Assembly (NCBI GenBank): GCA_014860455.1
Contig: JACZJQ010000339.1
Span: forward strand, 1-62,161
Origin: Bryobacteraceae bacterium
GTDB taxonomy: Bacteria > Acidobacteriota > Terriglobia > Bryobacterales > Bryobacteraceae
Direction: 5' to 3'
Length of the DNA: 62,161 nt
The position numbers and the translations under genes were made by a program. Below, piece by piece: positions 1 to 62,161 of the stretch. Every line of letters starts with the position of its first letter. The stretch's first letter is position 1. The notes below the pieces were generated by a model. The model worked only from the letters and a program-made list of their open reading frames with translations, did no database searches and was not told where the DNA came from.

Positions 1-72
1 TATGTGTGCCGGGATTTCGCGTGTCTGGCGCCGGTGACGACGCCGGACGAATTGGCGAAGTTGCTAAACTAA
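1..72 (+). CDS. C-terminal end of a DUF255 / YyaL-like thioredoxin-domain protein (partial)
   Basis: Frame 1 is open from the first base to a TAA at 70-72 and encodes 23 residues containing YVCRDFACLAPVTTPDEL. This resembles the conserved extreme C-terminus (YVC-x-x-x-x-C-xAPVT-x-P-x-x-L) of the large DUF255 proteins (YyaL / spermatogenesis-associated protein 20 type), which join a thioredoxin-like domain to an alpha/alpha barrel. Only the tail is present, so the assignment rests on one short motif recalled from the family. The gene lies 68 bases upstream of tpx in the same direction. Confidence 0.6.
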   Translation, partial: YVCRDFACLAPVTTPDELAKLLN

Positions 73-140
73 GGGACGTCAGAAGCTCCGGGCGCGACGC
101 CTGGGGCGAGCGTTTAAATCGTTCATTCAGAGGAGCTTTC

Positions 141-647
141 ATGTCAAGACAGACCACATTCAAGGGCGGGCCGCTGGAGTTGTCCGGACCCGGGTTGAAG
201 GCCGGCGACGCGGCGCCTGAATTCCAGGCCGTCGATAAGGGGTTGCAGCCTGTGACGCTCGAGTCGACGGGCAAGAAGGTGCGGGTGTTCAGCGTTGTGC
301 CGTCTCTGGACACGCCGGTGTGCGACGCCCAGACCAAGCGTTTCAACGACGAGGCGGCCAAGAGCACGAACATCGATTTCTACACGGTGAGCGTGGATCT
401 GCCGTTCGCGCAGAACCGCTGGTGCACCAGTTTCGGCGTCGACAACGTGAAGATGATCTCGGATCACAAGTTCGCCAGCTTCGGCGAGAACTACGGGACG
501 TTGATCAAGGACTGGCGGATCGAGTCGCGGGCGCTTTTCGTGGTAGATCAGAACAACGTGATCCAGTATGCGGAGTATGTTCCGGAGGTGGCCGAGCATC
601 CCGACTACGATTCAGCCCTGGCGAAGGCGCGAGAGTTGGCGGGTTAG
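141..647 (+). CDS. tpx: Thiol peroxidase (atypical 2-Cys peroxiredoxin, Tpx)
   Basis: Reduces hydrogen peroxide and alkyl hydroperoxides with electrons from thioredoxin. The 168-residue product is the usual Tpx length. The peroxidatic cysteine C61 lies in DTPVCD and the resolving cysteine C95 in RWCTSFG, at the same positions as in the well-studied enterobacterial Tpx. Translation is placed at ATG 141 because a strong AGAGGAG ribosome site lies 6 bases upstream; the reading frame stays open further upstream, but those residues do not resemble the family. The upstream neighbour is the tail of a DUF255 gene. A likely terminator lies about 105 bases downstream, inside the convergent flavin reductase gene. 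Probably a cytoplasmic or periplasmic antioxidant enzyme; no signal peptide is seen. Confidence 0.95.
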   Translation: MSRQTTFKGGPLELSGPGLKAGDAAPEFQAVDKGLQPVTLESTGKKVRVFSVVPSLDTPVCDAQTKRFNDEAAKSTNIDFYTVSVDLPFAQNRWCTSFGVDNVKMISDHKFASFGENYGTLIKDWRIESRALFVVDQNNVIQYAEYVPEVAEHPDYDSALAKARELAG

Positions 648-710
648 AGGCAGTTCTGCGGGGGGAACCCGCTCCCTGCGGTCGCGGTCTCGGCGCGGCC
701 TCGGGGCCGG

Positions 711-1181
711 TCAGCCGGAAATTCTGCGATAGGCGCGATTGAAATAAACCAAGGGGCGGCCCTCACGCGAGGCCGCCCTTTTCACTTCTCCGATGAATAG
801 TGTGTGGTCGCCGGCGTTGACGCGATCGACGATGGCGCAGTCGAAATCGGCCAGGGTGCCTGGGATGAGGGGAGCGCCGGTGGAGCCGGGGGTCCAGGCG
901 AGGCCGGAGAAGCGGTCTTCGCCGGGCCGGGCAAAGCGCATCGAGAGATCTTCCTGTTCGTCTCCAAGTACATGAATCGAATAGGAGTTAGCGACGGCGA
1001 AGTGGCGGTAGGAGGTCGAGCGGTGGTCGATGGAGACCAGCACCAAGTGGGGATGCCAACTGACGATGGTGAAAGAACTGACGGTGAGCCCGTGGGGTTG
1101 ATGGTCCGTGCCCATCACTGTGGCGACTGAGACACCAGTGGCCCACCGGGCACACGCATGTCTGAAACTCTCCTGATCCAC
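711..1181 (-). CDS. Flavin reductase-like FMN-binding protein
   Basis: A 156-residue single-domain protein of the flavin reductase-like (FMN-binding split barrel) family, whose members use NAD(P)H to reduce free flavin for partner monooxygenases or act as small flavoproteins. The N-terminus FRHACARWATGVSVAT is the family's opening motif, followed by GLTVSSFTIVSWHPHLVLVSID, the segment that contacts the flavin phosphate; HTLFIGEV and PLVYFNRAYRRI close the domain. No partner oxygenase is nearby, so the physiological substrate cannot be inferred. The gene converges on tpx and carries the tpx terminator in its 3' end. Start ATG 1181 fits the family length. Confidence 0.88.
   Translation of the reverse strand: MDQESFRHACARWATGVSVATVMGTDHQPHGLTVSSFTIVSWHPHLVLVSIDHRSTSYRHFAVANSYSIHVLGDEQEDLSMRFARPGEDRFSGLAWTPGSTGAPLIPGTLADFDCAIVDRVNAGDHTLFIGEVKRAASREGRPLVYFNRAYRRISG
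754..782 (+). terminator. Rho-independent terminator for tpx, inside the convergent gene
   Basis: A perfect 8-bp stem GGGCGGCC (754-761) / GGCCGCCC (771-778) with a 9-base loop is followed by TTTT (779-782). On the plus strand this is a short intrinsic terminator for tpx. It lies within the last codons of the minus-strand flavin reductase gene, so the coding sequence and the terminator share bases. The T-run is short, hence moderate confidence. Confidence 0.5.
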
Positions 1182-1226
1182 TGCTGTCTCCGCTTGATTT
1201 TGGGGAAATGGTCCTGACGTCCCGGC

Positions 1227-1256
1227 TTGACAAGCCGAAAAACCTAATCATATCAT
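1227..1256 (+). promoter_or_regulatory. Sigma-70-type promoter for the HU gene
   Basis: TTGACA (1227-1232) and TATCAT (1251-1256) are separated by 18 bases, a near-consensus housekeeping promoter. Transcription would begin near 1263, leaving about a 53-base leader before the TTG start of the HU gene at 1316. It is the only convincing match in the divergent gap between the flavin reductase and HU genes. Confidence 0.6.
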
Positions 1257-1315
1257 GAGTTTTGCGAACGTACCGGAGCCCGGCGGGCGACCCGGTAACT
1301 CCCAGGGAGGCAGAC

Positions 1316-1585
1316 TTGATCAAGCTCGACATCGTCAACGAGGTCGTTAACCGGACCGGCATCACCAAAACCAAGGCTGAAATGGCTGTGGAAACCGTCT
1401 TCGAGTCCATGAAGCGCGCCTTGGCCCAGAGCGAGCGGATCGAGTTGCGCGGCTTCGGCATCTTCACGGTCCGCCCGCGCAAGACCGGCATCGGCCGCAA
1501 CCCGCGCACAGGCGATGAAGTTGCCATCCCGCCCGGCAAGGCGGTCCGCTTCAAGCCGGGCAAAGAGTTGCAGGCGCTCGACTAA
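1316..1585 (+). CDS. HU/IHF-family DNA-binding protein
   Basis: An 89-residue histone-like protein that bends and compacts DNA as a dimer. The HU fold is complete: helical N-terminus with IVNEVVNRTGITK, then IELRGFGIFTVRPRK and the DNA-binding arm GRNPRTGDEVAIPPGKAVRF. TTG 1316 is chosen as start because a GGGAGG ribosome site lies 5 bases upstream and translation from there begins exactly where HU proteins begin; a TTG at 1262 would add 18 unrelated residues. A strong promoter lies at 1227-1256. A second HU-family gene sits at 19493-19804, so the cell has at least two, possibly forming heterodimers (inference). Confidence 0.93.
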   Translation: MIKLDIVNEVVNRTGITKTKAEMAVETVFESMKRALAQSERIELRGFGIFTVRPRKTGIGRNPRTGDEVAIPPGKAVRFKPGKELQALD

Positions 1586-1659
1586 CGCCGCCGGAGCCGA
1601 CTCCCACGTCCACCGTCAAGCGTTTACCTCTGCACATCCTGCTGTTCGCCGCCACCTTT

Positions 1660-2514
1660 GTGACAGCGACAGCTCTGGGTTCACGCCTGCAAACCAATTT
1701 CGACCAGAACCTGCCCGCCTTCGACCTGGATCGCGACTGGGCGGTGTTCTACGACATCTGGCGAACGCCGCGGCTGCTGATCCAAGGGCTGCCGTACTCA
1801 ATCAGCCTGTTGGGCATCCTGCTGGCGCATGAATTCGGCCACTACTTCGCTTGCACTTGGCATGGAGTGCGCGCCAGCCTGCCGTACTTCCTGCCCGCGC
1901 CGACCTTCATCGGGACCTTTGGCGCGTTTATCCGCTTCCGTTCGGCGATCGCCGGGCGCCGGGAGTTGTTCGACATCGGTATTGCCGGGCCGCTGGCCGG
2001 ATTCGTCTTCGTGCTGCCGGCGCTGGGCATCGGGCTGGCGTTGTCGCGCGTGGTGCCGGGCATCGGCAACATGGGCGAGATCAGCTTCGGCACGCCGCTG
2101 CTGATGAGGTGGGCTGAAGCCTATGTGTTTCCAGGCGTCGATCCGGTGGACATCAGCCTCCACCCGGTGGCACGCGCGGCGTGGGTTGGATTGCTGGCGA
2201 CAGCGCTCAACCTGCTGCCGGTGGGGCAGCTCGATGGGGGGCACCTGATCTATGCCGTGGCCGGGGAGTGGCACTCCAAGGTGGCGCTGGCGGCGATCCT
2301 GTTGATGGTCCCGCTGGGCTTTCTTTACTGGCCGTGGTGGTTCTGGGCTGTTGTGCTGTTCTTCGTCGGCAGGAAGCACTTCCATGTCTTCGGCCGGTCC
2401 GGGCTGGGCAAAGGGCGGCTGGCGCTTTTTGCGTTGACGGCCGTCATTTTCGCCATTTCGTTCATAGCCGCTCCCGTTCAGTACAATAGCCCTCAGAGCA
2501 TCCTTGGCCAATGA
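1660..2514 (+). CDS. Site-2 protease family (M50) membrane zinc metalloprotease
   Basis: Polytopic intramembrane metalloprotease. HEFGH at residues 57-61 supplies two zinc histidines and the catalytic glutamate; NLLPVGQLDGG at 184-194 supplies the third ligand, D192. Several hydrophobic segments surround these motifs. Start uncertain: GTG 1660 is the first ATG/GTG/TTG in frame, but the open frame continues upstream and encodes LPLHILLFAATFVT, a good first membrane segment, so the natural start may be a non-standard codon near 1600-1630. No ribosome site precedes 1660. The stop overlaps the next glycosyltransferase start by 4 bases (ATGA). Substrate unknown; members commonly cleave anti-sigma factors or membrane regulators. 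Confidence 0.85.
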   Translation: MTATALGSRLQTNFDQNLPAFDLDRDWAVFYDIWRTPRLLIQGLPYSISLLGILLAHEFGHYFACTWHGVRASLPYFLPAPTFIGTFGAFIRFRSAIAGRRELFDIGIAGPLAGFVFVLPALGIGLALSRVVPGIGNMGEISFGTPLLMRWAEAYVFPGVDPVDISLHPVARAAWVGLLATALNLLPVGQLDGGHLIYAVAGEWHSKVALAAILLMVPLGFLYWPWWFWAVVLFFVGRKHFHVFGRSGLGKGRLALFALTAVIFAISFIAAPVQYNSPQSILGQ

Positions 2515-3248
2515 AGATCTCGGCCACCATCATCACCTACAACGAAGAGTTGAACCTACCCAGGGCGATCGAGAGCCTGCGCTGCTGCGACGAGATTGTG
2601 GTGGTGGATTCGGGTTCGACTGACCGGACGGTGGAGATCGCCTTGCGATATGGCGCGCGGGTGCTGGAGGCCAACTGGCGCGGGTATTCGGGCCAGAAGA
2701 ACTACGCATCGAGCCAAGCCACGCACGATTGGGTATTGTCGCTTGACGCCGATGAAGCGCTGAGCGAAGACCTGGAAGGCGAGATCTGGAGCCTCAAGAA
2801 GAACGGCTCGGAGTGCGACGCCTACACGTTCCCGCGGCTGGCGCAGTATCTGGGGCGGTGGATTCTGCATTCGGGCTGGTATCCGGACCGCAAGATCCGC
2901 CTGTTTGACAGGCGCAAGGCGCACTGGGAGGGCGATTACGTCCACGAGAGCGTGGTCTGCAAGGGGAAGATCGGCCACCTGCAGGGTAATCTGCTTCACT
3001 ACACCTGCGGGTCGTTGTCCGAGCACCTGAAGACGATGGACCGCTACACGACGCTGGCGGCCGAAGAAATTGTGGCGCGCAAGAAGCCGGTCGGATTCCG
3101 GCAACTGCTGTTCGATCCGCCGTGGACGTTTTTTAAGTCGTATCTCTTCCAGCGGGGATTCCAGGACGGCATCGAAGGGCTGGCCATCGCCTACATGGCG
3201 GCGATCTACACGTTCGTCAAATACGCCAAGGCACGGTTCATGAGCTGA
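2511..3248 (+). CDS. Family 2 glycosyltransferase, WaaE/KdtX-like
   Basis: A 245-residue GT-A glycosyltransferase. The N-terminal nucleotide-binding strand reads TIITYNEELNLPRAI, followed by VVVDSGSTDRT (30-40) and the metal-binding DAD at 79-81 in LSLDADEAL. The rest (YPDRKIRLFDRR, VHESVV) matches the group that includes lipopolysaccharide core glucosyltransferase WaaE. It has no clear membrane span but ends in an amphipathic or weakly hydrophobic stretch, suggesting membrane association. The start overlaps the protease stop (ATGA) and its stop shares one base with the next glycosyltransferase, so the genes are very probably co-translated. A role in cell-surface glycan or LPS core assembly is inferred. 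Confidence 0.88.
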   Translation: MKISATIITYNEELNLPRAIESLRCCDEIVVVDSGSTDRTVEIALRYGARVLEANWRGYSGQKNYASSQATHDWVLSLDADEALSEDLEGEIWSLKKNGSECDAYTFPRLAQYLGRWILHSGWYPDRKIRLFDRRKAHWEGDYVHESVVCKGKIGHLQGNLLHYTCGSLSEHLKTMDRYTTLAAEEIVARKKPVGFRQLLFDPPWTFFKSYLFQRGFQDGIEGLAIAYMAAIYTFVKYAKARFMS

Positions 3249-4132
3249 TGAGGATTCTCCACGTCGACACAGGCCGGGAGTTGCGTGGCGGGCAGAGGCA
3301 GGTGCTGCTGCTGATGCGGGCGCTGCGCGAACAGGGTGCTGAACAGACGCTGCTTGCGCGCGGCGGCGGGCCGCTGCTTGAGTCGGCCAAGGCCGAAGGG
3401 TTCGATGCGCGGCCTGTCTCGCTGGCGTCGGTGTTTGGGCAATCGGGCCGAGAGGCGGTGGTTCACTGTCACGATGGACGGTCGCACACGCTGGCGGCGA
3501 TCGGTTCGCGACGGCCCTTTGTCGTTTCGCGAAGGGTGGCGTTTGCGGTGGGCCGGGGATGGCCTGACCGGTGGAAGTATTCGCGGGCGGCGGCGTATCT
3601 GGCGGTATCGGAATACGCGGCGGCGCAGTTGATCGCGGCCGGGGTGGGAAAGTCGAAGATCCACATCGTCCGCGACGCCATCGTCCCACCGGCAGTGGTG
3701 AGCGATTACACGGGTGGAGTGGCCGCACTGGATATGGACGATCCGTTGAAGGGCGGGGAACTGCTGCGTTCAATCCGCACGCCGGTGAATCTGACGACCG
3801 ACCTTGAAGCCGGGTTGCGGACGGCGAGTGTCTTCCTTTATCTGAGCCGGATGGAGGGACTTGGGTCGGCCGCGTTGCTGGCGATGGCGTATGGGGTGCC
3901 GGTGGTGGCGAGCCGGGTGGGCGGGCTGCCTGAAGTGGTCCGGCACGGCGAGCACGGATTCTGCGTTGGAAATGGGACGGAGGAGATCGACGAGGCGCTG
4001 CGCAGCCTGCTGGACGATCCGGAACGGGCGCGGGCAATGGGAATGCGGGCGCGGGCATGGGTGAATGAACAGTGCCACGCGGAGCGCATCGTCCGTCGTA
4101 CCCTGGAGATCTACCGCGAGACTGCCCGATGA
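3248..4132 (+). CDS. Family 4 (GT-B) glycosyltransferase, shortened
   Basis: A 294-residue protein opening with MRILHVDTGRELRGGQ, the GT4 donor/acceptor loop, and ending with the diagnostic C-terminal GT1 segment FLYLSRMEGLGSAALLAMAYGVPVVAS plus GGLPEVV. The E in SRMEGLG corresponds to the nucleotide-sugar phosphate-binding E-x7-E region. Family members usually have 350-400 residues; here the first part of the C-terminal Rossmann domain (the usual GR-x-x-x-KG start and G-G-P strand, around residues 155-200) is heavily reduced. Activity is therefore less certain than for the GT2 neighbour. It overlaps that gene by 1 base and pilD by 4. Probably acts with the GT2 on the same glycan (inference). 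Confidence 0.82.
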   Translation: MRILHVDTGRELRGGQRQVLLLMRALREQGAEQTLLARGGGPLLESAKAEGFDARPVSLASVFGQSGREAVVHCHDGRSHTLAAIGSRRPFVVSRRVAFAVGRGWPDRWKYSRAAAYLAVSEYAAAQLIAAGVGKSKIHIVRDAIVPPAVVSDYTGGVAALDMDDPLKGGELLRSIRTPVNLTTDLEAGLRTASVFLYLSRMEGLGSAALLAMAYGVPVVASRVGGLPEVVRHGEHGFCVGNGTEEIDEALRSLLDDPERARAMGMRARAWVNEQCHAERIVRRTLEIYRETAR

Positions 4133-4947
4133 GCGACATCCTCACACAGCCGCTGGGTTGGAACTGGCTCGCCGCCGCCTTTGGGCTGTTGTTCGGCAGT
4201 TTCCTGAACGTCTGCATATCGAGGCTGCCGGACGACTACTCGGTGGTGGTTCCGCGGTCGCACTGCCCGCACTGCGGCAACTGGATTGCGTGGTACGACA
4301 ACGTACCGCTGCTCAGTTTCATTCTTCTGGGCGGGCGGTGCAGGGTGTGCAAGGCGGCGATTTCGTGGCGGTATCCGGCGGTGGAGGCGCTGACCGGGTT
4401 GCTGTTCTACCTGGCGGTGACGGCGCATGGACCGACGTGGGCGGGGCTGAAGTGGTCGATCTTCGGCGCCTGGATGGTGGCGCTGATCTTCACTGACATC
4501 GAGACGCGGATACTGCCTGATGAGTTCACCAAGTCGGGCTGGGTGCTGGGGATCCTGCTGTCGCCGGCCGCTCCGATTCCGCCCGGCATGCTAGCCCTGT
4601 TTCTGAGCGGCGAAACGGCGGGGCTGATCTCTCTGGCCGACTCGATTCTGGCTTCTGTAGTGCTGCCGGCGGGGCTGTGGCTAATGGCTATGGTGTATCA
4701 GAAGATTCGAGGGGTGGAAGGCCTGGGCTACGGCGACATCAAGATGCTGGGCTTCATGGGCGCGTTTCTGGGTTTTGAGCAGGCCCTGCTGACGCTGATG
4801 CTGGGGTCGTTGATCGGGGCGGTGCTGGGGCTGGCTTGGATCAAGTTGAGCCATCAGGATGCGGCGACATACGAACTGCCGTTCGGGTCGTTTTTGGGGG
4901 TCGCCGGGCTGATCGTAGCCTTCGTCCTGCCTATTGCGCTGCGGTAG
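4129..4947 (+). CDS. pilD: Prepilin peptidase (PilD/GspO, A24 aspartic protease)
   Basis: Cleaves the leader of type IV prepilins and pseudopilins and N-methylates the new N-terminus. The 272-residue inner-membrane protein has the N-terminal cytoplasmic zinc domain with two CxxC pairs (C46/C49 and C71/C74), then the aspartic protease with catalytic D123 in FTDIETRILPDE and D203 in GYGDIK, embedded in six or more membrane helices. ATG 4129 is chosen because it overlaps the glycosyltransferase stop (ATGA) and gives the family N-terminus GLLFGSFLNVCISRLP. No pilus structural genes are in the window. It is the last gene of the overlapping protease-glycosyltransferase-peptidase run. Confidence 0.95.
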   Translation: MSDILTQPLGWNWLAAAFGLLFGSFLNVCISRLPDDYSVVVPRSHCPHCGNWIAWYDNVPLLSFILLGGRCRVCKAAISWRYPAVEALTGLLFYLAVTAHGPTWAGLKWSIFGAWMVALIFTDIETRILPDEFTKSGWVLGILLSPAAPIPPGMLALFLSGETAGLISLADSILASVVLPAGLWLMAMVYQKIRGVEGLGYGDIKMLGFMGAFLGFEQALLTLMLGSLIGAVLGLAWIKLSHQDAATYELPFGSFLGVAGLIVAFVLPIALR

Positions 4948-4976
4948 GGGGAGGGGGAGGGGGTTGCCGGGCACGG

Positions 4977-5015
4977 AAAAAAATTGAGGCGGACCGTCGG
5001 AGGTCAGTCCGCCTC
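4977..5015 (-). terminator. Strong minus-strand intrinsic terminator
   Basis: Read on the minus strand, a perfect 9-bp stem GAGGCGGAC / GTCCGCCTC (5015-5007 and 4994-4986) with a 12-base loop is followed by AA and seven T residues (4983-4977). This is a textbook Rho-independent terminator. The nearest minus-strand gene stops at 5335, 320 bases away, so it ends either a long 3' untranslated region or a separate small RNA. Confidence 0.8.
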
Positions 5016-5130
5016 GTGAGCGGCGTTGGGGCGCCGCAAGGGAAGGAGTCGATGAGAGAGCAACCTGCTTCTCTCGCTGCGTCTACGGAGGAACCCCGCG
5101 GTCATTGTTTGGTCAATCACCGCGAGACCG
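4977..5130 (-). ncRNA. Candidate structured small RNA ending at an intrinsic terminator
   Basis: This lies in the only gene-free stretch over 300 bases (4948-5334). In addition to the terminator it contains three hairpins: GCGGTCATTG/CAATCACCGC (5098-5107 with 5114-5123, one mismatch, 6-base loop), GAGAG-AGCA/TGCT-CTCTC (5054-5075, one bulged base) and GCGGCG/CGCCGC (5020-5025 with 5032-5037). A weak TTATAC box at 5135-5130 could start a roughly 147-base minus-strand transcript. A fourth hairpin (about 5158-5184) lies upstream. I do not recognise 6S, SRP, RNase P or tmRNA signatures. Rest of the gap: no coding signal seen. It could also simply be the 3' UTR of the upstream gene. Confidence 0.35.
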
Positions 5131-5334
5131 TATAAAGATCGCTGGTCCGGCCCTGACGCTTGTCCCCCCTGCCGGGAACAAGCGCCAGAAGCCGTCCATC
5201 ACCGGTTGCCGGCATCCCGCTCCCGCGCCATTTCTGTGGGGCGCGCCTCAGTCTGCAACCGGAAGACCGAAACGGATTGGGCAGCTTGCCGTCCCACGAG
5301 TCGCACCGGACCGCGAGCCGCCCAACCGTGCCGG

Positions 5335-6225
5335 CTACCTCTGTGCCGTCATTTTGACCTTCGGCATGGAGAGATAACCGACAAGTGTGTCCTTGCGGAC
5401 TTCATTGATCACGAGCTCATAAGGAACCCGCGACTTCGATGTGACATAGAACTGGACAGGTTCGTTGACTGTCTTGTCCTTCTTCTCAATGCGCTTGTCG
5501 TCGGCGACGACTTCGACGGTGAAGCGGTTGCGGCGGACGTCGGTCTTCTTCACCTGCATGATGATGTCGCCGATACGCTGCTGCTTCTGCTTCTTGTTGA
5601 GGGTGAATTCGTAGTAGTCGCGCTGGCCGAGTTCCTTCAGCGCCGTCAGTTCGCGCGAGTTGGTGGCGATGAGGCCGCTCATCACGCCCAGGTCGCCTGT
5701 GGTGCGGCGCAGGTCGCCGATGGTCCTCTCGAGGTCGGACTTGGTGGCGGCGACGTCGGTACGGACCGTGGAGACCTCAGTGGTGACGTCGGTCAGCTTG
5801 GCTGAGAGAGCCGTGCTGGCCTGCTCGGTGCTGGCCTTGATCTCGTTGATTTCGGTGGCCAATTGCTGGGCCTGCTGGGTCTGCTCTTCCTGGCGCTTGG
5901 CGAGACGGGCGGTGATCTGGTTGGTCTGTCTGCGCAGGGCGGCGCGGGCGGCGGCAACGGTCTCGGCGCTCTTCTTGGCCGAGGAGTCCATCTCGCCCTT
6001 GAGGGCCTGGAGGGTCTCCAGCATTTCCCGGTCGGACTGAACCGCCGACTCGCGAAGCGAAGCCACTTCGCGGCCCATCTGCTTGAGCTCCAGTTGCTGA
6101 CTGACGAGGTTGGAGTGCTGCCATGCGGAGAAGCCGCCGACGACCACAAGACCCACGGCGAGAACAACACCCAGCCAAGGGACGCTGCGTTTTTCAGTGG
6201 TGTTCGACTCGGTTGTTGGATTCAT
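5335..6225 (-). CDS. Membrane-anchored coiled-coil protein of unknown function
   Basis: Not recognised by name. The product (296 residues) has a short polar N-terminus, one membrane segment (VPWLGVVLAVGLVVVGGFSAW), then a long predicted coiled coil rich in A, E, K, Q, T and S (about residues 45-200), and a C-terminal globular beta-rich domain (YYEFTLNKKQKQQRIGDI ... RNRFTVEVVADDKRIEKKDK ... QFYVTSKSRVPYELVI). Such N-in, C-out architecture places the coiled coil and end domain in the periplasm. ATG 6225 is preferred over 6246 because GAGGAT lies 9 bases before it. The downstream region holds a terminator at 4977-5015. Single gene, divergent from the methyltransferase fusion. A cell-envelope role is only inference. 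Confidence 0.8.
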   Translation of the reverse strand: MNPTTESNTTEKRSVPWLGVVLAVGLVVVGGFSAWQHSNLVSQQLELKQMGREVASLRESAVQSDREMLETLQALKGEMDSSAKKSAETVAAARAALRRQTNQITARLAKRQEEQTQQAQQLATEINEIKASTEQASTALSAKLTDVTTEVSTVRTDVAATKSDLERTIGDLRRTTGDLGVMSGLIATNSRELTALKELGQRDYYEFTLNKKQKQQRIGDIIMQVKKTDVRRNRFTVEVVADDKRIEKKDKTVNEPVQFYVTSKSRVPYELVINEVRKDTLVGYLSMPKVKMTAQR

Positions 6226-6434
6226 TGGATTGGTATCCTCACCCATTCGGCCAGCACGGTTAGGGCCAAACAGGATGATGTTGTGTTTTCAGTGGATTAG
6301 CGATTTCGTCTCAGGCAGTTCGCCCGTCATACGGAAAATTCTACCGAGGGCATCCGCGTGATTGCCGGAAGATCTTGCCGAATGCGAAGAAAAGACAAGA
6401 ATTTCCGGGCGCTGGCGGCACTAGTCATGGTGAG

Positions 6435-8483
6435 ATGGTGAACTCTGCCCCTGCGCACGTGCCCGCACTCGATGCCGAGGCCATCGCGGCCCCGCAAGCC
6501 GATGACAACAGAGTCTTTGCGAGTTTTCTCAACCTATTCAGAACGGTTCCACTGGCGGCTGTTTTCGCCGATTCTTCGCCTGTTTCGGCGCGATCTAATG
6601 GGATGGAATGGCTAAATCTGCCGCCGGAGCCGTTTCTGGATTACGCCCGGACGCGGCCGCGGCTGCCGTTTGACGGGGTACCTTCGAATCCGGATAGCCA
6701 TGGAGACCAGACCACGTTTCTGCTTGCGCAGAGCCACCGGGCGTGGGTAACGCTGGACTTGATCGCCCGGCATCTGGGTCCGCAACCGGGCCAGACGGTG
6801 CTGGATCTGGGTTCTTATCCGTTTGCGCTGAGCATCGCCCTGAATGAGTACCTGCAACGGAACTGCCGCGTGATCGCCACGGTGAACCAGGAGATCGGCG
6901 AGACGGCGAGGCGGGAACTGTTGGACCGGCGGGTGGAGACGATCCCGGCGAATCTGGATCCGCTGGTCAAAGTGGCGGACCCGTTGCCGGGGATGTCCGA
7001 TGGTTTGCCGCTGCCGGACGGATCGGCCGATTTCGCGATCATGGCGCATGTGATCGAGCACCTTTATCATCCGCTCGACATCCTGCGCGAGACGCGGAGG
7101 GTGTTGAAGCCGGGCGGGCGGTTTGTGATCACAACCGACAACAGCTTCATGCTGGGCGGGCTTCTAAACTACCTCGAAGGCGGGCGGTTTCTGCACGAGC
7201 CGGTGGAAGGCACCGCGGCGATGGTGTTCCATGAGTGGCGGGGCCATGTCCGCTTCTATTCGAGGCAGGACCTGGAAACGCTGCTCGATGCGGCTGGCTT
7301 CGATGTCGTCGAGGTCCGGCACGAGGAGGTGTTGTACAATTCGTTTCCCGAGGAGCAGTTCGTCAGGCCGAACAACTGGTTGCCGAAGTGGCGGGCGGAT
7401 CTGTTGCGGGCGCTGCCTCAGTTGCGAAACGAAATCATGGTCGTCGGGCAGGCGCGTCCAATGCCGAGAGCGGTCTCGGTTGGGGTGCCGGCGGGGGCGC
7501 TGGAGCGCGATTTTGAAGCCGCGAAGAAGCGGCTGGCGGCAGGCGCGCTGGATGGGTCGAAGGCCGATTGGGTGGATTTCGCCTGGGGGGCGCGGATGCT
7601 GTGGGGGCGGTGGCCGACGCCGGGCGAGGCGCTGAAGTTCGAGCGCGAGGGTCAATCGGGCGGGTTGGACCGGCTGGCGCGGACGATGTTGGAGTCGCCG
7701 GCGTTCAGGGCGCGGCTGACGGAGCTGGAGGTGGAGCGGCCGGCACACGATTGCCTGGTGATGAGCGAGACCGCGGACAAGTTGAGGATCTGGTTCAGCG
7801 TGAGGGACACGTTTGTGGGGTTCCCGGTGGCGGTGGGGGTGTTTGAGCGGGAGTTGCAGCCGGTGTTCGAGCAGTTTGCCAAGCCTGGGGCGGTGTGCCT
7901 GGACATCGGCGCGAATCTTGGTTACTACACGGTGAAGATGGCTTCGCTGGGGGCGACGGTATACGCCTTCGAGCCGGACCCATTCAATTTCCACCTGCTG
8001 GAGAAGAACGTCGGGGAGAACGGCTTGGAGGTGCGGGTGACGCTGAACTGGGCGGCTTGCGGCAGCGCGGCAGGCCAGGTATCGATTGCGCGGGAGCCGG
8101 GCACGGCGAATTATGGAGCGGTGCATGTCGCAGGCGCGGGCGAGCAGGCGTCGGCGGAGGTGGAGTTGGTGCGGGTGGATGTGCGGGTACCGCAGGATGT
8201 GAAGGTGGATTTCATCAAGATCGACGTCGAGGGGTTCGAGCCAGAGGCGCTGGAAGGGGCGCGGGCGATCCTGGAGCGGGACCGCCCGGCGGTTCTGTGC
8301 GAATTCAACACCTACGCTCTGGAAGGGTATGCCAAAGACGCGCCGGCGCGGTTGCTGGCGCTGATGAGTTCGTTTGGCTACACGGCGTATGAAGCCGGAG
8401 CGTTTGCCCGCGGCGAGCGGAAGGAGTTCGTCTGGTCGGGCGAGGGCGGGGTGTTCACGAACCTCGTTTTCCTGGCCGGCTGA
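6435..8483 (+). CDS. Fusion of a type 11 SAM methyltransferase and an FkbM-family methyltransferase
   Basis: About 682 residues with two separate class I SAM-dependent methyltransferase domains. The N-terminal one has motif I VLDLGSYPFALSIAL and the typical ADFAIMAHVIEHLYHPLDIL...RVLKPGGRF. A central 100-residue linker, rich in A, R, E and W, joins it to a C-terminal FkbM domain with CLDIGANLGYYTVKMA, VYAFEPDPFNF and DFIKIDVEGFEPEALEGA. FkbM enzymes methylate hydroxyl groups on sugars or natural products, and paired domains of this sort often occur in polysaccharide modification. Start is uncertain: ATG 6435 is used, but TTG 6375 in the same frame is possible. The stop codon abuts the stop of the convergent ABC ATPase gene with no spacer. 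Confidence 0.88.
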   Translation: MVNSAPAHVPALDAEAIAAPQADDNRVFASFLNLFRTVPLAAVFADSSPVSARSNGMEWLNLPPEPFLDYARTRPRLPFDGVPSNPDSHGDQTTFLLAQSHRAWVTLDLIARHLGPQPGQTVLDLGSYPFALSIALNEYLQRNCRVIATVNQEIGETARRELLDRRVETIPANLDPLVKVADPLPGMSDGLPLPDGSADFAIMAHVIEHLYHPLDILRETRRVLKPGGRFVITTDNSFMLGGLLNYLEGGRFLHEPVEGTAAMVFHEWRGHVRFYSRQDLETLLDAAGFDVVEVRHEEVLYNSFPEEQFVRPNNWLPKWRADLLRALPQLRNEIMVVGQARPMPRAVSVGVPAGALERDFEAAKKRLAAGALDGSKADWVDFAWGARMLWGRWPTPGEALKFEREGQSGGLDRLARTMLESPAFRARLTELEVERPAHDCLVMSETADKLRIWFSVRDTFVGFPVAVGVFERELQPVFEQFAKPGAVCLDIGANLGYYTVKMASLGATVYAFEPDPFNFHLLEKNVGENGLEVRVTLNWAACGSAAGQVSIAREPGTANYGAVHVAGAGEQASAEVELVRVDVRVPQDVKVDFIKIDVEGFEPEALEGARAILERDRPAVLCEFNTYALEGYAKDAPARLLALMSSFGYTAYEAGAFARGERKEFVWSGEGGVFTNLVFLAG

Positions 8484-9164
8484 CTATTCCTCGCGCAGGC
8501 GGCCGTCGCGCATGGTGACGGTGCGGTGGCCGTAGGCGGCGGCCTCGGGATTGTGCGTGATCATGAGGATTGTCTGGCCGAGCTTCTCGTTGAGGTCGCG
8601 CAGGATGGAGAGGACGCGGTCGGAGTTCTCTGTATCGAGGTTGCCGGTGGGCTCGTCGGCCAGCAGGATGGCGGGCTGGTTGACCAGGGAGCGGGCGATG
8701 GCGACGCGCTGCTGTTCGCCGCCGGAAAGCGCGCGCGGCTTGTGGTGGAGGCGGTGCTGGATGCCGAGCAGTTTGAGCAGATCGGTGAACTGGTCGTTGA
8801 GCGGCTGACCGTTGCCGCCGTTGAAGTGGCGGGCCATGAGGATGTTGTCCATGGCGGTGAGCGTGGGCAGCAGGTTGTATTTCTGGAAGATGAAGCCGAC
8901 TTTGCCGCGGCGCAGGCGTGTGCGTTCGAGGTCGGTCAGGTTGGCCATGTCCTGGCCGTCGATGACGACGGTGCCGGAGGAGGGCGAGGTGAGACCGCCG
9001 ACGATGTGGAACAGAGTGGATTTGCCTGATCCCGACGGTCCGACGACCGAAAGGAACTCGCCGCGGCCGACAGTGAGATCCACGCCTCGCAGCGCGGGCA
9101 CTTCAACGTCGCCGACGCGGTAGATCTTTTTCAGACCGCTGATCTCGATGATCGGGTTATTCAT
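8484..9164 (-). CDS. ABC transporter ATP-binding protein, MacB/LolD type
   Basis: Cytoplasmic ATPase that powers the FtsX-like permease encoded immediately upstream. The 226-residue protein shows Walker A GPSGSGKST, the Q-loop in FIFQKYNLLPTLTA, signature LSGGEQQRVAIARSL, Walker B ILLADEPTGNLD and the H-loop ITHNPE. The NLL-x-LTA sequence and DEPTGNLD are characteristic of the MacB/LolD/FtsE group involved in mechanotransmission, lipoprotein release or efflux. Start ATG 9164 overlaps the permease gene by 8 bases; the upstream in-frame alternative at 9185 adds an unrelated MRSRRWL. No adaptor (MacA) or lipoprotein gene lies nearby, so the substrate is unknown. Confidence 0.93.
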   Translation of the reverse strand: MNNPIIEISGLKKIYRVGDVEVPALRGVDLTVGRGEFLSVVGPSGSGKSTLFHIVGGLTSPSSGTVVIDGQDMANLTDLERTRLRRGKVGFIFQKYNLLPTLTAMDNILMARHFNGGNGQPLNDQFTDLLKLLGIQHRLHHKPRALSGGEQQRVAIARSLVNQPAILLADEPTGNLDTENSDRVLSILRDLNEKLGQTILMITHNPEAAAYGHRTVTMRDGRLREE

Positions 9165-10257
9165 AAGCCAGCGCCTCGATCGCATCCTGGCGGGCGGCTC
9201 GCAATCCCGGCCAGGTGGCGCCGAGCAGGGAAGCGAAGATGGCGATGGCGGCGACGATGGGCCACCAGTCGTAGACGATCACCGATTGCAGAGAAGCCTT
9301 CACCAGAGTATTGATTGCCGCGTTGGCAGCGTAGCTTAAGCCGATGCCGGCGGCCCAGCCGACCAGCGCCAGCACCAGCGTCTCGCGCAGCAGGATGTTG
9401 ACGATATCGGCGGGCGAGGCGCCGAGCGCCTTGAGGATGCCGATTTCGCGGGTGCGTTCGAGCACGGTCGTATACATGGTGAGCCAGACCACCAGGAATC
9501 CGATGACGATGGACAGTCCGATGATGACGTAAATGAACGCCTTCAAGCCGGGCACGTTGTCGATGGAGAACATGGAGACGAACTCCTCGACAGAGTAAAT
9601 GGAGTAGCCTTCGAGGCCGGGGGTGTTCTTCAGCTCCGTGATGACGGCGGGCGTGGCCTTGGAGTCGTCGAGTTTGAGCAGCACCTGGCTGATCTTGCCG
9701 GAGTTGCTGGTGCATTCCTGAAGTGTCGCGAGCGGGGCGATGATGCGGGCGAGTTTGCCGGCCTCGACGATGCCGGTGACGCGCCAGTCGGTGTTGAGGA
9801 AGCGGACGGTATCGCCGACATCCTTCTTATTCTGCTCGGCGTAGTATTCGTCGATGACTACATCGAACTTGTCCTTGAACCGGCCGCCTTCGAGGAAACG
9901 GATGCCGCTCATGGCGACGAAGTCGTCGAACTCAACGCCGGTGACGGTGCTGATGCCGCCAATGGGCTGGACGAGGGTGCCGGCGGCCCTGACGACGTGG
10001 GGCTGCTTGATGAAGAACGCTTCGATCATCTTCTCGGGCATGTTGGCGCCGCCGAGGGAGATGGCGCTGGCGGCGGGCGGTTTGACGAAGATGTCGGCGC
10101 CGGCGCCGCGGGCGCGATTCTGGGAGTCCTGCAACATGCCGCGGCTCAGGCCGACGACGGCGAGGATCATGGTGACCTGAAAGCCGATGGACAGCGCGCT
10201 GAGTGCGGTGCGCAGCCGCCGGTGCTTCAGGTTTTCAATAACAAGGCGGTTGATCAC
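9157..10257 (-). CDS. ABC transporter permease, FtsX/MacB family
   Basis: A 366-residue membrane protein with one N-terminal helix (residues ~15-40), a roughly 200-residue periplasmic MacB-PCD-like domain, and three C-terminal helices forming the FtsX domain with TREIGILKALGASPADIVNILLRET, the coupling segment typical of type VII ABC systems. Together with the overlapping ATPase it forms a complete transporter that probably works by mechanotransmission in the periplasm rather than by classical substrate import. The gene lies 48 bases downstream of cobT's stop on the same strand, so it may be cotranscribed with the cobalamin operon, but nothing in the protein links it to B12. Confidence 0.92.
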   Translation of the reverse strand: MINRLVIENLKHRRLRTALSALSIGFQVTMILAVVGLSRGMLQDSQNRARGAGADIFVKPPAASAISLGGANMPEKMIEAFFIKQPHVVRAAGTLVQPIGGISTVTGVEFDDFVAMSGIRFLEGGRFKDKFDVVIDEYYAEQNKKDVGDTVRFLNTDWRVTGIVEAGKLARIIAPLATLQECTSNSGKISQVLLKLDDSKATPAVITELKNTPGLEGYSIYSVEEFVSMFSIDNVPGLKAFIYVIIGLSIVIGFLVVWLTMYTTVLERTREIGILKALGASPADIVNILLRETLVLALVGWAAGIGLSYAANAAINTLVKASLQSVIVYDWWPIVAAIAIFASLLGATWPGLRAARQDAIEALAYE

Positions 10258-10305
10258 TTCTTAGACAGTTCCCTTTTTCAGCTCTAATTCTATTGTTGCG
10301 CAGAC

Positions 10306-11349
10306 TCAGCTGTCCGACGAACCGGCCTGAGCGGTTTCGTTGACAAGATGGATGGCGGTCTCCATGAGGTGGAGCAGCATGGGGGCGGCGCAGCCCGAAT
10401 CGGGGTGCATGTGGAGGTGGTAGCAAGCTTCCACCTGCAGGATGTCATGGAGCAGTTCGTGGGCCGGCGAGGATGATTGGTGGGCGAAGATGGCGGCATC
10501 GAGCGAATCGGCCGCCAGCGAGCGGGCGGCTAGGGCGGCGACGCCGGAGACGAAGCCGTCGATAGCGACGGGCAGACGCTTGCCGGCGGCGCCGATGAGG
10601 AATCCGGTCATGGCGGAGATATCCCAGCCGCCGAGACAGCGCAGGGCGCCGAAGGGGTTGACGCAGTCGGCGGAATGACGTCCGACGGCGGTGCGGACGG
10701 CGGCGACCATGCGGTGGTGGGCGCTTTCGGGCTGATCCTCGGTTCTTGGACAGGTTTCGGAGGCTTCGTGTCCGGTGAGGGCGGTGAGCAGGGCGGCGGC
10801 GGCGGTCATCGCGCCGTCGCCGATGTGGGCCAGTCCAACGCAGTCGAAGCGTTTTGACGCATCCCAGGCCATATTCAGTCCGGCGAGCAGGGCGGCGTTG
10901 GTGTCCTCAACCATCAACGCGGGCAGGCGGGTGATGTTGGACGCGGCCGCGCCGGCGTGGATGCGTTCGAGGCCGGGCAGGGGGGCTCCGGCGAGTCCGC
11001 AATCGATCAGGATGGGCTCGATCTGATATCTGCGGCAGAGAGACGAGACCGGGTCGCCGCCACGCAGGACCAGTTGAACGCGCTTCCGGCCGGAGTTGAC
11101 CGCTCCATGGGAGATGCCTTCCTCGATCACGCCGTGGTCGCCGCAGAAGATGTAGAGGCCTTTGCGCTGCGCCGAGGGTGATTCGGTTCCCTGGACGATG
11201 CCACAGTGCAGGTACAGATCCTCGATGCGGCCCAGTGCGGCGGGGGCTTTGTCGAGCGAGTCGAGGCGGCGGGTGAGTGCGCCGGCGACATGGGGGTCGA
11301 GCAACGGGTGGACGGTTTCCAGCGCCGCTTTCACTTCATTCGAGATCAT
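10306..11349 (-). CDS. cobT: CobT-like nicotinate-nucleotide:lower-ligand phosphoribosyltransferase (divergent)
   Basis: CobT activates the lower ligand base (normally dimethylbenzimidazole) with nicotinate mononucleotide for cobalamin assembly. The family opening LDKAPAALGRIEDL (residues 32-45), the GDHGVIEEGIS strand (70-80), LRGGDPVSSL (95-104) and LGGWDISAMTGFLIGAA (239-255) are clear. Key active-site segments differ: the usual GEMGIGNTT loop is replaced by HIGDGAMTAAA (175-185), and the C-terminal LGEGTGAA motif with the catalytic glutamate reads MHPDSGCAA (314-322). The protein may use another base, be impaired, or have a new role. Last gene of the cobalamin operon, 39 bases after cobU. 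Confidence 0.85.
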   Translation of the reverse strand: MISNEVKAALETVHPLLDPHVAGALTRRLDSLDKAPAALGRIEDLYLHCGIVQGTESPSAQRKGLYIFCGDHGVIEEGISHGAVNSGRKRVQLVLRGGDPVSSLCRRYQIEPILIDCGLAGAPLPGLERIHAGAAASNITRLPALMVEDTNAALLAGLNMAWDASKRFDCVGLAHIGDGAMTAAAALLTALTGHEASETCPRTEDQPESAHHRMVAAVRTAVGRHSADCVNPFGALRCLGGWDISAMTGFLIGAAGKRLPVAIDGFVSGVAALAARSLAADSLDAAIFAHQSSSPAHELLHDILQVEACYHLHMHPDSGCAAPMLLHLMETAIHLVNETAQAGSSDS

Positions 11350-11388
11350 TTTCCTTGCAACTCCAGGGGACTCGCGAGCAGGGCCGCG

Positions 11389-11901
11389 TCAGCGGATTCT
11401 CTTGGGGATGCCGAAGACCATCCAGTACAGGCGCGAGGCCTTTTCGGCGGCCTTGCGGTTGATCAGGCCGGCGACGCGGCGCATCTGGCGGGACTCGGCG
11501 CAATCGACGGGGAAGCCGAAGTCGACGTCGCTGGTCACCACCACAAGCTCCGCTCCGCAACGGGGCGCAAGGTCGAGGAAACGTTCGGCTTCCTGTTCCG
11601 GATCGCGGGTGCCGGTCATCACCAGGTTCGAGACCCAGACGGTGAGATCGTCGACAACGATAGCGTCGAACACCTCCGCCCGGTCCTCGATCACTTTGAC
11701 GATGTCGAGCGGTTCCTCATAGGTGACAAAGCTCGATCCGCGCTCCTCGCGCGCCGTGGCGATCTTGCCGGCGTTCTCTTCGTCGTCCTCCGGACGCATG
11801 GTGCCGATAAAGGCCAGCCTGGGCCCATGGGCGCTGGCAATCGCCTGCGCATAGCGGCTCTTTCCGCTTCTGCGCCCTCCTCCAACAACGACTAAAGCCA
11901 T
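11389..11901 (-). CDS. cobU: Adenosylcobinamide kinase / adenosylcobinamide-phosphate guanylyltransferase (CobU)
   Basis: Phosphorylates adenosylcobinamide and transfers GMP to it, making AdoCbi-GDP for the nucleotide-loop pathway. The 170-residue protein begins with the P-loop GGGRRSGKS (residues 7-15), continues with the guanylyl-acceptor region FIGTMRPEDDEENAGKIATAREER, and has the Walker-B-like VVDDLTVWVSNL. This is the usual CobU length. ATG 11901 is used because it gives the canonical MALVVVGGGRRSGKS; longer in-frame extensions are shadow sequence of btuC. It overlaps the btuC stop by 10 bases. A cysteine is present after the P-loop region only in the C-terminal half (APRC, VDCAES), so the guanylylated residue is not assigned here. 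Confidence 0.93.
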   Translation of the reverse strand: MALVVVGGGRRSGKSRYAQAIASAHGPRLAFIGTMRPEDDEENAGKIATAREERGSSFVTYEEPLDIVKVIEDRAEVFDAIVVDDLTVWVSNLVMTGTRDPEQEAERFLDLAPRCGAELVVVTSDVDFGFPVDCAESRQMRRVAGLINRKAAEKASRLYWMVFGIPKRIR

Positions 11902-12920
11902 AGACTTTTCCGCCTGCTTCTCAATAGTGCAATAAAGAATGGTCCGCCGACCAGTGCCGTGACGACGCTGACCGGGATTTCCACCGACATCAGGGTCCGG
12001 GCGGCGGTGTCGCAGAGGACCAGGAACGCCGCTCCGGCCAGGAATGAGGCCGGCATGAGGAGCCGGTGGTCGGCGCCGGTTTTCAGCCGTAGGGCATGCG
12101 GGACGATGAGCCCGACGAATCCGATGGGGCCGGTAATAGATGTGACGGTGGCCGTCAGAACGCTGCCGGCGACGTAGCCGAGAATCATCAACCGGCGTGG
12201 GGATGCGCCGCGGGCCGAGGCCCACTCCTCGCCGACGGCCATCAGGTTCCATTCGCGCGCCTTCCAGCAGATGACGGCCGAGACGGGCAGGATGACCGCC
12301 GCCACCATTGCCAGCACCGTGGCCGGCAGAGGCTCGATGCCGCCCATCAGCCAGTGGACGATGGCAAACGACTGGCCGACCGAGGCCAGGTTGTGCAGCA
12401 CCATGATGATGGACATGACGATGGAATTGATGGTCACCCCTGCCAGAAGCAACGTGAACGACGACATGCGGCGGCCTTCGGCGGCGACGCCGGCGACCAG
12501 GGCCAGGGTGAGCATGGCGCCGATGAGCGCCGAAACCCAGACGGCCGGGACGCCGGCGACCGAACTCCAGCGGAAACTGATGGCGAGAACCGCGCCGAGC
12601 GAGGCTCCGGAGGACACGCCAAGGGTGTAAGGGGTGGCCAGGGCGTCGCGCAGCAGGGCCTGGAAGAGTGCGCCGGAGATCGCCAACGCGCCGCCTGCGA
12701 GGGCGGCAAGGATGGTGCGGGGCCAGCGGACGCCGTAGAAGATCTGGGCATCAGGCCACTGGCCGGCGAGGGCGGCGGGCAGGCTGATGCGGGTGGAGCC
12801 GACCAGCGGGGCAAGGACGAGCACGGCGGCCAGGATGACGCCGCTGACGCCGAGCGTGACGGCCAGACGGCGGGCGAGCCCTGCGCCGTTGGCCTGTGTC
12901 GCGGATGGCTCATTCGCCAT
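11892..12920 (-). CDS. btuC: Cobalamin/iron-siderophore ABC transporter permease (BtuC/FecCD)
   Basis: A 342-residue inner-membrane permease with about ten helices in the BtuC fold. Family motifs include RWPRTILAALAGGALAISGALFQALLRDALATPYTLGVSSGAS near the N-terminus and the coupling region GYVAGSVLTATVTSITGPIGFVGLIVPHALR. Embedded between btuD and cobU and close to cobD and cobT, it is much more likely to import cobalamins or corrinoids than iron chelates, although the family alone does not decide this. ATG 12920 overlaps the btuD stop by 11 bases; ATG 12965 would add 15 residues with no sign of conservation. Confidence 0.9.
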   Translation of the reverse strand: MANEPSATQANGAGLARRLAVTLGVSGVILAAVLVLAPLVGSTRISLPAALAGQWPDAQIFYGVRWPRTILAALAGGALAISGALFQALLRDALATPYTLGVSSGASLGAVLAISFRWSSVAGVPAVWVSALIGAMLTLALVAGVAAEGRRMSSFTLLLAGVTINSIVMSIIMVLHNLASVGQSFAIVHWLMGGIEPLPATVLAMVAAVILPVSAVICWKAREWNLMAVGEEWASARGASPRRLMILGYVAGSVLTATVTSITGPIGFVGLIVPHALRLKTGADHRLLMPASFLAGAAFLVLCDTAARTLMSVEIPVSVVTALVGGPFFIALLRSRRKSLWL

Positions 12921-13680
12921 ATGCGATCCAGCCTTTTCCGGAGGAGCGGGGGAGCCATTCGGCATCGACGGCGAAGATGCGGCGGATTGAGGCGGGCGAG
13001 AGGGCGTCGCTGGGCGAGGCGTCGGCTTCGACGCGGCCGGCTTTTAGGGCGATGACGCGGTCAGAGAATGCGGCGGCCAGGTTCAGGTCGTGAGTGACCG
13101 AGACGACCAGCAGACCCTCGTTGGCGAGGCGGCGGAGGAGTTTGTAGATGGATAGCTGGTGTTCGAGGTCGAGGAATGTGGTGGGTTCGTCGAGCAGCAG
13201 GACTTCCGGCTGTTGGGCCAGGGCCGAGGCCAGCACGACGCGCTGGCGCTCGCCGCCGCTCAAAGAGCGGAAGTCGCGGTGGGCGAAGGCTGCGACATCG
13301 GTGAGGTCCATGGCGCGGCGGGCGGCGGCGATGTCGTCGGGCGATTCGAAGAGTCCGCCGGCGTAAGGGGTGCGGCCCATGAAGACGACCTGTTCGGCGG
13401 TGAAGGGGAATTCGAGGCGCAGGCTCTGCGGGACGAAGCTGACCGAGCGGGCGAAGGGGGCGCGTTTCCAGGCGCTCACCTCGCGGCCGCGGAACAGACA
13501 ACTGCCCTCGTAGGGCTGGCGAAGTCCGGCCATGATGCCGAGAAGGGTGGATTTGCCGGCGCCGTTGGGGCCGGTGAGTGCGACCAGACTCCCCAGCGAC
13601 ATTTCGAGCGAGACCGACGAAAGGACTCGCGAGGAGCCGTAGCTGAAGCCTGTGCCGCTGAGGGCGTACAGCGGCGTCAT
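12910..13680 (-). CDS. btuD: Cobalamin/corrinoid ABC transporter ATP-binding protein (BtuD/FecE)
   Basis: A 256-residue ATPase of the BtuD/FecE group. It shows Walker A GPNGAGKST, the Q-loop segment FVPQSLRLEFPFTAEQVVFMGR (the P-F-T-V-x-D/E-x-V pattern typical for siderophore/B12 importers), signature LSGGERQRVVLASAL, Walker B VLLLDEPTTFLD and H-loop VTHDLNLAAAFSDRV. It overlaps btuF by 4 bases (ATGA) and btuC by 11, so the three transport components are translationally coupled. The C-terminal 40 residues (SPASIRRIFAVDAEWL) match the extended tail seen in this ATPase group. Corrinoid specificity is inferred from the neighbours. Confidence 0.92.
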   Translation of the reverse strand: MTPLYALSGTGFSYGSSRVLSSVSLEMSLGSLVALTGPNGAGKSTLLGIMAGLRQPYEGSCLFRGREVSAWKRAPFARSVSFVPQSLRLEFPFTAEQVVFMGRTPYAGGLFESPDDIAAARRAMDLTDVAAFAHRDFRSLSGGERQRVVLASALAQQPEVLLLDEPTTFLDLEHQLSIYKLLRRLANEGLLVVSVTHDLNLAAAFSDRVIALKAGRVEADASPSDALSPASIRRIFAVDAEWLPRSSGKGWIAYGE

Positions 13681-14549
13681 CGCTTGCCTTTCGGCAATGC
13701 GCCTGGATGGAGGAAATCGAGAAACTCGCGGGCGGCTTCGGCCATTCGGGGTCCGGGGACGACGAAGTGGGAGTTTGTGACGGCATGGACGCGGCCCGTG
13801 CGGACGGCCTTGAGGCGGCCATAGGCGCGCCAGAGGGCGAGTTCCTCGCGGCGGCGATTTTCGTCTGAGCCGGTGGCATGGGCGTAGTCGCCCATATCGA
13901 TGATGACGTCGGGGTCGGCGGCGAGGATCTGTTCGAGGCTGACCTTGGGGTATTGGATGGGGGACGCGGCGAGGATGTTGACGCCGCCGGCGAGTCGCAG
14001 CAGTTCGTCGAGGAAAGTGCCGGGTCCGGCTCCAACCATACTTTGAAGGGTACCTGGAGCGCGGCCGACAAGGAAGAGGACGGATGTCCTGCTTTTGCGG
14101 GCGGCGGCGGAGCGGACCGCGTCGAGGTCGCGGCGGATCGCGCCGGCCAGGCGACGGGCGGAGGGTTCAGAGCCGGTCAACTGGCCGATGCGGGCGATGG
14201 AGGCGAGGACGGACTGGTTGTTATCCATGTCCAACTCGTCCGCCTTGAGGCCGAGGGCGCGCAGGCGGGTGGTGACGCCGACGGGGTTCTTAATGACCAG
14301 GACGAGAGTTGGCTTGAGTTGCAGGATGCGTTCGTAGTCGGGTTCGAGGAAGGTGCCGACTTTGGGTTTCGAGAGCGCATCCTTGGGGAAGGTGCAGAAT
14401 GTTGTGACGCCGACGACCTGCGGGCCGAGGCCGAGGGCGTAAAGGGTTTCAGTGATCGACGGCGAGGTGGAGACGATCCGGGCAGGCGTCTGCGCCTGCA
14501 AGTGGGGCGCGGACAGGACGACAGCCAGGAGGGCGATCAGTCGTCGCAA
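13677..14549 (-). CDS. btuF: Periplasmic corrinoid-binding protein of the ABC importer (BtuF-like)
   Basis: A 290-residue exported protein with a signal peptide (LIALLAVVLSAPHLQAQ) and the helical-backbone metal-receptor fold. The N-terminal lobe has IVSTSPSITETLYALGLGPQVVGVTTFCTFPKDA and the family's Y/F-E-x-I-L-x-L-x-P-D/T-L-V segment (PDYERILQLKPTLVLV); the C-terminal lobe has VSLEQILAADPDVIIDMG. Delivers corrinoid to BtuCD from the periplasm. Start TTG 14549 is chosen because GGGAG lies 5 bases upstream and the signal peptide begins there; the frame is open further upstream only as cobD shadow. It overlaps the cobD stop by 13 bases. Confidence 0.9.
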   Translation of the reverse strand: MRRLIALLAVVLSAPHLQAQTPARIVSTSPSITETLYALGLGPQVVGVTTFCTFPKDALSKPKVGTFLEPDYERILQLKPTLVLVIKNPVGVTTRLRALGLKADELDMDNNQSVLASIARIGQLTGSEPSARRLAGAIRRDLDAVRSAAARKSRTSVLFLVGRAPGTLQSMVGAGPGTFLDELLRLAGGVNILAASPIQYPKVSLEQILAADPDVIIDMGDYAHATGSDENRRREELALWRAYGRLKAVRTGRVHAVTNSHFVVPGPRMAEAAREFLDFLHPGALPKGKR

Positions 14550-15550
14550 AAGAGCTCCCGTGCGGCGTCGACGAAGCGCTGGTTTTCCTCGCGCGTGCGG
14601 ACGGCGAAGCGGACGGCATCGCCCGAGACGCCGGGCAGGCCGGTGCAGTTGCGGAGGATGATTTTGCGTCCGAGGAACCAGTCGCAGATTTCGGCCGCCG
14701 GGCGATCGGTCTGGGCGAACAGGAAGTTGGCGGCGCCGGGGGCGAAGCAAAGGCCGTTGATGGAATCAAATTGTTCCAGCAGCCAGGAGCGCTCCTCTTC
14801 GATGAGCGAGCGGGTGCGGGTGGCGTGGGCCGAGTCGGAGAGCGCGGCACGGGCGGCGGCGGCGGCCAAGGCGTTCACTTGCCAGGGTTCGCGGCGTCCG
14901 CGGAGTTTGGCCATCCAGTCGCCGGAGCCGACCAGTGCGCCGATGCGGAGACCGGGCAGGGCTTGGAACTTGGAAAGGGTGCGCAGGACGAGCAGGTTGG
15001 GGTGGAGGTGGCACCAGGGGACGGCGGATTCGAGGGTTGTGAATTCGATGAACGACTCGTCGACCAGCACCGGGCCCTCGCGTCCGGCGATGGCGCGGCG
15101 GAGGATCTCCTCGGGGATGGCGATGCCGGTGGGGTTGACGGGCTGGCCGAGGACGAGCAGTCCGCGGCTGGGCCACTTTTCGGGTTCGTCGAGGGGGAGG
15201 CGGAGGGCGTGGGGGAACGCCCGGTAGAACTCGCTCCAGACGGGGGTGACCAGGGATACGGGTCCGCGCCAGCCTGAGCGGGCGACGTAATGGACCAGTT
15301 CGGTGGCGCCGCTGCCGGCGAGGATTGACGATGCTGGGACGTTCCAGGCCTCGGCGAGGGCGGCTTCGAGATCGACGGGTTCCTGGCCGGGGTAATGGGC
15401 GATGCGGTCGAGTTCCTCAATGATGGCGGGGCGGACGGCGGGCGAGGGGCCCAGAGGGTTAATCGAGGCGCTGAGGTCGAGGACCTCGCGCCAATCCCAG
15501 CCGCGGTCGCGTGCGATGGCGAACAGATTGCCGCCGTGGACGATGTTCAA
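14537..15550 (-). CDS. cobD: PLP-dependent aminotransferase-fold enzyme, CobD-like threonine-phosphate decarboxylase
   Basis: CobD makes (R)-1-amino-2-propanol O-2-phosphate from threonine phosphate, providing the linker between the corrin ring and the nucleotide loop. The 337-residue product opens with MNIVHGGNLFAIARDRGWDWREVLDLSASINPLGPSP, nearly diagnostic for CobD/CobC, and contains the PLP region QPVNPTGIAIP (substrate/PLP phosphate), VLVDESFIEF (PLP-nitrogen Asp) and the Schiff-base lysine in LRTLSKFQALPGLRIG. It is first in the cobalamin operon; GGAGG sits 12 bases before ATG 15550. Histidinol-phosphate aminotransferase is the main alternative, but the N-terminus and neighbours favour CobD. 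Confidence 0.92.
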   Translation of the reverse strand: MNIVHGGNLFAIARDRGWDWREVLDLSASINPLGPSPAVRPAIIEELDRIAHYPGQEPVDLEAALAEAWNVPASSILAGSGATELVHYVARSGWRGPVSLVTPVWSEFYRAFPHALRLPLDEPEKWPSRGLLVLGQPVNPTGIAIPEEILRRAIAGREGPVLVDESFIEFTTLESAVPWCHLHPNLLVLRTLSKFQALPGLRIGALVGSGDWMAKLRGRREPWQVNALAAAAARAALSDSAHATRTRSLIEEERSWLLEQFDSINGLCFAPGAANFLFAQTDRPAAEICDWFLGRKIILRNCTGLPGVSGDAVRFAVRTREENQRFVDAARELFCDD

Positions 15551-15697
15551 CCGATCCTCCAGTGTTGCGGGTGCGTGAGATCCGTCCGGCCGGTGCCAGA
15601 ATCGCGCGCGGGTCGGGTGGTGCGCTACCCTTCTTCACTCTACTACGGTGCGGGGCGGGTGGACAGGTCCAGGAAAGCGGAAGGCAACGCCGGAGGG

Positions 15698-15760
15698 GCC
15701 AGGCGGTCGGAATCAGAACCCGGAATTCAGAATCTCCGGGAGGCGCGTAACCGGCCTGGC
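15698..15760. repeat. Nested inverted repeat upstream of the cobalamin operon
   Basis: GCCAGGC-GGT (15698-15707) pairs with ACC-G-GCCTGGC (15750-15760) with one bulge; within it CCCGGA (15719-15724) pairs with TCCGGG (15735-15740) around a 10-base loop. The element sits about 150 bases upstream of cobD and 60 bases upstream of the VWA gene, so it could be a folded leader, an operator or an intergenic repeat. The remaining sequence in this 270-base divergent gap shows no gene. It does not match the cobalamin riboswitch core as I know it. Confidence 0.4.
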
Positions 15761-15820
15761 GGGGGTGCCGTCGAACAGACCGGCGCCGGTGTGTTAATTG
15801 AGAGAATGGAGTCTGATTCC

Positions 15821-17473
15821 ATGAAGCTGAATCGCAGGCCGAATATGGAGGTTTGGGCTGCCGGACTTTGCGCCGCACTGGCGATGGCTGGTACGGTGGC
15901 CGCGCCAGCGGTTCATGGCCAGACGCCGAGTTTCCGGGTGGAGACGCGGGTGGTGGAAGTGCCGGTCGTGGTGAGGGACAAGAAAACGGGCCGGGCGGTG
16001 GAGGGGCTGAAGGCCGAGGATTTCGTCCTTCTGGAGGAAGGCAAGCCGCAAAAGGTCGAGTTTTTTGGCGTTCATCAGGGGAACAGTTCGGTCCAGGCGC
16101 CGGCGAGAACGGGGACGCGGGGCGCGGCCGAGCCGCTGGTGTACAGGAACCGTCGCGATGAATCGGGTGAGGCGACGCCAGTGGTGGCCGTGCTGGTCGA
16201 CGGATTCAATGCCCGTTTCGAGGACCAGTACTATGCCTCGCAGGCGGCGGCGAAGGTGATCGAGGCGCGGGAGAGGCGGGCATTGTGGAGCATCTATTTC
16301 CTCGGCAGGCGGGGGCTGCGGGTGATCCATGATTATTCGACCGACACCGAGAGCGTGGTGGAGCGGTTGCTGCGGTTGAGGTCGGCGGGCGATTCGGTTG
16401 AGGGATTGGGCGCGGAGGCGGGCGACTGGCGGCCGTATGGCGTGAGCGATCTGGAACGAAAGGCTGGTGAGAACACGAGGCGGTTTGAAGAGGAACTCCG
16501 CGCCAGGATAACGCTCGGCGCTCTGGGCGATATAGGCCGGCATCTGAGTGCGTTGCCTGGCCGCAAGAGTCTGATCTGGCTGACGGCCGGGCTTTCTCTG
16601 AGCAGTATTGTCGATCCCATGAAGTTGGGACTCCTCTCCTTTTGGAATCAGACACTCGACACGCTGAACGACGCCAACGTGGCGGTCTATTCGATTGATT
16701 CCGAGGGCGTGCGGACGGCGCGGGGGTTCCGGGCTGAGGTCGTGGCGAGCCGGACGGTGAACCTTAAAGGCGGCCTGGGCAGTCCGATTGGGGACATGCA
16801 GATCATGGCCGCGCTGGCGGACGAGACGGGCGGGCGGTGGTTTGCGAATTCGAACGACCTGGTGAAAGGCGTGGACGAGTCGCTGGCGGATTCGCAGGTG
16901 TTCTACAGGCTGGCCTACCGGGCGACGCGGACGAAGTGGGATGGCGGGAAGGTGGATCTGGAGGTGAAGATCCCAGGGCGGAAGGACATCGAGATCCGGC
17001 ACCGGCGGAGCTACATCGCCAGGGCGATCGAACCGCTGGGGGAGAAGGCGCGCGACCGGGTGCTGGCGGACGCCATTATCAGCCCGTTGGAGGCGGTGGA
17101 GATCGGGGTGACGGCGCGGTTGACGCCTATCGAGGGATCGGAGGAATCGATGCTGCGGCTGACGCTGGATCCGGGGTCGGTGACGCTGGCCGAGAGCGGG
17201 GGGCGGTATGTAGGACGGATGGACATACGGTGGGTGCAGGCGACGGTGGAATCGAAGGTGGTCGACGATTCGACCGATGAGGTGAACCTGAACCTGGCCC
17301 TGGCCGAAGCCGAGAGGACCTACGGCGAGGGGTTCAACTACCAGAAACGCTTGCGAATTCAACCGGATACGCGGACGTTGAAGATCGCCTTCTGCGACCA
17401 TGTGACGGGCCGGGTGGGGTCTCTGCGGGTGGAGATTCCGGAGGCGGCGAAGGCGGCGGGACAAGGGCGATAG
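15821..17473 (+). CDS. Secreted VWA-domain protein (acidobacterial VWFA-related family)
   Basis: About 550 residues with a signal peptide (VWAAGLCAALAMAGTVAAPAVHGQ). The next segment, FRVETRVVEVPVVVRDKKTGRAVEGLKAEDFVLLEEGKPQ, is a recurrent N-terminal module of acidobacterial VWFA-related proteins. A von Willebrand A-like domain follows (VVAVLVDGFNARFEDQYY, LSALPGRKSLIWLTAGLSL, VAVYSIDSEGV, LADETGGRWF); the MIDAS is not canonical (DGFNA instead of DxSxS). The C-terminal 200 residues are predicted beta-rich and unrecognised. ATG 15821 is used because GGAG precedes it by 9 bases; ATG 15806 is an alternative. Likely a periplasmic or surface protein mediating protein-protein contacts; target unknown. 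Confidence 0.85.
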   Translation: MKLNRRPNMEVWAAGLCAALAMAGTVAAPAVHGQTPSFRVETRVVEVPVVVRDKKTGRAVEGLKAEDFVLLEEGKPQKVEFFGVHQGNSSVQAPARTGTRGAAEPLVYRNRRDESGEATPVVAVLVDGFNARFEDQYYASQAAAKVIEARERRALWSIYFLGRRGLRVIHDYSTDTESVVERLLRLRSAGDSVEGLGAEAGDWRPYGVSDLERKAGENTRRFEEELRARITLGALGDIGRHLSALPGRKSLIWLTAGLSLSSIVDPMKLGLLSFWNQTLDTLNDANVAVYSIDSEGVRTARGFRAEVVASRTVNLKGGLGSPIGDMQIMAALADETGGRWFANSNDLVKGVDESLADSQVFYRLAYRATRTKWDGGKVDLEVKIPGRKDIEIRHRRSYIARAIEPLGEKARDRVLADAIISPLEAVEIGVTARLTPIEGSEESMLRLTLDPGSVTLAESGGRYVGRMDIRWVQATVESKVVDDSTDEVNLNLALAEAERTYGEGFNYQKRLRIQPDTRTLKIAFCDHVTGRVGSLRVEIPEAAKAAGQGR

Positions 17474-17509
17474 GCGAACCGAGCCGGTCTGAATGGCCAT
17501 CGAGTTCGG

Positions 17510-17538
17510 TTGACAAGCCTCAAGGGGTCCGTTATAGT
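17510..17538 (+). promoter_or_regulatory. Near-consensus sigma-70 promoter of rpsA
   Basis: TTGACA (17510-17515) and TATAGT (17533-17538) are separated by exactly 17 bases. Transcription would start near 17545, giving a long leader of about 128 bases before the rpsA ATG at 17673. It is the best promoter match in the window, as expected for a ribosomal protein gene. Confidence 0.8.
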
Positions 17539-17672
17539 TCTGAAGTGTCGCACTTTCAACGGTTTGTCGGCAATGAGCACGTGCATCAGCCGCTGACTGT
17601 TGGATGAAATTCCCGTCCAGGTCGCCCAGGCAATGACACATGGGTGGCGTGGGCGAAACCGGGAGACTGCGT

Positions 17673-19496
17673 ATGAGCAGCAACCAGGAAGACCGTCCCT
17701 TGGAGTTGCAGGGCGGCGAGCAGAGTTACGAGGAACTGCTCGAAGAGTACAGCAATCCTCTTCCCGAGGCGGAAGCTGGGGAGGTGTTGCAGGGCCATGT
17801 CCTGCAGATCACCGATACGGGGGTGATCGTGGACGTGGGCCTGAAGCAGGAGGGTTTTGTACCCCTGGACCAGGTGTTGGAAGCCGACGGCCATATCGGC
17901 GCGCAGGTGGGCGAGGCGATCGAGGTGATGCTGGACCGGCGCCGGCATTATGAAGGCTACATTTCGCTTTCGCATGAGCGGGCGAGCAAGATCAGGGCTT
18001 GGGAAACGCTGGAAAAAGCGTATCGCGAGGGGTTGCTGATCAGCGGCCGGGTGACGGAAAAGGTGAAGGGCGGCTTGAACGTCGATGTTGGCGTGATGGC
18101 GTTCATGCCGAGTTCTCAGAGCGACCTGCGGGCCGGCCACCATGTGGATACGCTCATCGGTGAGGATATTGCCGTCAAGGTGATCAAGATCAACCGGCGG
18201 CGAAATAATGTGGTCGTTTCGCGCAAGTCGGCGATCGAAGAGGATCTGACGGCGCGCAAGTCGCAGGTGCTGGACCATATTGAAGAGGGCACGCTGGTGA
18301 CCGGCGTGGTGAAGACGCTGGCCGAATATGGCGCGTTTGTCGATCTGGGCGGGATTGACGGGCTGCTGCACGTTTCGGACATGAGCCACGGACGGGTGAA
18401 CCACCCTTCGGACATGGTGCATGTGGGACAGCAGTTGACGCTGAAGGTACTCAAGCTCGACAAGTCAAAGGAACGCATCTCGCTGGGGCTGAAACAGATT
18501 GCGCCGGATCCGTGGGAAACGGTCGAGCAGCGGTATCTGGGCGGGATGAGGGTGATCGGGCGAGTGGTGAGCGTCACCGATTACGGCGCATTCGTGGAAC
18601 TGGAACCGGGCGTCGAGGGGTTGATCCACATCTCGGAGATGACCTGGTCGCGACGGATGAAGCACCCGTCGAAGGTGGTGAAGGCGGGCGATCCGGTGGA
18701 GTGCGTGGTGCTGGAAGTGAAGCCGGGGGACCGCCGGGTTTCGCTGGGCATCAAGCAACTGGAGGCCGATCCCTGGACGACGGTGGACCAGCGGTATGCA
18801 ATCGGCAGCGTGGTTGAGGGGCGTGTCAGGAAGTTGACCGACTTCGGCGCATTCATCGAGATCGAGGAAGGCATCGACGGGCTGGTGCATGTCTCGGACA
18901 TGTCCTGGACCAAGCGTATCCAGCACCCTTCGGAGATGTTGAAGAAGGGCCAGGTTGTGCAGGCTGTGATCCTGAACATCGACGCCCAGAACCGCCGGTT
19001 GTCGCTGGGCATCAAGCAGTTGCAGCCGGATGCGTGGGAGACCTTCTTCCGCGGCCATGTTGTGGGCGACATCGTACGCGGGACGCCGAGCCGCACAGTG
19101 AACTTCGGCATTTTCGTGGAACTGTTGCCGGGCGTCGAGGGCCTCTGCCATAATTCCGAGATCCCGGCAGAGATGAAGGGCTTGAATCCGCCGCTGCCGA
19201 TCGGCGAGGAGATGAGCTTCAAGGTCATCAAGATGAATGAAGCCGAGAAGCGGATCGGGCTGACGGTGGCGCCGGAGAGCGCGTCGGTGGAGAAACAGCG
19301 GATCGAGGACTACCAGAAGCAGGCTGAACAGGCGAGAATGAGCTTCGAGGAGGCGCTTGGCGCCGGGTTGAAGGAAGAGACCGGGCCGGAGGCTCAGGCG
19401 GAACCGGAAGCTCAGACGGAACCGGAAGCTCAGACCGAGCCGGAAGCTCAGGCGGAGCCGGAAGTGAAATCGGAAACTGGGAGTGAGCAGGAATGA
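17673..19496 (+). CDS. rpsA: 30S ribosomal protein S1
   Basis: RNA-binding protein that docks mRNA on the 30S subunit. The 607-residue product contains six S1 (OB-fold) repeats at about residues 49-115, 132-200, 215-285, 302-372, 388-458 and 475-545, seen from recurring patterns such as VTDYGAFVELEPGVEGLIHISEM and LTDFGAFIEIEEGIDGLVHVSDMS. This is the full number of domains in proteobacterial S1. ATG 17673 is selected because GGGAG lies 7 bases upstream. The C-terminus is an acidic, repetitive tail of PEAQTE units that is not part of the S1 fold. Its stop overlaps the HU-family gene by 4 bases (ATGA). Confidence 0.96.
   Translation: MSSNQEDRPLELQGGEQSYEELLEEYSNPLPEAEAGEVLQGHVLQITDTGVIVDVGLKQEGFVPLDQVLEADGHIGAQVGEAIEVMLDRRRHYEGYISLSHERASKIRAWETLEKAYREGLLISGRVTEKVKGGLNVDVGVMAFMPSSQSDLRAGHHVDTLIGEDIAVKVIKINRRRNNVVVSRKSAIEEDLTARKSQVLDHIEEGTLVTGVVKTLAEYGAFVDLGGIDGLLHVSDMSHGRVNHPSDMVHVGQQLTLKVLKLDKSKERISLGLKQIAPDPWETVEQRYLGGMRVIGRVVSVTDYGAFVELEPGVEGLIHISEMTWSRRMKHPSKVVKAGDPVECVVLEVKPGDRRVSLGIKQLEADPWTTVDQRYAIGSVVEGRVRKLTDFGAFIEIEEGIDGLVHVSDMSWTKRIQHPSEMLKKGQVVQAVILNIDAQNRRLSLGIKQLQPDAWETFFRGHVVGDIVRGTPSRTVNFGIFVELLPGVEGLCHNSEIPAEMKGLNPPLPIGEEMSFKVIKMNEAEKRIGLTVAPESASVEKQRIEDYQKQAEQARMSFEEALGAGLKEETGPEAQAEPEAQTEPEAQTEPEAQAEPEVKSETGSEQE
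19386..19457 (+). repeat. Four 18-bp tandem repeats in the rpsA tail
   Basis: Four consecutive 18-base units of the form CCGGAAGCTCAGACGGAA (19386-19403, 19404-19421, 19422-19439, 19440-19457), differing by one to four bases, encode P-E-A-Q-A/T-E repeats. They are in frame, so copy number could vary without breaking the gene. Confidence 0.9.
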
Positions 19497-19804
19497 CGAA
19501 AGCGGATCTGATCGAAGAAGTATCCAGGGTGGTCGAGTTCACCCGCAAAGACGCCGAAGTGATTGTCGAATCGATCTTCGACAGCGTTGTGAAGGCGCTG
19601 CGCGCGAATGACAAGATCGAGATTCGCGGTTTCGGCAGTTTCAGGACCCGGCAGCGGCAGTCGCGCATAGGCCGGAACCCGAAGACCGGCGCACGGGTTG
19701 ACGTGCCGGCCAAACGGATCCCCTACTTCAAGCCCAGCAAGGAGCTGAAGGACCTGGTGAACCAGGAAGCGGGCAACGGCCCGGCGCCTGGCGAGGGCGC
19801 CTAG
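19493..19804 (+). CDS. HU/IHF-family DNA-binding protein
   Basis: A 103-residue histone-like protein: MTKADLIEEVSRVVEFTRKDAEVIVESIFDSVV forms the helical dimer base, IEIRGFGSFRTRQRQSR and GRNPKTGARVDVPAKRIPYFKPSKELK the saddle and DNA-binding arm. Compared with the HU gene at 1316, it has the longer C-terminal helix and R-Q-R-Q-S-R strand seen in IHF-like or HimD-like members. It overlaps rpsA by 4 bases; IHF-beta follows rpsA in many Proteobacteria, so this position is conserved and suggests an IHF-beta-like protein, although an IHF-alpha partner cannot be assigned here. Confidence 0.93.
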   Translation: MTKADLIEEVSRVVEFTRKDAEVIVESIFDSVVKALRANDKIEIRGFGSFRTRQRQSRIGRNPKTGARVDVPAKRIPYFKPSKELKDLVNQEAGNGPAPGEGA

Positions 19805-19848
19805 ACCCGCACGGTCCTGGGTCTAGGAGCCGCGGGGTCAATGGAGCT

Positions 19849-20331
19849 ATGGACAGGTTGTGGAGTCCCTGGCGGTACCGCTACGTCAGCACCTGCGGAG
19901 GCGCTGAAGGCTGTATCTTCTGCGACAAGCCGGCCGCCGGGCAGGACGAAGAGAATCTGATCGTGTACCGCGGGCAGCACTGCTATGTGCTGTTGAACCT
20001 CTACCCCTACACGAACGGGCACTTGATGATCGCCCCGTTCGCCCACGAAGCCGAACTCGACTGCCTGAGGCCCGAGGCCGCCATGGAGATGATGGCCCTG
20101 GCGCAGCAGGCGGTGGCGCATTTGAAGGCGGTCTACAAGCCGCACGGCTTGAATGTGGGGATGAACCTGGGCGAATGCGCCGGCGCCGGCGTGGCGGGTC
20201 ACCTGCACCTGCATATCCTGCCGCGCTGGGTGGGCGACGCAAACTTCATGACCGTGGTCGGCGAGACGCGGGTGATGCCTGAGGAGTTGAGCGAGACATA
20301 CAGGAAGTTGAAGGCCGCTTTCGGCGGCTGA
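19849..20331 (+). CDS. HIT-family nucleotide hydrolase/transferase
   Basis: A 160-residue histidine-triad protein. The catalytic triad appears as HLHLHILPRW near residue 125, preceded by NVGMNLGECAGAGVAGH; the N-terminal CIFC supplies a zinc-binding pair, and NLYPYTNGHLMIAP is the base/ribose-binding strand. The start MDRLWSPWRYRYV is the standard opening of the Ap4A-phosphorylase-like HIT branch, which acts on diadenosine polyphosphates or other nucleotide conjugates. It follows the HU-family gene by 44 bases and ends 9 bases from the convergent ppa stop. Exact substrate cannot be told from the sequence. Confidence 0.93.
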   Translation: MDRLWSPWRYRYVSTCGGAEGCIFCDKPAAGQDEENLIVYRGQHCYVLLNLYPYTNGHLMIAPFAHEAELDCLRPEAAMEMMALAQQAVAHLKAVYKPHGLNVGMNLGECAGAGVAGHLHLHILPRWVGDANFMTVVGETRVMPEELSETYRKLKAAFGG

Positions 20332-20340
20332 CCCTCCGGA

Positions 20341-20901
20341 TCAAATTCCGTCGCCGTGCGGATCGGCTGTCGCCTTGGCCGCCAGGTAGCGTTCGCGGGA
20401 TTCGAGGATCGTTTTGCGGGCCTCGCGCGGGCCGCCCCAGCCCTGGGCGACGGTCACCTTGCCTTCCAGTTCCTTGTAGATCGAGAAGAAGTGTTCCAAC
20501 TCGCGGCGGACGTGGGCGAAGACCTGGTCCATGGTGTGGATCTGGTCGTAGCGTGGATTGCGGGTGGGCACGGCGATCACCTTCTGGTCCTGCTCGTCGC
20601 GGTCCACCATGTTCAGCATGCCCACCGGGCGGACTTCGATCAGGCAGCCGGTGAAGCTTGGCTCGGAGACCAGGGTGAGGACATCGAGCGGATCGTGGTC
20701 TTCGGCCAAGGTGCCGGGGATGAAGCCGTAGTCGCCGGGGTAGTGGACGGGCGAGTAGAGTGAGCGGTCGAGGCGGAACAGGCCGAGTTCGCCGTCGTAC
20801 TCGTATTTATTGACCGAGCCTTTGGGGATCTCGACGATCATGCGGACCAGTTCCGGGGCTTCGGGGCCGGGGTCCAAATCATACAATTTTGTGAAGAGCA
20901 C
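20341..20901 (-). CDS. ppa: Inorganic pyrophosphatase, family I
   Basis: Hydrolyses pyrophosphate to pull biosynthetic reactions forward. The 186-residue product shows VRMIVEIPKGSVNKYEYD (metal/phosphate site), DRSLYSPVHYPGDYGFIPGTLAEDHDPLDVLTLV with the family signature, and HFFSIYKELEGK with the conserved K/Y region. In the signature D-x-D-P-L-D the second position is histidine, where the published pattern lists S, G, D or N; the three metal aspartates are intact. GTG 20901 is the likely start; the frame continues to TTG 20940 with residues MRHSGLSLLLWLR, which are not family-like. Divergent from mraZ, convergent with the HIT gene. Confidence 0.93.
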   Translation of the reverse strand: MLFTKLYDLDPGPEAPELVRMIVEIPKGSVNKYEYDGELGLFRLDRSLYSPVHYPGDYGFIPGTLAEDHDPLDVLTLVSEPSFTGCLIEVRPVGMLNMVDRDEQDQKVIAVPTRNPRYDQIHTMDQVFAHVRRELEHFFSIYKELEGKVTVAQGWGGPREARKTILESRERYLAAKATADPHGDGI

Positions 20902-20986
20902 TCGTAACCAGAGTAACAGGGATAGGCCGCTATGCCGCAAGTACAGCGAATAAAGGGAGAAAGCTAAGTCTAGGAAGAAAAACCAC

Positions 20987-21015
20987 TTGCGGCAGTCCTG
21001 GGACTGATGTACTCT
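20987..21015 (+). promoter_or_regulatory. Promoter of the dcw cluster (mraZ promoter)
   Basis: TTGCGG (20987-20992) and TACTCT (21010-21015) are 17 bases apart, a plausible sigma-70 promoter with a transcription start near 21022. It precedes a run of some fifteen closely packed cell-wall and division genes without other clear promoters, and the start would overlap the MraZ-box-like repeats at 21023-21037. Confidence 0.45.
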
Positions 21016-21022
21016 TCATTCG

Positions 21023-21037
21023 TGGGCCGAAATGGTC
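21023..21037 (+). promoter_or_regulatory. Candidate MraZ operator (two TGGnC repeats)
   Basis: TGGGC (21023-21027) and TGGTC (21033-21037) are separated by 5 bases. MraZ in other bacteria binds direct TGGGN repeats spaced by 5 bases just upstream of its own gene. Position at the predicted transcription start of mraZ supports autorepression, but only one repeat is exact and a third is missing. Confidence 0.35.
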
Positions 21038-21061
21038 CAATCTATTCCTATTTGAGCCGAC

Positions 21062-21535
21062 ATGTCTCAGGAGACCACCAAATCCGGCCGCAAATCACCG
21101 CCCCGGGGCGAGCACCCGGTGAAGGTGGACTCGACTGGAAGGTTGAAGTTTCCGGCTGCATACAAGGAGTACCTCGACGGTCTGGACGAGAAAGCGATCT
21201 TCGTGACGGTCGTTTTCGGAATGATTCGAGGATACACCAGTTCGAGCTGGGAGCAGGAACTTTCGAAGCTCAATTCGAAGCCGGCGGTGAAGAAGGCGGT
21301 TTGGGAAGACGGCGACAGGTTCGGTCAGGATGTGACGGCGGACGGGCAAGGCCGGGCGACGCTGCCGCAGAAGGTGCGCGACGTAGTGCCGGTGGAAGAT
21401 TCGACGCTGCACATGCGGTTTCACGGCGAAGTGATCTGGATGTACACCGAAGACCAGTGGTCGAAGATGGGCGCCAAGAACGACGCCAACCGCGAATCGG
21501 TGAAAGCCGATGCCGAAGAGTTGGGGTTTGTGTGA
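21062..21535 (+). CDS. mraZ: Transcriptional regulator MraZ (divergent)
   Basis: A 157-residue protein with two AbrB-like half-domains carrying the MraZ DxxGR signature: VDSTGRLKFPAAYKEYL (around residue 23) and ADGQGRATLPQKVRDVV (around residue 94). MraZ forms a ring and represses the dcw promoter by binding direct repeats. It has an extra basic N-terminus (SQETTKSGRKSPPRGEH) and a longer C-terminus than typical 140-150-residue homologues, and weak similarity between the two motifs, so identification leans partly on its position directly before rsmH. The stop is 3 bases before rsmH. Candidate operator and promoter lie just upstream. Confidence 0.85.
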   Translation: MSQETTKSGRKSPPRGEHPVKVDSTGRLKFPAAYKEYLDGLDEKAIFVTVVFGMIRGYTSSSWEQELSKLNSKPAVKKAVWEDGDRFGQDVTADGQGRATLPQKVRDVVPVEDSTLHMRFHGEVIWMYTEDQWSKMGAKNDANRESVKADAEELGFV

Positions 21536-21538
21536 TGT

Positions 21539-22417
21539 ATGGAGCATTTTCCCGTCATGGCGGAAGAGTCGGCCGCGTATCTGCGGTTGGTGGACGGGGG
21601 AGTGTATGTGGACACGACCGCCGGACTGGGCGGGCATACGGGATTGATTGCGCGGCGATTGAAGTCGGGCACGGTGATATCGCTGGACCGGGACGCCGAG
21701 ACGCTGGACAAGGCCAGGGAGAACACGCTGGATTGCACGGAACGCATCGTCTTCAGGCACAGCCGGTTTTCGCAACTGGGCGAGACGCTGGCGTCGCTGG
21801 GGCTGGGCAAGGTGGACGGGATTTTATCGGACCTCGGTGTATCGCGCTGGCAACTGACTTCGCCCGAGCGGGGTTTCAGCTTTCAGCAGGCCGGTCCCCT
21901 GGACATGCGGATGGATCGCGTGCAGGAGTTGACTGCCGGCGATCTGGTGAACCGGGCATCGGAAACGGATCTAGCCAACTGGATCTTCCAGTATGGCGAC
22001 GAAAGGAGGTACGCGAGAAGAATAGCCAGAGCCACGGTCAAGGCGCGGCCGGTGCGGGACAGCCTGCATCTTGCGGAAGTGATCGCATCGGTCGTGCCGC
22101 GGACCGGAAAGCTGCATCCGGCGACGAGGGTCTTTCAGGCGTTACGGATGGTGGTGAACGACGAGGAAGGGGAGTTGGACGCACTGCTGGAACAGGCTCC
22201 GGAGTGGATCAAGCCTGGCGGCAGATGGGTGGTGATCGCGTTCCAGTCGCTGGACGACAGGAAGGTGAAGAGGAGATTTCAATCGCTGGCCCGGGAGAAG
22301 CGGGCAACGATTCTGACCAAGCATGTGGTCAGACCAGGCGTGGAAGAGACGCGCGCGAATCCGCCCAGCAGGAGCGCTGTGTTGAGGGCGCTGGAGATGA
22401 CAGGCGCGGCGGAGTGA
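21539..22417 (+). CDS. rsmH: 16S rRNA (cytosine-1402 N4)-methyltransferase RsmH
   Basis: SAM-dependent methyltransferase acting on C1402 in the decoding centre of 16S rRNA (formerly MraW). The 292-residue protein has the family start HFPVMAEESAAYL, the SAM-binding motif VDTTAGLGGHTGLIARR, DGILSDLGVSRWQL with the catalytic D-L-G-x-S segment, PLDMRMD, GDERRYARRIA, and HPATRVFQALRMVVNDE near the C-terminus. Length and order agree with the family. It lies between mraZ and ftsL as in most dcw clusters. The initiation site ATG 21539 is only 3 bases after mraZ, implying translational coupling. Confidence 0.96.
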   Translation: MEHFPVMAEESAAYLRLVDGGVYVDTTAGLGGHTGLIARRLKSGTVISLDRDAETLDKARENTLDCTERIVFRHSRFSQLGETLASLGLGKVDGILSDLGVSRWQLTSPERGFSFQQAGPLDMRMDRVQELTAGDLVNRASETDLANWIFQYGDERRYARRIARATVKARPVRDSLHLAEVIASVVPRTGKLHPATRVFQALRMVVNDEEGELDALLEQAPEWIKPGGRWVVIAFQSLDDRKVKRRFQSLAREKRATILTKHVVRPGVEETRANPPSRSAVLRALEMTGAAE

Positions 22418-22460
22418 ACGGGATTGACGCAATTGCAGTGAGGCAGATGGAGGATTGGCG

Positions 22461-22922
22461 ATGGCGACATTAGGCGGATTGATGGAGTGGCTGGGCGCGG
22501 CGAAGGCTCCGGCCCGGCGGGAGAAATCGGATTTCCGGTTGCGTGCGCTGCCGCGCGAGGACATCCTGCTGTTTGTGAAGGACATCGACAACACGGGTGT
22601 GGAGCGCGTGGCGGACACGCGCGAGACGCTGGCCAGCGTGGGCATGGCCGGAGGTGTGATCGCCACCAGCATTCTGGTGATCGCGTTGCTGCTGCCGGGT
22701 ACGTATTCGCTGGTGGCCAGCCACCGGATCGAGTCACTGAAGCAGGATCGGGAAAAGCTGGTGAACACGCTGAGGAGCGCGCGCGCCGAACGGGCGCGGC
22801 TGGAAAGTCCGGCGCAGGTGGAGCATTGGGCAGGCAGGGAATTCGTGGCTCCGGCGGCGAACGCGGTTCTGTATGCCGCTCCGAGCGGCGAGACGGTGGC
22901 GAAGTTGTCAGGCGGCGAATAG
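22461..22922 (+). CDS. ftsL: FtsL-like cell division protein
   Basis: A 153-residue bitopic membrane protein with one transmembrane segment (VGMAGGVIATSILVIALLLPGTYSLVA), followed by a short coiled coil beginning SHRIESLKQDREKLVNTLRSARAERARLESP. FtsL proteins conserve topology rather than sequence; identification depends on this topology and on the position between rsmH and ftsI. The cytoplasmic N-terminus (about 60 residues) is longer than in the E. coli protein (~35). ATG 22461 follows GGAGG by 7 bases. Acts at mid-cell with FtsB and FtsQ to activate FtsW-FtsI. Confidence 0.75.
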   Translation: MATLGGLMEWLGAAKAPARREKSDFRLRALPREDILLFVKDIDNTGVERVADTRETLASVGMAGGVIATSILVIALLLPGTYSLVASHRIESLKQDREKLVNTLRSARAERARLESPAQVEHWAGREFVAPAANAVLYAAPSGETVAKLSGGE

Positions 22923-23000
22923 GCCAGGAAACGTGGGGCGAGGGGGACGGCGAGCGGGAATGCAGGTGGGCATGGCCGGGCAGATGAGGCGGAGTTCGAG

Positions 23001-25073
23001 ATGGCAATCCAGGTGGAGAGAAAGTCGGCGCGCCGGGCGATTTGGATCGGCCGGCTGACGGTTTTCTGGGCGCTTGCGGTTATCGGCAAGTTGGTCTACC
23101 TGCAGGTGGTGATGCACGACCTGTACGTCGAGATCGCCCGCAGCCAGCATGAACGGGTGGTGCCGGTCAGGGCCACGCGCGGCGATATTGTGGACCGGAC
23201 GGGCCATCCGCTGGCGCTCAGCATCCGGACGCAGTCGGTCGTGATCAATCCGCGGCGGGTGGTGGACGAGAGGTTCTTCGCCGGCGCGGTGGCGCCGGTG
23301 CTGGGGATCCCGGCGCCGGAGATCGAAAAGCAGATCGTTGAGCGCAAGCGTCGGCCGGCAGGGGCGCCGGGCCGGTCGTACATGGTGTTGAAGCGGCATG
23401 TGACCGATGAAGAGGTGCTGCGGCTCAAGCGCCAGCCGTTTCCCTACATCGAGATTGTGCCGGACAGCCGCCGCGAATACCCGAACGGGACGCTGGCGGC
23501 CCATGTCATCGGAAGCCTGAACCGCGAAGGCAACGGCAACGCAGGGATAGAGCAGAAATTGAACGCCGACCTGAAGGGCAAGCCGGGCACGATGAGGGTG
23601 CTGACTGATTCGCTGCAGGATCGCTACATCAGCTGGATCGAAAAGCCGGCAACTGAAGGGGTCAACCTGACGTTGACGCTGGACAGCGCCATCCAGTACG
23701 AGGCCGAGCGCGCACTGGCCGAGGGCGTCGCCGCCGCCTCGGCGAAGAAGGCGACCGTCATCGTCATGAGGCCGGAGGACGGGGCGATTCTGGCCCTGGC
23801 GAACTATCCGAGCTTCGATCCCTCCGAAGTGGTTCCCGACGAGGCCGGCGCACGCAAGGCGGCCATGGAGCGGCGGCTGAATATCGCGGTGCAGGAACCC
23901 TGTGAGCCCGGTTCGGTGATGAAGATGATCACCGTGACGATGGGCCTGGATACGGGCAAGTACTCGGAGAACACTCTCATCAATTGCGAGAACGGACGGT
24001 TCCCGCGCCCAGGGCGTAAGTCGATCACGGATTTGCACCATGGTTACGGGACCATTCCTCTGCCCATGGTGCTGATCAAGTCCTCCAACATCGGTGTGGC
24101 CAAGGTGGCGATCGATCTCGGACCAAGGACTCTGTGGGAATATCTGATGAAGTTCGGCATGGGCAGAAAGACAGGGATCGAACTGCCGGGCGAGACTGCC
24201 GGCATCCTGCGGCGCCTGGAATGCAAGGGTCCGAACGACAACTGGTGCTGGGGGCCGAACTCGCACGAGTACATCGCGTTCGGACATGAGATTGCCGCAA
24301 CTGCCGTGCAACTGGCGAGATCGACGGCTGTTGTCGCCAATGGCGGATACCTTGTCGAGCCTCATTTGTTGGCCAGGAAGCAGCGCCCGCGTGCGGACGC
24401 AACGATGGAGGATCTGCCCATCGTCCGCAACCAGGCCAGGCGCGTGATCGACGGCGATACATCGGTCCAATTGCGCAGGATCATGCAGCGCGTGGTGCTG
24501 GAAGGCACCGGTAAGCGGGCGCAGGTGGGCGGATGGAGTACGGGCGGAAAAACGGGCTCGGCCGAAATGTTCGTGCCCGGCCAGGGCTGGGTGAACCGCC
24601 ACAACTCGTCGTTCATCGGTTTCGCGCCGGTGGCCAATCCGAAGGTGGTGGTGGTGGTGACGTTGAACGATACGCCGCGCCAGGGCGGATCTGTCGCCGC
24701 GCCTGTGTTTGCGAAGGTGGCGTCGGCGGCGCTCAGGATTCTCCAGGTGCCGATGGACGCGCCCGAAACAAGCGTTCCGGAAGTGCCGGAACAGTTGATC
24801 GCGGCGGTGCCGGAGAAGGTGGAAATGCTGCCGCCGGATCCGGTGAAGCCGTCGAAACAGGACCCGCCCGCCGCACCGCCCTCGCCGCTGCTGGCGGGGC
24901 CTCGAGTGCCCGATTTTCGAGGGTTGCCGCTGGTGGCCGTGCTGCGGCGATCCTCGGCGCTGGGTGTCGAGGTGGAAGTGGTTGGATCGGGCAGGGCGAA
25001 GCGGCAGGACCCGCCGCCGGGCGGCGTGATGCCGGCGGGCGGGCGCGTGCGGGTGGAGTTCGCAAAGCCGTGA
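23001..25073 (+). CDS. ftsI: Septal peptidoglycan transpeptidase FtsI (PBP3) with a PASTA domain
   Basis: Class B penicillin-binding protein that cross-links septal peptidoglycan. After one membrane helix (IGRLTVFWALAVIGKLVYLQVV) and the pedestal domain (RGDIVDRTGHPLA), the transpeptidase domain shows S305-V-M-K308 (catalytic serine and lysine), S361-S-N363 and K517-T-G519. A proline-rich linker (about 590-640) leads to a single C-terminal PASTA domain (VPDFRGLPLVAVLRRSSALG ... RQDPPPGGVMPAGGRVRVEF), which proteobacterial FtsI usually lacks but many other phyla have. 690 residues; ATG 23001. Stop TGA overlaps the GTG of murE by 4 bases. Confidence 0.95.
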   Translation: MAIQVERKSARRAIWIGRLTVFWALAVIGKLVYLQVVMHDLYVEIARSQHERVVPVRATRGDIVDRTGHPLALSIRTQSVVINPRRVVDERFFAGAVAPVLGIPAPEIEKQIVERKRRPAGAPGRSYMVLKRHVTDEEVLRLKRQPFPYIEIVPDSRREYPNGTLAAHVIGSLNREGNGNAGIEQKLNADLKGKPGTMRVLTDSLQDRYISWIEKPATEGVNLTLTLDSAIQYEAERALAEGVAAASAKKATVIVMRPEDGAILALANYPSFDPSEVVPDEAGARKAAMERRLNIAVQEPCEPGSVMKMITVTMGLDTGKYSENTLINCENGRFPRPGRKSITDLHHGYGTIPLPMVLIKSSNIGVAKVAIDLGPRTLWEYLMKFGMGRKTGIELPGETAGILRRLECKGPNDNWCWGPNSHEYIAFGHEIAATAVQLARSTAVVANGGYLVEPHLLARKQRPRADATMEDLPIVRNQARRVIDGDTSVQLRRIMQRVVLEGTGKRAQVGGWSTGGKTGSAEMFVPGQGWVNRHNSSFIGFAPVANPKVVVVVTLNDTPRQGGSVAAPVFAKVASAALRILQVPMDAPETSVPEVPEQLIAAVPEKVEMLPPDPVKPSKQDPPAAPPSPLLAGPRVPDFRGLPLVAVLRRSSALGVEVEVVGSGRAKRQDPPPGGVMPAGGRVRVEFAKP

Positions 25074-26554
25074 AGACCCTCGGCGAGTTGTTTCCCGCAC
25101 CGCCGCTGCCGCAGGAGATCCGCACGCTCGCGGTGAGCGGCCTCGAATACGATTCGCGCAAAGTGCAGCCGGGATCGGTGTTTTTTGCATTTACCGGCAG
25201 CCGCCAGGACGGCCGGGCGTTTGCGGTGCAAGCAGTCGAGCGCGGCGCATCAGTGGTGGTGAGCGAGTCGGTTGCGCCGGATGGGTTTCCCGCGACGTGG
25301 ATTCAGGTGCCTCACGGGCGGCGTGCGCTGGCGGAGATGGCGCGCCGGTTCTTTGATTGTCCGGACCTTAAGATCCGGCTCACGGGCATCACCGGCACGA
25401 ACGGCAAGACGACGACGGCGTACCTGATCGATCAATGCCTGCGGGCGCTGGGGCGCAGGACGGGCATGGTGGGGACGGTGGAGTACAGGGTACTTGATGA
25501 AGTCAGGCCGGCGGTGAACACGACGCCGGAGTCGGTCGACCTGGCGCGCATTTTCGCCGAAGTGGCCGCGGGCGGGGGCACCGACTGCAGCCTGGAGGTG
25601 AGCTCCCACGCACTGGCTCTGGGCCGCGTGCATGGCCTCGATTTCCATACGGCGATCTTCAGCAACCTGACGCGCGACCATCTGGATTTCCACGAGTCGA
25701 TGGAAGAGTACTTCGCCGCCAAGTGCATGCTGTTCGAGGGCGCCGGCGGCGCGCCTCCACGATACGCGGCGATCAATTCAGACGACGAATGGGGCTGCAA
25801 GATCCCGGTCTCGAATAGTACCGAGGCGCTACCTTACGGGCTCAAGGAAGGCGCGGCCATACGGGCGACGGAAGTGGAGACCGGAATCGGCGGATTGAAG
25901 TTCAAGATCGACTGGCGCGGCGGGAGCTATCCGGTCAAGTCGCAATTGACAGGCATGATGAACGTCTACAACCTGACGGCCGCTTTCGCCGCGCTCGTCA
26001 CGCTGGATGTTGAACCCGACCAGGCCGCCGAGGTCCTGAGCCAGTGCCCGGGCGCGCCGGGAAGGTTCCAGCGTGTGGATCTGGGCCAACCGTTCATGGT
26101 GGCGGTGGACTACGCGCACACAGACGATGCGCTGCGCAACGTCATCCAGGCGGCACGGAAACTGACTTCGGCGCGGGTGATCACGCTGTTCGGCTGCGGC
26201 GGCGACCGCGACCGCAATAAGCGGCCGATGATGGGCAAAGCGGCTGCAGAGTTGAGCGACTTCGTCGTAGTCACCAGCGACAACCCGCGCAACGAGGACC
26301 CGCTGCTGATCATCAACGACATCCTGGTCGGCGTCCAGAAATGCGATACGCCGTTTGTTGTCCTTCCCGACCGGCGCGAAGCGATTCGCAAAGCGATCGG
26401 CGAGGCCCGGCCGGGCGACGTAGTGATCCTCGCCGGCAAGGGCCACGAGAATTACCAGGTGCTGAAGTCGGCCACGATCCACTTCGACGACCGTGAGGTG
26501 GCTGAAGAGACGCTCGCCGGAATGGGGTATGCACGCGATGGGGAGCGGCGATGA
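25070..26554 (+). CDS. murE: UDP-MurNAc-tripeptide synthetase MurE (meso-DAP type)
   Basis: Adds meso-diaminopimelate to UDP-MurNAc-L-Ala-D-Glu. The 494-residue Mur ligase shows GITGTNGKTTTAYLI (ATP P-loop), the carbamylated-lysine region and DYAHTDDALRNVI, GCGGDRDRNKRP. D404-N-P-R407 in SDNPRNEDP is the motif that selects meso-DAP over lysine, which fits a Gram-negative type wall. The start is GTG 25070 overlapping the ftsI stop (GTGA); the much longer in-frame extension upstream is ftsI shadow. Its stop overlaps murF by 4 bases. Confidence 0.96.
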   Translation: MKTLGELFPAPPLPQEIRTLAVSGLEYDSRKVQPGSVFFAFTGSRQDGRAFAVQAVERGASVVVSESVAPDGFPATWIQVPHGRRALAEMARRFFDCPDLKIRLTGITGTNGKTTTAYLIDQCLRALGRRTGMVGTVEYRVLDEVRPAVNTTPESVDLARIFAEVAAGGGTDCSLEVSSHALALGRVHGLDFHTAIFSNLTRDHLDFHESMEEYFAAKCMLFEGAGGAPPRYAAINSDDEWGCKIPVSNSTEALPYGLKEGAAIRATEVETGIGGLKFKIDWRGGSYPVKSQLTGMMNVYNLTAAFAALVTLDVEPDQAAEVLSQCPGAPGRFQRVDLGQPFMVAVDYAHTDDALRNVIQAARKLTSARVITLFGCGGDRDRNKRPMMGKAAAELSDFVVVTSDNPRNEDPLLIINDILVGVQKCDTPFVVLPDRREAIRKAIGEARPGDVVILAGKGHENYQVLKSATIHFDDREVAEETLAGMGYARDGERR

Positions 26555-27858
26555 AAGTGGAAGTCGCCGGCATTGCCTGCCAGGGAGTCAGCACCGATAC
26601 GCGGACCCTGCAGCCGGGCCAAGCCTATGTCGCCCTTACCGGCGAGCATCATGATGGACACGACTATGTGGCGGCGGCCATTGAGCGGGGTGCGCGGGCG
26701 GCTGTGCTGGCGAGGCCCGTTCAACTGCCCATCGCCCAGGAGATTGTCCCGGACACGCTTCAATGGCTGCAGCAGGAGGCCGCGCGGCGCAGATCGGCAT
26801 GGGGCCGCGCCGTGGTGGCGGTCACCGGCAGCGCCGGCAAGACGACCACCAAGGATGCCATCGCGGCTGCGCTTGAACCGCGGTTCCGCGTGGGCAAGAC
26901 GCAGGGCAATTTCAACAACCACATCGGCGTTCCTCTGTCGATCCTCAACATGCCGGATACGGCGGGCGTCGCGGTTCTGGAAATCGGGATGAACCACGCG
27001 GGCGAGATCCGCGAACTCGCGTCGATCGCGCGGCCCGAGATCGCAGTGGTGACCAACGCCGGCACGGCCCACATCGAGAACTTCGATTCCATCGAAGGCG
27101 TTGCAGCGGCCAAACGCGAACTGGTGGAATCGCTGAGGCCCGACGGTGTTGCGGTTCTCAACTCCGACGACGAGAGGGTGCGCGCATTCGCCGGCGTTCA
27201 CGGCGGGCGCGTGGTGACCTACGGTACCGGCGAAGGCACCACGGTCCGCGCAACCGGGATCGAATACACCGAGCACGGCGCGCGTTTCCATGTCGACGGC
27301 CAGATTGTGGCTTGCCCGCTGCCGGCGCTGGGCGGCGTGATGGCCTGCCTGGCGGCGCTGGCGGTGGCGCGGGTGATGGACGTGCCGTTCATCGACGCAA
27401 GGCAGGCGCTGGAAACGCTGACGCCGCCGAAGATGCGGTTCGAGCGCCTGCACGCGCGCGGCGCGGTGATCTGGAACGACTGCTATAACTCGAATCCCGA
27501 AGCGGCGAAGATGATGATCGACCTGTTGGCCGGGACGCCGGCGAGGCGGCGGATCGCCGTGCTTGGTGAGATGCTTGAGCTAGGCGCCTGGTCCGAATCG
27601 CTGCATCGTGAAGTCGGCGAGTACGCGGCCGAACGGGGCATCGATGTGGTGGCCGGCGTGAAAGGCAACGCCGCGGCGCTGGCGGATGCGGCGGCGAATG
27701 CGTCCGGACACAGGCCGGAGACCGCGTTTTTCGACACGCCCGCCGAGGCCGGACGGTGGTTGAGGGGCAAGGTTTTGGAAGGGGATGCGATCCTGTTAAA
27801 AGGGTCGCGGGGCACGAGAATGGAAGAGGCGCTGGCGGCCTTCATGGAGTCTGATTGA
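26551..27858 (+). CDS. murF: UDP-MurNAc-tripeptide:D-alanyl-D-alanine ligase MurF
   Basis: Attaches D-Ala-D-Ala to complete the pentapeptide precursor. A 435-residue Mur ligase with VAVTGSAGKTTTKDAIA (P-loop), GNFNNHIGVPLSIL (typical MurF segment), LEIGMNHAGEI, NAGTAHIENF and DCYNSNPEAAKMMIDLL, which is characteristic of MurF. The N-terminal substrate domain is on the short side (MKVEVAGIACQGVSTDTRTLQPGQAYVAL). Start ATG 26551 overlaps murE (ATGA); mraY follows 1 base after the stop. No ddl gene is found in this cluster, so D-Ala-D-Ala must be produced elsewhere. Confidence 0.95.
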   Translation: MKVEVAGIACQGVSTDTRTLQPGQAYVALTGEHHDGHDYVAAAIERGARAAVLARPVQLPIAQEIVPDTLQWLQQEAARRRSAWGRAVVAVTGSAGKTTTKDAIAAALEPRFRVGKTQGNFNNHIGVPLSILNMPDTAGVAVLEIGMNHAGEIRELASIARPEIAVVTNAGTAHIENFDSIEGVAAAKRELVESLRPDGVAVLNSDDERVRAFAGVHGGRVVTYGTGEGTTVRATGIEYTEHGARFHVDGQIVACPLPALGGVMACLAALAVARVMDVPFIDARQALETLTPPKMRFERLHARGAVIWNDCYNSNPEAAKMMIDLLAGTPARRRIAVLGEMLELGAWSESLHREVGEYAAERGIDVVAGVKGNAAALADAAANASGHRPETAFFDTPAEAGRWLRGKVLEGDAILLKGSRGTRMEEALAAFMESD

Positions 27859-27859
27859 C

Positions 27860-28993
27860 ATGCTGTACTGGCTCTTCTTCGAGAAGCTCTACCCGCACTT
27901 CACGCCGTTCCGCATCTTCGGCTACGTCACCTTCCGCACACTTGCGGCCAGCCTGACGGCGCTGCTCGTCGCGCTGCTGCTAGGCCCGTGGATGATCCGC
28001 AAACTGCGCGATCTGCAGATCGGCCAGCACATTCGCGAGGAGGGCCCCGAATCGCACCAGAAGAAAGCCGGCACGCCAACCATGGGCGGGCTGCTGATCA
28101 TCACGGCGGTGGTGATCCCGACCGTGTTGTTTACCAATCTGTCGAATCCCTATGTCTGGGTGGCGCTGTTCGGGCTGCTCGGCTACGGCGCGATCGGGTT
28201 CCTGGACGACTGGTCGAAGGTGAAAAAGGGCAAGAACCTGGGATTGACGGGCAAGCAGAAGATGGGCCTGCAAGTCCTGCTCGTGCTGCTTCTCGGCGTC
28301 TGGCTGCTGGTGCTGCACGCCAAGGGGCTGTACTCGACCGAGATCAACATGCCGTTCATCAAGAGCTGGCGGCCCGGTTTGCTGATCGAGCCGTTGCTGG
28401 CGAACCCTTGGACCTATCCGCTGGCGTTCGTCTTCTTCTTCGGATTCCTCTGGCTGGTGGTGGTGGGCGCGTCGAATGCGGTGAATCTGACCGACGGGCT
28501 GGACGGGTTGGCCTCGGGGTTGATGATCATCGCCGGCGGCGCGATGACGGTGCTGTGCTACGTCAGCGGCCACAGGGTGTTTGCCGACTACCTCGACATT
28601 GCACGCCTGCCCGGCGCGGCCGAACTGACCATCTTCGCGGCATCGCTCACCGGCGCCAGCCTGGGCTTCCTTTGGTACAACGCCCACCCGGCAGAGGTGT
28701 TCATGGGCGACGTCGGGTCGCTGGCGCTGGGCGGCAGCCTGGGCGTGATCGCGGTGCTGATCAAACAGGAAATCCTGCTGATCTTCATCGGCGGCGTTTA
28801 TGTGATGGAGGCGCTGAGCGTGATCATCCAGGTGGGGTCGTACAAGATGACGGGCAAGCGGGTGTTCCGAATGGCGCCGCTGCACCACCACTTCGAAAAG
28901 ATGGGCTGGGACGAGGCGAAAGTGATCACTCGGTTCTGGATCGCGGGCCTGGTGATGGCGCTGTTCGCGCTGACGACGCTGAAGTTGAGATAA
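27860..28993 (+). CDS. mraY: Phospho-MurNAc-pentapeptide translocase MraY
   Basis: Transfers phospho-MurNAc-pentapeptide to undecaprenyl phosphate, forming lipid I at the inner membrane. The 377-residue polytopic protein has ten hydrophobic segments and the family motifs GTPTMGGLLI, GFLDDWSKVKKGKNLGLTGKQK (the aspartate pair), NAVNLTDGLDGLASG, FLWYNAHPAEVFMGDVGSLALGG and MAPLHHHFEKMGWDEAKVITRFW with the magnesium/uridine-binding histidines. Length and all signature segments are complete. ATG 27860 lies 1 base after the murF stop; murD starts 2 bases after its own stop. Confidence 0.97.
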   Translation: MLYWLFFEKLYPHFTPFRIFGYVTFRTLAASLTALLVALLLGPWMIRKLRDLQIGQHIREEGPESHQKKAGTPTMGGLLIITAVVIPTVLFTNLSNPYVWVALFGLLGYGAIGFLDDWSKVKKGKNLGLTGKQKMGLQVLLVLLLGVWLLVLHAKGLYSTEINMPFIKSWRPGLLIEPLLANPWTYPLAFVFFFGFLWLVVVGASNAVNLTDGLDGLASGLMIIAGGAMTVLCYVSGHRVFADYLDIARLPGAAELTIFAASLTGASLGFLWYNAHPAEVFMGDVGSLALGGSLGVIAVLIKQEILLIFIGGVYVMEALSVIIQVGSYKMTGKRVFRMAPLHHHFEKMGWDEAKVITRFWIAGLVMALFALTTLKLR

Positions 28994-28995
28994 CG

Positions 28996-30333
28996 ATGGA
29001 ATTCGCCGGCAAGAGGATCGCGGTATTCGGGCTCGCCAAGTCGGGACTGGCGACGGTGGAACTGCTGGCGCGCAAGGGCGCCGAGGTGGTCGCCTGCGAC
29101 GCGAAGCCGCTCGATCAACTGCAAGGTGTCGCGGAGTTTCTGCGCGAACATGGCGCCAGATTCGCGCTGCAAGGTCGTGAGGCCATGGATGGCGTCGAGA
29201 TGGCCGTGCTGAGTCCCGGCGTCAGGCCCGACCAGGAGATCTTCGACGAAGCGCGTCATCGCGGCGTCGAGGTCACCGGCGATGTCGAACTGGCCTGCCG
29301 CTTCCTGCGCGGGCCGGTGATGGGTATCACCGGTTCGAACGGAAAGACGACCGTGACAGCGCTCTGCGGGCATCTGCTCAACGAATGCGGGATTCCGGTC
29401 CAGGTGGGAGGCAACATCGGCAATCAGGCCGTGGCGTCGATGATCGAAACTTCGCGCGACGAACAGTGGAATGTTCTCGAACTCTCCAGCTTCCAGACAG
29501 AGATGTTCCGAAACACGCGCGTCCACATCGGGCTGGCCCTCAACGTCACGCCCGACCATCTGGATCGCCACCACACGATCGAAGAGTACGCCGCGGCGAA
29601 GCTGAACATGTTCGCCGGGCAGCGTCCCGGCGACCATGCCGTGTTGAATGCCGAAAACGAGATCACGCGCTCCTGGGCGCACCGTGTGCCGGGCCGCGTC
29701 CACTGGTTCAACGCCGGCGGGCGCGAGGACGACGGATGCTGGCTCGACGGATCGAATCTGATGGCCGGAGATGAGGCCTGGATGCCTGTCTCGGAGGTCG
29801 GTTTGCGCGGCCGTCACAATCTGGAAAACGTCCTGGCCGCCGGGTGCGGCTGCGCGCTGGCCGGAGCGCCGTTGGATGGAATGCGCGCGGCCGTGGCCAG
29901 CTTCCCCGGCGTCGAGCACCGCATTGAATTCGTCCGCACGCTGAACGGAGTGGACTACTTCAACGATTCGAAGGCGACCAACGTCGATGCCACGATCAAG
30001 GCGCTCGAGTCGTTCGGCCACGGGCTTTGGGTGATCCTTGGCGGCAAGGACAAGGACAGCGACTACCGACCGCTGCGGCCTCTGCTCGCCTCACGCGCAC
30101 GCGCCGCGCTGTTGATCGGCGCGGCGGCGGCGAAGATCGAGTCGCAGATCGCAGGCGCGGTTCGAATCGAACAGTGCGGCGATCTTCAGGCCGCCGTCGC
30201 CCTGGCCCGCGCCCAAGCCTCGACCGGTGACACGGTGCTGCTGGCGCCGGCGTGTGCCAGCTTTGACCAGTTCAGCAGCTATGAACACCGCGGCCGGGTC
30301 TTCAAGGACCAGGTTCGCGAATTGGAGGGATGA
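28996..30333 (+). CDS. murD: UDP-MurNAc-L-alanine:D-glutamate ligase MurD
   Basis: Adds D-glutamate to UDP-MurNAc-L-Ala. The 445-residue protein shows an N-terminal Rossmann domain (RIAVFGLAKSGLATVELLA), the P-loop GITGSNGKTTVTALCGHLL, GNIGNQAV, VLELSSFQTE, LNVTPDHLDRH and the C-terminal NDSKATNVDATIKALESF with ILGGKDKDSDYRPL, LLAPACASFDQFSSYEHRG, all standard MurD elements. ATG 28996 follows the mraY stop by 2 bases; the longer in-frame reading from 27988 is mraY shadow. A 6-base gap separates it from ftsW. Confidence 0.96.
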   Translation: MEFAGKRIAVFGLAKSGLATVELLARKGAEVVACDAKPLDQLQGVAEFLREHGARFALQGREAMDGVEMAVLSPGVRPDQEIFDEARHRGVEVTGDVELACRFLRGPVMGITGSNGKTTVTALCGHLLNECGIPVQVGGNIGNQAVASMIETSRDEQWNVLELSSFQTEMFRNTRVHIGLALNVTPDHLDRHHTIEEYAAAKLNMFAGQRPGDHAVLNAENEITRSWAHRVPGRVHWFNAGGREDDGCWLDGSNLMAGDEAWMPVSEVGLRGRHNLENVLAAGCGCALAGAPLDGMRAAVASFPGVEHRIEFVRTLNGVDYFNDSKATNVDATIKALESFGHGLWVILGGKDKDSDYRPLRPLLASRARAALLIGAAAAKIESQIAGAVRIEQCGDLQAAVALARAQASTGDTVLLAPACASFDQFSSYEHRGRVFKDQVRELEG

Positions 30334-30339
30334 GGGGCT

Positions 30340-31485
30340 ATGACGGTAAAGCTCAGGACAGACTGGCCGCTGTTCAGCGCCACGCTGCTCATCCTGGCCT
30401 TTGGCCTGGTGATGGTATACAGCGCATCCAGCGTCGTTGCCGAAGTCATGCACGGCAAGGAGAGTTGGAGCTATGCCGCCAAGCAACTTGGTTTCGCGCT
30501 GGCGGGTGTGGCGGTGATGCTGTTCCTCAAACGGCTCGACTACGCGCGGCTCCAGCATCCGCTCTGGATCTGGCTACCGGTGGGCGTCGTCTTTGTACTG
30601 TTGGGCGCCGTCATCTTCGCTGATCCCGTCGCGCACCGCTGGTTCCGCTTCGCCGGTGTTCAGTTCCAGCCCTCCGAGCTCGCCAAGCCGGCCATCATTG
30701 TGTTCCTCGCATGGTTCGTCTCGCGCCGGGAAAATAAAGAGTTCGACCGATATACGCTGCTGCCGGCGGCCGTTGTCGTGGGCGGCATCACGGGGCTGAT
30801 CGCCTGGGGCGACCTGGGCACCGCTGCCATTTTGCTCGTTCCGGCGGCGGTTGTCTTCTTTGTCGCGGGAATCGAACGCAAGTATTTCTACTTGACGCTG
30901 CTGCTGGGATTCGCGCTCACAATCTTCTTCCTCGTCCAGAAACCGTACCGGCTGTTTCGCGTGATGGCTTACGCCGGAATCACCGAGCAGACCATCCACA
31001 ACACCAGCTACCTGAAGTGGATCGAGCCGCATCTGGCCGCCAGCAAGGCCGCGCGCGACGCCGACCACCAGCCTCGCCAGGCCCGCATCGCCTCCGGCAG
31101 CGGCGGCATCACAGGCGTCGGGCTGGGCCGCAGCGGGCAGAAACTCGGCTTCCTGCCCGAGGCCCACACGGATTTCATCTACGCCGTCATCGCCGAGGAG
31201 ACGGGCCTGTTTGGCGCCGTGCTGTTGATTGTGGGCTACCTCGTCGTTTTCTGGCGAGGATTCCGGCTCTACTGGCTGGCGCCTGATTTCTTCGGGCGCT
31301 ACCTGGCGCTTGGATGCGTGTCGCTGATCGCGGCGCAGGCCCTGTTCAACATGAGCATGGCGATCAGCCTGTTGCCGACCAAGGGCATCCCGCTGCCGCT
31401 GGTCAGCTACGGCGGAAGCGCGCTGCTGTGCACCCTGGCCACCTTCGGCTTGCTGATGAGCGTCAGCGAGCGGGCGGCGGAATAG
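30340..31485 (+). CDS. ftsW: Septal peptidoglycan polymerase FtsW (SEDS)
   Basis: Glycosyltransferase of the SEDS family that polymerises lipid II at the septum with its partner FtsI. The 381-residue protein has about ten membrane helices, the VMVYSASSVVA opening, AHRWFRFAGVQFQPSELAKPAIIVFLAWF, and D278 in EAHTDFIYAVIAEETG, the SEDS catalytic aspartate. LPLVSYGGSALLCTLATFGLLMSVSER closes the family. It ends in TAG at 31483-31485, immediately followed in the same frame by the murG coding sequence (see findings). Located between murD and murG, as in most dcw clusters. Confidence 0.96.
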   Translation: MTVKLRTDWPLFSATLLILAFGLVMVYSASSVVAEVMHGKESWSYAAKQLGFALAGVAVMLFLKRLDYARLQHPLWIWLPVGVVFVLLGAVIFADPVAHRWFRFAGVQFQPSELAKPAIIVFLAWFVSRRENKEFDRYTLLPAAVVVGGITGLIAWGDLGTAAILLVPAAVVFFVAGIERKYFYLTLLLGFALTIFFLVQKPYRLFRVMAYAGITEQTIHNTSYLKWIEPHLAASKAARDADHQPRQARIASGSGGITGVGLGRSGQKLGFLPEAHTDFIYAVIAEETGLFGAVLLIVGYLVVFWRGFRLYWLAPDFFGRYLALGCVSLIAAQALFNMSMAISLLPTKGIPLPLVSYGGSALLCTLATFGLLMSVSERAAE

Positions 31486-31494
31486 GAGGCGGTC

Positions 31495-32613
31495 CTGTCT
31501 GTCCAGCTTGATTGCGGACATTTCGTCATGGCCGGTGGCGGCACCGGCGGCCACGTGATGCCGCTGATCGCGGTCGCGTCCGAATTAAGGAAGCAGGGAG
31601 GCAATTGCATCTTCGCCGGCACCCGTAAGGGCATGGAAGCCACGCTGGCGCCGAAACACGGATTTCCCGTCGAGTGGATTGAAATTGGCGGGTTGAATCG
31701 AGTCGGTCCTCGGAAGATGCTCGCCACCGCACTGCAGTTGCCTGCCGCCATTGCTCGTGCGCGCCGGATTCTGAAAACGCATCATGCTCAGGCGGTCTTC
31801 AGCACGGGCGGATACGCAGCCGGACCGACGGTGATCGCTGCCATCCTGACAGGTACGCCGGTGGTGGCCATGGAGCCGAACGCCATCCCGGGCATCGTGT
31901 CGCGCCTTACCGCGCGCTGGGTCCGCCACGCCCTGGTGAGCTTCGACGAGACGATCCGTCATTTCCCGCCAGGCCGGGCTGAGCGGGCTGGATTGCCGAT
32001 CCGCGACGAGTTCTTCCAGATCGCACCGCCGAACCCCGATGCTCCCTTTCATGTGCTGGTGACGGGCGGAAGCCGGGGCGCGCGTTCACTCAACAAAGCG
32101 GCGCGCGAGGCATGGACGATCCTGTGCGGAAGCGCGCCGCGCGTCTCGATGACCCTGCAGTGCGGCCCGTCCGAGGAGGCCGGGCTGAAGTCGGCCTTCG
32201 CGGAATCGGGCATGGAAGGCGAGGTGACGGCGTTTCTCGACGATATGCCGGCCGCCTACGCGCGGGCCTCGCTGATCGTCAGCCGGTCGGGCGCGGGCGC
32301 GGTGAGCGAGATTGCGGCGGCGGGCCGTCCGTCGATTCTGGTCCCGTTTCCTTTCGCCGCCGACGACCACCAGAAACACAATGCGCTGGCGATGGTGCGG
32401 GTCGGCGCGTCGATCATGATCGAGGACCGGGAACTCGACGGCGCGGCGCTGGCGAAGGCGATCATCGGTGTCGCCGCCGATCCCTTGCACGCAAGGCGGA
32501 TGGGCGAGGCGGCGCGCACCCTGGCCACTCCAGGAGCGGCCCGCCGCGCGGCCGAGTTGCTGTGGCAGTGCGTGGGCAGCATTGACAGAGCCCGGAGGCG
32601 GCCGAAACAATAG
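31495..32613 (+). CDS. murG: UDP-GlcNAc:lipid I transferase MurG (proposed CTG start)
   Basis: Transfers GlcNAc to lipid I to give lipid II. GT-B fold with AGGGTGGHVMPLIAVA, the GGYAAGPTVIAA segment, EPNAIPG, VTGGSRGARSLNKA, and the C-terminal VSRSGAGAVSEIAAAGRPSILVPFPFAADDHQKHNA donor site. The only in-frame ATG (31528) starts inside strand beta-1, immediately before the AGGGTGGH loop; no GTG or TTG exists between the ftsW stop and it. CTG 31495 is preceded by GGAGG at 31485-31489 with a 5-base spacer and would restore MSVQLDCGHFVMAGGGTGGH, the normal MurG N-terminus. Identity is firm; the start is inference. Confidence 0.9.
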   Translation: MSVQLDCGHFVMAGGGTGGHVMPLIAVASELRKQGGNCIFAGTRKGMEATLAPKHGFPVEWIEIGGLNRVGPRKMLATALQLPAAIARARRILKTHHAQAVFSTGGYAAGPTVIAAILTGTPVVAMEPNAIPGIVSRLTARWVRHALVSFDETIRHFPPGRAERAGLPIRDEFFQIAPPNPDAPFHVLVTGGSRGARSLNKAAREAWTILCGSAPRVSMTLQCGPSEEAGLKSAFAESGMEGEVTAFLDDMPAAYARASLIVSRSGAGAVSEIAAAGRPSILVPFPFAADDHQKHNALAMVRVGASIMIEDRELDGAALAKAIIGVAADPLHARRMGEAARTLATPGAARRAAELLWQCVGSIDRARRRPKQ

Positions 32614-32622
32614 GATAATCAA

Positions 32623-34020
32623 ATGTTTTGCCCTTCGCAGCCCTTGCACTTCACCGGCGCCGGCGGAATCGGGATGAGCGGCCTTGCCGAAATCCTGCAC
32701 CGCATGGGCTGCAAGGTGACAGGTTCGGATGCGAAGCAGTCGCCGTCGACAGACCGTCTGGCCGCATTGGGCATCGGCGTCGTCATTGGACACGCCGCCG
32801 AAAACCTGCCCGCGGACGCGGCGGCGCTGATTGTCACCTCAGCCGTCGGCGAGAGCAATCCCGAATACGCGGAGGCCCGGAGGCGCGGCATTCCGATTGT
32901 CCGGCGCGGTGAACTGCTCGCCGAACTGATGCGGCCGAAGAGGGCCGCGGCGGTGGCGGGCAGCCATGGAAAGACGACGACATCGTCGATGCTTGCCACC
33001 ATCGCCCTGGACGCGGGCCTGGATCCGACAGCGGCGATCGGCTCGACCGTGCCGGCCTTCGGCGGGTCCAATGCGCGGCTGGGCGCGGGCGAGTGGCTCG
33101 TCGCCGAATCAGACGAAAGCGACGGATCGTTCCTGTATCTGTCCCCCGAAATCGCCATCGTCACCAATATCGACCGCGAACACCTGGACCACTACGGCAG
33201 CTTCGAGGCCGTCCGCGCGGCGTTCCTCCAGTTCAGCAATAACGTGCCGCACGACGGCACGGTGATCGCCTGTGCCGACGATCCGGCGACAGTGGAAACG
33301 CTCGCCTCCTCGCGCAGGCGGATCCTCTGGTACGGACGCGGCGAGAGCGCCGCCGCCCGCATCACGCAGGAATCCTGTGACGCCTCGGGCAGCCGTTTCC
33401 TGTTGAGCTTCGAAGGGCGCGATCTTGATGTGCGGCTGCCGGTTGCCGGCCGTCACAATGTGCTGAATGCCACAGCCGCGCTGGTCGCCGCGTTGCTGAT
33501 GGGCGTCAGTGACGATGCAGGCCTGCGCTCACTCGTCGGATACCGCGGTCCTGGCCGCCGGATGGAAACCGTGGGCAGCGCCCGCGGTATCAGCGTAATC
33601 GACGACTATGGACACCACCCGACCGAAGTCCGCGCGACCATCGAAGCCCTGCGGATGTTGGACCCGGGCCGCTTGGTCGTTGTCTTCCAGCCGCATCGCT
33701 ACACTCGCACCGCGGCGCTAATGAAGGAGTTCGAGGGCGCTTTCGCGGACGCCGATCTGGTCTTCATCCTCGACATCTACGCGGCCAGCGAACAGCCGGT
33801 TGCAGGTATCACAGGCGAGGCGCTGGCCCAGCAGATCCAGCATGCCGGCCATCCTTACGCCCGGTATGCGGGATCGCTGGACGAGGCGCCGGCCGCTCTT
33901 CTGCCAGCGCTGCGCGAAGGCGATCTGGTGCTGACGCTCGGCGCCGGCAGCATCACCATGCTCGGCCCGCGGTTGCTGGCGTTGATTGGCGAAAGGGAGG
34001 CCCACGGTGGCAAGGCGTAA
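32623..34020 (+). CDS. murC: UDP-N-acetylmuramate:L-alanine ligase MurC
   Basis: First amino-acid ligase of peptidoglycan precursor assembly. The 465-residue product has the N-terminal UDP-binding GAGGIGMSGLAEIL, VTGSDAKQSPSTDRL, P-loop AVAGSHGKTTTSSMLA (MurC-specific SHGKTTT), VAESDESDGSFL, NIDREHLDHYGSF, the C-terminal DDYGHHPTEVRATIEALR and VVFQPHRYTRTAALMKEF. It follows murG by 9 bases. murB, usually next to murC, is absent. The 3' end overlaps ftsQ by 14 bases. Confidence 0.96.
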   Translation: MFCPSQPLHFTGAGGIGMSGLAEILHRMGCKVTGSDAKQSPSTDRLAALGIGVVIGHAAENLPADAAALIVTSAVGESNPEYAEARRRGIPIVRRGELLAELMRPKRAAAVAGSHGKTTTSSMLATIALDAGLDPTAAIGSTVPAFGGSNARLGAGEWLVAESDESDGSFLYLSPEIAIVTNIDREHLDHYGSFEAVRAAFLQFSNNVPHDGTVIACADDPATVETLASSRRRILWYGRGESAAARITQESCDASGSRFLLSFEGRDLDVRLPVAGRHNVLNATAALVAALLMGVSDDAGLRSLVGYRGPGRRMETVGSARGISVIDDYGHHPTEVRATIEALRMLDPGRLVVVFQPHRYTRTAALMKEFEGAFADADLVFILDIYAASEQPVAGITGEALAQQIQHAGHPYARYAGSLDEAPAALLPALREGDLVLTLGAGSITMLGPRLLALIGEREAHGGKA

Positions 34021-34909
34021 AAAGACCGAGCCCGAGGCCGCCGAAACCCAGAGGCCGGGCCAAACGCTGCCCGGCATCGACGCATTCCGGCTGCTGAAAT
34101 TCGCCGGGCTCACGCTGGCTCTGGTGGCGGCTGTCTTCCTTGCCGCCTGGCTGCTGTGGAGCGGCGAGCAGTTTCTCACAAACGACGATCGTTTCCTGAT
34201 CCCTCAGGACGACGCTCCGGGCGCCCTGCCCGCCATCGAAGTCACCGGCGTCAGCAATGCCAGCCTGCGCGGAATATTGGAGACTTTCGAGCAGGACCGC
34301 GGACGCAGCCTCTTCAAACTCGACCCGGCGGAGCGCAAGGCGCGGATCGACGAGTTGCCCTGGGTGAAGTCGGCCAACGTCAGGCGGATCTGGCCCAACC
34401 GCGTGGCGGTGGAAATCACTGAGCGCGTGCCTGTGGCGTTTATCCAGGCGCCGGCGGGCGTAACGGGGTCGATGAGAAACCCGGTCGCCTACCGGCCGAT
34501 GCTGATCGACGGCGACGGCGAGATCCTCGGTATCAAATCGCAGCAGGCGCTGTCATTGCCGTTGCTGAAGGGTGTCCGGATCCGGGACGCGCGCGAGGTG
34601 CGCCGGGCGCGCGTGAGGCTCATGGCCCGGCTGATGCACGATCTCGCTCCTTACCGCGACCGCATCTCCGAAATCGACGTCTCGGCCGCGCCTTCGGTGA
34701 GCATCGCCTACGAGATTCAGGGCGTCACCGTCGAACTCCATCTGGGCGATACGGCCTGGCGCGACCGGCTGGATTACTTCAGCCGCAACGCCGATTCCAT
34801 CCGCCACGTCCTGCGCGAGCGCGCCGTGCTGGACCTTTCAATGGACCAGCGGGTGATTCTCAAGTCCATGCCCGAGCAGCCAAAGGCCGAGGAAGGCGAC
34901 GCGAAGTGA
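34007..34909 (+). CDS. ftsQ: Cell division protein FtsQ (DivIB)
   Basis: Bitopic division protein that recruits FtsL/FtsB to the septum. About 300 residues: basic cytoplasmic N-terminus, one membrane helix (LLKFAGLTLALVAAVFLAAWLLW), a POTRA domain starting at IEVTGVSNASLRGILETF and including LPWVKSANVRRIWPNRVAVEITERVPVAF, then the FtsQ C-terminal beta domain. GTG 34007 is chosen because GGGAGG lies 6 bases before it; it overlaps murC by 14 bases. Its end overlaps ftsA (GTGA). Sequence conservation of FtsQ is low, but the POTRA segment and position leave little doubt. Confidence 0.92.
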   Translation: MARRKKTEPEAAETQRPGQTLPGIDAFRLLKFAGLTLALVAAVFLAAWLLWSGEQFLTNDDRFLIPQDDAPGALPAIEVTGVSNASLRGILETFEQDRGRSLFKLDPAERKARIDELPWVKSANVRRIWPNRVAVEITERVPVAFIQAPAGVTGSMRNPVAYRPMLIDGDGEILGIKSQQALSLPLLKGVRIRDAREVRRARVRLMARLMHDLAPYRDRISEIDVSAAPSVSIAYEIQGVTVELHLGDTAWRDRLDYFSRNADSIRHVLRERAVLDLSMDQRVILKSMPEQPKAEEGDAK

Positions 34910-36108
34910 GAAAGCAGAACGAGATCGCCATCGGCCTCGATGTGGGCAGCGCCTGGACTCGCGTCTTCGTTCTCTCGGTGGAAGGCGGCGTCATGCGCTA
35001 TGCCGGCCACGGCGTAACGCAGTCCAAGGGCTGGCATCGCGGCCAGATCTCCGACCAGACGGCCGTCGCCGATTCCATCCGTGATGCAGTTGAGGCGGCG
35101 AGGAAGGCGTCGGGTTACCAGATCGAGTCGGCTGTGGTTGGCGTTGGCGGGCCTGCAATCCGGGCGCAGCAGGGCAGAGGCGTCTACGACTTCGGCCACT
35201 CGCGCCGGATCGGGCGGGAGGATCTCGCCTATGCCGTCAAACTCGCCGCGCTTGCGCCTCGTGAGGACGACCGGGCTTTGCTCCAGGTCCTGCCGCAGGA
35301 CTTCACCGTCGACGGCCAGCCGCCGACTTTGCATCCGGTCAACGTCGAGTGCCTCCGCCTTGAAGCCCACACCCTGTTGATCACTGCCAGCGCCCAGGAG
35401 CACCAGACGTTGCTGAGCGCCGTGCAGCAGGCGCGGATCGATGTCGAGGAGACCGTCTTCGAGGCCATGGCCGCCGCCTACGCCTGCGTGCTCGCCGATG
35501 AGCGCGCCGGCGGCGTTGCGGTGCTCGACATCGGAGCGCACTCATCGGGCCTGGTCTTCTATGATGGCGACTCGGCGCTGTACGCCATCGGCATGCCCTT
35601 TTCCGGCGAGCACTTCACGCGCGACATCAGCGAGGTGAAGGCCATGTCGCTCGACGAGTCAGAGGACATGAAGATCAAGCACGGTTGCGCCTTGCTCGGT
35701 CTCACCGCCGACAACATCGTCATCGAACTGCCGCCCATGCCCGGCCGGCCCGGACGCGAGTTGAGCCGCCGCGACCTGATTGAAATCCTCGAGGCCCGCG
35801 CCACTCAGATCTTCCAGTACGTCGAGCGTTTCCGCGTCGATTACTCGCGCGGCATGAGCATGCACGAAGGCATTGTTCTCTGCGGCGGCGCCACCCAGAT
35901 GGAAGGTATCGTCGAGGTGGCCGAACGCGTGCTTGGATGCCAGGCGCGCCTCGGCTTTGTCCGCGGAGTCGATCAGATCCCCGAGGAATTGGCGACGCCG
36001 GAGTGGACGACGGCTGCCGGCCTGGCGATGTATTCGGCTAGGCTCAAGCAGCGCAAAGGCCGCTCGGCGGGCCCGCGATTCCTGAATCTTTTCTCCAACC
36101 GCGCCTGA
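34906..36108 (+). CDS. ftsA: Cell division protein FtsA
   Basis: Actin-like ATPase that anchors FtsZ to the membrane and recruits the division proteins. The 400-residue protein opens with [14 protein letters not shown] (phosphate-1 loop), includes [23 protein letters not shown] (phosphate-2), the 1C-type insertion, and [23 protein letters not shown] (adenosine loop). The C-terminus [12 protein letters not shown] is a candidate amphipathic membrane-targeting helix as in other FtsA proteins. GTG 34906 overlaps the ftsQ stop. ftsZ follows 11 bases later. Confidence 0.95.
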
Positions 36109-36119
36109 GAGGTTGCACA

Positions 36120-37517
36120 ATGGAAAATATGGACGCTTTCGATTCATTGAAGTTCGAAATCACCGACGAGGCTCTCGGCGGAACCCGCATCAAAGTGATC
36201 GGCGTCGGCGGCGGCGGTTCGAACGCCGTCAACCGCATGATGGACCTTGGCGTCACTGGAGTCGAGTTCTACGTCCTGAACACCGACGCCCAGGCGCTGC
36301 GCGCGTCCAAGGTGCCGAACAAGATCGCCTTGGGCGCCCGCATCACGCACGGACTCGGCGCCGGGTCGGATCCCGAAATCGGCCGCCAGGCCGCGCTTGA
36401 GGACACCGACCGTATTATCGAGATCCTCGAAGGCGCCGACATGGTCTTTGTCGCAGCCGGACTTGGCGGCGGCACTGGCACCGGCGCGGCCCCCGTGATC
36501 GCCGCACTCGCCAAGGAACTAGGCGCCCTCACCGTGGCCGTCGTCACCCGGCCCTTCCAGTTCGAAGGCCCCCGCCGCCTGCGTCAGGCCGAGCGCGGGC
36601 TGGCCGAACTGCACGCCACAGTCGATACCGTCATCTCGATCCCCAACGACCGGCTCGTCGATCTTGTCCCACGCGGCACCAGTTTCTTTGAAGCCTTCCG
36701 CATGGCCGACGATGTCCTGCGCCAGGGCGTTCAGGGCATCAGCGACATCATCACCACGCCTGGGCTGATCAACCGCGACTTCGCCGACGTCAAGGCCATC
36801 ATGCTCGGCATGGGCTTCGCCGTCATGGGTACGGCATCGGCCACGGGCGAGGGCGCCGCGCTCGAGGCGGCCAGGAAGGCGATCGCCTGTCCGCTGCTCG
36901 ATGAGGGCGGCCTCAAGGGCGCGCGCGCCGTGCTGCTCAATATGACCGCCTCGACGTCGCTCGGCTTGCACGAGATGCAGGAGGCATGCGAACTCATCCG
37001 CACCGCCACCGAGAATCCCGAAGTCCAGATCAACTTCGGACTTGTTCCCGACGAAGACCTCGGCGACGAGGTGAAGATCACTGTCATCGCCACTGGCTTC
37101 GAACGCACAGACCTGCCGCAAGTCGATGCGCCCGCCATCTCGGGCCGAATACAGACGCCGCGAGCGTTCTCCTCCGAACCCACGCCCGTCCGCGCCGTGC
37201 CGTCCACGCCATTGTTTGACGATGAGCCCGAACTGGCCGGCGACCCCTTGCCGGATCAGATCCCCATCTCCACCGGCGAACGGTCTGATGTCATCGAGAT
37301 CGAAGCCGCCGAACCGCAAGACTTAGATGAACAGCCCGCACCCGCCGAAGCGGTCTTCGACCTCGACTTCGCCGAGCCGCCGCCCCGGCTTGCCGAGCGT
37401 CCTGCCGCCCCCGCGCAAGCACCTCCAGCGGAACCCCAGGCCGCCGAGGATGTCTTCGATTTCGACGACATCGATACGCCTGCGTTCCTCAAGCGTGAAA
37501 GGAAGCTCTTCCAATGA
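36120..37517 (+). CDS. ftsZ: Cell division GTPase FtsZ
   Basis: Tubulin-like GTPase forming the Z ring. The 465-residue protein has [17 protein letters not shown], the GTP-binding tubulin signature G116-GGTGTG-122 in [14 protein letters not shown], and the T7 catalytic loop [12 protein letters not shown] long, proline- and acid-rich linker (about residues 335-445) leads to the C-terminal peptide [15 protein letters not shown], similar to the canonical D-I-P-x-F-L-R that binds FtsA. The N-terminus [19 protein letters not shown] is short and acidic. The stop overlaps murA by 4 bases. Confidence 0.97.
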
Positions 37518-38845
37518 GCCCTGCCGCCGCAGCCTCGGGCCGGCTTGTTCTGCGTGGCGGCAAACCCCTGACCGGCGAGGTCCCGGTGCGCGGCGCAAAG
37601 AACGCCCTGCCCAAGATCATGGTCGCCTCGCTGCTTACCGGCGAGGACTGCACATTGCGTAACGTCGCCGACGTCGCCGATGTCGCCATCGTCTCTGAGC
37701 TGATCGAAGCCATCGGCGGCACGGTCGAACGGCCCGAACGCGGCGTCATCCGCATCCGCCCCGGCAACATCCAGCCCATGGAACGCAGCGTCTTGCGGGA
37801 GTTTTCAGGACGCAGCAGAATTCCAATCCTCACCTGCGGCCCGTTGCTCGCCCGCTTCGGCGATGCGCCGGTGCCCTCCCTTGGCGGTTGCCGCATCGGC
37901 CAGCGGCCCGTGGATTTCCACCTCAACGCGCTCCAGCACATGGGCGCCACCCTGCATGAAGAGGCCAGCGCCTCCCACCTCACCTGCGAGCGACTCCAGG
38001 GAGCAAAGATCAAACTGGAGTTCCCCTCCGTTGGCGCCACCGAACAGGTGATTCTCGCCGCGGTCCGCGCCGAGGGCGTCACCGAACTCTCCAACGCCGC
38101 CATCGAACCCGAGATCATGGACCTCATCATGGTCCTGCAGAAAATGGGCGCTTACATCTCCGTCGATGTCGACCGCGTCATCACCATTGTCGGAGTCAGG
38201 CAACTCCACGGTTACGACCACACCGCCCTGCCGGACCGTCTGGAAGCCGCATCCTGGGCCTGCGCCGCCGTCTCCACCGACGGACGTATCTTCGTCCGAG
38301 GCGCGCGCCAGGTGGACATGATGACGTTTCTGAACAAGTACCGCCAGATCGGCGGCGACTTCGACGTCCGCGACGACGGCATCGAGTTCTGGCGCGCGGG
38401 CAGCGAGCTGCGCTCCATCGCCCTGGAAACCGACGTTTACCCCGGCTTCACCACCGATTACCAGCAGCCCTTCGTCATCGCGCTCACCCAGGCGCGCGGC
38501 ATCTCCATCGTCCACGAAACCGTCTACGAGCAGCGCTTTGGCTACATCGAAGCGCTCAACCGCATGGGCGCACAGATCCAGCTCTACCGGGAATGCCTCG
38601 GCGGACTCACCTGTCGCTTCGGCCAGAGAAACTGGAAACACTCCGCCGTGATCGCCGGCCCAACGCCCCTGCGCGGCGCCGAGATCCATATCCCCGACCT
38701 TCGCGCCGGCTTCTCCTACGTCATCGCCGCCCTTGCCGCACAGGGCGATTCGACGCTCACGAATACAAACCTGATCGATCGCGGCTACGAGAACCTCAAC
38801 GAGAAGTTGCTGGCCCTCGGAGCCGAGATCGTCTCGGTGGATTAA
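37514..38845 (+). CDS. murA: UDP-N-acetylglucosamine 1-carboxyvinyltransferase MurA
   Basis: Catalyses the first committed step of peptidoglycan synthesis, transferring enolpyruvate to UDP-GlcNAc. The 443-residue protein shows the duplicated EPSP-like fold with [24 protein letters not shown] (K22/N23 region), the catalytic loop cysteine C126 in [15 protein letters not shown] (target of fosfomycin), [13 protein letters not shown] and [17 protein letters not shown]. Most bacteria carry murA outside the dcw cluster; here its ATG overlaps the ftsZ stop (ATGA). Asp305-type base lies in [16 protein letters not shown] (T-D in the position of the usual FPTD segment). Confidence 0.95.
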
Positions 38846-38866
38846 GACGCCAGCCGCCAAAATCGA

Positions 38867-38906
38867 ACGGCCGGGTCAGGTGTCCGATTGGACGCCGCCC
38901 GGCCGT
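38867..38906. terminator. Hairpin between murA and the convergent aldo/keto reductase
   Basis: ACGGCCGGG (38867-38875) pairs perfectly with CCCGGCCGT (38898-38906), with a further GTCC/GGAC pair inside the loop. The T content on either side is low (GTCAATTT on plus, TCGATTTT on minus), so this may be a weak bidirectional terminator at the end of the dcw transcript. Confidence 0.45.
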
Positions 38907-38950
38907 GTCAATTTCAACGGTCTCACGAATGCCGCATCGCGCGGCGCAGG

Positions 38951-39931
38951 CTAGCAGTCGATGTGATCGGCGAAGAAGTGATCGATCGACGCCCGCATCT
39001 GAGCCGTCACGCTGCCCGGCAGTTCGTCCATCTCTTTCCTCGACAGCGGCTGGAAACTCTTCGCCACCCTGATGTTGTAATCCAGGTGCTCGAGCATAGG
39101 CATCCCGGCCACGGCCACCGCCACCGGCAGCGTCATCGAATAGCGCAGCAGCATCTCGGGCGTTGTTTTGCCCAGCAGTTTCTCCTGACCGAACACCTTC
39201 ATCGCCGTCAGGCCCATCTTCTTCTTCAACGCCACCGGCATTGCCACGGCCTCGAATCCCGAAGCGCCCGTCATCCCCTGGCCAACCCGGTTCGACGGCG
39301 CCGTGTTGCCGATCTTGGCGATGTTCAGCGCCATCTGCGTGGAATCCAGATCATGGTGTTCCAGCAGCGTCTTCAGCACCTGCGGATTCTGATGGCAGGT
39401 CACACCCAGGAACCGCGTCATCTTCTGTTCCTTGGCTTTGAGCATTGCCTTCATCTGGCCGTTCGGCGCTTCGATCTTCGCCAGGTCGTCCTCGTTGCCG
39501 AGCGCGTGGATGTGCATCAGGTCCACCTGGCTGACGCCCAGGTTCTTCAGGCTCCGCTCGATGATCCGCATCGTGTCGTCATAGGTCCGGTTGCCGCCGA
39601 TCTTGGTGACCAGGAAGAAATCCTTCTTGTGCGTCTTCAGGTACTGGCCGATCCACTGCTCACTCTGGCCGTCGCCATACTGCGCTGCCGAGTCGATGTA
39701 GTTCACGCCCGCCTTCAGCGCCTTGTCCAACGCCTCGTGGCCCTTCTCCATGTCCTTATACGCCAGCCAGCGCGAACCCGCGCCAAAGCCCAGTAGTGAC
39801 ACCTTCGCGCCGGTCTTGCCCAGCGTCCTCATGGGCATTCCTGTCTTCGGGTCTTTCTCCTGCGCCACCGCCTGGCGCGCCAGCGCCGCCAGCGTTGCCG
39901 ATTCAATGAAACTGCGCCGGGACAAGCTCAT
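38951..39931 (-). CDS. Tat-exported aldo/keto reductase
   Basis: A 326-residue aldo/keto reductase with a twin-arginine signal (MSLSRRSFIESATLAALARQAVAQ). The tetrad is visible as D and Y in NYIDSAAQYGDG, K in FLVTKIGG and H in LMHIHALG; TRFLGVTCHQNP and a C-terminal barrel follow. It is unusual for an AKR to leave the cytoplasm; acidobacterial genomes often carry such exported versions, and NADPH would be inserted before Tat export (inference). ATG 39931 has AAGGAG 8 bases upstream. The frame remains open far upstream as pheS shadow. It converges on murA and diverges from pheS. Substrate unknown. Confidence 0.9.
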   Translation of the reverse strand: MSLSRRSFIESATLAALARQAVAQEKDPKTGMPMRTLGKTGAKVSLLGFGAGSRWLAYKDMEKGHEALDKALKAGVNYIDSAAQYGDGQSEQWIGQYLKTHKKDFFLVTKIGGNRTYDDTMRIIERSLKNLGVSQVDLMHIHALGNEDDLAKIEAPNGQMKAMLKAKEQKMTRFLGVTCHQNPQVLKTLLEHHDLDSTQMALNIAKIGNTAPSNRVGQGMTGASGFEAVAMPVALKKKMGLTAMKVFGQEKLLGKTTPEMLLRYSMTLPVAVAVAGMPMLEHLDYNIRVAKSFQPLSRKEMDELPGSVTAQMRASIDHFFADHIDC

Positions 39932-39954
39932 AATGGATCTCCTTGCCCAGAATT

Positions 39955-39982
39955 GTCTCACATGCTTCCGCGCCAGTGAGAC
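39955..39982. repeat. Inverted repeat in the aldo/keto reductase-pheS divergent gap
   Basis: GTCTCAC (39955-39961) and GTGAGAC (39976-39982) form a perfect 7-bp inverted repeat with a 14-base spacer, 44 bases before pheS and 24 bases before the reductase start. It may be a regulator-binding site or a leader hairpin. No T-box elements were recognised before pheS. Confidence 0.4.
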
Positions 39983-40025
39983 GCGCCGCTTGGCCCCATA
40001 AATTACACTGGTAGTTTCACCCGCC

Positions 40026-41048
40026 ATGATCGAGTCCACTCTGTCCGAACTCGAATCCCGTGCGGCCGCTTCAATCGACGCGGCTGCCACGCCCGATTCG
40101 CTCGAAACCGCTCGCGTTGAATTCCTCGGCCGCAAAGGCGCTCTCGCCTCCATCGGCAAGGACATGGGCAAACTGCCGCCCGAGCAGCGCGCTGTCGTCG
40201 GCAAGATGCTCAACGCCGTCAAGCAAAGCCTCGAATCCCAGTTCGACTCGAAGAAAGCCGCCTTCGACAAAGCCGCGCTCGACTCGCGCCTGGCCGCCGA
40301 GTGGCTCGACGTCACCCGCCCGGCGCCCGGCGTCCGGCCCGGATCGCTCCACCCGCTCACCCTCATCCAGCGCGAACTCGAAGACTACTTCACCTCGCTC
40401 GGATTCGCCGTCGTCGACGGGCCGGAAGTCGAAACCGAGTGGCACAATTTCGACGCCCTCAACATCCCGGCCACCCACCCTGCGCGCGACGCCCAGGATA
40501 CGTTTTGGGTGGAAGGCGGCCACGTCCTTCGCACCCATACTTCGCCCGTACAAGTCCGGGCCATGGAGAAGTTCGGCGCGCCGCTGCGCATCATCGCCCC
40601 GGGCCGTGTCTTCCGCAATGAAGAGGTGGACGCCTCGCACGAGCACACCTTCTATCAGCTCGAAGGCATGATGATCGACCGCGACGTCTCCATCGCCCAC
40701 ATGCTCTATTTCATGAAGGGGCTGCTGGAGGCGATCTTCAGCCGCGAGGTGACTGTCCGCCTCCGCCCAGGCTTTTTCCCGTTCGTCGAGCCTGGTTTTG
40801 AGCTCGACATCCAATGCCTCATCTGCGGCGGCCCCGGATGCCCGGTGTGCAAGCAGAGCGGATGGGTCGAACTGCTGCCCTGCGGGCTGGTCCACCCCAA
40901 CGTCCTGCGCGCCGGCGGCATCGACCCCGACCAATGGAACGGCTTCGCCTTCGGACTCGGACTCACCCGGCTGGTCATGATGCGCTACGCCATCGACGAC
41001 ATCCGCCACCTCGCCTCGGGCGACCTGCGCTTCCTGCGGCAGTTCTAA
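40026..41048 (+). CDS. pheS: Phenylalanyl-tRNA synthetase alpha subunit
   Basis: Catalytic subunit of the (alpha-beta)2 enzyme that charges tRNA-Phe. The 340-residue product has an N-terminal helical tRNA-binding arm (FLGRKGALASIGKDMGKLPPEQRAVVGKMLN), class II motif 2 in RIIAPGRVFRNEEVDASHEHTFYQLEG, FFPFVEPGFELDIQC and motif 3 GFAFGLGLTRLVMMRYAIDDIRHL. Residues in CLICGGPGCPVCKQSGW include four cysteines, a common zinc-like pair in bacterial PheS. pheT follows 21 bases downstream, indicating one transcript. Confidence 0.97.
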   Translation: MIESTLSELESRAAASIDAAATPDSLETARVEFLGRKGALASIGKDMGKLPPEQRAVVGKMLNAVKQSLESQFDSKKAAFDKAALDSRLAAEWLDVTRPAPGVRPGSLHPLTLIQRELEDYFTSLGFAVVDGPEVETEWHNFDALNIPATHPARDAQDTFWVEGGHVLRTHTSPVQVRAMEKFGAPLRIIAPGRVFRNEEVDASHEHTFYQLEGMMIDRDVSIAHMLYFMKGLLEAIFSREVTVRLRPGFFPFVEPGFELDIQCLICGGPGCPVCKQSGWVELLPCGLVHPNVLRAGGIDPDQWNGFAFGLGLTRLVMMRYAIDDIRHLASGDLRFLRQF

Positions 41049-41069
41049 ATCAGAAAAGGATCTCCGGCC

Positions 41070-43409
41070 TTGAAGTTCTCATACAACTGGCTCAGCGAAC
41101 TGCTCGACGGCGCCCTGCCCGGCCCCGCCGAACTGACGCGCCTCATCACCATGAAGACCGCCGAGTGCGAAGGCGTCGAAGCTTTCGCGCCCGCGCTCGC
41201 CCACGCCGTCGCCGCCCGCGTTCTTGAAGTCACGCCCATCGAAGGCAGCCACAACGTCCAGGCCCGCATTGACGCCGGCCCCGTGCATGGCGTCAAACAG
41301 GTGGTCTGCGGCGCGCCCAACTGCCGCGCCGGCCTGGTGACAGCCTATCTGCCAGCCGGCGCCGAGATCGACGGCCGCGTCATCAGCAAGGTCACCATTT
41401 CAGGCGTTGAAAGCGACGGCATGCTGGCCTCGGCCGCCGAACTCTCCATCAACCGCGACCACTCCGGCATCCTCGAAATCGACATCGAGCCCGGCTCGCC
41501 GCTGCCCGGCCTTGCCGCCGACCACGTCATCGAGGTCGATAACAAATCGCTCACCCACCGTCCCGACCTCTGGGGCCACTACGGCCTGGCCCGCGAAATC
41601 GCCGCCATCACCGGCGCGAAATTGAAGGATCCCGTCAAGGCGTCGCTGCTGCCCGCGGGCGAGCCGCTCTACGCCGTCGAGATCGAAGACCACTCGCTCT
41701 CGCCGCGTTACTCGGCGCTGGTTTTTGAAAACGTCACCGTCCAGCCGTCGCCCCTCTGGCTCCAGGCCCGCCTGGAAGCCGCCGGCATGAACGCAATCAA
41801 CAACATCGTCGATGTGACCAACTACATCGGCGCCGAACTCGCCGAGCCCATGCACGCCTTCGACGCCGACAAGCTCCAGGGCAACACCATCTACGTCCGC
41901 CGGGCGAAATCCGGCGAGCCCTACGATGCGTTGAACGGTGAATCCTACACGCTCGAACCTCGCCATCTGGTCATCGCCGACTCGGGCGGCGCCATCGCCC
42001 TGGCTGGCGTCATCGGTGGCGCCGGGTCGGCCATCAACAGCGAAACCACCCGCATCGTCCTTGAAAGCGCCAACTTCGACGCGGCCTGCATCCGCAAGAC
42101 TTCGGCCGAGATGAAACTCCGCACCGACGCCTCGATGCGCTTCGAGAAGGCACAGGACCCCAAAAACACTGTCCGCGCCCTGGCACGCGCCATCGCGTTG
42201 TTTGAAATCGTCTCGCCCGGCATCCGCCTCCACGGCGGGATGATCGACAACTTCAAGGCCCCGCCCGCGCCAGCGCCCATCACGCTGCCGATGGAGTGGC
42301 TGATTCGCAAACTCGGCCGGCCGATCGAAGCCGCCGAGGTGCGCGCGATTCTAGAATCGCTCGAATTCGGCGTCGCCGAGTCCGCGCCGGGCGTCTTCGA
42401 GGTCACCGTGCCCTCCTGGCGCGCCACCAAGGACGTCACCATCAAGGACGACCTGCTTGAAGAGGTCGGCCGCATGGTCGGCTACTCCAGCATCCCGCCG
42501 GAACCGCCCTTGAAACCCGTCCAGCGTCCTTGGGTCAACCACGAGCGCCTGTTCCACCACGACCTCCGCCAGAAGGTCGCCGCCCAGGGATTCACGGAGA
42601 CTTACAACTACTCGTTCGTCTCCGAAGCCATGGCCGCCCGTTTCGGGTTCACCCCGGATCAGCATGTCCATGTGCTTAACCCGATCTCGGTCGAGCAGAG
42701 CCTGATGCGTATCAGCCTACTGCCCGGTATTCACCGAAACATCGTCGATAACGCCCGCTACTCCGATGAGTTCCGGCTGTTTGAAATCGGCAACGAAATC
42801 CACAAGCGCCAGAGCAATGAGCTGCCGCACGAGGTCCCGCACCTGATGGCCGCCATCCACACCAAGGCCGACGGCTCGGCGGCGTATTACGAACTCAAAC
42901 GGCTGGCCGAATGCCTCATGCCCGGCTGCGAAGCCGCCCCGGCCAGTTCGTTGGGTTACGAACACTCGGCCCGTGCCGCCGCCATCACCTGGCGGGGCAG
43001 GGAAGCCGGCCGCATCTTTGAACTCCACCCGTCGCTGGTCGAATCCGGCCGGGCGTCAGTTCTCGACGCGAACCTCGCTGTTCTGTTCGAACTCGGACCC
43101 GCGCCCAAGCGTTATCAGCCTCTACGCCGTTTCCCGTCGTCGTCGTTCGACTTATCCGTTGTCGCCGGCTTGCGCGAATTGACCGGTGACCTCGGCGGTC
43201 GGATCCGCGCCGCCGCCGGCGCGAACTGCGACTCGGTCGAGTTCCTCTACTCCTACCAGGGCCACCCCCTGCCCGACGACAAACAGAGCCTCAGCTACCG
43301 GATCACCGTCTCGGCGCCAGATCATACGCTTTCGAATGAAGAGCTTACCGGAATCCGGGCGGCAATCATCGAGGCCCTGAAGGCCGCCGGATACGAGTTG
43401 AGGGGCTAG
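41070..43409 (+). CDS. pheT: Phenylalanyl-tRNA synthetase beta subunit
   Basis: Structural and editing subunit of PheRS, 779 residues. Domains in order: B1, the tRNA-binding EMAP-like fold at about 40-150 (VLEVTPIEGSHNVQARIDAG, VVCGAPNCRAG), B3/B4 editing domain (YSALVFENVTVQPSPLWLQARL, NNIVDVTNYIGAELAEPMHAFDADKL), B5, B6-B7 catalytic-like core (EVGRMVGYSSIPPEPP, LNPISVEQSLMRISLLPGI) and the C-terminal FDX-ACB (FPSSSFDLSVVAG, SYRITVSAPDHTLSNEEL). TTG 41070 is the start implied by the family beginning MKFSYNWLSELL. Pairs with pheS. Confidence 0.96.
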   Translation: MKFSYNWLSELLDGALPGPAELTRLITMKTAECEGVEAFAPALAHAVAARVLEVTPIEGSHNVQARIDAGPVHGVKQVVCGAPNCRAGLVTAYLPAGAEIDGRVISKVTISGVESDGMLASAAELSINRDHSGILEIDIEPGSPLPGLAADHVIEVDNKSLTHRPDLWGHYGLAREIAAITGAKLKDPVKASLLPAGEPLYAVEIEDHSLSPRYSALVFENVTVQPSPLWLQARLEAAGMNAINNIVDVTNYIGAELAEPMHAFDADKLQGNTIYVRRAKSGEPYDALNGESYTLEPRHLVIADSGGAIALAGVIGGAGSAINSETTRIVLESANFDAACIRKTSAEMKLRTDASMRFEKAQDPKNTVRALARAIALFEIVSPGIRLHGGMIDNFKAPPAPAPITLPMEWLIRKLGRPIEAAEVRAILESLEFGVAESAPGVFEVTVPSWRATKDVTIKDDLLEEVGRMVGYSSIPPEPPLKPVQRPWVNHERLFHHDLRQKVAAQGFTETYNYSFVSEAMAARFGFTPDQHVHVLNPISVEQSLMRISLLPGIHRNIVDNARYSDEFRLFEIGNEIHKRQSNELPHEVPHLMAAIHTKADGSAAYYELKRLAECLMPGCEAAPASSLGYEHSARAAAITWRGREAGRIFELHPSLVESGRASVLDANLAVLFELGPAPKRYQPLRRFPSSSFDLSVVAGLRELTGDLGGRIRAAAGANCDSVEFLYSYQGHPLPDDKQSLSYRITVSAPDHTLSNEELTGIRAAIIEALKAAGYELRG

Positions 43410-43448
43410 ACCAGCCGGCGTACGAGCGTAAAAAGGAACCGTACGTGA

Positions 43449-43454
43449 TATAGT
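43449..43454 (+). promoter_or_regulatory. -10 box for a leaderless toxin-antitoxin transcript
   Basis: TATAGT lies 6 bases before GTG 43461, so transcription would begin at or next to the antitoxin start codon, leaving no leader and no ribosome-binding site. No convincing -35 is seen, so confidence is low. Confidence 0.4.
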
Positions 43455-43460
43455 CTGGGC

Positions 43461-43688
43461 GTGACTATCACCGCGTCCAAGCTTCGAGAAAACGTCTACC
43501 GGATTCTCGACCAGGTGATCGAAACGGGCGTTCCGGTGGAGATCGAGCGCAAAGGCGTCATCCTGCGCATCGTCGCCGAGACGGCCCCGTCCAGGCTGGA
43601 CATGTTGGAGAAACGCGACCTGTTCGACGGCGACCCCGACTCCATCATCGATGCCGGCCCGCTCGACAAACCAGGGCCCCGGCCATGA
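43461..43688 (+). CDS. Antitoxin of the Phd/YefM type
   Basis: A 75-residue protein with the Phd/YefM opening ITASKLRENVYRILDQVIETGVPVEIERKGVILRIV, the dimerisation and DNA-binding fold that represses its own promoter. Its C-terminus (RLDMLEKRDLFDGDPDSI) is the likely toxin-binding arm. It overlaps the PIN-domain gene by 4 bases (ATGA), the classic toxin-antitoxin arrangement. The pair separates pheT from the next aldo/keto reductase. GTG 43461 is the start; a TATAGT box 6 bases before it suggests leaderless translation. Confidence 0.85.
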   Translation: MTITASKLRENVYRILDQVIETGVPVEIERKGVILRIVAETAPSRLDMLEKRDLFDGDPDSIIDAGPLDKPGPRP

Positions 43689-44059
43689 TCTACCTCGATA
43701 CCCACGCCGCCATCCTGCTCGCCGCCGGCGACACGTCGCGGTTCAGCCGGACGGGCCTGCATGTTCTCAGCCGCGAGGACGTGGTGTTGTCTCCGGCCGC
43801 CTTGCTCGAATTGGAGACCCTTCACGAGGCCGGCCGGCTCAAGGTCCATGCCCGCGAGGTGGTTGAAATCCTCAGGGCCTCGCTCGCGCTGCGCGTCTGC
43901 GATCTTCCTTTTTCCACCGTCGCCGACAAAGCTTTGGACGAAACCTGGACCAGCGACCAGTTCGACCGCCTGATCGTCGCCAACGCCCGGCTGCGCCAGG
44001 CGCGCCTGCTGACACGCGACCAGCGCATCGCCGCCCATTACCGCCACGCCTGCTGGTAA
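43685..44059 (+). CDS. vapC: PIN-domain ribonuclease toxin, VapC family
   Basis: A 124-residue PIN-domain protein. Acidic metal-binding residues expected of VapC nucleases are present: D5 (YLDTHA), E42 (LLELETL), D94 in SDQFDRLIVANA and D112 in TRDQRI. The N-terminus MIYLDTHAAILLAAG is the standard opening. Toxins of this family cleave tRNA or rRNA and inhibit translation when unbound by antitoxin; the specific target here is unknown. Overlaps the Phd/YefM-like antitoxin gene by 4 bases. Confidence 0.9.
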   Translation: MIYLDTHAAILLAAGDTSRFSRTGLHVLSREDVVLSPAALLELETLHEAGRLKVHAREVVEILRASLALRVCDLPFSTVADKALDETWTSDQFDRLIVANARLRQARLLTRDQRIAAHYRHACW

Positions 44060-44104
44060 TCGGTCCGCTCAATCCGTACAATTGGCTGCAGGAGGTCTCA
44101 TCCT

Positions 44105-45022
44105 GTGAAAAGAAGGTCCTTTATCGTGTCCTCAGTCGCCGCCGCCGCCTCGGCCGCGCCCAAATCGCAGGTCCCCAAGCGCCCCTATAAGGCCGGGATC
44201 GAACTCTCCATCATCGGCTTCGGCGGCATCGTTGCCACCGGGATGCCGCAGTCGGAGGCCGACAGGCGGGTCAAGGCCGCCTATGACCGCGGCGTCAACT
44301 ACTACGACTGCGCCCCTTCTTACGCCGACGGAGAGGCCGAAATCAAGCTCGGAAACGCGCTTCAGGGCCTCAGAAAGCACGTTTTTGTCGCCGAAAAGAC
44401 ACAGAAACGCGATGCCGCCGGCGCCCAGGCCGAACTCGAGCAGACCCTGCGCCGCTTCCATACCGACCACGTCGATCTCTACCAGTTCCACGCCGTCAGC
44501 AGCATGAAGGATGTGGACCAGATCCTCGCCCCTGGCGGCGCCGCCGAGGTCTTCCTCAAGGCGAAGAAAGAGGGGAAAACTCGCTTCCTCGGCTTCTCCG
44601 CCCACGACGCCGCCGCAGCAATCCGCCTGATGGATGCCCTGGAACTGGACTCCATCCTGTTCCCCGTCAACTTCAACGCCTGGGAGAACGGCGGCTTTGG
44701 ACCCCAAATGCTACAAAAGGCGAAATCCAAAGGCATGGCCCGCCTGGCGCTGAAGGCTCTGGCCCTTGGACGCTGGAAACAGGGCGCCAAACGAACTCAC
44801 CCTAAGTGCTGGTACGAACCTGTCTCCGACCCCGCTCTCGCCAAGCTGGCCCTGCAATTCACATTGAATCAAGAGATTACAGCCGCCGTGCCGCCTGGGG
44901 ACGAGCACATTTTCGACTTGGCCCTCGATTTGGCCTGTGGTCCTCTACCAAAACTACAAAATTCGGAGTTGGCGCGTCTATCCGAAGCTGCAAGAGCCTC
45001 CGAACCCATCTTCCGGGTCTGA
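44105..45022 (+). CDS. Aldo/keto reductase with export-like N-terminus
   Basis: A 305-residue aldo/keto reductase. Tetrad: D and Y in NYYDCAPSYADGEAEI, K in VFVAEKTQK, H in LYQFHAVSSM. The first 20 residues (MKRRSFIVSSVAAAASAAPKS) look like a Tat signal with RRSFI, shorter than usual, suggesting export like the reductase at 38951. It belongs to a group with cleaved substrate loop and a C-terminal end of about 35 residues (ITAAVPPGDEHIFDLALDLACG). GTG 44105 follows AGGAGG by 10 bases. Single gene downstream of the toxin-antitoxin pair; convergent with the regulator at 45081. Substrate unknown. Confidence 0.88.
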   Translation: MKRRSFIVSSVAAAASAAPKSQVPKRPYKAGIELSIIGFGGIVATGMPQSEADRRVKAAYDRGVNYYDCAPSYADGEAEIKLGNALQGLRKHVFVAEKTQKRDAAGAQAELEQTLRRFHTDHVDLYQFHAVSSMKDVDQILAPGGAAEVFLKAKKEGKTRFLGFSAHDAAAAIRLMDALELDSILFPVNFNAWENGGFGPQMLQKAKSKGMARLALKALALGRWKQGAKRTHPKCWYEPVSDPALAKLALQFTLNQEITAAVPPGDEHIFDLALDLACGPLPKLQNSELARLSEAARASEPIFRV

Positions 45023-45046
45023 CAGTTCGTTTGGTTGCGATTTTTC

Positions 45047-45072
45047 GGGGGCGGCCGCAGATGGCTGCCCCC
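45047..45072. terminator. Strong hairpin between convergent genes
   Basis: GGGGGCGGCC (45047-45056) pairs with GGCTGCCCCC (45063-45072) as ten pairs with one G-T, loop of six. A T-run precedes it on plus (TTTTTC), but neither strand has a good T-tract after it, so its use as a terminator is unproven; it may be shared by both convergent transcripts. Confidence 0.35.
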
Positions 45073-45080
45073 ATTCCCGT

Positions 45081-46613
45081 CTAGAGAGACTTCAGCAGTT
45101 TCTTGAACCTCGGCTCCTCGCGGACAGGGTCGAGGTTGTTGTCGTGCTCGTACCAGCCGCGCTGGCGCAGTCCGCCGGCTGCTGCTTTTTCAAGCGCATC
45201 CAGAGCCTTCTTGGCATCGCCCAGCATTGAGAAGATGCAGCCGACGTTGTAGAGCAGCATCGGGTCGTCCGGCCGCAGCGCCTGCGCCCGGCCGGCGAAC
45301 TGGCGGGCGCGTTCGTTTTGTCCCAGAGCGGCCATGCCGTTGGCGGCCATATACATCGCCCGCACGTCGTCGGGATGGGCCAGAAGGTGTTGCTCGGCCA
45401 TCTCGATACCCTTCTGCCGCGAAAATCTTGCCTGGTCTGGCTGGCCGAGGTCGTCATAGATCTGGGCCATCAGCAGCCTGGCCTGGAACTCTTCCGGCCT
45501 GACCCGGATCGCCTCCAGATACAACTCTACGGCCTTTCCCGCCTCGCCTCGCGCAAACGACTGCCGGGCGTAGAAGTAGTACGCCTCATAGAGGTTCCGG
45601 TCCAGGTGGATCGCCTTGCGGAACGCCGCCTCGGCCTCCTCGAATTCAGAGCGCAGCGACAGCGCCAGGCCCCATGAAGCCTGCGCTTGGGCGCTCTGCG
45701 GATCGAGTTCGACAGCCCGGCGGCTGGCCCATTCGGCCTGCTCCCTGACAGCCTCGTCGCGGGTGGAATACAGATAGATATACGACCAGCAGTCGGCCAG
45801 CCCGGCATAGGCCAGCGGGTAGGCCGGATCCAGTTCCACGGCGCGCGAGAACAGTTGGATGGCGAAGTCCATGTCGCGCGGCCCGTACTGGTAGTAGAAC
45901 TTGCGGCCGCGCAGGTAGCAGTCGTAGGCCTCGATGTTCCTTGTCGGCGGTGTCAGCCCGGCGGGCTTGGATGCTCCCGCCGGCATGCCGACTTCCAGGG
46001 CGTTCACCACTTCGGCGGCGATCTCCTCCTGGACGGCGAAGACGTCGCCCATCTGCTTGTTGAAGGTCTGCGACCAGATCTGGTAACCGTTTTCGGCGCC
46101 GGTTAACTGCACCGAAACCCGCAGCACATCGCCCGACTTGCGGATGCTGCCCTCAACCAGCGCGCTGACGCCCAACTTGCGCCCGGCTTCCTTCGTATCC
46201 ACCGCGCCGCGGAACCGGAACGACGATGCCCGCGAGGCGACCCGGACCTGGCCCAGGCGGCTCAACCGGGTGATGATCTCCTCCGCCATGCCGTCGCAGA
46301 AATACTCCTGGTCGCGCTCCCGGCTCAAATCGGCGAACGGCAGCACGGCGACGGCCCGGTGGCGAGTCTCCTCCTCCTCGGCCCGGAGTTCACCGCCGCG
46401 CGAGGCCAGCCAGGCATCGAGTTCCTGTTTGAAGGCATACACCGATCCGAGTTTGTCGTGGTGCAGCCGGCGGACGGGCAGATCTTCTTCCCGCTCCCAT
46501 CGCTGGACGGTCCGGACGCCCCGGTTCAGGTAGGTTGCGATCTCTTTCCAGGATTCGAGCTTTTCCTGCTTGCGCTCCGATCCTGGACTTTCAGTCACCG
46601 TGGTGCGCCCCAT
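45081..46613 (-). CDS. HTH / FlgO-like / TPR regulatory protein
   Basis: About 510 residues. The N-terminus has a MerR/excisionase-like helix-turn-helix (LESWKEIATYLNRGVRTVQRWE ... LGSVYAFKQELDAWL); residues ~90-240 form a FlgO/TolB-N-like domain (AVAVLPFADLSRERDQEYFCDGMAEEIITRLSRLGQVRVASRASS), and the remaining ~270 residues are TPR repeats (such as AYPLAYAGLADCWSYIYLYS and DPMLLYNVGCIFSMLGDAKKALDALEKAA). This architecture is typical of acidobacterial transcription regulators. No membrane span is apparent. ATG 46613 is chosen because it precedes the HTH closely; ATG 46751 would start inside the divergent gene. Targets unknown. Confidence 0.85.
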   Translation of the reverse strand: MGRTTVTESPGSERKQEKLESWKEIATYLNRGVRTVQRWEREEDLPVRRLHHDKLGSVYAFKQELDAWLASRGGELRAEEEETRHRAVAVLPFADLSRERDQEYFCDGMAEEIITRLSRLGQVRVASRASSFRFRGAVDTKEAGRKLGVSALVEGSIRKSGDVLRVSVQLTGAENGYQIWSQTFNKQMGDVFAVQEEIAAEVVNALEVGMPAGASKPAGLTPPTRNIEAYDCYLRGRKFYYQYGPRDMDFAIQLFSRAVELDPAYPLAYAGLADCWSYIYLYSTRDEAVREQAEWASRRAVELDPQSAQAQASWGLALSLRSEFEEAEAAFRKAIHLDRNLYEAYYFYARQSFARGEAGKAVELYLEAIRVRPEEFQARLLMAQIYDDLGQPDQARFSRQKGIEMAEQHLLAHPDDVRAMYMAANGMAALGQNERARQFAGRAQALRPDDPMLLYNVGCIFSMLGDAKKALDALEKAAAGGLRQRGWYEHDNNLDPVREEPRFKKLLKSL

Positions 46614-46750
46614 CTTGGCCCATTCTCCAACTTCGAGTGCGCCAGTCCGCGCCAAAGCGCGCCACGCCGGCGCCGGCCAGCTTTGCCGCTTTCGTCCAGC
46701 GCCGCCAAGCCCCACCATCGTTGGTGAGAGCAGTTTCCAAGGACCATCCA

Positions 46751-47191
46751 ATGAACTTCATGACCAAAACAGCGTTACTCCTGGCTACCCTGGCCATCAC
46801 CGGCCTGCTGACATTATCACCCCTCTGCGCCCAAGTCCGTACCACGGAGTTCTCCGTGCCGTACCAATTTCACGCAGGTAACACCATTCTGCCCGCCGGC
46901 GACTACCGCGTCAGCATCGACGCCGGATTGCGCCGCGGCATGATCACCCTGGCAACCGCGGATCTCAGCAGCGCGCTCGTCCTGCTGCCCCAATCCGAAT
47001 CCACAGGCGAGAACGCGCCCGTCGAAGCCACCGTCGCGCTGGTCTTCCACAGATATGGCGACGACTACTTCCTGCGCCAGGTGAGGCATCACGGAACCGG
47101 CCAGGCGCTGAACCTGCATGAGTCGAAGGCTGAGAAAGCGGCGGCGCGGCAAGGCAACTTGCGTCAGGTGGCGCTGGTTCATCCGCGGTAA
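46751..47191 (+). CDS. Small secreted beta-rich protein of unknown function
   Basis: A 146-residue protein with an N-terminal signal (MNFMTKTALLLATLAITGLLTLSPLCAQ) and a mature part of about 118 residues with alternating beta-like segments, including VPYQFHAGNTILPAGDYRVSID, a pattern I recognise from many uncharacterised acidobacterial secreted proteins. No catalytic motif is seen. It diverges from the HTH-FlgO-TPR gene; 137 bases separate the starts, so one may control the other (inference). A terminator lies 48 bases after the stop. Confidence 0.75.
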   Translation: MNFMTKTALLLATLAITGLLTLSPLCAQVRTTEFSVPYQFHAGNTILPAGDYRVSIDAGLRRGMITLATADLSSALVLLPQSESTGENAPVEATVALVFHRYGDDYFLRQVRHHGTGQALNLHESKAEKAAARQGNLRQVALVHPR

Positions 47192-47238
47192 TCCCGACTG
47201 TCTGGTGCGCCTTTTGAGCGCTCACCAGTCCTCCCAAA

Positions 47239-47286
47239 GCGCATGGGACAGGCCCGCTCCGGACCCGCCCCATGCGCCATTTTTTT
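47239..47286 (+). terminator. Rho-independent terminator
   Basis: Perfect 9-bp stem GCGCATGGG (47239-47247) / CCCATGCGC (47269-47277) with a 21-base loop, followed by C-A and seven T residues (47280-47286). Ends the transcript of the small secreted protein. Confidence 0.85.
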
Positions 47287-47343
47287 GCGCCGGCCGGAGC
47301 ACGGCCCGCTGCGTCCGCCGAACATGACCTAGGGGCCACCCTG

Positions 47344-47349
47344 TATAAT
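47344..47349 (+). promoter_or_regulatory. Consensus -10 box of the greA-like gene
   Basis: TATAAT is exact. A -35 region 17-18 bases upstream is poor (AACATG). The ATG at 47348 overlaps this box, which argues for initiation at the next in-frame ATG, 47375. Confidence 0.55.
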
Positions 47350-47374
47350 GCGCATTGGGAGACCCCACCTTTCG

Positions 47375-47845
47375 ATGGATGCGCTGAAGAAGAAGCTGCA
47401 GGACGAAATCACGGTGCTTGAGTACGAACTTCGCAACGAGTTGCCGAAGGAGATCCTCAAAGCCCGCGCCCACGGCGACCTGCGCGAAAACGCCGAGTTC
47501 CATGCGGCCAAGGAGCGCCAGCGCTACGTCGATGCCCGGTTGTCGGGATTGAAGAAGCGCCTCGCTGACCTTTCGCTCGTCAATATGGACAAGATCCCCA
47601 GGGACCGCGTCGGACTGGGTTCCACCGTCCTGGTCCTCGATGTGGACAAGGACGAGGAAGTCCGCTATCGGATCGTGGCCAGCGAAGAATCAGACGCCGC
47701 CAACAACAAGATCTCCACGTCGTCGCCCATCGGCAAGGCATTTCTGGGCAAGAAAGTGGGCGACGAGGTGACGGTGGTGATTCCAAGCGGAAAGCGCCAG
47801 TTCGAGATCATCGAACTGGCCACGATCCACGACCTGGCGGAGTAG
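47375..47845 (+). CDS. greA: Transcription elongation factor of the GreA/GreB family
   Basis: Rescues backtracked RNA polymerase by stimulating transcript cleavage. The 156-residue protein has the N-terminal coiled coil (MDALKKKLQDEITVLEYELRNELPKEILKARAHGDLRENAEFHAAKERQRYVDAR) with the acidic tip residues in GDLRENAEFHAAKE, and the C-terminal FKBP-like domain (GSTVLVLDVDKDEEVRYRIV, ISTSSPIGKAFLGKKVGDEV). Matches GreA length (158). ATG 47375 is used because the upstream ATG 47348 lies in the -10 box. The CDP-alcohol phosphatidyltransferase follows 6 bases after the stop. Confidence 0.93.
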   Translation: MDALKKKLQDEITVLEYELRNELPKEILKARAHGDLRENAEFHAAKERQRYVDARLSGLKKRLADLSLVNMDKIPRDRVGLGSTVLVLDVDKDEEVRYRIVASEESDAANNKISTSSPIGKAFLGKKVGDEVTVVIPSGKRQFEIIELATIHDLAE

Positions 47846-47851
47846 CGCAGT

Positions 47852-48460
47852 ATGACCTTTACCAAGGCGATCGGCGTAGGCGCCGGCGCAATCATCAAGC
47901 TGATTGTCAAGGCGTTGGCGTTGTCCAGGATCAGCCCCAACGCGCTCACCCTGATCGGGCTGCTGATCAATATCTATGCCGCCGTGCTGCTGGCCCAGGG
48001 CCGCTTCCTTGCCGCCGGGCTGGTGATCATCGGCGCCGGCATCTTCGACATGGTGGACGGCCGCGTGGCCCGCGCCACCGGCCAGGTGACGCGCTTCGGC
48101 GGCTTCTTCGATTCCGTCATCGACCGCTACTCCGACCTCGCCCTGCTGATGGGCCTGCTGGTCTACTACGCCAACGTCGGACGCAACTTCTATGTCGTCC
48201 TCACCGCAGTCGTCATGACCGCCTCGGTGATGATCTCCTACACGCGGTCGCGGTCCGAGAACACCATCCCGTCCTGCAAAGTCGGCTTCCTGGAACGGCC
48301 CGAGCGCATCGTCCTGTTCATCATCGGCGCGCTGTTTGACCGTATGGCGCCTGTGCTCTGGGTGATCGCCGTGGTCGGAAACATCACCGTCATCCACCGC
48401 ATGTGGCACACCTGGCTGGTGACCAAGGCGATGGACCAGAAGGAACCGGCCGGTTCCTGA
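47852..48460 (+). CDS. CDP-alcohol phosphatidyltransferase family protein
   Basis: A 202-residue membrane protein with about five or six helices and the full catalytic signature D-x2-DG-x2-AR-x8-G-x3-D-x3-D as DMVDGRVARATGQVTRFGGFFDSVID around residue 68. Enzymes of this family move a phosphoalcohol from CDP-diacylglycerol or CDP-alcohol to an acceptor in phospholipid synthesis. The SRISPNALTLIGLLINIYAAVLLA opening resembles phosphatidylinositol- or archaetidylinositol-phosphate-synthase-like members; the exact product cannot be fixed. Follows the GreA-like gene by 6 bases and meets the stop of acpS with no spacer. Confidence 0.9.
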   Translation: MTFTKAIGVGAGAIIKLIVKALALSRISPNALTLIGLLINIYAAVLLAQGRFLAAGLVIIGAGIFDMVDGRVARATGQVTRFGGFFDSVIDRYSDLALLMGLLVYYANVGRNFYVVLTAVVMTASVMISYTRSRSENTIPSCKVGFLERPERIVLFIIGALFDRMAPVLWVIAVVGNITVIHRMWHTWLVTKAMDQKEPAGS

Positions 48461-48838
48461 TCAGCTCTCCAAAATCACGTAGGCAAGGCCCAACTGCGCC
48501 GTGTGCGTCAGGCTGAGGTGGATGTGTTTCACCGCCAGCCGTGAAGCGAACTCCGCCGCCACGCCATGCAATTGCAGCGTCGGCCGTCCGGAGGGCAGAT
48601 TGATCACCTCAAAGTCCTGCCAGCGGACGCCCCGGCGCCATCCAGTGCCGATCGCCTTCATGCCCGCCTCCTTGGCGGCGAACCGCGCGGCGTAACGCTC
48701 GTATTTGTTCGCCTTACGTTCCACATAGGCGATCTCGGACTCGGTATAGATACGCTTCAGGAACTTCTCGCCGAACCGCTCCACCGACTCGCGGATGCGG
48801 TCCACCTCAGCCAGGTCCACTCCCGTGCCTACAATCAT
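48461..48838 (-). CDS. acpS: Holo-[acyl-carrier-protein] synthase AcpS
   Basis: Transfers 4'-phosphopantetheine from CoA to acyl carrier protein. The 125-residue protein has MIVGTGVDLAEVDRI with the metal-binding D8, and YAARFAAKEAGMKAIGTG with K56-E57, the CoA-binding/catalytic segment, and ends with LSLTHTAQLGLAYVILE. Length matches the trimeric bacterial AcpS. Its stop codon abuts the stop of the convergent phosphatidyltransferase gene. purU lies immediately upstream on the same strand, so the two may be cotranscribed. Confidence 0.95.
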   Translation of the reverse strand: MIVGTGVDLAEVDRIRESVERFGEKFLKRIYTESEIAYVERKANKYERYAARFAAKEAGMKAIGTGWRRGVRWQDFEVINLPSGRPTLQLHGVAAEFASRLAVKHIHLSLTHTAQLGLAYVILES

Positions 48839-48859
48839 TGCCTGTCTGCGCTCCTTCCC

Positions 48860-49732
48860 CTAGTCGAAGATCACGGTCTTGTTCGAATACGCCAGGATGC
48901 GATGTTCGAGATGCCAGCGGACAGCCCTGGAAAGGACCACCCGTTCGACATCGCGCCCCTGGCGGACCATGCCGGCCACGCTGTCGCGGTGCGACACACG
49001 CACCACATCCTGCTCGATGATCGGCCCGTCGTCGAGCACCTCGGTGACGTAATGGCTCGTGGCGCCGATCAGTTTCACTCCGCGCTGATGGGCTGCGTGA
49101 TAGGGTTTCGCCCCGCTGAACGCCGGCAGGAACGAATGATGGACGTTGATGATCCGGCCCGGAAAGCGGGCCACGAAATCGCCTGACAGCACTTGCATGT
49201 AGCGCGCCAGGATCACCAGGTCCACGCCCTCCTCGTGCAGGATTTCCATCTGGCGGCGCTCGGCTTCGGCCTTGTCCTGCTGCGCCACCGGGATGCGCTC
49301 AAACCGCACACCGTGGAAGCGGGTGAGCGGTCCGGCGTCATCGTGGTTGCTGACCACCACGCGCAACTCGCCCGGCAGGTCCTGTGTGGAGAAGCGCTCG
49401 AGCAGGTCCGAGAGGCAGTGAAGCTGTTTCGACGCGAACATGGCCACTTTGAGGGGCTTCGACGAATACTTGACCCGCCAGTTCATGTTGAACCTGCCGG
49501 CGATCGGAGTGAACGCGGCGGCAAAGCCAGGTTCGTCCAATGCGAAGTCGGCCAGATCCCATTCATTGCGCATGAAGAACAGGCCTTGCTCGTCGTCGCG
49601 GTGCTGGTCAGAGTGCAGGATGTTGGCGCCGTGTTCGTACAGGAACCCGGAGACCGTGGCCACCAGGCCCTTGGCGTCGGGGCAGTCGATAAGCAGTGTG
49701 GCGGTACGGCGCGGCCGGGTGGGTGATGCCAT
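48860..49732 (-). CDS. purU: Formyltetrahydrofolate deformylase PurU
   Basis: Hydrolyses 10-formyl-tetrahydrofolate to formate and THF, balancing one-carbon pools. The 290-residue protein has an N-terminal ACT domain (LLIDCPDAKGLVATVSGFLYEHGANILHSDQHRD) and a C-terminal formyl-transferase domain with VVVSNHDDAGPLTRFHGVRFERIP, DLVILARYMQVLSGDFVARF and the catalytic N-H-D region INVHHSFLPAFSGAKPYHAAHQRGVKLIGATSHYVTEVLDDGPII. Full length. Next to acpS and dtd on the same strand. Confidence 0.95.
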   Translation of the reverse strand: MASPTRPRRTATLLIDCPDAKGLVATVSGFLYEHGANILHSDQHRDDEQGLFFMRNEWDLADFALDEPGFAAAFTPIAGRFNMNWRVKYSSKPLKVAMFASKQLHCLSDLLERFSTQDLPGELRVVVSNHDDAGPLTRFHGVRFERIPVAQQDKAEAERRQMEILHEEGVDLVILARYMQVLSGDFVARFPGRIINVHHSFLPAFSGAKPYHAAHQRGVKLIGATSHYVTEVLDDGPIIEQDVVRVSHRDSVAGMVRQGRDVERVVLSRAVRWHLEHRILAYSNKTVIFD

Positions 49733-49750
49733 TCTACTGATGCTACCCCC

Positions 49751-50200
49751 TCACGCCTTCAACGGCGTTTCGCAAATCAGCGTCACCGGCCCCTCGTTCA
49801 CCAGATGGACGCTCATCATCGCCTGGAAGACGCCTGTCTCGACCTTCAACCCACGGGCGCGGGCGCGCTGGACGAAGTACTCGTAAAGCCGGTTGGCCTC
49901 ATCGGGCGGAGCGGCGTCGTCGAAACTGGGACGGCGGCCGCGGCGGGTGTCGCCGTAAAGGGTGAACTGAGAAACCACCAGCAGGGCGCCGCCGGATTGC
50001 TCGACGCTGAGGTTCATCTTGCCGTCAGAGTCAGGAAAGATTCGCAGGCCGGCGATTTTGTCCACCAGCCAGTCAGCCGAGGGTTCATCGTCGCCCTTGC
50101 CCACGCCCAGCAGGACCATCAGGCCCAGCCCGATGCTGCCTGTGATATTGCCATCCACCTCAACCCGTGCTTCGGATACTCGTTGAACGACTGCTCTCAT
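49751..50200 (-). CDS. dtd: D-aminoacyl-tRNA deacylase Dtd
   Basis: Removes D-amino acids (and glycine) mischarged on tRNA, keeping translation homochiral. A 149-residue protein with [31 protein letters not shown], the substrate-binding [24 protein letters not shown] and the cross-subunit Gly-cis-Pro motif [15 protein letters not shown] 50200 gives the typical N-terminus; the in-frame ATG 50245 adds 15 residues without family support. Ends 18 bases from purU. Confidence 0.95.
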
Positions 50201-50268
50201 CCCATGTAGTCCAAATAAATCCTCAGTCCGATCTATTGGCTTCACGCAACCTTGCCGATAGGACGATC

Positions 50269-50547
50269 ATGATATTCCGTCGAAAGCGGCGAGATAGCCT
50301 GCCGAGCGGCTTCTTCCGATTCTCCCACGGCCAGCGGAGCGTCCATGGCCATGGCGACGGGGATTTCATCCGCCTGCATGACGAAAACGGCGTGGAGTGG
50401 CGAGGCACAGCCGAGCGTCAGGACGACGGCACCATCCGCTACCGCTTCCGCGACAACGAAGACAACTATGCCTCGGGCGTCTCGGACGGCTACGGCATCA
50501 TCCTGCGCGACGCCCGCGGCAACACCTGGCGGGGCTTTATCGACTAA
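50269..50547 (+). CDS. Small hypothetical protein
   Basis: A 92-residue basic-then-acidic protein: MIFRRKRRDSLPSGFFRFSHG ... DFIRLHDENGVEWRGTAERQDDGTIRYRFRDNEDNYASGVSDGYGIILRDARGNTWRGFID. I do not recognise a family; the second half repeats a short W/Y-G or G-T-W-R-G motif (GVEWRG, GNTWRG), suggesting small beta hairpins. ATG 50269 has AGGA 5-6 bases upstream. It is divergent from dtd (68 bases apart) and ends 8 bases before the convergent amidohydrolase stop, so it is transcribed alone. Confidence 0.6.
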   Translation: MIFRRKRRDSLPSGFFRFSHGQRSVHGHGDGDFIRLHDENGVEWRGTAERQDDGTIRYRFRDNEDNYASGVSDGYGIILRDARGNTWRGFID

Positions 50548-50554
50548 GCCCAGC

Positions 50555-51856
50555 TCACGGCCGGTTCAGGTACTTCTTATACAGCCGCGTGTGCTTGGAC
50601 TCCAGGTCCACCTGGCGGCCTTCGATGAACATCATCTTGATCTGCGTACGGATCTCCAGCGGGTCGCCGTCGGTCACGATCAGGTCGGCCAGTTTGCCGG
50701 TTTCGATCGATCCGGCCTTCGCGGCGACGCCCAGGATTTCGGCGGCGTTCAAGGTGACCGACTTCAGGGCCACATCCTTCGGCAACCCGAAATTCGCCGC
50801 TTGGCCGGCCTGATAAGGCAGGTTGCGGGCAAATTGTGCGCCGAAGCTGGCGAAGCAGAACTTGACGCCGGCATCGTTCAGCCGGGCGGCCAGAGTGTAG
50901 GGCTCGTCGTAGGCGGCGTCATCGTCGAGCGGCGTATCGTAAGGTGAACCAAGGATGACGGGGATCTTCTTCTCCGCCAGCACCTTCAACTGGTCGCCCG
51001 GATCGCGGACGCCGGCCACGATCAGTCTGAATCCTTCCTTGGCGGCGAACTCGATGGCGGTGCGGATCTCTCGCTGCCGGGCGGCGTTGATCAGCACAGG
51101 CGATTTGCCATCAAGCACCGGCAGCATGGCCTCGTAACGGAGGTCGGTTTTCAGAGACGCGTCTTTGGCGAGTTTGGCGGTGCGGTAACGGCGGGCGTCT
51201 TCGAGGAAGCCACGCAGGGTGCGCATCTGGGTTTCGAAGTTGCGCCGGCCCTCGCTGTATGAGCCGCGGCGGACCTGCATCGTCGCCGGATCGAAGGAAG
51301 CCGCTGCCGACATCGTGGGCAGCCGCATCATCATGGCGGCGCTTTGCTCGACGCGCATCTCCTCCCACGTCCAGCCGTCCAGGTGCATCAGCGAGGCCTG
51401 GCCCTGAATGAATCCACCACCGCCGCCGCGGCCGCTTCCGGGCGTCGCCGGTAGAACCAGGACTGACGTGATGCCGTTGGCGCGGGTCACTGGGATGTGG
51501 TCGCTTTCCGGGTTGACCGCGACCGCCGAGCGCAGTTGCGGATTGAAGTCGCCCACTTCGTTGTAATCGGTCGTTTCGCGGACCGATGAGATTTCGGCGA
51601 TGCCCACCATCGTGCCGGCGTCGATCATGCCGGGATAGACATGCAGGCCCTTGGCGTCAATCACGCGGACCTTGGCCTTGCTGGTGATCTTCGCGCCGAT
51701 CTCGGCGATCTTGCCGTCAACCACAAGCACCGAGGCGTTTGAAACGTCCGGCCCGGAGACCGGATGGACGGTCACGTTGCGCAATAGGAACGAATTGTCG
51801 GCGGCCTGGAGGGTGGCGGCGGCCAGTGCGGCGGTCATGAAGAGAGAGAGTCTCAT
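50555..51856 (-). CDS. Secreted amidohydrolase-fold protein lacking metal ligands (paralogue 3 of operon)
   Basis: A 433-residue protein with a signal peptide (MRLSLFMTAALAAATLQA) and an imidazolonepropionase-like amidohydrolase fold, shown by VDGKIAEIGAKI, GLHVYPGMIDAG and C-terminal LNAAEILGVAAKAGSIETGKLADLIVTDGDP. The usual PG-x-ID-x-HTH becomes PGMIDAGTM, so both strand-1 histidines are lost (G81 and M83). Later ligand positions read LINAARQ, AGVRDPG and CFASFGA, so the other metal residues are missing as well. Like paralogue 1 it has a glycine-rich GRGGGGGF segment. Its ATG overlaps the middle gene's stop (ATGA). Likely non-catalytic partner or binding protein (inference). Confidence 0.9.
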   Translation of the reverse strand: MRLSLFMTAALAAATLQAADNSFLLRNVTVHPVSGPDVSNASVLVVDGKIAEIGAKITSKAKVRVIDAKGLHVYPGMIDAGTMVGIAEISSVRETTDYNEVGDFNPQLRSAVAVNPESDHIPVTRANGITSVLVLPATPGSGRGGGGGFIQGQASLMHLDGWTWEEMRVEQSAAMMMRLPTMSAAASFDPATMQVRRGSYSEGRRNFETQMRTLRGFLEDARRYRTAKLAKDASLKTDLRYEAMLPVLDGKSPVLINAARQREIRTAIEFAAKEGFRLIVAGVRDPGDQLKVLAEKKIPVILGSPYDTPLDDDAAYDEPYTLAARLNDAGVKFCFASFGAQFARNLPYQAGQAANFGLPKDVALKSVTLNAAEILGVAAKAGSIETGKLADLIVTDGDPLEIRTQIKMMFIEGRQVDLESKHTRLYKKYLNRP

Positions 51857-53286
51857 TGGGGCCTCCGGGCGCTGTCGTTGGCAGCGGCGTCAAGGTCGAG
51901 CGATTCGCTTTCGGCGCTGCCTGGACGGGCCGTGGGCGGTTTCGCGCCGGCCGGGCGCTGGGGCGCGTTGCGCTTCTCGTCGGCTTTTTCCTTTTCGATC
52001 AGGCCGTTCTTCAGGGCGGCTTTCTTGCCGCGCTCGGCCAGGTCCTGTTCGCGGTCAAAATAAAGCTGGCCATCGATGTAGACGTGCTGGACCTTCGAGT
52101 AAATCGACAGCGGATCGCCGTCGTAGATGGTCAGGTCGGCATGCTTGCCGGCTTCGATGGAGCCGACGTATTTGTCGATGCCCATCTGTTTGGCGGCGTT
52201 GATGGTGATCATCGCCAGGGCTTCGTCTTCGGTGACGCCGCCGTATTTGACGATCTTGGCCGCTTCGAGGTTCAGCCGCCGCATCAGTTCGGCGCCCGAG
52301 GCGTCGTCTGAGTTCAGGCTCACCAGCACGCCCTTCTTCTGCAGTATGGCGGCGTTATAGGGGATGGCGTCGACCACTTCCATCTTGTACCCCCACCAGT
52401 CAGAGAACGTCGACGCGCCGGCCCCGGCCTCGGCGATCTCCTTGGCCACCTTGTAGCCTTCCAGAACATGTTGCAACGCGGCGATCTTGAAGCCAAACTC
52501 CTGCGAAACGCGCAAGATCATGAGGATCTCGTCGGCGCGGTAGGCATGGGCGTGGACGAGTCGCTTGCCTTCGAGCACCTCCACCAGCGGCTCGAGCTTC
52601 ATGTCCTTGCGCGGAGCCATCGCCGCCATGCCCTTGGCCCGCTTGGCCTCGTACTCTTTCCAGGCCGCCTGATACGCTTTCGTTTCGACAAATGCCGAGC
52701 GGATGACGTCTTCAACGCCCATCCGAGTGCCGGGGTAGCGCAACTGCTGCTGCTGGCCGAACTGCGACTGGCCGCCCTGGCCCTGGCGCTTCGGATTCTC
52801 GCCGAGCGCCATCTTGATGCTGGGCGGCGCCTCTTTCATGATCAGCCCCGCTGCGTCCTTGCCCCAGCGGTTCTTAAATGCGACGTTGAGTCCGCCGATG
52901 GCGTTCGCCGAACCATGCAGACTGTTTGAAATGGTTACCCCGCCGGCTAGGGCGTCGTAGATGCTCCTGCTTTCGGGGTTCAGCATCTCGGTGACATCCA
53001 CCATCGACGAAACCGAGACGCTGCCTTCGTTGATCGAATCCAGGGCGATGTGCGTGTGGCAGTCGATGATGCCGGGGATGACGTGCTTGCCGTTCAGGTT
53101 CACCACGCGTGCGCCGGGCGGGGCCATGACGGTTTCGCCCACCGCCGTGATGAGTCCGTTCTGGACCGCGATCGCGCCCGTGAATGTGCCCTTGGTCACG
53201 GTATGGATCCGCGCGTTCTGGAAGATGATGGCCTGTTGGGCCGAGGCCGAAATGGCAAGTGCGAAAAGGATCGCCAGGGTTCTCAT
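51853..53286 (-). CDS. Secreted metal-dependent amidohydrolase (paralogue 2, catalytic type)
   Basis: A 477-residue exported amidohydrolase of the imidazolonepropionase-like group. Signal MRTLAILFALAISASAQQ; PGIIDCHTHIAL supplies H77 and H79, later KRLVHAHAY and AALQHVLEGYK supply histidines and LVSLNSDDASG the aspartate, so a complete binuclear or mononuclear metal site is expected. MITINAAKQMGIDKYVGSIEAGKHADLTIYDGDPL is the family's C-terminal signature. The last 60 residues are a lysine-, proline- and arginine-rich tail absent in relatives. It is the only member of the trio with an intact active site. Overlaps both neighbours by 4 bases. Substrate unknown (small cyclic amides or peptides likely). 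Confidence 0.92.
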   Translation of the reverse strand: MRTLAILFALAISASAQQAIIFQNARIHTVTKGTFTGAIAVQNGLITAVGETVMAPPGARVVNLNGKHVIPGIIDCHTHIALDSINEGSVSVSSMVDVTEMLNPESRSIYDALAGGVTISNSLHGSANAIGGLNVAFKNRWGKDAAGLIMKEAPPSIKMALGENPKRQGQGGQSQFGQQQQLRYPGTRMGVEDVIRSAFVETKAYQAAWKEYEAKRAKGMAAMAPRKDMKLEPLVEVLEGKRLVHAHAYRADEILMILRVSQEFGFKIAALQHVLEGYKVAKEIAEAGAGASTFSDWWGYKMEVVDAIPYNAAILQKKGVLVSLNSDDASGAELMRRLNLEAAKIVKYGGVTEDEALAMITINAAKQMGIDKYVGSIEAGKHADLTIYDGDPLSIYSKVQHVYIDGQLYFDREQDLAERGKKAALKNGLIEKEKADEKRNAPQRPAGAKPPTARPGSAESESLDLDAAANDSARRPQ

Positions 53287-54671
53287 CGGTTCACCTCATC
53301 GTTGTTCTCGGCTGCGTCGCCGGGTCTGCGGCCTCCGCCGGGTGCGCCGCCTGCAGGGGCAGGGGCTTCAGGGGCCGGTGCGTATTTCACGCCGTCGATG
53401 AAGACCATTTCGACCTTGGACGAGGCATCGAACAGGTCGCCCTTGACGACGGCAAGGTTGGCGATCTTGCCGGTTTCGATCGATCCGATGCGGCGGTCGA
53501 GCGAGTAGATGCGGGCGGCGTTGATTGTAAGCGCGGCGATGGCGTCCTCTTTCTTCAAGCCCGCGTCGATGGACTTTTTGACGGCTTTCACCAGGTCGGC
53601 CGGCGAGTCCAGCCCGTCGGAGGTAAAGGCGAACGGAACGCCCGCTTTGGCGAGTTCAACCGGCGATGAGGGCGCCTTGTCGCGGGTTTCCAGCGTCCGG
53701 TAGGTGTCTTTGAACTCCGGGTCGGCATCGCGTTCCTTCGTGGGCCATTTCACATTGACGATGACCGGCAGGTTGGCAGCCTTGATCAGGTCCACCGAGC
53801 GGAACGCCTCATGGCCGCCATAGAGCACGACAGGCGTTTTCAGTGCGGCGGAGAAGGTGATCATGCGTGCGATCTCCACCCGGCTCGACGCCGGCAGCAG
53901 CACCCGCCGCGCGGCCAGCACGCCCTCGGCGGCGCGGTCGTAGGCCGGCCGCGGCCCGGCCTGCGGGTTCTTCTCGTACGTCTCCAGCGCAGACTTGTAC
54001 CACTGCGCGTCCATCCAAAGCTGGCGGACATAGGCCATCACGCCCATCAGCGAACTGGGGAATCCGCCGCCCCCGCCACCGCGCCCGGAGCGCATCGCGA
54101 CATACAGGCCCGTGGAGGCGTCCAGCACCATGGCCCCGCTGGTTGCGCCGCCCAGATTGATGGCCGCGCCATGCCCGGCGACGATGCCGTCCTTCGGAAA
54201 CGTGACGGCCGTGGTGAAGCCCGCCGACCTTGCCGTGTCCAACCGGCGGTCCGATGCCTGCACCAGATCGGCGGCGCGCACCCAGGATGACGTTTGTGGA
54301 CGGTCCTCCGGCCCGCGCGAGCGGGGCTGGGCGGGCTGAGCCTGCGCTCTCGCCCCGGCCGATGCGCCGGCGGGTCCAGCGGTTGGAGCCGCTGACGGCA
54401 GGCCCCAGGAGCTGAGGGCGTCGATCAATCCAGGGTAGACGGTCAGGCCGGCGCCTTCGATCACCCACGCCCCGGCGGGCGCCTGCACCGATGGCCCCAC
54501 ATCGGCGATCAGGCCGTTGCGGATCAGGACCGAACCCTTGTCGATAACAGGTCCGGCGGCGGTCACAATGCGGGCATCCTTGATCAGAACAGGCGATCCT
54601 GGAGACTGCGCAGTGAGCAGGGGAAGCTGCGCCAACGCGAGTACGCCGAGCGCGAGAGAGCGAAGACTCAT
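53283..54671 (-). CDS. Secreted amidohydrolase-fold protein lacking metal ligands (paralogue 1, first in operon)
   Basis: A 462-residue secreted relative of the two following genes. Signal MSLRSLALGVLALAQLPLLTAQ; RNGLIADVGPSV and GLTVYPGLIDALSSWG show that the HxH pair is replaced by L86 and S88. An insertion rich in A, G, P and Q lies at about 92-120, and a GRGGGGGGF segment at about 195. FAFTSDGLDSPADLVKA retains the aspartate but the histidine ligands are absent (VVLYGGHEAF, VIVNVKWP). The C-terminus ends in a proline/glycine-rich tail. First gene of an ATGA-coupled operon. Divergent from purM. Probably a pseudoenzyme or scaffold. Confidence 0.9.
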   Translation of the reverse strand: MSLRSLALGVLALAQLPLLTAQSPGSPVLIKDARIVTAAGPVIDKGSVLIRNGLIADVGPSVQAPAGAWVIEGAGLTVYPGLIDALSSWGLPSAAPTAGPAGASAGARAQAQPAQPRSRGPEDRPQTSSWVRAADLVQASDRRLDTARSAGFTTAVTFPKDGIVAGHGAAINLGGATSGAMVLDASTGLYVAMRSGRGGGGGGFPSSLMGVMAYVRQLWMDAQWYKSALETYEKNPQAGPRPAYDRAAEGVLAARRVLLPASSRVEIARMITFSAALKTPVVLYGGHEAFRSVDLIKAANLPVIVNVKWPTKERDADPEFKDTYRTLETRDKAPSSPVELAKAGVPFAFTSDGLDSPADLVKAVKKSIDAGLKKEDAIAALTINAARIYSLDRRIGSIETGKIANLAVVKGDLFDASSKVEMVFIDGVKYAPAPEAPAPAGGAPGGGRRPGDAAENNDEVNR

Positions 54672-54707
54672 ATTAGTACGCCATTCTAACTAAACTGGAG
54701 AGAGCAC

Positions 54708-55754
54708 ATGGCTACCCAAAAACCTATCCGGTACCGCGACGCGGGCGTCAACATCGACGAGGCCGACCGAGCGGTCGGCTTCATCAAGCAGTCTGCCAGG
54801 AAGACGTTCACCAGCCGGGTGATGACCGACATCGGAAGTTTCGGCGCCGGATACAAGCTGACCGGCTATAAGCGCCCGGTGCTCATTTCCTCCGCCGACG
54901 GCGTGGGCACGAAGCTGAAGGTGGCCTTTATGGCCGGCAAGCACGACACCGTCGGCCAGTGCCTTGTGAACCACTGCGTCAACGACATCGCCGTGCAGGG
55001 CGCCGCGCCGCTGTTCTTTCTGGACTACTTCGCCGTCGGCAAGTTGAGCGCCGACGTCGCCGGGCAGGTTGTCGCCGGACTCGCCAAGGCCTGCGGCGAA
55101 AACGGCTGTTCGCTGATCGGCGGCGAGACGGCCGAAATGCCGGGCATGTATACCGAAGGCGAGTACGACCTCGCCGGCTTCATCGTCGGCGCCGTGGAGC
55201 AAAGCCGCCTGCTGACCGGCAAGAAACTGAAAGCGGGCGACCTGCTGCTGGGCCTGCCCTCAACCGGCCTGCACACCAACGGCTATTCGCTGGCCCGCAA
55301 GCTGTTCTTCGAGGTCGCCGGATTCAAGGTCAACACCTTCATCAAGGAACTCGACTGCACCGCGGCCGAGGAACTTTTGAAGGTCCACAAGAGCTACCTG
55401 ACGCCGATTCAGAAACTGATGGCCGCCGGCGCACTAGGCGGCGCGGCGCACATCACCGGCGGCGGAATCACCGACAACACGCCGCGCATGCTGCCCGCCG
55501 GGCTGGCGGCCGAGATCAAGCTGGGATCCTGGCCCGTGCTGCCGGTCTTTGAACTGCTGCGGCGGTTGGGCTCGGTTCCCGACGACGATTACCGCCGGAC
55601 GTTCAACCTCGGCCTGGGCATGATTCTGGCCGTGCCTGAGGCCAAGGCCGACAAGGCGACGAAGATTCTCAAGCGGCTGAAACAGCCGTATTATGAGGTC
55701 GGGCGCGTGGTGAAACAGCCGCGCGGCAAGAAGGAGCGCGTGATCTACAAATGA
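54708..55754 (+). CDS. purM: Phosphoribosylformylglycinamidine cyclo-ligase PurM
   Basis: ATP-dependent ring closure to aminoimidazole ribotide in purine synthesis. 348 residues with YRDAGVNIDEADRAV (family N-terminus), SSADGVGTKLKVAFMAGKHDTVGQCLVNHCVNDIAVQGAAPLFFLDYFA, CSLIGGETAEMPGMY, GLPSTGLHTNGYSLARKL and AHITGGGITDNTPRMLP. GGAGAGAG precedes ATG 54708. It overlaps purN by 4 bases (ATGA), so the two purine enzymes are translated together. Confidence 0.97.
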   Translation: MATQKPIRYRDAGVNIDEADRAVGFIKQSARKTFTSRVMTDIGSFGAGYKLTGYKRPVLISSADGVGTKLKVAFMAGKHDTVGQCLVNHCVNDIAVQGAAPLFFLDYFAVGKLSADVAGQVVAGLAKACGENGCSLIGGETAEMPGMYTEGEYDLAGFIVGAVEQSRLLTGKKLKAGDLLLGLPSTGLHTNGYSLARKLFFEVAGFKVNTFIKELDCTAAEELLKVHKSYLTPIQKLMAAGALGGAAHITGGGITDNTPRMLPAGLAAEIKLGSWPVLPVFELLRRLGSVPDDDYRRTFNLGLGMILAVPEAKADKATKILKRLKQPYYEVGRVVKQPRGKKERVIYK

Positions 55755-56383
55755 AACGGCTGGCGATTCTGTTGTCAGGGCGGGGATCGAACTTCGAAGC
55801 CATTGCCCGCAATGTCAGCGAAGGCAAGCTGCATGCCGAAATCGCCGTTGTGGTGTCGAACAATCCCGATGCCAAGGGGCTGGGGACGGCCGCCAGGCTG
55901 GGTTTGAAGACGCTCTGCCTGCCGTCGAAGGGCGTCGATACCGACGTCTGGGCGGCCGGCGCGGTCGAGGCGCTGCGGCCGTTTGAGGTAGATCTCGTCT
56001 GCCTGGCCGGATTCATGCGCCGCGTGGGTGGGCCGCTGCTGGTGGCCTATGCAGGCCGCATCCTGAACATCCACCCGTCGCTGCTGCCCAGTTTTCCGGG
56101 CCTGCATGTCCAGCAGCAGGCGCTCGACTATGGCGTGAAATACTCCGGCTGCACGGTGCATTTTGTCGACGCCGGACTGGATACGGGCGCAATCGTTCAA
56201 CAGGCCGCGGTTGAAGTGAAAGACGCCGACGACGCTGATACGCTGGCGGCGCGGATCCTGGTGGAGGAACACCGCATTTACAGCGAAGCGATTGCGCTGG
56301 TGCTGTCGGGGCGGTTCAAGATCGATGGCCGGCGCGTGGTGGAGAACATGCGCGAGGCCCAAACTCGAACGGCCGGCATTTGA
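55751..56383 (+). CDS. purN: Phosphoribosylglycinamide formyltransferase PurN
   Basis: Transfers the formyl group from 10-formyl-THF to GAR, the third purine step. 210 residues with ILLSGRGSNFEAIARNV, VCLAGFMRRVGGPLLVAYAGRILNIHPSLLPSFPGLHVQQQALDYGVKYSGCTVHFVDAGLDTGAIVQQAAV, which contains the N-H-D catalytic set. The ATG overlaps purM. Between its stop and the next gene lies 37 bases with a CCAGTTCCCAGTTCTG direct repeat. Confidence 0.96.
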   Translation: MKRLAILLSGRGSNFEAIARNVSEGKLHAEIAVVVSNNPDAKGLGTAARLGLKTLCLPSKGVDTDVWAAGAVEALRPFEVDLVCLAGFMRRVGGPLLVAYAGRILNIHPSLLPSFPGLHVQQQALDYGVKYSGCTVHFVDAGLDTGAIVQQAAVEVKDADDADTLAARILVEEHRIYSEAIALVLSGRFKIDGRRVVENMREAQTRTAGI

Positions 56384-56420
56384 TTTCCAGTTCCCAGTTC
56401 TGAAAAGCTCTTTAGTGTCC

Positions 56421-59138
56421 ATGGTTGAGCCGTCAATCCCCAGACTCGCGCTGCTGGCTCTGTTGCTCGCCGGCGTATCAGGCCAGGAGCGGAAAGCTCA
56501 GGTGCTGGAGTTTCAGGCCCCGGCAGGCGAACGGCCCGCGGCGCGCCGTGTCGGCGCCGAGAGCATCCTGCCCGGCGGCCGGATGATCGAACCGCTGGGC
56601 CGGCAATACGCCACAGGCCCGGGCGCATTCGGATTGGCGATCTCGCCCGGCGGCAAGTTTGTTGTCACCGCCGACGGAGGTCCGAACCGCTATTCGCTCA
56701 CCCTGCTCGACATGACCGAAGACCCTTGGCGGCTTTCACGTTTGGACGCCAAACACCGAGACGATAAGCCCACGCCCGGCGACGACGACGACTGGCGCAG
56801 CGTCTTCCTCGGCCTGGCCTGGGAGGACGATTCGCGCCTGTTCGCCTCGGAAGGCAATTCGGGCCGCGTCCGTCATGTCTCGATTCCGTCGGGCCGTATC
56901 CTGGGCCATTTCCACCTCAACCAGGGCGATTGGAAAGACTCCTACTCGACCGATATCGCCTATGACGGCGAGCGCAAACTGCTGTTTGTCGCCGACCAGG
57001 CCAATTTCCGCGTGGCCGTGTTCAGCACCCGCAACCGCCAGATGCTGGCCAGCGTGAAAGTGGGCCGGCTGCCGTTCAAAATGGCGCTGTCGCCTGACCG
57101 CAAACGGCTGTATGTGACCAACCTCGGCATGTTCGAATACAAGGCCCTGCCCGGCGTGTTGAAGGACGATCCGGTGGGTACGGGCCTGCCGTTCCCGGCC
57201 TTCGGCTTCCCGTCCGAGGAGGCCGAAAAGGGCGTGCGGCGTGAGACCGCGCGCGGGCCGGTGGACGTCCCCGGATTGGGCGACCCGAACGTGCCTGAAT
57301 CGAATTCGCTGGCCGTTCTGGATGTTTCGGCCGAATCGGCGCCGAAACTGATCGCACTGGTCAGGACAGGGGAGCCTTTTGGAGCGAAGTCAATCGGCGG
57401 GTCGTCTCCCGCGGGCGTGGTGGCGACGGCCAATGATATCTACGTCGCCAACGGCAATCAGGATACGATCAGCGTCATTGACGCGGTGACCCTGCGCATC
57501 CGCGCCACAATCCCCATTCGCATCCCGCGCCTGGAACAGTTTCGCGGCATCCTGCCGCTGGGCATGGCCATCGATGCCGACAATGGCCGCCTGCTGGTGG
57601 CCGAAGCGGGCATCAATGCCGTCGCCGTTATCGACATGGGGCAGAACAAGGTGATCGGCCACCTGCCCGTCGGGTGGTTTCCCACCGCGGTCGGGCTGCA
57701 CAAAGGCCAAGTCTTCGTGGCCAGCGCCAAGGGCCACGGCACGGGTCCGAATGCCAGCAAGAGCGGACGTCTGGAGGAGAGTTTCCAGGGCATGCTGCGG
57801 CGCGGCACCATCAGCGTGTTCCCGGTCCCGATGCCGCGGGCCATGCCGCTACACACGGGCCGCGTGATGAGCTTGAACGGTTTTGTCCGCAGCCTGGCGC
57901 GCCAGGCGCAGATGCCCATCGACGTCCGCCACGTGGTGTTGATCGTCAAGGAGAACCGGACCTACGACGAGGTCTTCGGCGACCGGATGGAGGCCTCGAA
58001 CGGTCCGCTGCGAGGCGCCCCCGAACTGGCCCGGTTGGGCCGCAGCGGCTGGATCACGCAAACGCCCGGCAGCCTGAAGGTGCGGGCCTACAAGCGTTAC
58101 TACAACCTCACGCCAAACCATCATGCGCTGGCTGAGCGCTTCGCGTTCAGCGACAATTTTTACGCCGATTCCGAGGTTTCGGTGGACGGCCATCACTGGC
58201 TGGTCGGGTCCTATCCCAACGCCTGGACCGAAAGCTCCCTCATGGCCGCCTATGGCGGGCAGAAGGACTTCCGCCTGCCCACCGAGGCCCCCGGACGCCT
58301 GCTGTTTGCCCAATCCAATTCCAGCCTGCATCCAGAAGAACAACTGGAAGCCGGCGCCCTCTGGCACCACCTCGAACGCCACGGTCTCGAGTTCCGCAAC
58401 TACGGCGAGGGCTTCGAGCTCGCCGGCGTGGTCGAGGATCCAGGCGAAAAACCCACCGGGGCGCGCTTTGTCACCAACGTGCCGATGCCCGATCCCCTGT
58501 TCCGGAACACGTCGCGCGACTACCCTGGCTACAACATGAACATCCCGGACCAGTACCGCGCCGATCAATTCATCAAGGAGATCGAGGAGCGCTACGTGAA
58601 GCCGGGCCGCGATCTGCCGCGGTTCATCTATATTCACCTGCCGAACGATCACATGGCCAAGCCGCGCCCCGCCGACGGCTATCCGTTCGAGGTGTCCTAT
58701 GTCGCCGACAACGACTACGCACTCGGTCGAATCGTCGAATACCTTTCCCATTCGCAGTGGTGGAAACGGATGGCGGTTTTCATCACCGAGGACGACGCAC
58801 AAGGCGGCGTCGATCACGTGGACAGCCACCGGACGGTGATGCTGGCGGTGAGCCCGTGGGTGAAGCGCAACTACGCCTCGCATGTGAACGCGAGTTTCCC
58901 TGGTCTGCTGAAGACCGTCTTCCGTTTGCTTGGCATGCCGCCTTTGAACCTCTATGACGCCGCGGCGTCGGATCTGTCCGATGTCTTCACGTCGGCTCCC
59001 GATTTCCGGCCCTACAAGGCCGTCCGGCCAGATCCCGATATCCTGATCCCGGACAACGTGAAGGACCCGCTCGACCCCCAGCCTCAGCCGCCAATGGATG
59101 CGCCGTCGTACTTGCGCGAACAACACCGCCGGCAGTAG
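56421..59138 (+). CDS. Secreted fusion of a YncE-like beta-propeller and a phosphoesterase domain
   Basis: About 905 residues. Signal (LALLALLLAGVSGQ), then a seven-bladed YncE/LVIVD-type propeller (AISPGGKFVVTADGGPNRYSLTLLD, YVTNLGMFEYKALP, DTISVIDAVTLRIRATIPI, LPVGWFPTAVGLHKGQVFVASAKGHG), followed by a phosphoesterase-family domain (PF04185 type) with VVLIVKENRTYDEVFGDR, PNHHALAERFAFSDNFYADSEVSVDGHHW, YIHLPNDHMAKP and FITEDDAQGGVDHVDSHRTVMLAVSPW. Such fusions occur in acidobacteria and probably hydrolyse phosphate or phospholipid esters outside the cell; the propeller may bind a surface or partner. ATG 56421 or GTG 56415. Confidence 0.9.
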   Translation: MVEPSIPRLALLALLLAGVSGQERKAQVLEFQAPAGERPAARRVGAESILPGGRMIEPLGRQYATGPGAFGLAISPGGKFVVTADGGPNRYSLTLLDMTEDPWRLSRLDAKHRDDKPTPGDDDDWRSVFLGLAWEDDSRLFASEGNSGRVRHVSIPSGRILGHFHLNQGDWKDSYSTDIAYDGERKLLFVADQANFRVAVFSTRNRQMLASVKVGRLPFKMALSPDRKRLYVTNLGMFEYKALPGVLKDDPVGTGLPFPAFGFPSEEAEKGVRRETARGPVDVPGLGDPNVPESNSLAVLDVSAESAPKLIALVRTGEPFGAKSIGGSSPAGVVATANDIYVANGNQDTISVIDAVTLRIRATIPIRIPRLEQFRGILPLGMAIDADNGRLLVAEAGINAVAVIDMGQNKVIGHLPVGWFPTAVGLHKGQVFVASAKGHGTGPNASKSGRLEESFQGMLRRGTISVFPVPMPRAMPLHTGRVMSLNGFVRSLARQAQMPIDVRHVVLIVKENRTYDEVFGDRMEASNGPLRGAPELARLGRSGWITQTPGSLKVRAYKRYYNLTPNHHALAERFAFSDNFYADSEVSVDGHHWLVGSYPNAWTESSLMAAYGGQKDFRLPTEAPGRLLFAQSNSSLHPEEQLEAGALWHHLERHGLEFRNYGEGFELAGVVEDPGEKPTGARFVTNVPMPDPLFRNTSRDYPGYNMNIPDQYRADQFIKEIEERYVKPGRDLPRFIYIHLPNDHMAKPRPADGYPFEVSYVADNDYALGRIVEYLSHSQWWKRMAVFITEDDAQGGVDHVDSHRTVMLAVSPWVKRNYASHVNASFPGLLKTVFRLLGMPPLNLYDAAASDLSDVFTSAPDFRPYKAVRPDPDILIPDNVKDPLDPQPQPPMDAPSYLREQHRRQ

Positions 59139-59177
59139 AGCCATGTAGTACACTAATGGGTAGGCGAGTCACACCCG

Positions 59178-59199
59178 GTGGGCGCAAGCCCACTTTTTT
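59178..59199 (+). terminator. Terminator/attenuator hairpin in the rimP leader
   Basis: GTGGGC (59178-59183), tetraloop GCAA, GCCCAC (59188-59193) and six T residues (59194-59199): a compact intrinsic terminator. It lies 40 bases after the phosphoesterase stop and 22 bases before rimP, so it either ends the former transcript or attenuates the rimP-nusA-infB operon. Comparable T-rich hairpins before rimP are known from enterobacteria. Confidence 0.75.
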
Positions 59200-59220
59200 A
59201 TTGAGACACGCCTTTGGTTG

Positions 59221-59706
59221 ATGAAGATGGCCGAAACGCCCACGCAGGAATGGACCGCGAAGGTGACTGAGATCGCCGAGCGGGCCGTTGTGCGCGAAGG
59301 CATGGAACTGTGGTCGGTGGAGTGTCTCGGCGCGGGTAAGTCCCGTATTGTGAGGATCTTTATCGACAAGCCGGGCGGTGTGACTCATGGCGACTGCGAG
59401 CTGATCTCGGAACAGGTGAGCGCGATGTTGGACGTGGATGACGCCGTTCCGGGCAAGTCCTACAACCTCGAGGTCTCCAGTCCAGGAGTCGAGCGCAAAC
59501 TCCGCCATGAAGCCGACTTTAGACGCTTCGCCGGGGAAAAGGCGCGAGTCTCGCTCCGCGAGGCCGTCAACGGCCAGCGGCGGTTCGAGGGACGAATCGC
59601 TGGACTGGACGAGGACGGCTCGATCGTCCTTGAAACCGGGACATCAACCTCCATCCGTTTCAGGATGGAAGATTTAGAGAAAGCAAATCTGAAATTCGAT
59701 TGGTAA
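59221..59706 (+). CDS. rimP: Ribosome maturation factor RimP
   Basis: Needed for assembly of the 30S subunit. 161 residues with the N-terminal alpha/beta domain (ELWSVECLGAGKSRIVRIFIDKPGGVTHGDCELISEQVSAMLD) and the C-terminal SH3-like domain starting NLEVSSPGVERKLRHEADFRRFAGEKARVSL. Three in-frame starts lie close together (TTG 59218, ATG 59221, ATG 59227); ATG 59221 is used. First gene of the conserved rimP-nusA-infB operon; nusA starts 48 bases after its stop. Confidence 0.93.
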   Translation: MKMAETPTQEWTAKVTEIAERAVVREGMELWSVECLGAGKSRIVRIFIDKPGGVTHGDCELISEQVSAMLDVDDAVPGKSYNLEVSSPGVERKLRHEADFRRFAGEKARVSLREAVNGQRRFEGRIAGLDEDGSIVLETGTSTSIRFRMEDLEKANLKFDW

Positions 59707-59754
59707 GGGCCCGAAACAGGGGCTTCAAACCAACGGCAAAGGAGAGCGACGAGC

Positions 59755-61308
59755 TTGGCTTCCATTCAGCAGTCTATCGAGATCCTGAGCAAGGAGAAGG
59801 GCATCGACCCGCAGATTGTCCTCGACGCCGTCAAGGACGCCATGCTGGTCGCCGCGCGCAAGCAGTTCCGCACCGAGGAGGATCTTGCCGCCGACTTCGA
59901 CCCCAAGACAGGCGCAATCACGATCTATGTCGTCAAGGCCGTGGTGGAGCAGGTCGAGCAGTCGCTGAACCAGATCACGCTTGAGGATGCGCAGGCTATC
60001 GACCCCGAAGTCCAGTTGGGCGGGCAGGTGCGAATCGCCCGGCCGACCGAGGCGCTGGGCCGCATCTCGGCGCAGACGGCCAAACAGGTGATCCTGCAGA
60101 AGGTGCGTGAGGCCGAGCGCGAGAATGTCTTCGTCGAGTTTTCGAGTCGCGTGGGCGACCTGGTGAACTGCGTCGTGAAGCGCATCGAGGGCCAGGACCT
60201 GGTGGTGGATCTGGGCAAGACCGAGGCCCGGTTGCCGAAAAAGGAACAGTCGAGACTGGAGTCGTTCAGCATCGGCGAACGTGTGCGCTGCGTCATCAGG
60301 TCGGTGGAAAAGACGGGCAAGAACGCCGGGGTGATGGTGTCCAGGGCCGCGGCGGAATTCGTAATGCGGCTGTTTGAACAGGAAGTGCCCGAGATCTACG
60401 ACGGCACGGTGATCATCCGGGGCTGCGCGCGCGAAGCCGGCGAGCGGACCAAGATCGCCGTCCTGAGCCGTGACCGTGACGTGGATTGCGTCGGCGCCTG
60501 CGTCGGCATGAAGGGCATGAGAGTGCAGTCGATCATCCGCGAACTACGTGGCGAGAAGATCGACATCATCGAGTTTTCCGAAGACCCGGCCGTCTTTGCC
60601 ACCCATGCGCTGAGTCCCGCCCGCATCTCACGCGTTGCCATCATCGACAGCATGGAACGGCACATGGAAGTGATTGTCGAGGACGCGCAACTTTCGCTGG
60701 CCATCGGCAAAAAGGGCCAGAATGTCCGCCTGGCGGCGAAGTTGATGGGCTGGAAGATCGACATCAAGACCGAGGAAGAGAAGCGCCAGGAAGTGGAGGC
60801 GACCATGAACTCCATGGCGGCCACGCCCCTGTCGCATTTGACGGCTTACGGGTTGCACGACAGCATCGTCGGAGCGCTGTTTGCCGGCGGTGTGGCGACG
60901 GTGGAGAAGGTGGGGGCGATGACGCCCGAGGAGTTGGAGAGCATCGAAGGCGTGACGCCGGAGATGATTCACGAGGTGGTTCTGGCCGTGAACGCCTACT
61001 ACAGCCAGCCCTACCCAGGGCAGGCCGAGGCGGTTGCGGAGGCAGTCGCGGCGGAGTCTGTGGCGGCGCCGGCGGCCAGCGATGAAGCCGTCGAGAACGC
61101 CGCCGAAGCCGTCGAAATCCCCGCCGAGGCCGTCGAGAACGCCGCCGAAGCCGTTGAGATCCCAGCCGAGGCCGTCGAGACCGCCACCGAAGCCGTCGAG
61201 AGCGCAGCCGAAGCAGGGAAAGATCCGGAAGTGAAAGATGGCGAAGGGTCCAATGACGGGGAATCTGATACCATGGGAGCCTCGGGTCTTGCTGTCGAAC
61301 AATCCTGA
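59755..61308 (+). CDS. nusA: Transcription termination/antitermination factor NusA
   Basis: Binds RNA polymerase and nascent RNA to modulate pausing and termination. 517 residues: N-terminal RNAP-binding domain (ILSKEKGIDPQIVLDAVKDAMLVAARKQF), S1 domain (GDLVNCVVKRIEGQDLVVDLGKTEARLPKKEQ), KH1 (GTVIIRGCAREAGERTKIAV, GMKGMRVQSIIRELRGEKIDIIEF) and KH2 (VEDAQLSLAIGKKGQNVRLAAKLMGWKIDI), then a helix-hairpin-helix repeat (GVATVEKVGAMTPEELESIEGVTPEM) and an acidic C-terminal repeat tail. TTG 59755 with GGAG 10 bases upstream starts MASIQQSIEILS. Confidence 0.95.
   Translation: MASIQQSIEILSKEKGIDPQIVLDAVKDAMLVAARKQFRTEEDLAADFDPKTGAITIYVVKAVVEQVEQSLNQITLEDAQAIDPEVQLGGQVRIARPTEALGRISAQTAKQVILQKVREAERENVFVEFSSRVGDLVNCVVKRIEGQDLVVDLGKTEARLPKKEQSRLESFSIGERVRCVIRSVEKTGKNAGVMVSRAAAEFVMRLFEQEVPEIYDGTVIIRGCAREAGERTKIAVLSRDRDVDCVGACVGMKGMRVQSIIRELRGEKIDIIEFSEDPAVFATHALSPARISRVAIIDSMERHMEVIVEDAQLSLAIGKKGQNVRLAAKLMGWKIDIKTEEEKRQEVEATMNSMAATPLSHLTAYGLHDSIVGALFAGGVATVEKVGAMTPEELESIEGVTPEMIHEVVLAVNAYYSQPYPGQAEAVAEAVAAESVAAPAASDEAVENAAEAVEIPAEAVENAAEAVEIPAEAVETATEAVESAAEAGKDPEVKDGEGSNDGESDTMGASGLAVEQS
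61084..61209 (+). repeat. Six 21-bp tandem repeats in the nusA tail
   Basis: Six in-frame units of 21 bases encode the heptad E-A-V-E-x-x-A/T: EAVENAA, EAVEIPA, EAVENAA, EAVEIPA, EAVETAT, EAVESAA. The first four alternate between N-A-A and I-P-A forms, so a 42-bp unit was probably duplicated. Confidence 0.92.
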
Positions 61309-61404
61309 CGGGTATACAATCGCTTCGGAGAGTGTGCCGTACGGAGTAGGCAGGGAAGGCTCGTGGTCCGCCGCCTCGCGGCGAGGCTGTAGACGTCCGT
61401 AATT

Positions 61405-62161
61405 ATGAAGAAACGCATCAACGAACTGGCAAGAGATCTCGAGGTGAAGCCCGGAGTTCTGCTCGATCTCCTCCACGAGATGGGCCACGCTGACAAGAAG
61501 ACTCACTCCAGTTCGATTGACGAGGACGTCGCCGAGGAGTTGCGAATCCGCGTGCTTTCGATCAGTGTACGCCCCGCGAGGGGAAGCGAAGCGGAGGGGC
61601 CCAGGGCCGAAGCCGCGGAGGAAACTCAGGCGAGCCGTCCGGCGCACGCTGGGCGGCAGGCGGCTGAAGAAGCCAAAGCCGCGCCTGCGGACAAGCCAGG
61701 GCACGAACCGCCGGCGCCAAAGGAAGAGCATCGCGAGGTGCGGGAGGAAAAGTCTCCGGTTGCGGAAGCGCCTCCTAGCCACGCCCGCGCCCTGCCGATC
61801 CGCCCGCCGCTGGTCGGGTTTGGCGGCACGCGTCCGATCGCTCCTCCATTAGCCCATCACGCGCCTTCGATCCCGATTCCGGCGAAGACGGTGGTGCACC
61901 ATACGCCCGCGCCGCCTGCTCCTGCTCCGGTGGAGCCGCGTCCCGTGGAATCGCGTCCTTTGGACCCGCGCCCTTCGGAGCCGCGTCCCGTGGAGGCGCG
62001 TCCAATTGTGCAGCCCGCGGCCGCCCGCCCTCCATCGCCCGCTCCTGCGCCTCCAGCAGCGCCTCTGGCCGCACCTGTCCGGGTTGAGGCTCCAACCGCC
62101 GCTGCTCCATCGCTGCCGGGCCGCCCTGCCGCGGTGCCCGCTCCCGCGCAACCGGCAAGAC
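61405..62161 (+). CDS. infB: Translation initiation factor IF-2, N-terminal part (partial)
   Basis: Begins MKKRINELARDLEVKPGVLLDLLHEMG, the IF2_N helical domain that opens every bacterial IF-2. From residue ~55 onward it is a proline-, alanine- and acid-rich linker (AEAAEETQASRPAHAG ... PRPVESRPLDPRP) characteristic of the disordered region before the GTPase core. The frame remains open to the end of the window (252 codons), so the GTPase domains lie outside it. It follows nusA by 96 bases; a small GCCTCG/CGAGGC hairpin (about 61372-61386) sits in that gap. ATG 61405 has only a weak ribosome site. Confidence 0.93.
   Translation, partial: MKKRINELARDLEVKPGVLLDLLHEMGHADKKTHSSSIDEDVAEELRIRVLSISVRPARGSEAEGPRAEAAEETQASRPAHAGRQAAEEAKAAPADKPGHEPPAPKEEHREVREEKSPVAEAPPSHARALPIRPPLVGFGGTRPIAPPLAHHAPSIPIPAKTVVHHTPAPPAPAPVEPRPVESRPLDPRPSEPRPVEARPIVQPAAARPPSPAPAPPAAPLAAPVRVEAPTAAAPSLPGRPAAVPAPAQPAR
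61930..62004 (+). repeat. Five 15-bp tandem repeats in the infB linker
   Basis: Five in-frame 15-base units encode V-E-P-R-P-type pentapeptides (VEPRP, VESRP, LDPRP, SEPRP, VEARP). They add to a flexible proline-rich linker before the GTPase core. Confidence 0.85.

Follow-up and report, generated by a model that had tools for sequence, protein, structure and literature searches.

The window analysed here, a 62,161 nt stretch from a Bryobacteraceae bacterium (contig JACZJQ010000339.1), contains a prepilin-peptidase gene (Peptidase_A24) that ends at 4947(+), and an uncharacterised gene at 5335-6246(-) converges on it. The features of the minus strand are listed below, with reference to three genomes of the window's genus (G000, to which the window belongs, G003 and G002).

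5335-6246 (-): upstream gene (open reading frame call), encoding an uncharacterised 303 amino acid protein
5053-5334 (-): 3′ untranslated region preceding the module, with structure in G000 and G003 and no alignment to G002 beyond chance
5153-5188 (-): 15 bp hairpin with five one-sided G000/G003 changes, pairing kept in all (by eye)
5092-5129 (-): hairpin 1 of the four in the preliminary description, seen in the fold, with one pair broken in G003 (by eye)
5054-5075 (-): hairpin 2 (GAGAGA/UCUCUC), seen in the fold
4977-5052 (-): conserved terminal RNA module, from the genus alignment, pair counts and loci of relatives
5038-5048 (-): single-stranded CUCCUUCCCUU, predicted unpaired and invariant in three genus members
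5020-5037 (-): hairpin with loop CCCCAA (4C loop), from the predicted fold
4986-5015 (-): intrinsic terminator hairpin with loop ACCUCCGA at 5004-4997, the loop being invariant in three genus members
4977-4983 (-): terminator U-run, read from the sequence

AAGGGAAGGAG, a strong Shine-Dalgarno sequence, is complementary to the single-stranded CUCCUUCCCUU. No tRNA or tmRNA was found in the window. Immediately 3′ of the prepilin peptidase stop, GGGGAGGGGGAGGGGG at 4948-4963(+) is a possible G-quadruplex, which was not seen at the same place in G003 (by eye).

Folding of the minus strand at 4977-5145 gave four hairpins with a free energy of -73.0 kcal/mol, compared to a shuffled mean of -51.5 (z -5.46; 0/200 shuffles equal), which bears out the preliminary description of four stable minus-strand hairpins at 4977-5130. 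The plus strand of the same stretch folds more weakly (z -1.99; 9/200 shuffles equal), and the complete 3′ stretch at 4977-5334(-) gave a z-score of -5.87 with 0/100 shuffles equal. The terminator hairpin at 5015-4986(-) consists of 11 pairs, eight of them G-C and the outer nine Watson-Crick, around an 8 nt loop, and is followed by AA and then TTTTTTT, in agreement with the 9 bp stem and seven Ts originally reported. A loose match to a terminator is not above chance by itself, as a pattern scan returned 2 sites in 2.5 kb versus 2.2 from shuffles, whereas the fold z-score is above chance. The distance of 320 bases to the nearest minus-strand stop had also been given correctly, since the stop closest to the hairpins is that of gene 5335-6246(-). 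The best promoter-like site in 4977-5334(-) scored 7/12 and 100 shuffles gave 7-9, so that none is above chance.

The N-terminal segment of the 303 amino acid protein resembles a membrane anchor and its middle a coiled coil (by eye), and no Pfam family matched at E 0.001. Matches to this protein were present in 60 of the 61 genomes searched, its own included, often with more than one per genome, and substitutions between G000 and G003 numbered 31/13/84 over the three codon positions of the gene. Its mRNA would be expected to continue into the hairpin RNA.

A BLAST search of 61 genomes using 4977-5334(-) matched four, namely the window itself, G003 (88% over nearly the full stretch), G002 (88% over the final 72 nt only; 87.7% over 73 BLAST columns) and G008, where the match was discarded as it was 22 nt long and located on a contig different from that of the orthologous gene. 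BLAST of 169 bases against 150 family genomes produced only short matches outside the genus, 19 of which were read in context and none taken as a homologue. A scan for the linker-plus-hairpin pattern in a collection of one genome per species (84,980 species) returned two records, a Candidatus Solibacter MAG and a Bryobacteraceae MAG, with module letters identical to those of G003 and G002. The module follows the same gene in three of the four genomes of the genus; the contig of the remaining genome, G001, breaks off 151 nt beyond the gene's stop.

Comparison of G000 and G002 showed that the module is better conserved than the upstream gene, with 56/72 identical positions (ungapped) relative to 588/899 (0.65) in the coding sequence, and with identities of 0.45 before the module (0.44 being the mean of 20 shuffles) and 0.42 in the 150 nt after it. 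G003 and G002 share 52/72 positions in the module, versus 0.63 of the coding sequence. Identity between G000 and G003 is 0.86 in the gene, 0.89 before the module, 0.93 in the module and 0.81 after it; the 3′ stretch is therefore as conserved as the gene in this pair, and the part preceding the module may still matter there. A conserved structured RNA is present, as the preliminary description of a structured small RNA had proposed, but across the genus the alignable part is the last 76 nt only, and hairpins 1 and 2, seen in G000 and in its 88%-identical neighbour G003, are unalignable in G002. The G000 and G003 modules differ at five places, two of which together convert one terminator pair from G-C to C-G, and G002 has both sides of another pair changed, while the terminator loop ACCUCCGA and the 21 nt linker CUCCUUCCCUUGCGGCGCCCC are invariant in all three genomes. 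A conserved peptide within the module is unlikely, because in the frame with most letters shared by the three genomes the five G000/G003 changes all fall at first codon positions and alter the residue (by eye), and the frame that would place them at third positions contains a stop inside the module in G002.

A covariance model (R1) was built from two genus members only, G000 and G003, and run over 237 family genomes. Matches were obtained in 26 genomes at E 0.1 or better, which is about chance level, and the best match outside the genus (G073; E 2.8e-5 per genome, with 237 searched) was located after the orthologous gene. The 3′ stretches of G073 and G008 then served as DNA queries for further loci, and the 13 best loci of the ranked lists were examined; these fall in three other genera (g6, 1/1 genome; g56, 5/5; g59, 7/9), and all 13 have the orthologous gene upstream. 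Together with G000, G003 and G002 they give 16 loci with a readable 3′ end, all with the same strand and gene order and an intrinsic terminator in common with the upstream mRNA, into which transcription would read through from the gene. A hairpin plus U-run ends each of the 16 loci (the run is interrupted in G253), and CUUCCCU is located 58-63 nt before the U-run in 15 of them, G008 being without it; in shuffles of the same 110 nt stretches the heptamer occurred anywhere in 148/8000 (1.9%). The sequence UCCCCAA is also present in loops of G125, G168 and G253. Since the terminator loops of g56 are not C-rich, the pyrimidine stretch is the only family-wide candidate seed. It is not kept as a peptide, as the motif is located beyond the stop of the overlapping open reading frame in G073 (stop at 520, motif at 533), G150 (732 and 754) and G151 (527 and 538), and the frame in which it is read differs between G125 and G070.

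An exact pattern derived from the same loci (TTCTTCCCT, gap, GCGGGCCG) was present in 23/237 genomes, with 11 matches at the module place and 14 elsewhere, compared to 25 matches for a reversed control pattern, indicating that the combination is no common genomic feature. Pair counts were made on 13 of the 16 loci; G167 and G255 (no R1 match at E 1) and G229 (matched only with E 0.47, in a small search) were left out. Pairing was found in 95.6% of cells and double changes in 9/17 pairs, with 0/500 shuffles equal on four measures and 3/500 on the fifth, and slid controls paired in 34-50%; the alignment was fitted to the R1 structure, so these counts are favoured. Compensatory changes, proposed at the outset as a check on the RNA, were thus found in relatives.

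Between the gene and the module, the 13 loci of the other genera contain further hairpins with constant loops and changing stems (for example L105:1532-1729 in G168, among L099-L111). This core RNA was aligned using MAFFT and given a manually assigned structure based on the sequences and on RNAalifold output. Pairing was kept in 96.0% of cells, and double changes are present in 14/29 pairs; 0/500 shuffles were equal on four measures and 62/500 on the fifth (further pair types), and slid controls pair 42-50%. The core stretch is also an open frame of at least 148 codons in 13/13 loci. This overlapping open reading frame is fast-evolving, with a signal-peptide-like start (by eye). Substitutions in eight close pairs are nearly flat over the codon positions (e.g. 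29, 25, 28), the third position being highest in 6/8 but by little, unlike the upstream gene (31, 13, 84). The proposal that the stretch simply encodes a secreted protein was dropped on these counts and the covariation. Both of the first two core motifs were located in 12 loci, and in each of these the distance separating them is 2 mod 3, over six different lengths; this constant spacing speaks against a purely non-coding stretch and makes a combined RNA and coding role possible. Five g56 loci (L101, L102, L103, L106, L111) have an extra small open reading frame in the first ~270 nt past the gene stop, with a signal-peptide-like start and an RPGxPPDPL motif that occurs twice in some (by eye).

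A second model (R2), built from the 13 core loci, recovered the core at E 0.01 in those 13 of the 237 family genomes and in no others; at E 0.001 it identified the core in 9 of 399 genomes sampled from the class, which all belong to g56 and g59. Recovery of the 13 is by construction, as the model was built from them, and the absence elsewhere is the informative part, with the qualification that stricter filters can lose weak members. Nothing was found by R2 at the module place in the window's genus. Rfam searches of the core loci gave no match near gathering; matches to the ylbH leader were rejected, being below gathering and on the strand opposite the RNA. In an upstream-protein tree of 41 rows (42 initially, before G014 dropped out), the window's genus and the three core-bearing genera share one unresolved 17-row fork (support 84/66), which suits either loss of the core in the window's genus or its gain in the other three. 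It is conceivable, though doubtful, that the window represents the reduced form of a new Bryobacteraceae RNA family, the full form of which would consist of the conserved gene, a multi-hairpin RNA with the fixed loop sequences CUGUCACUC, UUCCGAGGC, CCUCCUCC and CUUGACCGA overlapping the fast-evolving open reading frame, and the terminal pyrimidine-hairpin-terminator module; the core would have been lost from the window's genus, where the module would persist as an independent regulator acting against Shine-Dalgarno sequences.

That a conserved module exists is well supported by its position, its predicted structure and the conservation and covariation found, and a regulatory role is plausible. 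The best explanation, which we put forward tentatively, is that the mRNA of gene 5335-6246(-) ends in this element, which is probably released as a 3′UTR-derived sRNA that pairs with Shine-Dalgarno sequences in an sX13-like manner. Synteny in 16 loci and the lack of any promoter-like site above chance favour the 3′ end of the upstream mRNA over a free-standing sRNA gene, so the small RNA part of the preliminary description is disfavoured in its free-standing form. The last ~76 nt would be a selected RNA module comprising the open pyrimidine CUCCUUCCCUU, the 4C-loop hairpin and the terminator with its ACCUCC loop. Cleavage of the 3′ UTR by an RNase would free a stable sRNA, and as no promoter-like site stands out this would be the natural route of release. 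The open pyrimidine stretch and C-rich loops would then pair with G-rich Shine-Dalgarno regions of other mRNAs and block their translation in the manner of sX13. Candidate target sites (GGGAAGGAG followed by ATG) number 30 in four genomes, two being the module's own complement, and for open reading frames of at least 30 amino acids there are three orthologous pairs; none is common to all three module carriers, and the regulatory step is for this reason unproved.

A serious rival, quite possible though less probable, is a strong but ordinary intrinsic terminator whose 3′ hairpin is protective; it would end and stabilise the upstream mRNA without acting on any target. A terminator is required by any gene, and the textbook anatomy, the site between convergent genes, the covarying terminator stems and the lack of a shared target all fit this account; the stem is explained in this way with no regulatory role, but the loop and linker are not. 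An ordinary terminator needs neither an invariant 8 nt loop nor an invariant 21 nt linker, but G000, G003 and G002 share both, with the preceding stretch at shuffled identity to G002, and CUUCCCU is held at a fixed distance in 15/16 loci. A separate sRNA gene of ~150-170 nt, transcribed from its own promoter within 5130-5190(-) and much like the original proposal, would account for the four hairpins (z -5.46) and for CTTTATAC near 5133, which by eye resembles a -10 box in G000. This is improbable, as the candidate box reads CTTTTGAC in G003, no promoter-like site of the type modelled exceeds chance, and hairpins 1 and 2 have no alignable counterpart in G002.

Two further readings were weighed against the same evidence. 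That the stretch is a remnant of the relatives' open reading frame or structured RNA, with the terminator as sole survivor, is very unlikely: the genus does share the 17-row group with the core-bearing genera in the upstream-gene tree (84/66), and SFP letters in frames of G000, G003 and G002 resemble those in the relatives' open reading frame, but the profile of that frame gave E 0.05 for the best genus frame versus 0.068 for the best of 200 shuffles, a marginal and non-significant advantage, the R2 core model finds nothing at the module place, and decay would not leave the module more conserved than the gene. Least credible is a small gene on the plus strand, in which GGGAAGGAG TCG ATG at 5040-5054(+) would be ribosome site and start. 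The spacing is plausible in G000 and G003, but the frame encodes 27 amino acids in G000 and 109 in G003, with a 2 nt indel between them, and G002 is without an ATG there (by eye); the plus-strand frame was rejected.

The element was compared to known RNA families. The preliminary description had recognised no known family, and a search of the full window against Rfam gave no match at gathering score. The best weak match was to Xoo2 (RF02241), which is similar in its terminator and preceding hairpin and differs in that its score of 24.9 bits, with E 0.011 for 501 bases, is below the gathering score of 45. 6S RNA (RF00013), for which the preliminary description had suggested an Rfam scan, is not supported, as it had no gathering match in the window and none up to E 10 in 4900-5400. 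Elsewhere in the genome the only 6S-like match at E 0.001 was at G000:C218:4888-5088 (L184), with 32 bits, below the cut-off of 46.4. A literature search returned no report of the module or core RNA among the matches listed. In PMC2864571, the Solibacter-1 motif is a candidate from Solibacter usitatus, without Rfam number in the table and marked '?' for RNA. In the parts of PMC3771888 on sX13 of Xanthomonas, this sRNA has an unstructured 5′ part and stable stem-loops with apical C-rich loops (4C), which are proposed to pair with G-rich motifs near translation starts, and was studied by deletion and reporters. Set against that account, the window loops CCCCAA and ACCUCCGA are likewise C-rich and on stable stems, although the g56 terminators differ; the resemblance would be one of mechanism rather than kinship, and the window element is known from sequence alone and closes the transcript of a conserved gene.

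The window presents a conserved RNA adjoining a gene family without known function, and relatives carry a covarying RNA without Rfam match that overlaps an open reading frame. To our knowledge, regulatory RNAs of the Acidobacteria, a large soil phylum, have been little studied. Processed sRNAs derived from 3′UTRs share the terminator of the upstream mRNA, expose a short seed and have no obvious promoter. The window module resembles them in sharing the upstream terminator and in having a conserved, predicted single-stranded seed, with putative processing and putative targets.
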